IMG/VR virus record: IMGVR_UViG_3300010430_006928
Coordinates: 1 to 32,547 of that record
Direction: 5' to 3' (one strand)
Length of the DNA stretch: 32,547 nt
Origin: a virus
Part shown: positions 1 through 32,547 of the stretch, piece by piece
Layout: every line of letters starts with the position of its first letter
Position numbering within the stretch: position 1 is the stretch's first letter
Translations under genes and position numbers: made by a program
Notes under the pieces: generated by a model
Told to the model about the DNA's origin: nothing
Database searches by the model: none
Seen by the model: the letters and a program-made list of their open reading frames with translations, nothing else

Positions 1-564
1 TCAAAGTAAATTGTTTTTTATAGAATCCAACTCTGCTGCAATTCTAATTAATGCATTTTCGCTTTTATCTTTTGAACTTTCATAATGAGCATATCCCATA
101 CTTGATGCGTATTCTGTTATCATTTCATATCTTTCATCATAATGTTTTTTATTTTCTAGGGTTACTGACTTATATGAAACCTGTGCAATATAATCCTTTT
201 TGTATGTTTCTACTGCTCTTTCTCCTAACATAAAATGTACCATTTGATTAGGTGCTAATACAACATTTTTCATGAAGTCATCTTCCATTGGTTTTGCAAC
301 AAATTTCAACTTTGGTTCAATATTAATTTTCTCTATACGAGCACCACTTTTACCATAATTTTTCACAACCAAGCTGAAAGTATTATCTCTTGGATTTTTA
401 TGCATATATACAAAAATATATGGTCTTGAATCCTCTTCTCTATTCTGTTTCATTTCATCTATAACTTTCCTATTATAGACTACAATAATTAATGTCGCTA
501 TAACATAAACTAAAGTTAATAAGCTCATTATAAATCCTTGGTTTTGATTCAGCCATTCAATCAT
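1..564 (-). CDS. Small membrane-anchored protein of unknown function, second gene of the left-end cassette
   Basis: The protein has 187 residues, with one hydrophobic helix at about residues 11-30 and then a soluble, charged region that should face the cytoplasm. I do not recognise a family. The soluble part (about 50-160) alternates short strands and polar turns, and the C-terminal 25 residues look helical. The ATG start at 564 has a clear AAAGGAGA ribosome binding site. It begins 22 bases after the stop of the DUF4145 gene, so the two probably share one mRNA from the promoter at 1289-1317. Its place beyond the late terminator suggests a gene expressed in the lysogen. A membrane-anchored partner of the DUF4145 protein, or an exclusion protein, is possible but unproven. 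Confidence 0.75.
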   Translation of the reverse strand: MIEWLNQNQGFIMSLLTLVYVIATLIIVVYNRKVIDEMKQNREEDSRPYIFVYMHKNPRDNTFSLVVKNYGKSGARIEKINIEPKLKFVAKPMEDDFMKNVVLAPNQMVHFMLGERAVETYKKDYIAQVSYKSVTLENKKHYDERYEMITEYASSMGYAHYESSKDKSENALIRIAAELDSIKNNLL

Positions 565-585
565 ATTATCTCCTTTAATTTTTTT

Positions 586-1257
586 TTACATTTCATCCAT
601 GTAATGGTTGTAAAGAAGTTCATTCTGAATCCAATGTAATGTCATATCAATAAGAGTCTTTAAGTCGTTAACATCTTTACTTTCCCACTTTCGTGTATAA
701 TGAGAATGATCATTTCCAAGCCAAGCTGCCCGTTTAGCTATGTCCTTTAATCTTTTACTATCAATGCGAGTCTCAATTATATTTCCTAATCTATAATCAC
801 TTTTTATTTCTTCTTCATCTTCAGGGTTAACATACACTAAGAAGTCTTTTATCAAAAATTCAAGCGACTTTCTATATCCCATACCACATATTTGATCTAA
901 ACCATTTATTTCAGCGCTTCGTGCTTGATTGTAAATCTCAATGAACAAACTTGAAATATCTTCAATTCTAGCATCGAACTCAATTGGCTTAATATTATTT
1001 GGTTTTACATAATCAAAATCATATCCACCATTCATAAATTGACCATCACTATGGAAATAGCCAATAAACAATTCCTTACATTCATTATTAGGACACGAAT
1101 ACACTATCCTTAGTAATGAACCTTCATCACCAATAATTTGATGTGCCATATGGTGTTCTGGATTCACTTTACAATTACATATAGGACACTCATCTGGTTC
1201 TTCATGTAAAAAATGAACTGCCTCATCAATATCAAACTGCGAATTAACTAATCTCAT
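586..1257 (-). CDS. DUF4145 domain protein with N-terminal zinc ribbon
   Basis: This protein of 223 residues starts at the ATG at 1257, six bases after AAGGAGG; an in-frame TTG at 1263 abuts the Shine-Dalgarno and is unlikely. Near the N-terminus are a CxxC pair (C24, C27) and a CxxxxC pair (C55, C60), a probable zinc site. The C-terminal half carries the DUF4145-like pattern: a helix around RKSLEFLIKDFL, then LGNDHSHY, and a helix ending in DMTLHWIQNEL. DUF4145 proteins are often found as free-standing genes or fused to nucleases in restriction and other defence loci, but the biochemical role is not settled. It is first in a two-gene unit with its own promoter after the lysis terminator. A role in protecting the lysogen is an inference. 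Confidence 0.75.
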   Translation of the reverse strand: MRLVNSQFDIDEAVHFLHEEPDECPICNCKVNPEHHMAHQIIGDEGSLLRIVYSCPNNECKELFIGYFHSDGQFMNGGYDFDYVKPNNIKPIEFDARIEDISSLFIEIYNQARSAEINGLDQICGMGYRKSLEFLIKDFLVYVNPEDEEEIKSDYRLGNIIETRIDSKRLKDIAKRAAWLGNDHSHYTRKWESKDVNDLKTLIDMTLHWIQNELLYNHYMDEM

Positions 1258-1288
1258 TAACAACCTCCTTATAACATTTCCTATATTT

Positions 1289-1317
1289 AGAATACATCAA
1301 AAATTTTTTTTATCCAA
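1289..1317 (-). promoter_or_regulatory. Sigma-A type promoter for the left-end cassette
   Basis: On the minus strand there is TTGGAT (1317-1312), a 17-base spacer containing an A8-T5 tract, and TATTCT (1294-1289). The transcript would start about 25 bases before the AAGGAGG of the DUF4145 gene. It lies directly downstream of the late-operon terminator, so the cassette can be transcribed independently of lytic genes. Confidence 0.65.
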
Positions 1318-1346
1318 CTAAAAAGATCCACACCAATGGTGTGGAT
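1318..1346 (-). terminator. Rho-independent terminator of the phage late operon
   Basis: A perfect 9-bp stem, ATCCACACC paired with GGTGTGGAT around a three-base loop (1326-1346), is followed on the minus strand by CTTTTTAG. It lies six bases beyond the stop of the holin-like gene and closes the leftward structural and lysis operon. Confidence 0.8.
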
Positions 1347-1351
1347 AAATA

Positions 1352-1675
1352 CTAAACATTAATATGCTCATTTAAAAGATGCTTATTCTTTTCAAAAATC
1401 CAATCAATAAAAGTATAAACATCATCAGGTCCCCAGAGCAACCTTATTATTTTAGGCAAACTAGGATATAGAACTCTATAAACTACACTCATTTTTTCAT
1501 CACCTTTTCCACTGCCCAATACTAGCTCTTCAGCAACTTTTATTAGTTCAAGTGTTAACTTAGCTGCTTCTTTCTTCTTACCTAAGTAATAAAGAATTCC
1601 TATAGCTAAAAAAATCACAACTATAACCACTATTGACCAAGGATCATGCGATAATTCATTCAACATATCATACAT
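1352..1675 (-). CDS. Holin-like membrane protein (LLH-type)
   Basis: The protein has 107 residues, one strongly hydrophobic helix (about 13-31), a basic KKK segment just after it, an amphipathic helix and a C-terminal tail. This matches the layout of LLH-family phage holins, which have one N-terminal membrane helix and a conserved glycine-rich, lysine-rich middle; here GSGKGDEKM is at about 54-62. The role would be to permeabilise or de-energise the inner membrane so the lysin can reach the wall. The gene overlaps the end of the lysin gene by 8 bases and is last in the operon before the terminator. The start is taken at ATG 1675; ATG 1666 is an alternative. Family assignment rests on size, topology and position rather than a diagnostic motif. 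Confidence 0.65.
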   Translation of the reverse strand: MYDMLNELSHDPWSIVVIVVIFLAIGILYYLGKKKEAAKLTLELIKVAEELVLGSGKGDEKMSVVYRVLYPSLPKIIRLLWGPDDVYTFIDWIFEKNKHLLNEHINV

Positions 1676-3227
1676 CCTTTCTTTTTAATCCTATGATAGA
1701 TCCCACTGACCTTTCATATCCACTTGATAGCTCGTTCACAATTTCTTGATTTACAGTCATTTCGGTACTTCCACCACCATCTAAATTAGTAGCATTTTCA
1801 AACTCAATTTCTGTTATTTCTGTAATGAACATTAGGACTTCTTGGGTTTCACTTGCAGTCATTCCTATCGAGTCTCTTCTTCTTCCATCAATAGCTATCA
1901 AACATAAAGTATTATGAGTCATTGAATGAGCTAATAATGATCTAGGATGTCTTTCATCATAATGACTAATACCTGGATCATCTATATCTACATACTTACC
2001 TTCTATGATTAATGGCCATGATGTCCCAATAGCGAAATGAGTGTTATATTGAAGCTTCCAATACTCAGATTTATCTACATCTCTAATCTCAGTAGTGCCA
2101 TCTTTATTTTGGATCCAATTTGCAAACTTCTCATGATTTCCTGTGTAATAATAAAGACCATTAGCTATTAACAAGCCAAGGCCTTCTCGTCCACCACCGA
2201 AGAATTGTCCATTGATAGCTGCAACATATTCATCATCTAACTCAGATAAAACTTCATATTTTCCATATTGACCTAGATTTAAATGAGGTTCGTATTTATC
2301 TAAGTCACCATAGAACACATGAATCTCACTACCATTAAACCAATATGTTTTATACTCAGAATCAGAAGTTTTTAATTCTTCCATGATTCTTACAGATTCT
2401 GGATCCATATTCCCAGTATCATCTAAACCATTTAATCGTTGAAAAGCTTTAAAGCCTGCTCTTGTTTTAGGACCTGGTTTACCATCAAATGGACCACAAT
2501 CGTAACCTAAGTAATATAGAGTTTCTTGGAGCTCTGAAACTGTATACACCTTTGGTTCTTGAGCTTCTACTTGATTTCTTTTTAATACTTCAATAAGTTC
2601 CTCAATATTCATTGGTGTCGATGTTGAAATGATTACATCCTCTACTTGCTCTGGAGCATATACAAGTTTAATAGGATCATTCTGTGTGTACTCAAACACA
2701 TCAGAAACAAAATCATTCCACCCATTTTTTCTATCTAAAATGATATGAGGGCAATACTTTCCTGACCAGTATTGATGTGTAAATAAGACGAATGAATCAT
2801 AAGTCATTTTTAATGCTGCACATAACTTCTTAGCATTTTCTTCAGCTTTTTCAATATTGATATTTTCACAAATCTCAATACCAATTGTTCTATAATTGCC
2901 ATCACCTTTACGATCACCAGCATGATAACCAACTTCATTGAGTGGAATAACTAATGTAATCGAATCGTGATCAACGAATAGATGTGGTGATATATAAAGT
3001 CTATCTGCATTTTCTACATTTTGAAGCCAGTTAGCATGCATCTCATCACCAGCTGATACAGCACTATTTCCTGTATTGTGAATGGTAGCACCAATAGGAT
3101 CAATCATAGGGATCATTGTTCTTACATTTTTTAGTCCTCTAGGATTAACTATTTGTACTTTTATAGGAATCCCATCTGTCGACTTATCCTGGATAATACC
3201 ATCTACTATAGTTAAAGCTTTAATCAT
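1668..3227 (-). CDS. Three-domain endolysin: amidase, peptidoglycan-binding domain and NAGPA-type phosphodiester glycosidase
   Basis: The protein has 519 residues. Residues 40-180 form an Amidase_2 (T7 lysozyme-like) domain: H50 in TIHNT, H151, and C159, with K157 two residues before C159, the same spacing as T7 lysozyme's H122/K128/C130. This fits a zinc N-acetylmuramoyl-L-alanine amidase that cuts the stem peptide from MurNAc. Residues 228-285 resemble PG_binding_1 (LGYDCGPFDGKPGPKT). Residues 300-515 match the NAGPA/phosphodiester glycosidase family, with INGQFF at 339-344 and NLDGGGSTEM at 481-490. The third domain could remove sugar-phosphate decorations such as wall polymers; that target is inferred. 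The start ATG follows GGAGGTGA and overlaps the upstream stop as ATGA. There is no signal peptide, so export would rely on the holin. Confidence 0.88.
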   Translation of the reverse strand: MIKALTIVDGIIQDKSTDGIPIKVQIVNPRGLKNVRTMIPMIDPIGATIHNTGNSAVSAGDEMHANWLQNVENADRLYISPHLFVDHDSITLVIPLNEVGYHAGDRKGDGNYRTIGIEICENINIEKAEENAKKLCAALKMTYDSFVLFTHQYWSGKYCPHIILDRKNGWNDFVSDVFEYTQNDPIKLVYAPEQVEDVIISTSTPMNIEELIEVLKRNQVEAQEPKVYTVSELQETLYYLGYDCGPFDGKPGPKTRAGFKAFQRLNGLDDTGNMDPESVRIMEELKTSDSEYKTYWFNGSEIHVFYGDLDKYEPHLNLGQYGKYEVLSELDDEYVAAINGQFFGGGREGLGLLIANGLYYYTGNHEKFANWIQNKDGTTEIRDVDKSEYWKLQYNTHFAIGTSWPLIIEGKYVDIDDPGISHYDERHPRSLLAHSMTHNTLCLIAIDGRRRDSIGMTASETQEVLMFITEITEIEFENATNLDGGGSTEMTVNQEIVNELSSGYERSVGSIIGLKRKDV

Positions 3228-3544
3228 TTGCTCACCTCCTCAAAAGTTGTTCCTAGGATTCTTTTATCCAATTCATTTAATCTTTTATGAGCTTGCTTAG
3301 TAGATTCTTCTACTCTAACCAATCGCTCATGATCTTCTTTTACATCTTCTTTAATATTAGACATCTCAGTTTCGATTCTCGCTATACCAGTACCAATGCT
3401 CTCTAACTTAACAATAACTGTCGTTAATTGAGAAGCGTCATTCTTGGCATCTGCCTTCTCATTTCTCTTAATATTTGATACACCTTGATAAACACCAAAC
3501 ACTACTGAAACTACTGAAATAACTAACGCGACTTCTATTGTCAT
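3224..3544 (-). CDS. Small membrane-anchored coiled-coil protein of the lysis module
   Basis: The protein has 106 residues from ATG 3544, six bases after AAGGTG; two in-frame GTG codons at 3553 and 3550 lie in the Shine-Dalgarno region. A hydrophobic helix spans about residues 2-20 and is followed by a long heptad-like region (about 30-95) rich in Glu, Lys and Ile/Leu. The layout resembles small phage proteins found beside holins, such as XhlA-like accessory proteins, but with the membrane helix at the N-terminus. It overlaps the lysin start by four bases (ATGA), indicating translational coupling. A role as holin partner or tail/lysis scaffold is inferred from position. Confidence 0.6.
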   Translation of the reverse strand: MTIEVALVISVVSVVFGVYQGVSNIKRNEKADAKNDASQLTTVIVKLESIGTGIARIETEMSNIKEDVKEDHERLVRVEESTKQAHKRLNELDKRILGTTFEEVSK

Positions 3545-3577
3545 GTTCACCACCTTAAATAAAAACAGACTTAATAG

Positions 3578-3715
3578 TTATACTATTAAATCTGCTCTAC
3601 CTTCACTTATCAAATGCGCATCAATATCAGCTTTAAGATCTATTCTTCGACCGATTACATAAGAATAACCATATCTCCCTGATATAATAAAATCTCCATA
3701 TAATTTTCCCCACAT
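3578..3715 (-). CDS. Short XkdX/CD1375-like phage protein
   Basis: The protein has 45 residues, starting MWGKLYGDFIISGR and ending SEGRADLIV. A strong GGAGGTGG site precedes the ATG, which overlaps the stop of the upstream gene in a TAATG junction, so translation is well supported. Proteins of about 45 residues with this layout (a short hydrophobic start, an I/V-x-x-G turn, and a helix ending near the C-terminus) are commonly encoded right after tail-fibre genes in Bacillota phages. Their function is unknown. I judge the resemblance by pattern only. Confidence 0.65.
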   Translation of the reverse strand: MWGKLYGDFIISGRYGYSYVIGRRIDLKADIDAHLISEGRADLIV

Positions 3716-4020
3716 TATAATCCACCTCCAATTTGAAGTCCAACATCTGCAATCATAGCTTTTAGCATTTCATTTTCTTCTTTTACTTCTTTATTGATTA
3801 CCTGCTGATCAGTTAATGTGTACTCATACCACATTTCCTTAGTTTGTGGATTCACATATAATACATGATTATACTTTGATTTTTCATGCGGTACTTGTGG
3901 TACTTGATCCACTTCAATAGCTCGTTCCTTGTCAATCGTTTTTAGTAAGTGTGGTTTGTAGTGTATACCACTAACCTTTTGCTTATTACCCTCTTTTGAT
4001 TTTACAAATAATATGACCAT
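3715..4020 (-). CDS. Small tail-fibre-associated protein, unknown function
   Basis: The protein has 101 residues from ATG 4020, which has AAAGGAGGA at good spacing. An upstream in-frame ATG at 4071 lies inside the preceding gene and lacks a ribosome binding site. The N-terminal part is basic and predicted mostly strand. A middle segment (about 52-70) contains LYVNPQTKEMWYEY, and the last 30 residues form a charged helix ending in a glycine cluster (GGGL). This order, a fibre gene followed by a roughly 100-residue protein with a C-terminal helix, is like XkdW-type genes of defective Bacillus phages. No enzymatic motif is seen. Confidence 0.6.
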   Translation of the reverse strand: MVILFVKSKEGNKQKVSGIHYKPHLLKTIDKERAIEVDQVPQVPHEKSKYNHVLYVNPQTKEMWYEYTLTDQQVINKEVKEENEMLKAMIADVGLQIGGGL

Positions 4021-4021
4021 T

Positions 4022-5917
4022 CTATAGTCCTCCTTTAACGGTTGTTGATGTAATTTGGTAAACGTCCCCATTTCCCGGATTATCCTCTCGCGTGTTTAAA
4101 ATCTTACCGAACCTTAACTCGAAAAACTCGTAATAACCATCAGGGACAAATACTGCTTTGCATATATTTATCATATCGAATACATAAAGTGGTCTTTTTA
4201 TTTCCCAGCCATTATCATAAAGACCGCAACATCTCATGTATAACTTGTCGTTGATAGAATCGTAGTCCAGCCTATGTTGACTTCTGTAATCGATAGGGAA
4301 ATTATATGATGAACTTGACTCAGCTTGTAAAACTCCGTCTGTTATCCTAACATTAGTTACTCTGTTATTTCTATCGTAAGATAGAGAATCATCGTCAAAC
4401 CATAGTGATTTAATATAAGTTTCGTCCATCTTAAAAGCAACCGTGGCAAAATTATAATTAGATGTGCTTACATTTAGCGTTCTAATAAGAATCGCATTGC
4501 CTTGTAAGTCAAATTCATACAGCCTCATAGTGTTAACATCAAAAGCATTTATCTTATTGTACTTAGGATTATAAACTGGTCGGTAATAAGTTGCTCCACT
4601 ATATATAGTTGTTAAATTAGTTATATTAATTAAAGCAAAACTTTTTGTATTACTTAGAAAAATTACTCCATCGATTATTTCTATATGTTCATACGTTCCT
4701 GTTGTATGAAGCCCATAACTGTCCGCTGGTACTACATCAAGTCCTGTATCACCATCAATTCTATGAATAGTATTACCACTATTTTCCCAAGCAAATACGT
4801 CACCTGTAACTGGGTCATAAGTACACGCTAATACATCAGAACCAATGTCGATTGCCCACACTTCTTGTAGATTTGAATCAAGTTTTTTTACCCATCCATT
4901 ACTATCACCTAAATAAAAGTTGCCTTGATTGTCCATGTCAAATCTTTGAACATTTTTACCTGTTATAGATAATAATTTTTCATAACTGTTGCCCATTAAA
5001 CTTACAGCTACTATGTCACCATCTTTTGCCCCTCCAGCTTTAGGGGCTAAGTAAAAAGCCACATCATCTTCAATAACATCATAAAACATGGTTTCTGCAA
5101 GCAACTCAGTAACTTCATCACCATTTGGTAATTTTAACGGCTTTGATGCAGCACCATTTTTTACAACGTTTATAGCACCACCTGTGATATCAGTAATTAT
5201 TTTAACAGTATGCTTCTTCTGAGTTGATGCAGTAGTGATTGTTAAGGTTTGATTTGATACCTCTGGTGTTATAGGATCTAAACCTAACTTTGTATCTATC
5301 ACGTCCTGTGACAAAATACTCAAATTATCAGTATTAATCTCAACTTTGTTGTTTATTTCACTAATAACATCTACATCTGGTGGCGAAATACCTTGCTTAA
5401 TATTAGATAAACCACATACTAAGGCATTGGTTCGTTCATCTAATACAACACCAGTATTTAATACAACTACATTACTTGGTACCTCTATTTGTGCCAATGA
5501 AATTTGCCAAATATCATCATTTCTAATCAAACTTGGTGCAACTGGTTCTGATGCTGGAATACCTCTAACGGCTTTAATTACAAAAGCTCTTATATCTTCT
5601 GTTAAGTTCAACTCAATAACCACTCGATCAATTCTTTTATGTGTTGGATCAGCAGCATCATGTTCTACTTCTTCAGGCACAGTTACTTGATAATCACGCC
5701 CCTTGATAAAACCTACACCAACAGCTACTTGAGTTTTCATTGTGTCGGTAATGATACTCACTTGGTTTTGAGTTGTTAACTCACCACCCCCTTCAATAGC
5801 AATACCATCACTTACAAACCTTGACCATCTACTAGCATATTCGTCTGAAGAATATTCACGATCATATAAACCCGTAACTTCATCAAACTTAGCTTCAAAA
5901 TATCCTCCAATGATCAT
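4022..5917 (-). CDS. Large baseplate or tail-fibre protein with a probable C-terminal beta-propeller
   Basis: The protein has 631 residues. The N-terminal 180 (MIIGGYFEAKFD..., a GRDYQV segment, and IDRVVIELN) resemble baseplate-attachment parts of siphovirus fibre proteins. Residues 185-215 could be a short coiled coil. From about 315 to 600 there are repeated four-strand-like units with phrases such as GNFYLGDSNGWVKKLD, DPVTGDVFAWENS and DSINDKLYMRCCG, typical in style of NHL/PQQ-type propeller blades. That part is a good candidate for binding a receptor on the host surface. The start follows AAGGAGGTGA and overlaps the upstream stop (TAATG). The propeller assignment is inferred from the repeating pattern, not from a signature. 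Confidence 0.7.
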   Translation of the reverse strand: MIIGGYFEAKFDEVTGLYDREYSSDEYASRWSRFVSDGIAIEGGGELTTQNQVSIITDTMKTQVAVGVGFIKGRDYQVTVPEEVEHDAADPTHKRIDRVVIELNLTEDIRAFVIKAVRGIPASEPVAPSLIRNDDIWQISLAQIEVPSNVVVLNTGVVLDERTNALVCGLSNIKQGISPPDVDVISEINNKVEINTDNLSILSQDVIDTKLGLDPITPEVSNQTLTITTASTQKKHTVKIITDITGGAINVVKNGAASKPLKLPNGDEVTELLAETMFYDVIEDDVAFYLAPKAGGAKDGDIVAVSLMGNSYEKLLSITGKNVQRFDMDNQGNFYLGDSNGWVKKLDSNLQEVWAIDIGSDVLACTYDPVTGDVFAWENSGNTIHRIDGDTGLDVVPADSYGLHTTGTYEHIEIIDGVIFLSNTKSFALINITNLTTIYSGATYYRPVYNPKYNKINAFDVNTMRLYEFDLQGNAILIRTLNVSTSNYNFATVAFKMDETYIKSLWFDDDSLSYDRNNRVTNVRITDGVLQAESSSSYNFPIDYRSQHRLDYDSINDKLYMRCCGLYDNGWEIKRPLYVFDMINICKAVFVPDGYYEFFELRFGKILNTREDNPGNGDVYQITSTTVKGGL

Positions 5918-6981
5918 TACTTCACCTCCTTCTTCAACTTGCCTTTAAGAACATCTTTAAGTGTCGGAATATTGTTACCAAACACTACTTCTACTCTTAA
6001 CTTCTTTGCTTCATAAATTTCTCTTATTTCTGTTATTCTTGTATCTAGTCTAATCGACCACTTTTTATTTGTTACAGTTACTAAATCACCTAAATTAAAA
6101 TCTCTCTCATATACAAATGGTTGTCTATTAAGAATCTCAGTTTCAAAAGTGAATATCTCAGGATATTGAGCCAACTCGGTTTCACCTTCAGAAATCAAGC
6201 TATCAGTCGACGATCTACTTTCAACAATCAATTCTTTACGATTGATGCCTGAATAATCACCCACTGTTACTAGTTCTCTATCAACTCCTTCACCTTGACC
6301 ATAAACATATGCAAAGTTCTTTTCTTCTACATCGCTTTGATAAAGTAATTGCTTTGAGATGTTATCATAATCAGTTGAAAATATTACTGGTTTCTCTTGT
6401 CCTGCTCTATGATCCTCGCCAATCATCACATCAACATCTAATTTATTGGTAACTCTATTTATGACTATTGAGATTCCCATTTCATGTTGCTTTCTTATTT
6501 GTGACACATACTCCGATAAGAACTCGCCTCGAGCATTATACTCAGAAACAGCACCTCTATTACAATCTTCTATTAAGTTGAAAAAATCCAGCTTCCTTTT
6601 AGGATCAACTGGATCAACAATGCAATTATTAATGTAATGCTTAATCGAAGTTTCAACTGATGCTATTATAGAATCATATGCTGATGGTGCAACAGGGATT
6701 ATCACTCTTGATGAGAAAAGAAAATCTAAGGAAAATCCTGAGATAATTATTTCTTCAGTATTTTCTGCAGATCTTTCAACAACTTTGATGATGCCACATT
6801 TAGTTAAATTCTTACCAATACTTATTATATTATTCTTGATAAGATGATGAACATCTTTCTTATTTTCATTGATGTGAAGTTCAAACATACTATGAGTGTA
6901 ATAATTTCTTTCAAATACCAAACTTTCATAATCATCTATCTCAGTTAAAAAATTGATATTTAAATCAAATACTCTAATCAA
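5917..6981 (-). CDS. Tail hub protein, ReqiPepy6 Gp37-like
   Basis: The protein has 354 residues and starts at TTG 6981 after GGGGGTG. It reads as a Siphovirus Gp37-like tail protein: an N-terminal strand-rich part (IRVFDLNINFLTEIDDYESL), a middle segment with YNARGEFLSEYVSQIRKQH, and a C-terminal hub-like domain containing FNLGDLVTVTNKKW and RITEIREIY. Proteins of this family sit at the tail tip between the distal tail protein and the fibres and form the channel through which DNA and the tape measure leave. It lies between the distal tail gene and the fibre gene, the usual place. I see no peptidase motif, so cell-wall cleavage by this protein is not supported. Confidence 0.8.
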   Translation of the reverse strand: MIRVFDLNINFLTEIDDYESLVFERNYYTHSMFELHINENKKDVHHLIKNNIISIGKNLTKCGIIKVVERSAENTEEIIISGFSLDFLFSSRVIIPVAPSAYDSIIASVETSIKHYINNCIVDPVDPKRKLDFFNLIEDCNRGAVSEYNARGEFLSEYVSQIRKQHEMGISIVINRVTNKLDVDVMIGEDHRAGQEKPVIFSTDYDNISKQLLYQSDVEEKNFAYVYGQGEGVDRELVTVGDYSGINRKELIVESRSSTDSLISEGETELAQYPEIFTFETEILNRQPFVYERDFNLGDLVTVTNKKWSIRLDTRITEIREIYEAKKLRVEVVFGNNIPTLKDVLKGKLKKEVK

Positions 6982-6983
6982 AA

Positions 6984-7829
6984 CTACACCCCCACATATC
7001 TATTTGTATAAGTCAGTGAAACTTCTGCACTCTCGGAACCACTATCAGCATCATAGGTTATAATGTTTTCTCCAGGATTCAGATAAAATAACTCACTATC
7101 TAAATCAATAAAACCAAATGCATTTTCACCATTGATCATTACAGATTTGTTTCCTTTTTCAGTTCTTATCTCCAACACTTCCCCAACATACAATTCTTTT
7201 TCTACCTTAATGAACTTATTAGTAGTCAAATTTTTTACTACAGGATTTAATGCAGGCCCATTGAACTTAATGACTATTGGTACTTCAACATGACCTTTTA
7301 CATTAATCTTGATTGTCTTATTTAAAATCACACTAAATGTAATGTTGGGTGAGAATATCAAAGGAAACCTAAAAGTCGGTTTGGACACTGCTAACTTTTC
7401 ACCACTTGGTTCATCATCTAGCCAAAACGGATTAGAGCACTCAATGCTAAATTTAGCTTCTTGATATCCAATCATGTCACCTTCTGGAAAATCAACTTCA
7501 CCATCGAGTACACCTTTAATTCTTTTCTTACCACCAGGATACTCATACAAAATGTCTAATGTATACTTAGGATTTAGAGTTTTACACACTTCTTCTTTCA
7601 ATACATATAATGAAGGAAAATCACTTTCTAAAATGGCAAATTTAATATCCAAATCTCTGTCATCAAATGTTGTATTGATATGAGTACTGCCATCCTGATT
7701 GGGAGCTTTTACTGTTTCCTTAGACGATTTTGGAACACCAGTACCTTCTAATTGTTGAAGAACATAAGGATTACTTTTAGAGATCTTTATACTCGATCCA
7801 TTTTCACTTTTTATAGTTAATGTCCGCAT
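6984..7829 (-). CDS. Distal tail protein (Dit-like)
   Basis: The protein has 281 residues with an ATG preceded by GGGGG. The N-terminal 130 residues show the siphovirus tail component (Dit/SipA) pattern: a strand-rich start, TTFDDRDLDIKFAI, a helix with YVLKEEVCKTLNPKY, and a strand ending in FSIECSNPFWLDDE. The remaining half is strand-rich and includes GENAFGFIDLDSELFYLNPGENI, shaped like the galectin-like second domain of Dit proteins. It forms the ring that links the tail tube to the baseplate. It follows the tape measure gene directly, as in most Gram-positive siphophages. Confidence 0.85.
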   Translation of the reverse strand: MRTLTIKSENGSSIKISKSNPYVLQQLEGTGVPKSSKETVKAPNQDGSTHINTTFDDRDLDIKFAILESDFPSLYVLKEEVCKTLNPKYTLDILYEYPGGKKRIKGVLDGEVDFPEGDMIGYQEAKFSIECSNPFWLDDEPSGEKLAVSKPTFRFPLIFSPNITFSVILNKTIKINVKGHVEVPIVIKFNGPALNPVVKNLTTNKFIKVEKELYVGEVLEIRTEKGNKSVMINGENAFGFIDLDSELFYLNPGENIITYDADSGSESAEVSLTYTNRYVGV

Positions 7830-7838
7830 CCTAACCCC

Positions 7839-9782
7839 CTATGCAAATTCCCTAGCTAACTTCCTAGAAGCTTTCTTAGTCTCTTTACCTACTTCACTTG
7901 GTGATAGATGTTTAGGACTATATACATTTACAGTCTGATACACATCACCTTTTGAGTTTTCATCACCACTTAATTTCGTTTGTTTTAGTGGCTTAACCTT
8001 AGCACCTTCAGGTAAAAATATTTCTTCTAAACCTTTTTCACCAACAATTACTCTACCAGACTTTAAAATGTCTCCACCCTGTTCTAACATTGGTATAGTA
8101 TTAATACTAAAACTATTTCCTCCTACACCAGGTACCCAATCTGGAATCTTGATACCATTAACACCTTCAATGAATGAATTAATACCAGAAATAATCCAGT
8201 TGATTCCACCTTTAATATTCTCTACAAGTCCATTCCATATACCAGATACAACTTCAGCAATCTTACTAAACAAAGCTTCGAACGGTGCTATAAAAGCCTC
8301 AACTGCTATAATAATCGCATCTAATATACTTCCAAATGCATCTTTAATCCCTTGCCAAGCACCATCCCAATCACCTCTTATCAGTGCTAGTACAGCTTTG
8401 ATGATACTTGAAATAACATTCATAACATTTTGAATGATACCTTTCATACTTTCAAACGCTTTCATAACATATGGCAGAACGTGTTCGGCGAACTCCATGA
8501 ACAGCGCTATTAGAAATGGTAATACATTCTCAATAATAACCTGTATCAGTTCAATGAATGGTGGCAATACCGTTTCAATCAGCACATTAAACAACTCGAT
8601 GATAATCGGCATAACATTCTCTATAATCTCACTAAACAACTCAATCAATGGAGGCATAATTATATCTATTATTGTTTTAAAAGCCCCAATTAACGGTGGT
8701 AGTACTTTCTGTATAAGTGTAATGAACAACTCAATGAATGGTGGTAAAATTGTTTTAATTAATATATTCAAAATATCAAGAAAGGGTGGTAGCAGTGTAT
8801 TTATAATCATATTGAATATCTCTATAAAAACTGGTAACACTCCTTCTATCAATGAGCTAATAACAGAAACTAGCAAAGGAATAATATTACTTCCTAATTC
8901 CGAAAAAAGAGCTATTAATGGTGGCAAAACACCTTCTAATATACTCTTAAATATAGGTATCACAGATTCCACTGATGCGCCTAATAACTTAAACACATCA
9001 CCAAATATACCTTGAACCAATGGCATATTACTCTGAACAAACACCAAAAAATCTTGAAGCATTGGCATTAATGTACTCATAAATCCAATGGCCAATCCTT
9101 TGACAGTTCTTTTAAGTTGATCCATTGTATCAGCAAACTTTACACCAGCATCGATTGCATCATCACCAATTACCATACCCATTTCATTCGCTTGTTCTTT
9201 CATTGCATCGATACTATCTGCACCAGCATTCAACAGTGGTGTTAACTCTAAAGCACTCTTACCTAATAAGTCATTGGCAATAGCAGCTCTTTCTGATTCA
9301 TCAGATACACCTTGTAATGATTTCACTGTTAACTCAAAAATTTCTTCTTGACTCTTTCCAGCTAAATCATCCATTGTGAGACCTAATCTCTTAAATGCAT
9401 CTGCACCTGCACCAGAACCACTTTTCAATTCATCAAATGAGTTATTTAACTTGACCATTCCTGATTTCATTCCATCTATGGAAGCACCATTTTGTGATAA
9501 AATAAAATCCCACTCTTGAAAGCCTTTTCTAGTCATCCCTAATTTTTGACTCATCTTATCAATATGATCAGTAGTCTCAGCAAACTTTTCGCCAGCTTTA
9601 AGCATTGCACCACCAACTGCAACAGCACCTACGGTTATACCTGCAGTCCATTTAGCAGCTGTCTTAATGCCTTTGCCTAATGAAGCAGCAATATTCTTTG
9701 CTTTTCCATCAGTTTTATCAAGTGATTCATTTGCTTTATCTGACTCAACAAATATTGATCCAAAAAGCTCAAATATTTTCAT
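7839..9782 (-). CDS. Tail tape measure protein
   Basis: The protein has 647 residues and starts at an ATG behind GGAGGTGA. The first 60 residues are a charged helix followed by an Ala/Gly-rich hydrophobic stretch. Residues 60-235 resemble the TP901-type tape measure core (KMSQKLGMTRKGFQEWDFIL). Residues 286-440 consist of exact 15-residue repeats that begin LPP or MPP. The last 180 residues include an amphipathic region (DWDGAWQGIKDAFGSI) and the phrase ILKSGRVIVGEKGLEEIFLP, a common C-terminal tape-measure motif. It sets tail length and is ejected with the DNA. At 647 residues it is shorter than many siphovirus tape measures, predicting a comparatively short tail. Confidence 0.93.
   Translation of the reverse strand: MKIFELFGSIFVESDKANESLDKTDGKAKNIAASLGKGIKTAAKWTAGITVGAVAVGGAMLKAGEKFAETTDHIDKMSQKLGMTRKGFQEWDFILSQNGASIDGMKSGMVKLNNSFDELKSGSGAGADAFKRLGLTMDDLAGKSQEEIFELTVKSLQGVSDESERAAIANDLLGKSALELTPLLNAGADSIDAMKEQANEMGMVIGDDAIDAGVKFADTMDQLKRTVKGLAIGFMSTLMPMLQDFLVFVQSNMPLVQGIFGDVFKLLGASVESVIPIFKSILEGVLPPLIALFSELGSNIIPLLVSVISSLIEGVLPVFIEIFNMIINTLLPPFLDILNILIKTILPPFIELFITLIQKVLPPLIGAFKTIIDIIMPPLIELFSEIIENVMPIIIELFNVLIETVLPPFIELIQVIIENVLPFLIALFMEFAEHVLPYVMKAFESMKGIIQNVMNVISSIIKAVLALIRGDWDGAWQGIKDAFGSILDAIIIAVEAFIAPFEALFSKIAEVVSGIWNGLVENIKGGINWIISGINSFIEGVNGIKIPDWVPGVGGNSFSINTIPMLEQGGDILKSGRVIVGEKGLEEIFLPEGAKVKPLKQTKLSGDENSKGDVYQTVNVYSPKHLSPSEVGKETKKASRKLAREFA
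8463..8927. repeat. Tandem 45-bp coding repeats in the tape measure gene
   Basis: They encode a 15-residue unit of the form LPPFIELFxxLIxxV. Unit starts fall at residues 286, 301, 316, 331, 346, 361, 376, 391, 406, 421 and 436 with no slip. The DNA copies are diverged, so this is an old protein repeat rather than a recent duplication. Each unit is one turn-capped hydrophobic helix. Confidence 0.85.
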
Positions 9783-9784
9783 TG

Positions 9785-10060
9785 CTACTCACCTCCATTT
9801 TTCTTTTCAAATTTTTCTACTAAAGGCAATAGTTCTTCCATAATTTCCTCATTTGTTTTAATCTGTTTCCTAGGCTTAGCTTTCACCTGATCATCCTTAA
9901 ACTCTTCAAAAGGAATGAATGTTTCTTTTGTAAAATGAGGATAAATTGTTAACCATAGCTCCCAAGATGCCTGTTCAAGTTCATTCTCTATTGCAAATTC
10001 AATGAGTTCTACAGTTACTGACTCGTCAATGATATTTTGCAGTCCATATGCATCATTCAA
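9785..10060 (-). CDS. Tail assembly chaperone, downstream (T) part, probably made as a -1 frameshift fusion
   Basis: As a separate gene it would encode 91 residues from a TTG at 10060. However, the same frame is open back to 10102 with no stop, right to the slippery heptamer in the upstream gene. A -1 shift there gives a 195-residue protein: 90 residues of the first gene, 14 bridging residues (ending GPKLRKL), then this part beginning LNDAYGLQ. That is the gpG/gpGT arrangement of lambda-like phages, in which the rare longer form brings the tape measure and tail tube subunits together. It lies directly before the tape measure gene. Independent TTG initiation (GGAA seven bases upstream) cannot be excluded. 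Confidence 0.8.
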   Translation of the reverse strand: MNDAYGLQNIIDESVTVELIEFAIENELEQASWELWLTIYPHFTKETFIPFEEFKDDQVKAKPRKQIKTNEEIMEELLPLVEKFEKKNGGE

Positions 10061-10068
10061 GAGTTTCC

Positions 10069-10371
10069 TTAGCTTTGGTCCTTTGATCCTAATGCAGATT
10101 GAAAAAAATCCATGAACAGTTTTCCTCTTTTGGATTTTTTAAACTCTTCCCATTCAGAAAACAGATCTAAATCCAACGCTTCTTCAGGTTCGCATTTTAA
10201 AAACACAGCTATCACCTCTGAAACTTCATCTTCTGCAATATGAGCTTTCCTCATTACTTGCCAAATAACATCAGAACCTAAATCTTCGATATCTGCTTTT
10301 GTATCAATTTTTATATCAAGTTTGTCAGCAAGTGCTGATATCTTTAATAACTGACGGCCTGTTAATTTCAT
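10069..10371 (-). CDS. Tail assembly chaperone, upstream (G) protein
   Basis: The protein has 100 residues and is mostly helical and acidic, with an ATG behind AGGAGG. Its length, helical content and place between the major tail protein and the tape measure gene match the gpG-type tail chaperone. Codons 88-90 are GAT TTT TTT, which supply the in-frame slippery heptamer T TTT TTT at 10108-10102 just ten codons before its stop. Normal termination gives the short chaperone that coats the tape measure protein; frameshifting gives the longer partner. It begins downstream of the terminator at 10392-10415, which may lower its expression relative to the major tail protein. Confidence 0.8.
   Translation of the reverse strand: MKLTGRQLLKISALADKLDIKIDTKADIEDLGSDVIWQVMRKAHIAEDEVSEVIAVFLKCEPEEALDLDLFSEWEEFKKSKRGKLFMDFFQSALGSKDQS
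10102..10108 (-). promoter_or_regulatory. Slippery heptamer for -1 ribosomal frameshifting
   Basis: The minus strand reads T TTT TTT in the zero frame of the upstream chaperone gene (GAT TTT TTT CAA). Shifting back one base enters the frame of the downstream chaperone part without meeting a stop. The location near the end of the first gene matches the family pattern. Confidence 0.8.
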
Positions 10372-10391
10372 TTGCGCCTCCTGTGTACAAA

Positions 10392-10415
10392 TAAAAAAGG
10401 GACTAATTAGTCCCT
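10392..10415 (-). terminator. Internal terminator after the major tail protein gene
   Basis: A perfect palindrome AGGGACTAATTAGTCCCT (10398-10415) forms a 7-bp stem with an AATT loop, followed on the minus strand by TTTTTT. It lies 12 bases after the major tail protein stop and should make the highly used tail tube gene more abundant than the downstream chaperone and tape measure genes. Confidence 0.85.
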
Positions 10416-10426
10416 AAGTTTAATCC

Positions 10427-10984
10427 TTATGCAATGCTAGAAACAGTACTGATCGTAAATAGCTTATCTACTGTCTGAGCATCGTCGGATTCCCAATGTG
10501 CGTATATTTCCATGTTGACTGTACCTTCACCTTTTGGTACTGCTGCCAAAGCAAATGGAGCTTCGTTCATTGCATTAAACAATGTAATCTTCTTAAAGCC
10601 ACCACCTGACAATTTACCAAATACAGTGATATTCTTAAAATATGCAGTATCAGGAATCAAACCTAAACTTGTAAAATCACAGGTAAAAGTTATGTTTTCA
10701 CCATCCACTGTTTTCTTTAAGTAAGGCATTGCTACTGCCAAATCCTCATCCGTGATGGCCAAAGTTACAAGATTCAAGACTGCATCAATATAATCTACAT
10801 ACTGCATACCTTTCGTCTTACCATTCTTACCATCAAACTCTAAATCTCTAATCTGTTGAGTGGCATTAAATGTTGCGCCTCCCCTAGTAGGACCAAGTAG
10901 TCTTTGTGTTTCTTCAGAAAAATCAACATACACAATACCGTAATCAACTTGGATATTGGCTAGTTGTTCCTTTTTATATTTCAC
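10427..10984 (-). CDS. Major tail tube protein
   Basis: The protein has 185 residues and starts at GTG 10984 with AAAGGAGT upstream; it overlaps the previous stop by one base (TAGTG). It is strand-rich with short helices, as in phi13-family major tail proteins: an N-terminal IVYVDFSEETQRLLGPTRGG loop, LEFDGKNGKTKGMQ, and a C-terminal ITFTCDFTSLGL strand region. It polymerises as rings to form the tail tube. A strong terminator immediately follows, in keeping with a product needed in many copies. Confidence 0.88.
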   Translation of the reverse strand: MKYKKEQLANIQVDYGIVYVDFSEETQRLLGPTRGGATFNATQQIRDLEFDGKNGKTKGMQYVDYIDAVLNLVTLAITDEDLAVAMPYLKKTVDGENITFTCDFTSLGLIPDTAYFKNITVFGKLSGGGFKKITLFNAMNEAPFALAAVPKGEGTVNMEIYAHWESDDAQTVDKLFTISTVSSIA

Positions 10985-11391
10985 TAGCTTGTACTCCTTT
11001 CATAAACAGTTACTGAATAAGTATATTTCCTTCGAAGTATACCTGTTCCTTTTTCATCTAAAAAATGTCTGCTCTCCATTGAGAATACAGACATTATATC
11101 TTCATTATCTAATATTGATTTATCTAATCCAGTAGGACTGGATAGATCACCATCTCCATTGATTGTTTCCATTAATTCTTCAAGTACTTTTGAACTACCT
11201 CTACTTGGCTTATCCCAACCATCAATTTCAATCATTAATCTTTCACAACTTTCATCAGGTCTAAAACTCGGTTGAAAATCATATACCAAATATGGAAACT
11301 TGGCATTCTTCGGAACTTTATTAATAAAATACACTCGAGGATGCTTAGATTTAAGATACTTTACTATTTGCTTTCTTAATGCAACAATCAT
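10984..11391 (-). CDS. Tail terminator / tail completion protein
   Basis: The protein has 135 residues and starts MIVALRKQIVKYLKSKHPRV, with PYLVYDFQPSF and a C-terminal strand RRKYTYSVTVYERST. The size, the alternating helix-strand order and the location between the HK97 gp10-like protein and the tail tube gene match the lambda gpU-like tail terminators that cap the tail tube and join it to the head. The sequence itself is weakly conserved, so the call rests largely on synteny. It has a GGAGG site before the ATG. Confidence 0.7.
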   Translation of the reverse strand: MIVALRKQIVKYLKSKHPRVYFINKVPKNAKFPYLVYDFQPSFRPDESCERLMIEIDGWDKPSRGSSKVLEELMETINGDGDLSSPTGLDKSILDNEDIMSVFSMESRHFLDEKGTGILRRKYTYSVTVYERSTS

Positions 11392-11841
11392 CTAATCCTC
11401 CTCATCCTCAGAAATGTATTCATCATCACTAATTAAACCAATTGCTTTGTTTTCATCTTCTATCACAGAAAGATATTGTCCTTCTATTCTTCTGATTTCA
11501 TCTACGTAAGGCATTACAGAATTCTTGATGATAGCTTTCTTTGGTTGATTCCTAGTACCAAGTTCTTGATCTATTCCATACCAAGTTTTATGTTTAACTC
11601 CAACAACAAGATCCTGCTCACGCTTTCTAACCCAGTATTGGAAAGCTCGCAAGGGTCTTTTGCCTCGTCTAAACCCTCTTAATTTCCTAACAGCATCTAA
11701 TTGTTTACGCCTTACAAACTTTCCAACATCTCTAAGAGCTGCTCTTGTCAACTCAGATAAAAGATATTTCGTTCGGTCCACTCGTGAGATGTATTCAACA
11801 CCATCTTTTTTTATTTTTATTGGACTTGGTATTCTAGCCAT
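11392..11841 (-). CDS. Head-tail joining protein, HK97 gp10-like
   Basis: The protein has 149 residues and is basic in the first two thirds (RKQLDAVRKLRGFRRGKR), followed by the HK97-gp10 family landmark DQELGTRNQPKKAIIKNSV and an acidic tail EDENKAIGLISDDEYISEDEED. Members sit at the head-tail interface. The upstream head-closure gene overlaps its start by 8 bases. The highly acidic last 25 residues are a little longer than usual and may be a charged tail that prevents early assembly; that is speculation. Confidence 0.85.
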   Translation of the reverse strand: MARIPSPIKIKKDGVEYISRVDRTKYLLSELTRAALRDVGKFVRRKQLDAVRKLRGFRRGKRPLRAFQYWVRKREQDLVVGVKHKTWYGIDQELGTRNQPKKAIIKNSVMPYVDEIRRIEGQYLSVIEDENKAIGLISDDEYISEDEED

Positions 11842-12139
11842 CGATAATCACACCCTGACATACGATTTCAAGAAACTCTTTGTTCTTTCTAAAAGTTCTA
11901 ATGATATTAAACTCTTCACCTTTGTATCGCAATACCTTCTCATTCTTATATGATGTTGCTCTAATTTCAAATGAGATTTCAGGTTTCAGTCCAACTGCTG
12001 AAGCTTGATAAAATTCTGATTGTCTTACACCTTTTTCAATGGCATAAACCTGTCGATAAGTTGGTTCATCCACAAGGTTATCCCCAATATCATCCTCTAT
12101 CGGTGGATAACTAATTAATTCAATGACATCACTAAACAT
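11834..12139 (-). CDS. Head closure protein (head-tail adaptor)
   Basis: The protein has 101 residues from ATG 12139, which has GGAGG five to seven bases upstream. An upstream in-frame start at 12244 lies deep in the previous gene and has no binding site. The protein reads MFSDVIELISYPPIEDD, then a strand-rich barrel with RQSEFYQASAVGLKPEISFEIR and KGEEFNIIRTF, the pattern of the phage head-tail adaptor (SPP1 gp16-like) family. It plugs the connector after DNA packaging. It overlaps both neighbours by about 8 bases. Confidence 0.82.
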   Translation of the reverse strand: MFSDVIELISYPPIEDDIGDNLVDEPTYRQVYAIEKGVRQSEFYQASAVGLKPEISFEIRATSYKNEKVLRYKGEEFNIIRTFRKNKEFLEIVCQGVIIDG

Positions 12140-12422
12140 TTGTAACCTCCGATAAATTATTATAGTCAGATGATAAGGATAAATGACTTCGTAGAGATTC
12201 ATAAGCCTTTTGATACTTTTCCATATGAGGATTGAACATACCATAATTTGCTTTACTATATAGAATAATAGCTCTCTTAATCAGCTTATCTTCTTCAACT
12301 ATCTTAACAACACCAGCACCTTTAAGATCAAGTTTAGCAGCATCGATAAGATCTGTTATCTCAGCATCAAAAATTGATACATCTTCTCTAAGGGATAGTT
12401 TGACATCATCCAGTAATGGCAT
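12132..12422 (-). CDS. Head-tail connector, gp6/gp15-like
   Basis: The protein has 96 residues in an all-helical layout: MPLLDDVKLSLRE, IFDAEITDLIDAAKLDLKGAG, LIKRAIILYSKANYGM and a C-terminal helix with YQKAYESLRSHL. This is typical of the phage gp6-like connector family, which forms the adaptor ring under the portal. The ATG lies in a TAATG overlap with the preceding stop, and AGGTGA lies upstream. Confidence 0.83.
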   Translation of the reverse strand: MPLLDDVKLSLREDVSIFDAEITDLIDAAKLDLKGAGVVKIVEEDKLIKRAIILYSKANYGMFNPHMEKYQKAYESLRSHLSLSSDYNNLSEVTNV

Positions 12423-12664
12423 TACTGATCACCTAACAATGCTAATAGTTCATCTTTCTTAACCTTAGGATCATGATCAATGTTTAGCTCCTTAAGCTTA
12501 GCAATGATATCATCCTTAGTCATTTTCTCTTCAATTTCTTCAGCAAGTTTATTATCAATAAGCTTATTCACTCTTTCTTCGTCATCAGTTTCAAAAGTGG
12601 ATCCAGGAAGAATAATCTTCCTAGTCACTTTATCTCTAAAGCTTGATATAACTTTTAATTTCAT
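12422..12664 (-). CDS. Small capsid-region protein with C-terminal HeH/LEM-like helix pair
   Basis: The protein has 80 residues from ATG 12664 (GGGGG upstream; TTG at 12667 is a weaker choice). The N-terminal half is strand-rich (VISSFRDKVTRKIILPGSTFETDDEERV). The last 30 residues, TKDDIIAKLKELNIDHDPKVKK..., look like the HeH/LEM or Rho-N-like helix-extended-loop-helix fold found in many small phage head genes between capsid and connector. Its role is unknown; a minor capsid or connector accessory protein is likely from position. Confidence 0.68.
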   Translation of the reverse strand: MKLKVISSFRDKVTRKIILPGSTFETDDEERVNKLIDNKLAEEIEEKMTKDDIIAKLKELNIDHDPKVKKDELLALLGDQ

Positions 12665-12674
12665 CAACTACCCC

Positions 12675-13901
12675 CTATACAGATTTAAGAGTAATATATA
12701 CAAATGCTTTTGTAGTTCTTGGCATACCATCAACTAAAGAATAAGCCATATAATTAGTTCTTCTTAAGCTTACTTTTTCTTCAGTGTAGATAGTCATATC
12801 CTCATTTACATTAACAGCATAACCTTTTTTAACATTACCTAGTAAGATACCATCAGCTTCGATACTATCATCTTCTTTAACTGGAATACCAAAGATTCTA
12901 CCTACACCACCAGCAGTTACATCTTGAATGAATAGTGGTTTCTCATTAGCATCTTTAAGATTTGCAAGGCGATTCCAAACTGTGCTTGAATCAGCATAGA
13001 TTGCAGCACCTTTCTTATAGCCAGAAGGTAGTAAACCTAAAGCTTTAGTAATCTTCTCATAAGCTAACTTATCAGTAGCATCATCATACTCTATGATTCT
13101 AGGCGTATTCGCTTCAGCTTCAAGAGCTGTAATGATACCTTTTGGTTGCGCCTTGAATGTATCACCATCACCAGGCTTACCTTTACCTGTAGCAACTGCT
13201 TTTGCAAGTGCAGCACCCATCTTTTCACCTAATAACTTAGTGATGTATGGAATAAACTTGTCAATTGACATCTTCTTAAGCTTCCAAGAAATTGGAATAA
13301 GTTTGATTAACTCACAACCAGTTAAATTGATTTCACCAATACCAAACTCTCCATCTGCTGCTTCAGTAGCTTCATCATACCAATCAGCATCAGTACCTGA
13401 GTTAGTTTCTTTAAGAAGCGTTAAATCACCTGGTACAAAAGTCATATCAAGATCATCTAAGATTGGGTACATCTCAGCAGCTTCTTTCCAGATATCATTT
13501 GATACAGTTTCAGGGATGATAACAGCATGAGTCTCTCCAGTTTGAGTGGCATTTTTAGGATTGAATCTATCCATAATCTCCATCTCATTCTGATCAAGTT
13601 TGTTACCCATCATCATCTTAGCCCAGGCATTCTTATACGCCTCATCATCATTTGTTAGTTCAACTGCAACTGTATTTACCACCTCTTCGTTGTTCATCAT
13701 GTTGACGATGCTTTGAGGTAATACACTTTGTTGCAGAGCGTTCATATTTGCAGATGCTTCTGCAAAAGCTTCAAAAGACTTATCAAGATCTTCAATCTCT
13801 TGCTTTTTCTCATTGAACAAATCTAAGTTTTGCTCCTCTAGAGCTTTCTCAGCTTGGTTCAATAATTCCTTTCTCTTATTCAAATATTGTTCTCTGTTCA
13901 T
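12675..13901 (-). CDS. Major capsid protein, HK97 family
   Basis: The protein has 408 residues. Residues 1-60 are a charged coiled coil, and the stretch to about 110 is an acidic linker; together they form the delta (scaffold) domain removed by the prohead protease. The rest has the HK97 fold pattern: VIIPETVSNDIWKEAAEMYPI, TEAADGEFGIGEINLTG, a long spine helix region, AQPKGIITALE, and the C-terminal IPVKEDDSIEADGILLGN and TMYSL-like strand. It starts 26 bases inside the protease gene, with AAGGGAGA before the ATG, so the two are translationally linked. It is the building block of the shell. Confidence 0.93.
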   Translation of the reverse strand: MNREQYLNKRKELLNQAEKALEEQNLDLFNEKKQEIEDLDKSFEAFAEASANMNALQQSVLPQSIVNMMNNEEVVNTVAVELTNDDEAYKNAWAKMMMGNKLDQNEMEIMDRFNPKNATQTGETHAVIIPETVSNDIWKEAAEMYPILDDLDMTFVPGDLTLLKETNSGTDADWYDEATEAADGEFGIGEINLTGCELIKLIPISWKLKKMSIDKFIPYITKLLGEKMGAALAKAVATGKGKPGDGDTFKAQPKGIITALEAEANTPRIIEYDDATDKLAYEKITKALGLLPSGYKKGAAIYADSSTVWNRLANLKDANEKPLFIQDVTAGGVGRIFGIPVKEDDSIEADGILLGNVKKGYAVNVNEDMTIYTEEKVSLRRTNYMAYSLVDGMPRTTKAFVYITLKSV

Positions 13902-14613
13902 TCTGTTCTCCCTTCATTTTCATTAAACATAACTGTGCATTATTTAAAGCTCTATTTGAGCGCTCTAAACTCATAAACTTCTCAATCGCCTGATTACTTT
14001 TACTCAAAACATCTACTCTGTTGAACACAATACCTGGATATGAGTTAAAGACTTCAGGATCCGATTGTATAACACCATCTGCAAAACCTTCTTTAACCGC
14101 AACATTTGAAGACATCCAAGTATCATCATCCATCATTGATGATATCTCTTCTTCTGTTTTTCCAGTCTTTATGACAAATGCATTTATGATTGATTCCTTG
14201 ATTGTATCTAGTACATCAGCCATCTTTCTCATTTCATGCATATCACCACTGACTTGTGACCATGGATTATGTATCATCATTACTCCAACAGGAGACATTA
14301 ACACTTCATCAGCTGCCATTGCGATTGTTGCAGCAATTGACATGGCTTTACCATCAACTTTTACAGTAACTTTGCCCTTATGATTCACTAAGGCATTATA
14401 AATACCTGCACCAGCAAATACATTACCTCCATAAGAATCAATCCAAACTGTTAAGTTTCTGCCTGAGTACTTTTTCAGTTCATTTCTAAACTTATTAGGT
14501 GCTGAACACATTTCTCCTAACCATTCATAGATCCAAACATCACCATCATCAACGATATCACCATCGATTCTAAGTTCTATTTCATCATCCTTTTCAATAA
14601 AGTTCCAAAACAT
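13876..14613 (-). CDS. Prohead protease, ClpP-type
   Basis: The protein has 245 residues with a ClpP/crotonase-like serine protease fold: IDSYGGNVFAGAGIYNAL, then the nucleophile S92 in DGKAMSIAATIAM, H115 in MMIHNPW, and a likely acid D164 in DDDTWMSS. All three triad members are therefore present with ClpP-like spacing. It would cut the capsid delta domain during head maturation. The last 45 residues continue into a charged helix overlapping the capsid start. It follows the portal gene directly (TAATG overlap) behind GGGGGTGAG. Confidence 0.92.
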   Translation of the reverse strand: MFWNFIEKDDEIELRIDGDIVDDGDVWIYEWLGEMCSAPNKFRNELKKYSGRNLTVWIDSYGGNVFAGAGIYNALVNHKGKVTVKVDGKAMSIAATIAMAADEVLMSPVGVMMIHNPWSQVSGDMHEMRKMADVLDTIKESIINAFVIKTGKTEEEISSMMDDDTWMSSNVAVKEGFADGVIQSDPEVFNSYPGIVFNRVDVLSKSNQAIEKFMSLERSNRALNNAQLCLMKMKGEQNEQRTIFE

Positions 14614-15815
14614 TATTTATTCTCACCCCCAAGAGCTTCATTAATCATATTATTAATCTGAGCTTTTAGCTGATTAACAACAGCAGTATCTAATCTTCTG
14701 ATAGGCTTATCTCCACCTTCAATTGGTCCCATATTCATAATTTCACGCCATTCATTTGGCTTCATGGCGCCTCTATCAACCATTGATACTAATCCTAGCT
14801 TAGTCTGCATTGATGCAAACTGAAGACTACTACCAGAGAACACTATTTCATTACCAAAGGATCTTTGCTTTCTAGAAAACAACTTCCTAGAAAATTCACC
14901 TGATAATTGTTTAGCTTCACGCTCAATTACAGCCTCATAATATGCAATCCAATCATCTTCTGAAAACTTACTTTGTACAATTTTCTCGTTTGTGTTAAAG
15001 AAGTTATAAACTCTGGTCATAGTTCTATCCATAATCGATGCATTCGGCACATAGTTTTTAGGTTCTATTTGCTGTGCATCAATTGTTGGATCAATAGCCG
15101 CAGCTGCTGTTCCATCAGATTCAACATCCAAGTAACTCTTCACAAACTCATCAGCCTGTTTCTTTCTATCTTCAGGTCTCGTAGAAGTTGCCAATTTTAA
15201 AAGCCATTGAATAACATTGCTGTTTTTAATGGCTTTTACAATTCCCTGATCTGTATATGATATAACTTCCATCAATGGTAATAATGCTTCTGCTGGTGAA
15301 TCACCAAAAATATCTCCATTGTTAAAATCATCTCTAAGATGAATGATGTCTCTATAATCAAAAGTATTCGTCTTACCGTTTCTCAACATAAACTTGATAT
15401 AAATATCTGTACCTTTGTATATTGCTTGAGCTGTAACAGCAGGTATAGGATACAATTGCATTGGTAAGCCATTCTCATCACGAACAATCAAAGTAAATGA
15501 ATTATGATTAAGAGCTAATTGTGAACCAATTTTTTCTTGTAGCAATTGTCCTGTCATATATGGATTAGGCTCTTGTAAAAGCATTTTCATATATGGTTCT
15601 GGAAACTCTTTTAGCCCCTCTTGAGAGCGTCTAATATGTTTAGCATCCAGTTTACCCATGGCATGAACTTTCGGCCTTATGCATGCCCTGATTACATCTG
15701 ACTTATATAATTTTCCATCAAAAGCATAGAAGCCCGAACCTCTCTCTGATATGAGTTTAAGCGTTACACCTCTATTCTTATTATCTTTATTAAAAAACTT
15801 ACTAAGTAATCCCAA
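14613..15815 (-). CDS. Portal protein, HK97 type
   Basis: The protein has 400 residues and starts at TTG 15815 after GGAGGTGA. Typical Phage_portal motifs are LLQEPNPYMTGQLLQEKIGSQ, the helix-turn IHLRDDFNNGDIFGDSPAEAL, and the C-terminal GLVSMVDRGAMKPNEWREIM with NMGPIEGGD. It forms the dodecameric ring at one head vertex through which the terminase pumps DNA. It lies between terminase and protease genes as in other HK97-like phages, and its length is normal for the family. Confidence 0.93.
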   Translation of the reverse strand: MGLLSKFFNKDNKNRGVTLKLISERGSGFYAFDGKLYKSDVIRACIRPKVHAMGKLDAKHIRRSQEGLKEFPEPYMKMLLQEPNPYMTGQLLQEKIGSQLALNHNSFTLIVRDENGLPMQLYPIPAVTAQAIYKGTDIYIKFMLRNGKTNTFDYRDIIHLRDDFNNGDIFGDSPAEALLPLMEVISYTDQGIVKAIKNSNVIQWLLKLATSTRPEDRKKQADEFVKSYLDVESDGTAAAAIDPTIDAQQIEPKNYVPNASIMDRTMTRVYNFFNTNEKIVQSKFSEDDWIAYYEAVIEREAKQLSGEFSRKLFSRKQRSFGNEIVFSGSSLQFASMQTKLGLVSMVDRGAMKPNEWREIMNMGPIEGGDKPIRRLDTAVVNQLKAQINNMINEALGGENK

Positions 15816-15830
15816 AGTCTCACCTCCCCT

Positions 15831-17519
15831 CTATATCATCATTTCATATTCCATCTTTTTTTCTTGAAGTACTGCAAATGCATTTAGAAGTGCAGCAGTA
15901 CCATCAATACGTTTGCGTTGATTAGATGTCTTTGATGGCTGTATAAATCCATTCTTGTCTATATCAGCTTTTGTATTAGCTAGACACCATTTATCAATTG
16001 GATTGTTATTGTAAATTATGAGATTGCTTTCAAGGTCTGCTCCAAGTTGCTTCATTGGACCTGAAAGAGTTTGCTTTGTTTGTCTTATCTTCACCTCTGA
16101 GTTTTTACCAAAAGCACCTTTCATTTCATCCACCCAGTAACTAGCAGCCCATGCATCATAACCGAACCACGGCATATATATATCATGCATCTCACGCATT
16201 TCTAGAAACCATTCGGTCACATACTTAGGATGGACTGAATTACCTGGTGTTGTTCTCAAAAGTCCTTCTTCATACCATAAATCATAAGGAATTTTATCTT
16301 CTTTTGCTCGTTTCTCCAGAAGATCCTCAGGTATCCAATACATCTGCAATACATATATTTTAGGATCGTTTGGTACCATAAAAATTAACTTAGCAGCAGT
16401 GAGATCTGTAGTACTTGATAAGTCCACACCACCAACTCCATATCTTGGTTTAAGTTCAATAACATCAAACTTCTCAGTATTGTTTAACTGCTCAAATGTT
16501 AACCATGTCTCAGTTGAAGTCTCACGAATATTGAATTCTTTACAGACAAGATTTTTAACAAGCATTGGATTCTCTTTTGCCTTAGCTACTTTTGCAGCAA
16601 GAGTCTTCTGATTCTTGATGGTACCGAGTCCAGGATTAGCTTTGGGCCACATCTTAGGATCCGTCCACTCCTCTCGCTTATCTATTTCATAAACAAAAGC
16701 TATAAAGTGTTCATCCTTATAGCCTTCTGGGTCAAAGTATCCATTGATTACTCTTTCCGCCTCGTCATATTTTTCGTCATAAATATCTTCTCTTACGGTA
16801 CCAGCTGTTGATGTAATAAAAATGAGTGGCTGCTCTCTTGCAGTCACCCCATCAGCAATAATATTATATAACGCTCTACCATTCTTCCACTGATGTACTT
16901 CATCCATCAATGCACCATGTACGTTCAGACCATCCAATGTGTCTGAGTCAGATGCCAGCGGTTTAAATATTCCATCATTGAAATCACTAATCAAACTAGA
17001 TACTAAAGCTCTAATCCTTCGCTTCAGTGATGGTGATTTCCTAACCATCCTCTTGGCTTCTTCCCAAATGATCTTTGCTTGGTCCTTCTTTGTTGCAACA
17101 GCATAAATTTCTGCACCTGGTTCTTGATCAGCAATCTGAAGATATAAACCAACAGCAGAAGCCAATAGTGATTTACCATTCTTTTTACCAATGATCAATA
17201 AAGCTTCTCGATATTTCCGATTACCCTCTATATCGATGAAACCAAATACAGTTGCTAAAAGAGCTTTCTCCCATAACTCTAAAACAATTCTTTTACCACC
17301 TAATTTTCCCTTACTGTGTCGACAATATCTCTCAACAAACTCAATGACATGATTTGCCCTAGGGTTTGAGTAGTAATATATTGACGTCGTAGAAACAACA
17401 TCATAAGCAAGCTTCTTGTAAGTTCTATATATTTTATCACTTACAACTATCTCACCATTTTTCATTTGCTCCCAATATTCAAGTATAGGATTATAGTCAG
17501 ATGAATATAACTTAGGCAT
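15831..17519 (-). CDS. terL: Terminase large subunit
   Basis: The protein has 562 residues. The N-terminal ATPase has Walker A at 111-117 (GKKNGKS) and Walker B with acidic pair D206-E207 (GALMDEVHQ), followed by a coupling motif FITSTAGT. The C-terminal half has the RNase H-like nuclease pattern: VGGVDLSSTTDLTA (first acidic residue), GYDAWAAS in the middle, and a late acidic region around NTKADIDKNGF. It cuts concatemeric DNA and drives packaging. Its family (Terminase_1) is usual with HK97-type portals and with HNH-assisted cos cleavage. It overlaps the small subunit gene by 8 bases. Confidence 0.95.
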   Translation of the reverse strand: MPKLYSSDYNPILEYWEQMKNGEIVVSDKIYRTYKKLAYDVVSTTSIYYYSNPRANHVIEFVERYCRHSKGKLGGKRIVLELWEKALLATVFGFIDIEGNRKYREALLIIGKKNGKSLLASAVGLYLQIADQEPGAEIYAVATKKDQAKIIWEEAKRMVRKSPSLKRRIRALVSSLISDFNDGIFKPLASDSDTLDGLNVHGALMDEVHQWKNGRALYNIIADGVTAREQPLIFITSTAGTVREDIYDEKYDEAERVINGYFDPEGYKDEHFIAFVYEIDKREEWTDPKMWPKANPGLGTIKNQKTLAAKVAKAKENPMLVKNLVCKEFNIRETSTETWLTFEQLNNTEKFDVIELKPRYGVGGVDLSSTTDLTAAKLIFMVPNDPKIYVLQMYWIPEDLLEKRAKEDKIPYDLWYEEGLLRTTPGNSVHPKYVTEWFLEMREMHDIYMPWFGYDAWAASYWVDEMKGAFGKNSEVKIRQTKQTLSGPMKQLGADLESNLIIYNNNPIDKWCLANTKADIDKNGFIQPSKTSNQRKRIDGTAALLNAFAVLQEKKMEYEMMI

Positions 17520-17871
17520 CTCTGTCCTTTATAAAATCATCTAGATCATCTTCAACAACTTTTGCAGCTTCCTTGGGGAGTAAATCAAGCAATTGTTTCG
17601 AAGTCGCTAGAAACCTTTGAATCATCGTGTTATAAACTTTCACAGCTGGATGTTCTCTAAGAATTGTATAATCACCTTGTTGCATTTCATCAATTACACC
17701 TTCATCATTAATCTGCTCTTTTAGCTCAACTAGTGTAACTTTCATAAAGGCTGCTTCCTCAAACAATCCTTCGCCTACCTTTTTCTTCTTCTCCTCAACT
17801 TCCTTGAAAATCCTTTTATACTTCCGTAACTCAGCTTTAATCTTCTCTTCTTTTGTCTTTTCCTTAGCCAT
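17512..17871 (-). CDS. terS: Terminase small subunit, P27 family
   Basis: The protein has 119 residues, mostly helical: a lysine-rich first helix (KTKEEKIKAELRKYKRIFKE), a central EAAFMKVTLVELKEQIN and YTILREHPAVKVYNTMIQRFLAT, and an acidic C-terminus. This is the P27-type small terminase pattern. It recognises the packaging start in DNA and loads the large subunit. GAGGTGA precedes the ATG. Its binding site probably lies in the non-coding stretch between this gene and the HNH gene. Confidence 0.88.
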   Translation of the reverse strand: MAKEKTKEEKIKAELRKYKRIFKEVEEKKKKVGEGLFEEAAFMKVTLVELKEQINDEGVIDEMQQGDYTILREHPAVKVYNTMIQRFLATSKQLLDLLPKEAAKVVEDDLDDFIKDRDA

Positions 17872-17887
17872 GAAATCACCTCACTTT

Positions 17888-17990
17888 TCTAAGGGGGGGC
17901 TTATGCAAAAATGACCTGTGTGTTACACGAATCTCCCTCCCTTCGGTCTCCGACGGGTACCCATAGGACATTTTAAAGGGGGGCTCGCCA
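17888..17990. other. Candidate cos (packaging) region
   Basis: This lies in a 260-base non-coding gap between the HNH nuclease and small terminase genes, the usual place for cos in HNH/P27 phages. It is clearly richer in G and C than its surroundings and has a G7 run followed by CTTATGCAAAA (17893 on), a GGGTACCC palindrome (about 17955) and a G6 run followed by CTCGCC (17978 on). The exact cut site cannot be fixed from sequence. No gene was seen in the gap. Confidence 0.45.
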
Positions 17991-18077
17991 TTATATTGTA
18001 TATAATAAAAATTTCTTTTAAATTTATTCTCATACGGATAATCACCTTGAATATACTAACTCATAAATAAAGTGTTC

Positions 18078-18093
18078 AAAAGTGTACACTTTT
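18078..18093. promoter_or_regulatory. Perfect 16-bp palindrome in the terminase leader
   Basis: AAAAGTGTACACTTTT is its own reverse complement; a near copy of one half, AGTGTTCA, lies at 18071. The lack of a loop favours a site for a dimeric protein rather than an RNA hairpin. Candidates are the RinA-like activator encoded just upstream or the small terminase. Confidence 0.45.
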
Positions 18094-18131
18094 TATTCAA
18101 AAACTTTGAAAAACATTTCATTTTGATATGA

Positions 18132-18878
18132 TTATTGCTCATAATCTTTGAAATATCGTTCAATAATCACAGATTGTTTCTCTTTATCATAACGATTAAT
18201 ATCATTCTTTGCTCTATCCAAACAGTTCTGCTCATCTGTATCAATGTGTATCAGATTAGCCTTTAATCTTTCTGCTAATCTTCTTCTCTCATATCCCTTA
18301 GGCATAGTAACAATAATCCATATTGATTCTGAGTAATGACGCCTTTCTTCAACAGCCTGATAAAACACATCTCTCATATCAATTGCATACTTGATAGTAT
18401 CTGGTGTGTTAGGCTTTTCAGTACTCAACATCAATGCCATTCTGATATAATCAAAATCAAATACAACATCATACTTACCCATATGCTTCTTCACATATGT
18501 TGTCTTGCCAGATGCAGGTGCACCATGAACAATGTTAACATTTTTATTGATTACTAATTCACCATCTACAAACTTATACTTATCATCACCGGACTTATAG
18601 TTTTTAACCTTATTCCTTCGATGCATTGCATATGTCTTTTCATGTTCAGCATTATGACAATTCTTACAGAGTAACTCACAGTTATCTTCATTGAGTGTAA
18701 TCAAAGGATCATCAATATTTGAAGGTGTTAGATATATCATGTGATGAACCTCTTCACCAGGTACTTCTAATCCTTTAGCCATACATCTTTCGCATAGTCC
18801 GTACATCTTCAAGAAATACATTTCTCTAAATGTTTTCCATGCTTTAGAATTATAAAATTTCTTAGCAAATGTACTCAT
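18132..18878 (-). CDS. HNH endonuclease fused to a P-loop (kinase-like) NTPase
   Basis: The protein has 248 residues. Residues 1-85 are an HNH nuclease: FYNSKAWKTFRE, the C29/C32 and C71/C74 zinc pairs, catalytic HH at 45-46, N66 and H75. In related phages a free HNH protein next to the terminase is needed for cos cutting. Residues 108-245 form a second domain with Walker A GAPASGKT (119-126), a possible Walker B strand DVVFDFDYIRMA, a lid-like region with arginines (GYERRRLAERL), and a final acidic helix. This resembles polynucleotide or adenylate-type kinases. The fusion suggests nucleotide- or end-processing activity linked to packaging; that is inferred. It is preceded by TAGGAGA and a terminator. 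Confidence 0.85.
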   Translation of the reverse strand: MSTFAKKFYNSKAWKTFREMYFLKMYGLCERCMAKGLEVPGEEVHHMIYLTPSNIDDPLITLNEDNCELLCKNCHNAEHEKTYAMHRRNKVKNYKSGDDKYKFVDGELVINKNVNIVHGAPASGKTTYVKKHMGKYDVVFDFDYIRMALMLSTEKPNTPDTIKYAIDMRDVFYQAVEERRHYSESIWIIVTMPKGYERRRLAERLKANLIHIDTDEQNCLDRAKNDINRYDKEKQSVIIERYFKDYEQ

Positions 18879-18890
18879 TTTTTCTCCTAT

Positions 18891-18924
18891 AAAAAATCGC
18901 CCATGAGCTAAAAGCTTGGGCGAT
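18891..18924 (-). terminator. Terminator between the late regulator and the HNH gene
   Basis: The 8-bp pair ATCGCCCA and TGGGCGAT encloses a further AGCT/AGCT pair and an AAA loop. On the minus strand it runs into TTTTTT. It separates early transcription, ending with the RinA-like gene, from the late operon. Confidence 0.82.
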
Positions 18925-18998
18925 ATTGGAATCTCTTCTTTATATCATAATAACATAAAAAATATGATTCATTTTCCCCTCTTTTTCCCATGTTACTT

Positions 18999-19436
18999 TT
19001 AGAGTTCTTCTAAGCCGTACATATGACTCGTAAATTTATATAAGGCTTGACTCTTAACTCTGTATATCTGACTTTTCTCAATGTTTAATTTTTCTTTCAA
19101 AGATTCAACATGATTCAGTTGCTTGTCTATGTAAAAATACATGAGCACATTTTTTTCTGTCTCATCAAGATAACCTAATCCTCTATCGATAAGAGCTATC
19201 ATTCTTATATCCGCTTCAAGTAGCAACTTTAATCGTTCTCGTTCTACAATGTTATCTGTTAATCTATCATCCCAAAGCTTATCACTTGCAGCTTTAATTT
19301 CATCAGACATATTAATAGCTTTCATACCATCAAATCTCATTTCAAGTACCTCTATACGTTCTTTGATATTTTCGATACTAGATTTAAGTCCATTATATTT
19401 CGTTAAATCTTGTACTGCACAATCAGACCATTTCAT
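18999..19436 (-). CDS. Late-gene transcription regulator, RinA/ArpU-like
   Basis: The protein has 145 residues. The first 90 are mostly charged helix (IKERIEVLEMRFD). The last 50 look like a sigma-70 region 4 helix-turn-helix: LDETEKNVLMYFYID, then SLKEKLNIEKSQIYRVKSQALYKF. Such RinA/ArpU (DUF1492-like) proteins bind DNA and switch on the packaging and morphogenesis operon in Gram-positive phages. It is the last gene before the terminator at 18891-18924, with the packaging genes next. AAGGGGG precedes the ATG. The palindrome at 18078-18093 is a plausible binding site. Confidence 0.78.
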   Translation of the reverse strand: MKWSDCAVQDLTKYNGLKSSIENIKERIEVLEMRFDGMKAINMSDEIKAASDKLWDDRLTDNIVERERLKLLLEADIRMIALIDRGLGYLDETEKNVLMYFYIDKQLNHVESLKEKLNIEKSQIYRVKSQALYKFTSHMYGLEEL

Positions 19437-19487
19437 TTATCTTCCCCCTTTATTTCTGTATTTAAATCTATTTAAACTAAACAATTA

Positions 19488-20351
19488 TCAGTTTAGGTTT
19501 CTACAATATCCATTTATCTTCTTCATCCTGACATACATATATGTCCCTGATACAAATTCAGATAGTTTAATTTCTATATCATTGAAATTATAACCTTGGT
19601 ACCATTTTTCAAATATCACAGGTGAATCATTACAATTCTTAGCAATTTTTTCTGCTCTTCTTTTTGTCATCTTACTATCAGCAACTGTAATAGTAGGCTT
19701 CTTTAGATTTCTGCTTGTTGTATATCTTTTTGAGTTCTTAGGATCTTTGGTAATATATCTGGCCATTCCTTCTAAACCATAGTCATCTGGTTGAAGTCTT
19801 CTTGAATGAGTACGTCCACCTTTATCCCAAACCTTCTCAGCAATATCCCTATCTTTAAAATTCATCACAACATGATGATGAACTCTTTTCTTTCCCTTTT
19901 GAGGATCATCTTCGTATTCTGTAACATAAATATATTTCAGATCTTCTAAATCATTTTTCTTTATGATTCTTTTCAATCTCCTAATATAATTCTGCATATC
20001 TCGTTTTGCTAATGTTTCATCTTCTGGTAAACAATCAGCGTCATATGTAAAAGTAGCCCACATATCATCACTACTAAAATTGGTATTCATTAGTCTGATA
20101 ATATTCTTCTTCGTATTTCTATCATTTAGATTCTTCTGAGCTTTACTTGTAGTATTTAATTTCTCACATCTCTTTTTCTTACTACTATTCCAGATAGGAT
20201 ATATTTCACATTCAAGCATATCTCCACTCTTAATAGTTTTAACTCTATACTTACTTATGTCCTTATCTCTTAAAGACTCTATCAATTCTTCTCTTGTATC
20301 TTCATATTCTTTATTGAATACTTCTTCATAATTCCTAATTGAATACTTCAA
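19488..20351 (-). CDS. HUH-type Rep, rolling-circle replication initiator
   Basis: The protein has 287 residues when started at TTG 20351, which follows AGGGGG; an in-frame ATG at 20393 has no binding site but would add 14 residues. With the longer numbering, motif 1 is MWATFTYD (111-118), the metal-binding HUH motif is VHHHVVMN (171-178), and motif 3 is MARYITKDPK with a candidate nicking tyrosine Y213. This order is that of Rep proteins that nick one strand and stay joined to the 5-prime end. The C-terminal 70 residues are basic and probably bind DNA. It is the only recognisable replication protein in the prophage. Two inverted repeats directly upstream could be its origin. Confidence 0.8.
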   Translation of the reverse strand: MKYSIRNYEEVFNKEYEDTREELIESLRDKDISKYRVKTIKSGDMLECEIYPIWNSSKKKRCEKLNTTSKAQKNLNDRNTKKNIIRLMNTNFSSDDMWATFTYDADCLPEDETLAKRDMQNYIRRLKRIIKKNDLEDLKYIYVTEYEDDPQKGKKRVHHHVVMNFKDRDIAEKVWDKGGRTHSRRLQPDDYGLEGMARYITKDPKNSKRYTTSRNLKKPTITVADSKMTKRRAEKIAKNCNDSPVIFEKWYQGYNFNDIEIKLSEFVSGTYMYVRMKKINGYCRNLN

Positions 20352-20405
20352 CTTACCCCCTATATAGATAATGGTCGTTAAGATAATATCCATTACAAGG
20401 CCGTA

Positions 20406-20463
20406 AACGGGATTTCTCCCGTTAAAGAATCTCAGATATTCTCTCTATTTTTTATCTGAGATT
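20406..20463. other. Two inverted repeats upstream of rep, candidate double-strand origin
   Basis: The first is AACGGGA and TCCCGTT with a 4-base loop (20406-20423). The second is AATCTCAGAT and ATCTGAGATT, ten perfect base pairs with a 16-base loop (20428-20463). They are separated by 4 bases and lie in the short gap before rep. HUH initiators commonly nick at hairpins beside their own gene. Transcription attenuation is the main alternative. Confidence 0.5.
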
Positions 20464-20504
20464 TTGGCTCCACATCAAATTCTTCTATTATAATAGAAGA
20501 AACT

Positions 20505-20675
20505 TTACTTTTTCATGATTCTAGGTAGCAATAAACACGCTGGCCATACCAGTGTAATAACTAGACCCGCAGTTAATGTTGATGCTGCATCTTTGAAACT
20601 CTTGAACTGATTTTCCTTTGCATTATTTAATTCAGATATAAATAACCCAATTCCAATACCTACATATAAGAACAT
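20505..20675 (-). CDS. Small two-helix membrane protein
   Basis: The protein has 56 residues, a short hydrophobic start (MFLYVGIGIGLFI), a polar middle (NNAKENQFKSFKDAAS) and a second hydrophobic helix (TLTAGLVITLVWPACLLL) with a basic end (PRIMKK). A GGAGG site lies six bases upstream of the ATG, and the gene overlaps the end of the DUF4406 gene by 16 bases, so it is probably translated. No family is recognised. The shape suits a membrane peptide acting early in infection, but any role is unknown. Confidence 0.6.
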   Translation of the reverse strand: MFLYVGIGIGLFISELNNAKENQFKSFKDAASTLTAGLVITLVWPACLLLPRIMKK

Positions 20676-20983
20676 GATTCCTCCATTTGGTACACAATTT
20701 TTTTATCTAATGTAAGAGCATATGAATGTTCATATCTTGCAACACTCGAATCTCTCCAGTTATCCAACATATAAATAACGTCTGATAGTTCAATATACAG
20801 AAAGCATATCTTTAATCTATCATCATAGTTCAAATCTTTATGAATATATCTATTAGGATTGATCGGTGTATGTCCTTGATTAGTTAATCTTGTTTCAGCT
20901 TGATTAAATGCTCTTTGTTGCTCAAGAGCTTCAAACTCTTCAATGCCTCCTGATATAAATACTTTCAATCTACTCTTTTTCAT
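20660..20983 (-). CDS. DUF4406 protein, nucleoside deoxyribosyltransferase-like
   Basis: The protein has 107 residues from ATG 20983, nine bases behind AAGGAG and in a 4-base ATGA overlap with the previous stop; an in-frame ATG at 21004 is less likely. It contains VFISGGI at the start, AETRLTNQGHTPINP, a DDRLKICFLYIELSDVIYML segment and NWRDSSVARYEHSYAL. This is the DUF4406 form of the nucleoside 2-deoxyribosyltransferase fold, with conserved Ser/Arg/Glu residues around the base-binding pocket. Members are frequent in phage early regions and probably handle nucleotides or nucleotide-like signals. The actual substrate is unknown. Confidence 0.8.
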   Translation of the reverse strand: MKKSRLKVFISGGIEEFEALEQQRAFNQAETRLTNQGHTPINPNRYIHKDLNYDDRLKICFLYIELSDVIYMLDNWRDSSVARYEHSYALTLDKKIVYQMEESCSYM

Positions 20984-21324
20984 TTCAAACAACTCCTTGC
21001 ACATATTCTAACCGACTTCTTCCATTGATGCTTAACTTTCATTGACTTGTATGCATCTAACCTGCTATATTGTTTATTGATGTGTTTTTTCTTGTTTTTA
21101 TCATAGATTTCTTCAATCAATGGATATAAAATCTCATACAGCTCTAAACACATTTTATAGACTGCATCAGCTACCTCTTGAAAAAACTTTGCTAAGCTCT
21201 CAAGAAGAGTATTCCATTCATCCGATTCTTTTAATATCTGATACTCAAGAGCTGCTTTTGCTAAATCCGTTCTTGATATCTCTGATATATTTCTCAGTTT
21301 CTGAGTTAGAACGTTATGTTGCAT
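20980..21324 (-). CDS. Early-region protein of unknown function, helical
   Basis: The protein has 114 residues from ATG 21324, with AGGTGA eight bases upstream; a GTG at 21336 sits too close to the site. It is almost all helix: an amphipathic stretch ISRTDLAKAALEYQILKES, then EWNTLLESLAKFFQEVADAV, and a basic tail with KNKKKHINKQYSRLD. The high charge and basic C-terminus would fit DNA or protein binding. I do not recognise a family. It overlaps both the upstream 100-residue gene and the DUF4406 gene, so it belongs to the same early transcript. Confidence 0.6.
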   Translation of the reverse strand: MQHNVLTQKLRNISEISRTDLAKAALEYQILKESDEWNTLLESLAKFFQEVADAVYKMCLELYEILYPLIEEIYDKNKKKHINKQYSRLDAYKSMKVKHQWKKSVRICARSCLK

Positions 21325-21616
21325 CAATATAATCACCTTCTCCTATATTCATCAACTTATATACATTACTCACAGGTGTAACAAAATCAGGCAAAACAAA
21401 CTTAACTTTATCCAAATAAGTATTGTATTCAGTACCAGAAGAATCAACAAAAGTTAATCTATTTACTCTTACTGGTACGGTTACTTGATGATCTGGTCCT
21501 ATCCTTACTATCATTTTCTTATGACGAGTAATTCTAACTAATTGAAATTCTAGGAATTCAAAAGTATAACCCATTTTGGCCATTACCTTTTCGCCATTAG
21601 CTTTCCAAGTAATCAT
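21314..21616 (-). CDS. Early-region protein of unknown function, strand-rich
   Basis: The protein has 100 residues with GGCGGTGTGAC before the ATG. It starts MITWKANGEKVMAKMGYTFEF and continues with basic strands (LVRITRHKKMIVRIGPDHQVTVPVRV) and a C-terminal part with TYLDKVKFVLPDF and GEGDYIDAT. The regular alternation suggests a small beta barrel, possibly a nucleic-acid binding fold, but no motif identifies it. It overlaps its downstream neighbour by 11 bases and lies in the early operon. Confidence 0.55.
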   Translation of the reverse strand: MITWKANGEKVMAKMGYTFEFLEFQLVRITRHKKMIVRIGPDHQVTVPVRVNRLTFVDSSGTEYNTYLDKVKFVLPDFVTPVSNVYKLMNIGEGDYIDAT

Positions 21617-21617
21617 G

Positions 21618-21800
21618 TCACACCGCCAGAAACGTCATGTAATAATATTTCATCCAAAAGTAGAGAATCACACCAAATATGATAATTACCTCTATGGCAT
21701 AACTTTTATTCTTATTTTTAATATCATCAATAAAGTTTACTATTGATCTAATAAAAGCACTCAATATAATAATTAATCCGACTGTATGTAATAACTGCAT
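21618..21800 (-). CDS. Small membrane protein with two helices
   Basis: The protein has 60 residues: helix one at about 4-24 (VGLIIILSAFIRSIVNFI), a polar linker DDIKNKNKS, and helix two at about 34-55 (AIEVIIIFGVILYFWMKYYY). AAGGAGG lies close before the ATG. It is the second very small membrane protein in the early region, with the one at 20505-20675. The function is unknown; superinfection exclusion and membrane anchoring of replication are both possible. Confidence 0.6.
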   Translation of the reverse strand: MQLLHTVGLIIILSAFIRSIVNFIDDIKNKNKSYAIEVIIIFGVILYFWMKYYYMTFLAV

Positions 21801-21831
21801 ATTTCCTCCTTCAGCATTCTTTCAAAATCTT

Positions 21832-23433
21832 CTACATTGCTTTTGTATCTACCTGCATTAAAGGAAGAAGCTTCTTAGTTCTCCATTTATTCATAAACTT
21901 CTCAACTTCTCTATTAACACCTTTATTCTGATAACCTCTATTCTGAATTACTTTCATTTCCTGAACATCAAATTCCACAGTGTAATATGGTATTTCATTC
22001 TTTCTGATGAACAGAATCAATTTTTTACCTTTAAGCATACGCTCACTGTATCTAGAACCACCTACACAATGTCTTTGACTTTGACCTTCTTTCAGTATTG
22101 CTTCATGGCTATCTGCTACTACAATTTTTAAACTGCCTGATTGATATGAAAGTAAATTGTTCCACTTCTCATATTGAACTTTGATACCTTTATCTAATCT
22201 TTTATCAGCATTGACTTTAATAAGCTCAGTAAACTCAATATGCTTCTTCTCTAAATCTCTAGGAAACAAAACAAAGTCATTTATGATATCTAAATCTAAA
22301 CTCTCACATTGCTGCAGATAGTCACGCCAAATGGTTGCAAAGTAAGTTCTATTAGATCCTTTATAAGTAAATCCTCTATTATACTTATCTGATGAGTTTT
22401 TTTCGATATAGTTAATGATCTTCTGAGGCGATATCCATTTAAGTAATTGAGTAAATGTCTCTGTATGTGTATTTTCTATAGCCCAGATAACCTGTCTATC
22501 ACTAAGGTATCTTCCGCATTCCTCAAGTGTACTTATAAACTCAATGCCTTCTGTTTTTAGATTTAATCGCTTTGCCCTATTAAATACATCACCACTTAAA
22601 CCAAGATACTTCTTGTGCATATTTAATAAGCCACCTATGCCATTGTAGTAATTCGTTCTATAAATGATTTGATTTAATAAGGCTTTGAAGCCTAATTTAC
22701 TTAGCATTTCAATTGATGGATATTTTTCATAAGTGAATATATAATCATCAATGTTTATGTGTTTCCCTTTGTAATAATCAAGACCACAGTATTTCCATTT
22801 AGAAATCTTTAGAATCGATTTAAGGTTTCTCTTATAGATGAAAGGATCTGAAGCTCTAAGTAATTCTTTGTTATTGATACCACCACGTTTTCTTTCATTA
22901 ACCCAACGATAATCACCATCTGAATAAGACCAAGCTTCTTCAAAGTTTCTATATTGAGTATCTCCACGTTTGCCGAAACTTATATAAACTCGTGATCCTT
23001 CATAATATCCATTTGATGGTTTACTTAATGTTTCTAATATTTCTTCAGGAAACTTCTTGGTACTATCATTTACAGACTTAAATATTCTTCTGACTTTAAA
23101 ATATCTAACAATGTAACCTTCACCCATTTTTTGAATAATAGATACAATCTTATTATCTTGAAAAGTTTTAGCCTTGTTGATAGCTTTATAAGTAACCTTT
23201 GTTCTACAATTAGGACAACGACCACTCTCATTATGCGATTTTTTCTTTTCATGAATAGTCAACTTTCCACACTTGCTACAGTAACCATGCATCTTATTCT
23301 TGATACGTTTATAAAACATATAGTTCATATCTTGAAATGGTGTTTTCATCATCCAATCACCAAAGCTCTTTGGTAACAATGGTATGTTTTCCATAAGAGC
23401 ATCTATTTCATGTTGCTTTAATCGCTTAGCCAT
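21832..23433 (-). CDS. PcfJ-like protein
   Basis: The protein has 533 residues. A zinc ribbon lies near the N-terminus (C52, C55, C73, C76). The C-terminal 110 residues carry the PcfJ-family signature: DSHEAILKEGQSQRHCVGG with H455/C456, then KLILFIRKNEIPYYTVEFD and QNRGYQNKGVN. PcfJ was named from an enterococcal conjugative plasmid, and homologues are common in Bacillota phages, often beside a PcfK-like gene as here. The role is not established; a nucleic-acid processing or regulatory function is suggested by the zinc ribbon. GAGGTGAGGAG precedes the ATG. Confidence 0.85.
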   Translation of the reverse strand: MAKRLKQHEIDALMENIPLLPKSFGDWMMKTPFQDMNYMFYKRIKNKMHGYCSKCGKLTIHEKKKSHNESGRCPNCRTKVTYKAINKAKTFQDNKIVSIIQKMGEGYIVRYFKVRRIFKSVNDSTKKFPEEILETLSKPSNGYYEGSRVYISFGKRGDTQYRNFEEAWSYSDGDYRWVNERKRGGINNKELLRASDPFIYKRNLKSILKISKWKYCGLDYYKGKHINIDDYIFTYEKYPSIEMLSKLGFKALLNQIIYRTNYYNGIGGLLNMHKKYLGLSGDVFNRAKRLNLKTEGIEFISTLEECGRYLSDRQVIWAIENTHTETFTQLLKWISPQKIINYIEKNSSDKYNRGFTYKGSNRTYFATIWRDYLQQCESLDLDIINDFVLFPRDLEKKHIEFTELIKVNADKRLDKGIKVQYEKWNNLLSYQSGSLKIVVADSHEAILKEGQSQRHCVGGSRYSERMLKGKKLILFIRKNEIPYYTVEFDVQEMKVIQNRGYQNKGVNREVEKFMNKWRTKKLLPLMQVDTKAM

Positions 23434-23447
23434 CTCCTCACCTCTAT

Positions 23448-24386
23448 CTATTCGTCAATCATTAATTTATCTAATAGCTTATTAACTGCTCCTTTATACT
23501 TTTCATATTCATCTGCTTCAGTAACCTTAATATCATCTAAGATGCCTAACAGATCATTGAACCGGTCCATGAGTATCTCAAAAGTTGCTTTGAACTTAAC
23601 TGCGTTTTCAGATGACTTGATTTGTTTTTTCAGTTCATCTATTTCAATTAATACATCTGGTGGTGTCTCATACATTATTTGTTGTGTTTCAATTTCTTTA
23701 GGCTTCTCAGCAAGTTCTGTTTCTAATTGCTTAATCTGTTTTATCTTTTCTTCCATCTCATCTCTAAGATCATTAACTTCTGATATTGAAAGACCACCAT
23801 CTGTTATAGCATCTATTTGCTCTTTCAGAGAAGATACTTCTTTTATGAAACCTTTAATCTGTATTTCTTTAGCTTCAATATCCTTAACTTTGGCTACCAG
23901 TTCAGTTGCTAGGTTGTCATTGTTACTTTCTAATGTATCTAGTTGGTCCAGTAACTCTTGCTTATTCTCATGAATCTCTTGCACTTGCTTAACTTCTGCT
24001 TCAATGTCACGTATTGACATTTCACTAACATCATTGACAATCAGAAAATCCTCTCTTGATTCAAAATCAAGTTTAAGTATTGCAATAGCTTGTGTATAGC
24101 CTAAATCGGCAATCGAATTGCCAATTTGATTCTCAATCATTAAAGGACCATACTCATCATAGATTCTCATCAAGTTTGATGCTGTCCTCTGTGAATAACT
24201 AACTTCTGTTTCTAGCCAACTCTTCCAGTTTCCATGACCAACCATTTCTTTTGCTTCTTTTAGTCTTTTACCAATTTCAACTGCACTATGTAATAGAACT
24301 TTATTGGTATGTGCTTTAATCGTATTGATCTCAATAGCGATTACATTGTAATCCCTCACCATTTCCATGTTTTCTAGCGAATTCAT
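23448..24386 (-). CDS. DUF3102 protein with long coiled coil
   Basis: The protein has 312 residues. Residues 20-80 hold the DUF3102 pattern: LLHSAVEIGKRLKEAKEMVGHG, then WLETEVSYSQRTASNLMRIYD, resembling a helix-turn-helix. The rest, from about 125 to 300, is largely coiled coil rich in Glu, Lys and Ile (IEAKEIQIKGFIKEVSSLKEQ). Such proteins are common in Gram-positive phages, integrative elements and plasmids and probably bind DNA as oligomers. It sits between the PcfJ-like gene and small zinc-ribbon genes. Position suggests a replication or partition accessory role; this is inferred. Confidence 0.8.
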   Translation of the reverse strand: MNSLENMEMVRDYNVIAIEINTIKAHTNKVLLHSAVEIGKRLKEAKEMVGHGNWKSWLETEVSYSQRTASNLMRIYDEYGPLMIENQIGNSIADLGYTQAIAILKLDFESREDFLIVNDVSEMSIRDIEAEVKQVQEIHENKQELLDQLDTLESNNDNLATELVAKVKDIEAKEIQIKGFIKEVSSLKEQIDAITDGGLSISEVNDLRDEMEEKIKQIKQLETELAEKPKEIETQQIMYETPPDVLIEIDELKKQIKSSENAVKFKATFEILMDRFNDLLGILDDIKVTEADEYEKYKGAVNKLLDKLMIDE

Positions 24387-24395
24387 ATCGATCTC

Positions 24396-24581
24396 CTATT
24401 CTGGAACATACAACTCAATTTTTTTGCCACAGTGATAACAGTATTTATGAACTACATATAATGTGGGATCTACTTCAAAAGTAGGTATAAGCAATTCCAT
24501 TCTGCATTCACGACACAGCCAAGTTGTACATTCTTTCAACTTTTTCTCACCATCTAATTCTATGATTCTTGTATTTTTCAA
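24396..24581 (-). CDS. Small zinc-ribbon protein
   Basis: The protein has 61 residues and starts at TTG 24581 after GGGAGAG. Two CxxC pairs (C23/C26 in WLCRECRM and C48/C51 in KYCYHCGKK) make a probable zinc ribbon. Nothing else identifies it. It lies just upstream of the DUF3102 gene in the early operon and may bind nucleic acid or a host protein. Confidence 0.65.
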   Translation of the reverse strand: MKNTRIIELDGEKKLKECTTWLCRECRMELLIPTFEVDPTLYVVHKYCYHCGKKIELYVPE

Positions 24582-24607
24582 ATTTTATCTCTCCCTATGC
24601 AATTCCA

Positions 24608-24976
24608 TTAGAATAGGTCATCTAATGAAATATTGATTTTTTGACTCTTCTTTTTTCTCTTTTCATCAGATACAACAATGTTCATTGAAAACTCAACATC
24701 TGATTTAGGAAAATAGAACTGTGCCGCTTTTCGGTAAACCTCTATATCGGAGATGTGATTTGTCACACCTTTAACAACGTGTATACAACAATCAATTAAT
24801 TTAGATTCACTTTCCTGAATTGCTCTGCCAAATGTTTCATTCTTAGCAAATTGAATTAACTTATCTGCAACATACTTTCCAACAGCCTTAACTTTCTTAT
24901 CAGTAGATTTATCAAGCTCTTTCAATTCACTTTCAATTTTCTCTTTAACAAACTCATAGTTATATATTGAATCCAT
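24608..24976 (-). CDS. PcfK-like protein, possible AcrIIA9-family anti-CRISPR
   Basis: The protein has 122 residues from ATG 24976 behind AGAGG; GTG 25006 and ATG 24991 are alternatives. The order is an N-terminal helix, KAVGKYVADKLIQFAKNETFGRAI, a Cys pair in KLIDCCIHVVKGV, ISDIEVYRKAAQFYFPKSDV and a basic tail. This matches what I know of the PcfK-like family, some members of which are annotated as Cas9 inhibitors of the AcrIIA9 type. Being in an early operon with a PcfJ-like gene fits the family. Anti-CRISPR activity is only a possibility: many PcfK relatives are untested. Confidence 0.65.
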   Translation of the reverse strand: MDSIYNYEFVKEKIESELKELDKSTDKKVKAVGKYVADKLIQFAKNETFGRAIQESESKLIDCCIHVVKGVTNHISDIEVYRKAAQFYFPKSDVEFSMNIVVSDEKRKKKSQKINISLDDLF

Positions 24977-25202
24977 ATGAACCTCTATCATCTCTATTGT
25001 TTTCACTTTGAAGAATTATATTAATCTCTTGCTCTACAATGCTTGAGAGCAACTGCATTTTATCCGAACATTTACTTTCTTTAGAATCATAAAGATATAA
25101 TGCTTTATCACTCATGTATGCTTCCAAACCATTCACTGATGAAAGCAATTTCAAATTCTCTAAACTTTCTTTTTCAGATTTATTAAGTATTATACAATCC
25201 AC
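24960..25202 (-). CDS. Small early protein, unknown function
   Basis: The protein has 80 residues and starts at GTG 25202, six bases after GGGAGG. The sequence is short helices and turns (LNKSEKESLENLKLLSSVN, LYLYDSKESKCSDKMQLLS). No motif is recognised. It overlaps the 88-residue gene by 20 bases and the PcfK-like gene by 17, so translation appears coupled along the early operon. Confidence 0.5.
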   Translation of the reverse strand: MDCIILNKSEKESLENLKLLSSVNGLEAYMSDKALYLYDSKESKCSDKMQLLSSIVEQEINIILQSENNRDDRGSYGFNI

Positions 25203-25449
25203 CTTTTGCCTCCCTATTCTGCCTTTTCATCATTTGCTTATTCCAGGCATTCTTCACATGATTAATATCAGTTCTAACAACTGGATCAATTCTTAGAATA
25301 TAACCACACCCTTCACACATAACAATTTTCTGAACAATATCAATTGGTATAAAAATCAACTTGCTCTTTCCACAGGTACAGCTAATTAATGTGTGATCAT
25401 CTTGAATAAATGTTTCATACTTACTTTGCTCTGTACGCTTTTTGAACAT
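25183..25449 (-). CDS. Small zinc-finger-like protein
   Basis: The protein has 88 residues with C24/C26 and C45/C48 (SCTCGKS and MCEGCGY), a likely zinc-binding pair arrangement, followed by a helical, basic C-terminus (NAWNKQMMKRQNREAK). The ATG follows GAAAGGA. The basic tail points to nucleic-acid binding. The family is not recognised. Confidence 0.6.
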   Translation of the reverse strand: MFKKRTEQSKYETFIQDDHTLISCTCGKSKLIFIPIDIVQKIVMCEGCGYILRIDPVVRTDINHVKNAWNKQMMKRQNREAKGGLYNT

Positions 25450-25521
25450 ACTTTTTCCTTTCTACTAGAAACCTTATGGTTTCCAACATATGATAAAGCA
25501 CTTATATGCATATTGAGTTCA

Positions 25522-25671
25522 CTAGTCTACTTCCTCTAGAGAAAAACTTATATCTTCCTCTATTTTTAATCCTGTAGTAATGGCTAAGCTTATCTGACCT
25601 TGTAGGTCTTCTTTATCAATTAAAAACAAATCTTCTTCAACAACTTCTATTACAAATTTTCTTCTCATCAT
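25522..25671 (-). CDS. Very small early protein
   Basis: The protein has 49 residues, starting with two consecutive ATG codons behind AGAGGTGAAG. It has a basic start (MMRRKFVIEVV) and an otherwise acidic body (EEDLFLIDKEDLQGQ). No family is recognised. It begins 22 bases from the divergent plus-strand promoter at 25693-25721. A weak 6-bp hairpin (GAAACC/GGTTTC, 25468-25483) follows before the next gene. Confidence 0.55.
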   Translation of the reverse strand: MMRRKFVIEVVEEDLFLIDKEDLQGQISLAITTGLKIEEDISFSLEEVD

Positions 25672-25692
25672 CTTCACCTCTATTTCATTCAG

Positions 25693-25721
25693 TTGTTTTT
25701 TACACCTTTTTCCAATATACT
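25693..25721 (+). promoter_or_regulatory. Plus-strand promoter inside the leftward early region
   Basis: TTGTTT (25693-25698), exactly 17 bases, then TATACT (25716-25721). A start about seven bases on would give a short leader reaching the strong AAGGAGGTGA of the plus-strand gene. Confidence 0.75.
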
Positions 25722-25746
25722 GAATTGGGAAGGAGGTGACTATACT

Positions 25747-25944
25747 ATGGATAAAAAATCAACAAGTACAATTGCACACGATCTAACAATGCTATATTTA
25801 AGTAAAATGCCAACAAACAAACTGTCTGATTACGATTCAATTTGGGATGAATATAAAAAGGCATATGATAATTTTTATGGCTTTGCAGAGAACTCTACTC
25901 CTAACACCAACAACGATGATCATGTTTTTGTTGATGAGTATTAA
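25747..25944 (+). CDS. Isolated plus-strand small protein, unknown function
   Basis: The protein has 65 residues from ATG 25747, seven bases after a perfect AAGGAGGTGA; a more upstream in-frame ATG at 25693 lies in the promoter. The first 40 residues form helices (STIAHDLTMLYLSKM, YDSIWDEYKKAYDNFYGF); the tail is acidic and probably unstructured (NNDDHVFVDEY). It has no recognised motif. It is the only rightward gene in about 26 kb of leftward genes, has its own sigma-A type promoter, and ends in a hairpin, so it could be expressed during lysogeny. Possible roles are an antisense-controlled regulator, an exclusion peptide or a small inhibitor; none is demonstrated. Confidence 0.7.
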   Translation: MDKKSTSTIAHDLTMLYLSKMPTNKLSDYDSIWDEYKKAYDNFYGFAENSTPNTNNDDHVFVDEY

Positions 25945-25982
25945 TCAATTTAAGAATTAATACATAATCAACCCACAAAATC

Positions 25983-26024
25983 TTGAACCTTTTGATTCAT
26001 CATTAACATCATCAAGAGGTTCAA
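25983..26024. terminator. Hairpin between convergent genes
   Basis: A 14-bp stem (TTGAACCTTTTGAT with ATCAAGAGGTTCAA, one G-T wobble) has a 14-base loop. It lies between the plus-strand gene and the convergent 60-residue gene. The T-tract is weak on both sides, so termination is plausible rather than certain. Confidence 0.55.
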
Positions 26025-26034
26025 ATTTATCGTT

Positions 26035-26217
26035 CTAAAATCCTCCATCCAACTTTGTATTTTTTGACATTAATGATAATGTGTTAGCAACTTCTTCAAC
26101 TTCAAGTACTGTCAAATCTTTTTTCTTACATTCCTCGATAAAGCTTAAAGCAATATTTATTATCTTCTTTTGACGCTTTGATTCAATATCCCATCTACTA
26201 TTCTCTGTTTTTTTCAT
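26035..26217 (-). CDS. Small phage early protein, unknown function
   Basis: The protein has 60 residues with GAGGAG close before the ATG. A basic N-terminal part (KKTENSRWDIESKRQKKIIN) is followed by a helix-turn-helix-like pair (IALSFIEECKKKDLTVLEVEEVANTLSLMS). Small proteins of this length and shape are common just downstream of excisionase-like genes in Gram-positive temperate phages. The function is unknown. Confidence 0.58.
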   Translation of the reverse strand: MKKTENSRWDIESKRQKKIINIALSFIEECKKKDLTVLEVEEVANTLSLMSKNTKLDGGF

Positions 26218-26232
26218 ATACTCCTCACTTTC

Positions 26233-26436
26233 TTATTCAGTTTTATTTTCTATATGGATCCCAGTGTATTTATAGAACAACTCCGGTGATATATAGTAAG
26301 TCCACTTACTTGACATCTTTACAGCATTACCTATGGGCAACAATCCTCTTTGAAGTCCAATCCGAACAAATTGCTGACATTTACCCATAGCTTCAGCTGC
26401 ATCTTTTACTGAGATACTTTTAGCTTCTATGCTCAT
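26233..26436 (-). CDS. Excisionase-like / MerR-type DNA-binding protein
   Basis: The protein has 67 residues, MSIEAKSISVKDAAEAMGK, then CQQFVRIGLQRGLLPIGNAV and SSKWTYYISPELFYKYTG. This winged helix pattern (D-A-A-E-x-M-G-x-x-x-x-x-V-R-x-G-L) is seen in small phage proteins that bind DNA as excisionases or transcription regulators. It is the second gene after Cro, a common spot for an excisionase or antirepressor. GAGGAGTGGTGA precedes the ATG. Which of these two roles applies cannot be told from sequence. Confidence 0.7.
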   Translation of the reverse strand: MSIEAKSISVKDAAEAMGKCQQFVRIGLQRGLLPIGNAVKMSSKWTYYISPELFYKYTGIHIENKTE

Positions 26437-26473
26437 TCACCACTCCTCTTGATTTATAACCTTATTTAGTTCT

Positions 26474-26490
26474 GTATCCATTTTGGATAC
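26474..26490. promoter_or_regulatory. Operator 1, perfect inverted repeat
   Basis: GTATCCATTTTGGATAC has 7-bp arms and a 3-base centre. It lies directly beyond the cro stop codon. It is the most symmetrical of the four related sites and serves as their consensus. Confidence 0.7.
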
Positions 26491-26697
26491 TTAGTTTGCA
26501 AAAAAAATATCTTTTGCATATTCTTCATCAATATCTAGTAAATCACACAACTTATACATTTCAGGAACCTTAAATGCTGATTCATTATTAACTTTCATTG
26601 AAAAAGCAGCTCTTGATAGCCCAAGTTTCTCAGCTATAAATTCCATCTTTAATCCCGATTTCTTAATTTTTTCTCTTAATAAGCTAGTGTTCGTCAA
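26491..26697 (-). CDS. Cro-like HTH regulator
   Basis: The protein has 68 residues from TTG 26697 with GGAGGGAGATT upstream. A TTG at 26733 in the same frame lies upstream of the transcription start expected from the -10 at 26743-26738, so it cannot be used from that promoter. The protein is one XRE-type domain: LREKIKKSGLKMEFIAEKLGLS, RAAFSMKVNNESAFKVPEM, LCDLLDIDEEYAKDIFF. It is the first gene of the leftward lytic transcript and probably turns off the repressor promoter, allowing lytic growth. It is flanked by operator sites at both ends. Confidence 0.85.
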   Translation of the reverse strand: MTNTSLLREKIKKSGLKMEFIAEKLGLSRAAFSMKVNNESAFKVPEMYKLCDLLDIDEEYAKDIFFAN

Positions 26698-26714
26698 AAT
26701 CTCCCTCCAATCTT

Positions 26715-26731
26715 GTATCCGTTTTGGCTTC
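26715..26731. promoter_or_regulatory. Operator 2
   Basis: GTATCCGTTTTGGCTTC matches operator 1 at 14 of 17 positions. It covers the expected start of the cro transcript. Confidence 0.6.
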
Positions 26732-26737
26732 AACTAT

Positions 26738-26766
26738 AGAATAGTACCCAGTTTCCATTTTGTCAA
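26738..26766 (-). promoter_or_regulatory. Leftward lytic promoter (cro)
   Basis: TTGACA (26766-26761), 17 bases, then TATTCT (26743-26738). It is a near-consensus sigma-A promoter with operator 3 across its -35 region. Confidence 0.85.
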
Positions 26767-26767
26767 C
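26751..26767. promoter_or_regulatory. Operator 3
   Basis: GTTTCCATTTTGTCAAC matches operator 1 at 13 of 17 positions and overlaps the -35 hexamer and spacer of the lytic promoter, so binding would block it. Confidence 0.6.
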
Positions 26768-26793
26768 ACAATTAAATAAATTTGTCTAAAAAA

Positions 26794-26810
26794 ATTGACA
26801 TTTTGGCTAC
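26794..26810. promoter_or_regulatory. Operator 4
   Basis: ATTGACATTTTGGCTAC matches operator 1 at 12 of 17 positions with an intact ATTTTGG core. It overlaps the -35 region of the repressor promoter and could give self-control. Confidence 0.5.
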
Positions 26811-26823
26811 AAATAGATATTAT
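26795..26823 (+). promoter_or_regulatory. Rightward repressor promoter
   Basis: TTGACA (26795-26800), 17 bases, then TATTAT (26818-26823). The leader is very short: the AAGGAG of the repressor gene lies near the predicted start of transcription. Confidence 0.82.
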
Positions 26824-26842
26824 ATACTAAAGGAGAAGTTAT

Positions 26843-27421
26843 ATGACAATATATGAACGAATAAGAATGCTCAGAGAGCAACTAGGCATGACACAAGAGG
26901 AATTGGCTCATAAAGTTGGGTATAAAACCCGATCAGCAATTAATAAAATTGAGTCTGGTTCTCGTGATATTAACCAATCACAAATCAAGCTCTTTGCAGA
27001 TGCTCTTCAAACTACTCCAGCTGAGTTGATGGGATGGATTAATGCAGATCATATAAAATCTAATAATCAATCTGACGAATTTGAAAACATTTCCAACATA
27101 ATACTTGTAGAAGGTTCTAATGAAAAACTTTACTTCAAAGAAACATTTGATGAACTCGGTTTTACTATCATAGATATAAACGAGATTCTACAAGTGAAAA
27201 TAGATGGACAAATACATGAGATTACTAGAGATGACTACTTAGAATATGTTGAAAATATCGCTAGTAAACTTAAAGATGATTTCATCGATTTCATCAATCA
27301 AAAATCATATGGAAAACAATTGAATACAATAGCAGCCCACTCAACTGAGAACCTATCATCTGAGGATAAAGATAAAATAGTTAATTTTGTAAATGATTTA
27401 CTTAAAAAGAAGAATAAATAA
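26843..27421 (+). CDS. Phage repressor, ImmR-like XRE regulator
   Basis: The protein has 192 residues. Residues 4-62 are an XRE helix-turn-helix (IRMLREQLGMTQEELAHKVG, RSAINKIESGSRDINQSQIK). The C-terminal 120 residues hold no S24/LexA-type Ser-Lys self-cleavage pattern; they are acidic and helical, with an oligomerisation-like segment near 130-160. The next gene encodes an ImmA/IrrE-type protein, the arrangement of ICEBs1 ImmR/ImmA, in which a separate protease removes the repressor. It should bind the four operators and hold the lytic promoter off. AAAGGAGA precedes the ATG. Confidence 0.85.
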   Translation: MTIYERIRMLREQLGMTQEELAHKVGYKTRSAINKIESGSRDINQSQIKLFADALQTTPAELMGWINADHIKSNNQSDEFENISNIILVEGSNEKLYFKETFDELGFTIIDINEILQVKIDGQIHEITRDDYLEYVENIASKLKDDFIDFINQKSYGKQLNTIAAHSTENLSSEDKDKIVNFVNDLLKKKNK

Positions 27422-27452
27422 ACATAGTATAAAACAAAGGATAAAATACATA

Positions 27453-27914
27453 TTGAAATACGATGAATTACTAGATGAGGCAAATGATTTAAACTTAAGA
27501 GTGCATGAATCAGTCATGCCTATTCCCTATCTCAAAGGGCTATATGTGGATGGGAATATAATAATCGATAAGAATATTGATTCCCGTACCGAAAAGACAT
27601 GCGTTCTTGCAGAAGAAATAGGACATTCCATATATACAGTTGGTGACATTTTAGATCAAGACAATATATCAAATATGAAACAAGAAAAGCTCGCTCGTAG
27701 CTGGGCATATGAAGAGCTAGTACCAATACATAGATTTATTGATGCATATAAAGAAAATATCAGAAACAGATATGAATTAGCTGATTTCTTAGATGTTACA
27801 GAGAAGTTCATAGATGAGACTATCAAATACTATCTCAATAAATATGGTCCAATAATTGAACTAGACCATTATTTGATTTATTTATCTCCACTTGGAATTT
27901 TAAAAAGATTCTAA
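27453..27914 (+). CDS. ImmA/IrrE-like metallopeptidase, antirepressor protease
   Basis: The protein has 153 residues from TTG 27453, preceded by AAAGGA at slightly long spacing; an ATG at 27393 inside the repressor gene has no site and would add 20 basic residues. The sequence from LKYDELLDEANDLNL onward is the IrrE fold: GLYVDGNIIIDKNI, CVLAEEIGHSIYTVGDIL, KLARSWAYEELVP. The expected HExxH is EExGH here: the first His is replaced by Glu, a form common among Bacillota phage members. It should cleave or inactivate the repressor during induction. The altered site makes actual peptidase activity uncertain. Confidence 0.8.
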   Translation: MKYDELLDEANDLNLRVHESVMPIPYLKGLYVDGNIIIDKNIDSRTEKTCVLAEEIGHSIYTVGDILDQDNISNMKQEKLARSWAYEELVPIHRFIDAYKENIRNRYELADFLDVTEKFIDETIKYYLNKYGPIIELDHYLIYLSPLGILKRF

Positions 27915-27946
27915 TAACTAATAAACAATACAGTAAGGAAAATCAT

Positions 27947-29035
27947 ATGAACAATTCAAATCCAAATGAACGTCTCAAAAGAGACTGGTCTCAAAACATA
28001 TTTTACTTTTTCGTAAGTATTTCAATAATAGTAATCATCTCCCCATTTTTACTTAAATTCAGGATTTTCCAAAATGTAGGTGATTTTTTATTATGGGGCT
28101 TAGGAGAGTATAAAAAAGAGTACATAAACTTAATCGGTGGCATGATTGGAGCCGGTTTAGCTGTAAGTAGTGCAGTATTAATTCAACGCCGATCAAACCT
28201 TCAAAAGGAAAATGAAGAAGAACAACTTAAGAGAAATGAAATCATTAGAAAAAGCAAGCAAGTAAAACGCTATTTGGAACGTAATATTATAGCTATATGG
28301 AACATTTGGTTATGGAATACATTTGATATGAGTCACCATTTTAGAGATAGAAAAGAGTTTCCATATGAACCATACTCAATCTCTATTCATAAGATGTTAG
28401 ATACATTCATTGAAATCGAGCAGTACTTAGACGAAAGTACAATTGACTTCTTTTATGATATCTATTTCTTCTCAGATAAAATTCATAGTTACGTAAATAC
28501 ATATAACAGTATTAAGAATGAAACTGTTCACCATCACACTCAAAATGCAAGCTTTGGAAATGTAAGCATCAATGCTGAATTTAGAAAAACACCTTCCTCT
28601 TATAATATGATAAGAACTTTAGAGTTACTATTGGAAAGAAAAGCAGGGATTTTATTTAATCTTTCTGATTTGAATTTCAAAACTGCAAGAGAAGGAGAAA
28701 GAAGCATCCATCAAAAGAAATACTCTTTCTATGATCAAAAAGAAGAGTTAGCTCGAACTTTATATTTTGAAGAAAAAAAGTATATTGAAGATGGAATATA
28801 TATTGATCTTAGCAAGGAAAAGGCTACAATAGACGAATGGATGAACACAGAAAATAGAGAGTTAATTCCGAATGAACACAGAACCAAAATTATTGATTTG
28901 TGTGCAGCAAAGCTCGAGTTCGAAAACATTCATTCTGAGTATGAAGATCAAAAGAAATTTTACTTTGAGAACATGGACACCCCCCAATATAGCACAAAAA
29001 TACTTGCACTATTTGATACTCTCACTAATATTTAA
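27947..29035 (+). CDS. Two-helix membrane protein of unknown function in the lysogeny arm
   Basis: The protein has 362 residues. Membrane helices lie at about 17-38 (FYFFVSISIIVIISPFLL) and 60-80 (LIGGMIGAGLAVSSAVLI). A charged coiled coil follows (about 82-105), then about 250 residues of soluble, mostly helical region with no recognised catalytic motif. The positive charge distribution suggests that both ends are cytoplasmic. AAGGAAAATCAT lies before the ATG. It sits between the antirepressor gene and integrase, a common place for genes expressed in the lysogen, including abortive-infection and exclusion genes. I do not recognise a family. Confidence 0.8.
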   Translation: MNNSNPNERLKRDWSQNIFYFFVSISIIVIISPFLLKFRIFQNVGDFLLWGLGEYKKEYINLIGGMIGAGLAVSSAVLIQRRSNLQKENEEEQLKRNEIIRKSKQVKRYLERNIIAIWNIWLWNTFDMSHHFRDRKEFPYEPYSISIHKMLDTFIEIEQYLDESTIDFFYDIYFFSDKIHSYVNTYNSIKNETVHHHTQNASFGNVSINAEFRKTPSSYNMIRTLELLLERKAGILFNLSDLNFKTAREGERSIHQKKYSFYDQKEELARTLYFEEKKYIEDGIYIDLSKEKATIDEWMNTENRELIPNEHRTKIIDLCAAKLEFENIHSEYEDQKKFYFENMDTPQYSTKILALFDTLTNI

Positions 29036-29043
29036 AAATAAAA

Positions 29044-29071
29044 AAATACCCTGGCGACAACCAAGGTATTT
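29044..29071. terminator. Imperfect hairpin after the membrane protein gene
   Basis: AAATACC and GGTATTT (7 bp) are extended by TGG/CCA across one mismatch. A long T-tract follows only on the minus strand; on the plus strand there is just TTTC. It is a modest terminator candidate for the repressor operon. Confidence 0.5.
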
Positions 29072-29083
29072 CATGATACTATT

Positions 29084-29148
29084 CAGGCGGGTGCCTAATA
29101 TAATACCAATTCGACACTGTTATTATATCATTTATGGCACCTTGCCTG
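29084..29148 (+). promoter_or_regulatory. Long inverted-repeat leader before integrase
   Basis: Outer arms CAGGC and GCCTG, then GGTGCC and GGCACC, and inner arms ATATAATA and TATTATAT, all nested, form a tall structure of 19 base pairs with small bulges. It ends 43 bases before the integrase start. It could control integrase translation, terminate incoming transcription or be a protein-binding site. Confidence 0.45.
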
Positions 29149-29191
29149 CAATAGGTGTATTTTTTATACCCTTTTGAAAGGATGTGATTAA

Positions 29192-30223
29192 ATGAAAAAT
29201 CCAAACGGATATGGTAGTGTTCTTAAACTGTCTGGTAAAAGGCGGAAACCTTTTGCTGTAAGGATAACTGTAGGATGGAATGACCAAGGTAAGCAAAAAT
29301 ATAAGTACATCGGATATTACGAGACTCGATCATCTGCAATGATTGCTTTAGCAGACTATCATCAAAATCCTTATGATCTTGATGCTGGCAAAATAACATT
29401 CGAAGAAGTTTTTAAGAAATGGTCGGATGAGAAATATCCTAATTACTCTAAATCTAACATTATTGCCTATAACTCATCTTATAAGGCATGTTCGCCTTTA
29501 TACGAACTCAGATTCGTTGATATCAAAAAATCTCATCTTCAGAACGTAATTGATACGTGCGGTAAAAATTACCCAATGCTTCGAAAGATAAAAGTTTTAT
29601 TCAACCAGTTATACAGATATGCTTTAGAAAACGACTTAGTAACAAAGGACTACTCAGAATTTGTTGAAATAAGTCATCATAAGAAAGAAGACAATGAAAG
29701 GGATCCTTTCTCTAGCAAGGAGATTTCTACTCTCTGGGACAATGTTGATAGAAATGAATATAACTCAATTATTCTAATGCTCATTTACAGTGGTGTAAGG
29801 ATTTCTGAACTTCTCAATTTAAAAAAGGAAAATGTACATCTTGATGAAAAGTACTTTGATGTTGTCAGTGCTAAAACTAAGGCAGGTATAAGAAAAGTTC
29901 CAATATCAGATAAAACAATACAGTACTTTTCTCACTGGATGAGCAAAAGCTCTACTGAGTATCTTTTAGTTACACCAGATGGCGATGCTTTTACTTATAG
30001 AAATTATTATGATTCCTACTGGAAACCACTAATAACAGAGATGAACATGAAACACACTCCACATGATACTAGGCATACAACTGTATCATTACTAGTTGCA
30101 GCACATATTAATCAGACAATAATAAAGAGAATTGTTGGTCATGCTGGTGCAATGTCTCTTACAGAAAGAGTATACACGCATTTTGAGATTCAACAACTGA
30201 TTGATGCAATAAATAAAATCTAA
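29192..30223 (+). CDS. int: Site-specific tyrosine integrase
   Basis: The protein has 343 residues. An N-terminal basic arm-binding domain (1-60) is followed by a SAM-like core-binding domain (68-160) and a catalytic domain (170-343) with R203 (SGVRISELL), K228/K230 (TKAGIR), H291 and R294 (HDTRH), H317 (GHAGA) and the nucleophile Y328 (RVYTHF). All active-site residues are present, so it should be functional. It inserts and, with an excisionase, releases the prophage. It is preceded by AAAGGATGTGA and ends 11 bases before a terminator. The arm domain fits phage-type integrases of 340-390 residues. Confidence 0.95.
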   Translation: MKNPNGYGSVLKLSGKRRKPFAVRITVGWNDQGKQKYKYIGYYETRSSAMIALADYHQNPYDLDAGKITFEEVFKKWSDEKYPNYSKSNIIAYNSSYKACSPLYELRFVDIKKSHLQNVIDTCGKNYPMLRKIKVLFNQLYRYALENDLVTKDYSEFVEISHHKKEDNERDPFSSKEISTLWDNVDRNEYNSIILMLIYSGVRISELLNLKKENVHLDEKYFDVVSAKTKAGIRKVPISDKTIQYFSHWMSKSSTEYLLVTPDGDAFTYRNYYDSYWKPLITEMNMKHTPHDTRHTTVSLLVAAHINQTIIKRIVGHAGAMSLTERVYTHFEIQQLIDAINKI

Positions 30224-30233
30224 GTATGTAGCA

Positions 30234-30261
30234 AAAAGAATCCTTATCAAAGGATTCTTTT
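30234..30261. terminator. Bidirectional terminator between integrase and the S8 peptidase gene
   Basis: A perfect 12-bp stem AAAAGAATCCTT and AAGGATTCTTTT has loop ATCA. It gives a T-run on both strands and so serves the convergent genes. The right prophage end may lie in or near it. Confidence 0.88.
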
Positions 30262-30264
30262 CAA

Positions 30265-32547
30265 CTAATTATTTACTATTACTTCGTTGTAAGCTCTTAC
30301 TTGTGCAGCTTCTAGTTTATTATACTGTTCAAGAGTTAGTTGATTTATATCTTCTTCACACTTTAAGTATTCAATAGTAGCAATTACAGTATACTCAATA
30401 TTATCTACATCTGAATCGAATCTATCCATAGCATGAATTCTAATATGAGGATTCATAAGAGTTTTATACATAAAATTCTTCTGTCTCGTAATAACAGTAT
30501 CCCATTTGAAATTACCTTTTCTTTCATACTCCGGTTTATACTTATTGCTCCAATCACTAAATGTAGCAGGAGTGCTTGAGGCTACATAGCCCTCTTCAAT
30601 CAATGCTTCATAGAGTTCAGCATCCTCTATGATGTTGACCGCTTTTTGCTTTTTTTTGTTACCTAAATCCTTTGTTAAGTTGAACACATTTTGATTCTTA
30701 ATAAATGTATCTTCAATTGCTGTCTTAGTATAATCTTCAGTATTTAATGGATTTACATCCGAAGTTTGAGCAATTGTATATTTTATCTTAACTTTACCAT
30801 TAAAATCAAGATCTCTAATAACAGGCAAAGGAATCACAGCATATTTTTTAGGTTGAATCACCCCTCTATATATCACTTTCACTTCATTATATTTAGAGGT
30901 TAATATCTCATCTACATCTAAATGTGAATATCCAAAACCGTGAAGTTTATCAGTAGTATTGTCTGGATGAAATGCCGTATGTATCAAGAAATTTTTCGCC
31001 AATAAAGGTGTAGCCGATTCCATTCTTCCAACTATTTCAGCAGCCCTTGCAGCAATCAGCGGAGAAGCAAAACTTGTTCCCATTGTAAGAGACATCTTAG
31101 TGTGATCTGGTGTAAATACATGAAACGGATAATCATCACACCCACCAAAACCTAAAACATCTGGCTTAACCTTCGACCCCTCTCTTCCATCTCCTACAGA
31201 GCTATAATACGCTCTTTGAAGATTCAGTTTTTCATCATATGAGTACGCACCAACAGCTAAATTGTTTACACTATCTGAGGGAGCTTGAATTCTCGCCAAA
31301 TCTCCTGGTAAATCTCCATCGTTACCTACAGCTGTAACAAACAATTTTGAATGTATTCTTGACAATCTATCAATTGAATATGTAAATCTAGATATGTAAT
31401 CGTCATCAATAGCACCATATGGTCCTATCGACAAATTATAGACATGAGTATCTAAATCATTTGGTACGATGTCCTCAATTATATCAATTACTTCATACAA
31501 ATTTCTATCATTCGCATCAGATAATGGCAGTACCCTATAACTTTTTACATTTACTGTTGGAGACTTTAACTCCCCATTTGTAATATACTCTGATAAATCA
31601 CCATAAACTGCTGCACTCACTACACCATTTCCATGACTATAATAATGATCATGTTTTTCAGTACCTATTGGATTATACTCTTCTACATAATTACTAAAAA
31701 GCGGATGAGCTCCATTAACACCACCATCAAATATACCTAAATTGATTTTAGACTTTATCATTGGCACTTCAACAATCGATTGCATTCCTAAATCACGAAC
31801 CGGCATTTTAGGAAGATCACATAATCTAAGTTCATTAATTGTTCTAATTGGATTAAACTTAATAACTTTCTCTAATTGCGGTTTTGTAATTCTTACACTA
31901 GCAAACGTTATTCCATCATCATATAATCTGATATCAACAGTATCTTCTTTCGATTCTGAACCAATCATCTCTTTGAACTTCTCAATAACTGTTGAGTTGG
32001 ATTTTGAAAATGGATGAAGTACAAACTCTACTCGACCCTCTTCCCAATCTTCAGGGAACTTACTAAGAAGTGATTCATGATTATCAAAATATATTGAATC
32101 TATATTTCTTAACTCGTCCTTTTCACCTTCGTTAAATCCCGAGTCTTTCAAAAGATTCGACTTGAATCTTATTAAATCAGACTTATTTATTTTGATAAAA
32201 ACCTCGTTACTAGTTTTAAGTGTTGGCTTTCCTCTCACGATAGCCTTTTGACTCCACTTCTTAGTACCTAACTCTTTAGCTCTTACACGAGATATGACTT
32301 TTTTTGGATGATATGACTTTGCAGAACAATTAATATCCAACCTCATCTTTAGGACAAAATCATCCAGTATCATCTCTTGTGAATATAGATCTACCTCTTC
32401 TATAACTGTTGTAATATTTTCAGCAAGTTTATATCTTGCTTCATCATAAGTCTGTCTCTTATCTCTACCAGGTGGTGTAGGCTTTTTCTTAAATGGTTCT
32501 ATGTACTCTTCTCCGTTAATTAAAATTGGTCTTCTCTTATCATTCAT
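30265..32547 (-). CDS. Subtilisin-like S8 serine peptidase with large N-terminal domain
   Basis: The protein has 760 residues, intact; its ATG ends at the last base of the window, so its promoter and upstream partner are not visible. Residues 1-265 form an N-terminal region with no signal peptide. The peptidase domain has D274 (IFDGGVNG), H305 (SHGNGVVSAAVYG), the oxyanion N409 (TAVGNDGD) and S492 (MGTSFASP), a complete S8 catalytic set. The last 200 residues are strand-rich and charged. Cytoplasmic S8 peptidases of this shape occur beside an AAA-type ATPase gene in presumed defence loci; I recall this pattern but cannot see the neighbour. It converges on the integrase and is probably host flanking DNA. 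Confidence 0.88.
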   Translation of the reverse strand: MNDKRRPILINGEEYIEPFKKKPTPPGRDKRQTYDEARYKLAENITTVIEEVDLYSQEMILDDFVLKMRLDINCSAKSYHPKKVISRVRAKELGTKKWSQKAIVRGKPTLKTSNEVFIKINKSDLIRFKSNLLKDSGFNEGEKDELRNIDSIYFDNHESLLSKFPEDWEEGRVEFVLHPFSKSNSTVIEKFKEMIGSESKEDTVDIRLYDDGITFASVRITKPQLEKVIKFNPIRTINELRLCDLPKMPVRDLGMQSIVEVPMIKSKINLGIFDGGVNGAHPLFSNYVEEYNPIGTEKHDHYYSHGNGVVSAAVYGDLSEYITNGELKSPTVNVKSYRVLPLSDANDRNLYEVIDIIEDIVPNDLDTHVYNLSIGPYGAIDDDYISRFTYSIDRLSRIHSKLFVTAVGNDGDLPGDLARIQAPSDSVNNLAVGAYSYDEKLNLQRAYYSSVGDGREGSKVKPDVLGFGGCDDYPFHVFTPDHTKMSLTMGTSFASPLIAARAAEIVGRMESATPLLAKNFLIHTAFHPDNTTDKLHGFGYSHLDVDEILTSKYNEVKVIYRGVIQPKKYAVIPLPVIRDLDFNGKVKIKYTIAQTSDVNPLNTEDYTKTAIEDTFIKNQNVFNLTKDLGNKKKQKAVNIIEDAELYEALIEEGYVASSTPATFSDWSNKYKPEYERKGNFKWDTVITRQKNFMYKTLMNPHIRIHAMDRFDSDVDNIEYTVIATIEYLKCEEDINQLTLEQYNKLEAAQVRAYNEVIVNN

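Follow-up and report, generated by a model that had tools for sequence, protein, structure and literature searches.

The IMG/VR virus record IMGVR_UViG_3300010430_006928, which in its whole length of 32,547 nucleotides is the window analyzed here, represents a temperate phage and carries, behind the terminator of its late operon, a two-gene unit encoding a zinc-ribbon protein related to DUF4145 and a one-helix membrane protein. This unit may well be a prophage-borne cargo cassette, a candidate for superinfection defence of the abortive-infection or exclusion type, directed against competing phages. The assignment to defence is more secure than a joint action of the two proteins, whose cooperation is weakly supported.

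Gene layout and the terminator of the late operon

Base 1 of the record is a stop codon and base 32547 a start codon, showing that the record was cut exactly at gene boundaries at both ends; owing to this trimming, the sequence to the left of base 1 is unreadable. The late genes, the lysis genes and the two-gene cassette are located on the minus strand, and a repressor, an ImmA-like peptidase and an integrase are encoded on the plus strand in the right part. The tyrosine integrase (29192..30223, plus strand) lies at the end of the prophage opposite the cassette. A 362-aa protein with N-terminal hydrophobic stretches, for which no family match was obtained in Pfam, PADLOC or NCBIfam, is encoded between the ImmA-like and integrase genes (27947-29035, plus strand). 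The endolysin (1668..3227, minus strand) consists of amidase_2, peptidoglycan-binding and NAGPA-like domains; a NAGPA (phosphodiester glycosidase) domain at the C-terminus of an endolysin, preceded by the other two domains, is unusual. The final gene of the late operon and lysis module encodes a one-helix protein of 107 aa (1352..1675, minus strand) that belongs to PHROG 15303 and displays weak holin similarity; no relatives of this lysis-end gene were found.

The two-gene unit that the preliminary description had placed after the late operon was confirmed. It comprises the gene for a DUF4145-like protein of 223 aa (586..1257, minus strand) and that for a membrane protein of 187 aa (1..564, minus strand), which are co-directional, 21 bp apart and each equipped with a good ribosome-binding site, AAGGAGG for the former and AAAGGAG for the latter. 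The start of the DUF4145-like gene was corrected to the ATG at 1257, replacing the TTG at 1263 of the listed open reading frame. The intrinsic terminator claimed to close the late/lysis operon (1326..1346, minus strand) was likewise borne out and is located directly behind the 107-aa gene. Its stem (1346-1326) contains 9 pairs and is followed by the tail CTTTTTAGTT, which is T-rich to ~1317. The folding energy is -13.3 kcal/mol (z -2.9 relative to dinucleotide-shuffled sequences), and this is the sole terminator-like site within positions 1-4000.

The promoter proposed between the terminator and the cassette (1289..1317, minus strand) failed as evidence. Its hexamers, TTGGAT-17-TATTCT, are present at this position, but with 7 of 12 consensus matches this putative weak promoter is indistinguishable from chance. 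It was not among the 10 sites found in a consensus promoter scan, in which shuffled sequences gave a mean of 21 sites. Moreover, a matrix score as good as that of the putative promoter was reached by 22% of 95-nt tiles taken at random from its strand and by 40% of shuffles, so that the promoter has no evidential value. Of the features expected of a prophage moron, the terminator before the cassette is thus present, while the promoter lies within chance; the place of a terminator following the cassette falls beyond the end of the record. The earlier reading of the unit as cargo behind a late terminator keeps its anatomy and is further consistent with the lone, counter-oriented copies of the DUF4145-like gene in other phages (see below), but can no longer draw on the promoter. 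Closely spaced behind the terminator, the two genes could be expressed without the late operon, and we propose that both proteins would be made in the lysogen.

The DUF4145-like protein and its relatives

On the basis of its structural model, the DUF4145-like protein can confidently be described as a zinc ribbon followed by a HEPN fold. The zinc ribbon named in the preliminary description stands, as its four cysteines (C24, C27, C55, C60) are invariant across 51 relatives. The DUF4145 label holds for the family more than for the protein itself, which remains below the threshold of Pfam DUF4145 (PF13643; 16.6 bits, E 0.0085; curated cut-off 23.1 bits), yet 39 of the 51 relatives match this domain at E<=0.01 (best 4.7e-6). 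The profile of PHROG 1305, a family labelled 'DNA binding protein', is matched with an E value of 1.1e-38 (residues 23-212 on 16-205 of 226). PADLOC contains no model for either this protein or the membrane protein. An AlphaFold2 model computed with the 51 relatives (pLDDT 92.5) displays a beta-rich zinc ribbon and then helices from 96 to 222, the helical domain proper spanning residues ~96-222. In comparisons with VIA-align, HEPN domains (2q00, 3o10, 2hsb, 4nqf, 1o3u, 1wol and others) took most of ranks 1-16 at Z scores of 10.8-7.5, bearing in mind that Z scores of 8-13 are not decisive alone for helical bundles. Foldseek alone gave weak results (E 0.25 or more), and the HEPN fold was assigned because the VIA-align matches agree with the published link between DUF4145 and HEPN (PMC3710099). 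No known fold besides HEPN was recognized in the model; the zinc-ribbon half gave middling matches, which we leave uninterpreted.

DUF4145 belongs to the HEPN superfamily and occurs in operons with R-M and McrBC, and the published HEPN motif is Rx4-6H (PMC3710099). The window protein resembles the HEPN/DUF4145 proteins described there in its helical fold, its conserved His, its zinc-ribbon architecture and the links of its family to R-M operons and dsDNA viruses. Unlike in these proteins, the position of the canonical HEPN arginine (181) is occupied by Gly in 51 of 51 aligned relatives, His186 of the RNase motif being kept. The resulting motif GND..HY (181-187; GNDxxHY) contains the invariant residues N182, D183 and H186 and the nearly invariant Y187, and the equally invariant R129, E133 and K137 are found on another helix. 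The DUF4145-like protein is HEPN by fold, without the HEPN catalytic motif, and since the arginine is replaced throughout, an ordinary HEPN RNase is unsupported and RNase action doubtful. A HEPN-fold protein within a two-gene unit is also reminiscent of HEPN-MNT toxin-antitoxin systems; however, the partner in the window is a membrane protein, not a nucleotidyltransferase, and the HEPN arginine is absent. Upon infection, this presumably soluble zinc ribbon/HEPN protein may sense or bind phage nucleic acid or protein, with the polar set of R129/E133/K137 and N182/D183/H186/Y187 replacing the usual HEPN arginine.

As no close relatives of either cassette protein were detected by single-sequence searches of virus contigs, alignments were used as queries. 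In this analysis, the PHROG 1305-type family gave more than 150 matches in virus contigs and more than 260 in genomes. Conservation as host housekeeping genes outside prophages, which the preliminary description had regarded as an argument against cargo, was not seen in Clostridia: the family is found patchily across many phyla and in only 4 of 391 Clostridia genomes, which argues that it is not housekeeping there. In virus loci, the DUF4145-like gene stands alone, oriented against the genes on either side, in 32 of 76 cases, whereas genes of similar size in these loci do so at a rate of 7.2% (p 3e-17). The corresponding figures for cellular loci are 4 of 73 and 10.9%, and all of these counts are based on simple ORF-based gene calls. 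Such lone counter-oriented copies are carried by the named phages SM1, phiJH1301-1, Javan197, phiRS7, phiHugo and AC844P2. This lone reverse orientation in phages is as expected of autonomous, independently transcribed lysogenic cargo.

In cells, the gene is associated with type I R-M operons, either within them or next to them (L139, L013), and the family is also present on plasmids. Neighbours within 1.5 kb of the DUF4145-like gene match 229 PADLOC families compared to 31 for genes at distances above 5 kb, a comparison that counts families rather than genes and is only indicative. Among the phages of PHROG 1305, Streptococcus phage SM1 (gp14) and Aeribacillus phage AP45 (gp32) show near full-length homology to the window protein, with 45% identity to that of AP45, and the gene in this family is again often a lone, reverse-oriented one. 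In these phages, the gene belongs to the early/lysogeny region or precedes the terminase, whereas that of the window lies behind the lysis module and is coupled to a membrane protein gene. Phage SM1 (L003, 5764-8762) encodes two DUF4145-like proteins with a zinc ribbon, gp14 and gp7 (gp7 being recognized by its sequence motifs), as well as gp11, which resembles a protein of a bacterial genome (L203) matching a TIR effector model; all three genes are counter-oriented to the early operon and form a cluster of lysogenic cargo.

The annotation of PHROG 1305 as a DNA binding protein would also suit a phage regulator or lysogeny-maintenance factor, or a counter-defence protein directed against R-M or BREX of the host. 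In line with such a role, the gene is found near antirepressors and repressors in Streptococcus phages and others, and in three virus contigs (L025, L047, L061) it lies among the tail genes and is probably expressed late. We nevertheless consider this role of the DUF4145-like protein decidedly unlikely, as no DNA-binding domain besides the zinc ribbon is predicted in the model, the family is present in cellular R-M operons and on plasmids, where a lysogeny role would be senseless, and a role in defence has been established experimentally for BxaP, which contains a DUF4145 domain (PMC10799925).

The membrane protein and its relatives in defence loci

That the second gene encodes a one-helix membrane protein proved correct: there is a single N-terminal helix, followed by positive residues. 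According to the positive-inside rule, positive residues mark the cytoplasmic side, and the remainder of the protein with its beta-sandwich domain is probably cytoplasmic. The structural model is modest (pLDDT 69), shows a beta-sandwich and a C-terminal helix with generic matches to Ig-like and pilin domains (E at least 0.002), and was taken for its general shape only. The protein matches PHROG 9607 with an E value of 7.4e-21 (residues 17-178 on 12-172 of 179) and shares with proteins of this type one N-terminal helix, a beta-sandwich with the pattern RPY(I/V)xVY...KNxGK...APxQ and a C-terminal helix. Unlike the window protein, those proteins are not as a rule paired with DUF4145, and their BREX- and IetAS-linked copies come from whole-genome assemblies, not from virus records.

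No match in phages or plasmids was obtained with the membrane protein of the window as query, its BREX homologue gave one distant phage match and no plasmid match, and a two-row alignment of the membrane protein gave no match in virus contigs. The family is rare: 9 of 391 Clostridia genomes contain it, as do 6 of 398 in the class to which the Sporosarcina locus belongs. The nearest relative, with 47% identity across the full length, is encoded in a type 3 BREX operon, where it occupies the gap from PglXI to BrxHII; this operon is complete from BrxF to BrxA, with all components confirmed by PADLOC and gaps of ~10-21 bp. Of the other relatives, one is found immediately upstream of IetA-IetS (1.5e-40 and 3.7e-61) in a bacterial genome, one precedes the methylase and endonuclease genes of a type II system, and one is near a match to a TIR-like effector. 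In two genomes of the same class as the Sporosarcina locus (L203 and L204, ~5900-8030), a PHROG 9607 membrane protein is encoded close to a TIR-like effector match beside rnc-smc genes, an arrangement that resembles a small mobile defence insert.

The position between PglXI and BrxHII is also that of BxaP, a DUF4145 protein of type 3 BREX, which alone provides 1000-fold, Abi-like protection against T4 and which occurs with type 3 BREX or, in virus genomes, with type I R-M (PMC10799925). The cassette resembles BxaP in its DUF4145-like domain and in that the homologue of its membrane protein fills the slot of BxaP. By its domain description, however, BxaP is set apart as a protein with an N-terminal DUF4145 domain and a C-terminal HEAT-like region, whereas the window protein has a zinc ribbon and a terminal HEPN domain that extends to residue 222 of 223, and no second C-terminal domain. 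Among the 24 type 3 BREX loci found with both PglXI and BrxHII, the gap between these genes was empty in 14, contained core BREX genes in 2 and other sequence in 8. In Bacillota (L193:3075-15278, L248-L287), the contents were Mrr, AAA_13, AAA_15, DUF5343, an SMC-like protein and the PHROG 9607 membrane protein, and the gap in type 3 BREX of this phylum is a variable accessory-defence slot. Apart from L193, neither cassette family was present in the 40 BREX loci checked. Slot-sharing with BxaP as a specific link is weakened by the 8 of 24 loci that hold other non-core sequence there; since the slot is a general accessory one, co-occupancy is weak evidence of a specific link, and the shared position is suggestive as a connection of the membrane protein to BxaP.

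Prophage boundary and the relation of the two genes

A second candidate defence gene, either cargo or host flank, is found past the integrase and encodes an IetS-like S8 protease (30265..32547, minus strand). The protease matches the IetS models of the IetAS system (PADLOC IetS 1.1e-49) and PHROG 3964 (1e-115), stays below the NCBIfam cut-off and has distant relatives only (best 34%); the position of its would-be ATPase (IetA) partner falls outside the record. Related proteases occur in the Paenibacillus phages Dash, Callan and Yyerffej; that of Dash is encoded behind the lysis genes, next to an ATPase-like gene. In relatives of the window integrase (L221/L223), the integrase gene is followed by lysis genes, and the attP appears from this comparison to lie directly downstream of the integrase, before the lysis genes, so that the S8 protease may be host DNA.

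If the prophage ended at the terminator, the cassette would likewise consist of host genes flanking attR, perhaps as part of a host defence island together with the IetS-like protease. The trimming of the record at gene ends, the apparent attP position in the related phages and the membrane-protein homologue beside IetAS in a bacterial genome are compatible with this arrangement. We regard it as unlikely, however, as positions 1-1800 and 30000-30700 have no direct repeat above 11 bp in common; an 11-mer at 1385/30254 is of chance-expected length and lies within a gene, the PHROG match of which extends past it. The lack of an att-size repeat joining the left end to the integrase end favours an att site beyond base 1, with the cassette inside the prophage. 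Moreover, both proteins match phage families (PHROG 1305 1e-38, PHROG 9607 7e-21), the pair occurs within prophages in three other records (L031, L043, L053), and the Paenibacillus phages carry such S8 proteases behind their lysis genes. No tRNA was found at the record ends, base composition did not separate the cassette from the prophage, and the two closest virus contigs (L010, L011) terminate within the endolysin, before the cassette region. Overall, we consider it likely that the cassette lies inside the prophage.

That the two genes belong to one system, as the preliminary description assumed, was not supported. In a whole-record search covering 50 records, two of which had not been found via DUF4145, the membrane family was detected in 3 of the 48 DUF4145 virus records (L031, L043, L053), on the same strand and within ~1.1 kb. 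The spacing there is loose, ~0.3-0.8 kb, with the genes in either order and at most one gene between them. A six-frame search of the flanks of 80 virus and 80 genome DUF4145 loci gave one weak addition among the viruses (L069, E 0.03) and none in the genomes, and no DUF4145 gene was present near the independently found membrane-protein loci that were checked. With recurrence in only 3 of ~80 other DUF4145 virus loci, the cassette families are recurrent neighbours, not an obligate pair, and a shared lysogeny-module or cargo hotspot could be the source of this neighbourhood.

It is possible, though somewhat doubtful, that the unit consists of two independent cargo genes that share a cargo zone at the prophage end, each maybe serving defence or fitness, and that they do not form a single system. 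Most phage DUF4145 genes have no membrane partner, the checked loci of the membrane family outside those prophages lack a nearby DUF4145 gene, and gene order and spacing vary among the four prophages holding both. On the other hand, only 21 bp separate the two genes of the window, each of which has its own ribosome-binding site, and in all three other co-occurrences the genes share a strand and have at most one gene between them, despite the rarity of both families (4 of 391 and 9 of 391 genomes).

A two-component phage-borne system, made up of the zinc-ribbon HEPN-fold protein and a membrane-anchored Ig-like protein, is a tentative and rather doubtful reading. It would include both that GNDxxHY together with R/E/K is a re-invented active or binding site replacing the HEPN arginine, and that the membrane protein is a module also recruited as an accessory by type 3 BREX, IetAS and R-M. 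The second protein would serve as a one-helix membrane anchor presenting its Ig-like beta-sandwich to the cytoplasm, and in the weakest step of the proposed mechanism the HEPN-fold protein would act with or on this partner, thereby stopping the cell or the phage. Taken together, the earlier proposal of a candidate defence or exclusion system gains support from the context of the two families (relatives in type 3 BREX, IetAS and type II R-M loci; BxaP, PMC10799925), but not as a joint system.

If defence cargo is the correct interpretation, PHROG 1305, a large and mostly unannotated phage family, would be tied to anti-phage defence, and the PHROG 9607 membrane family would be an accessory that recurs in BREX, IetAS and R-M loci and is missing from the defence library used. 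The DUF4145-like protein would moreover make a HEPN variant that lacks the catalytic arginine accessible to testing.
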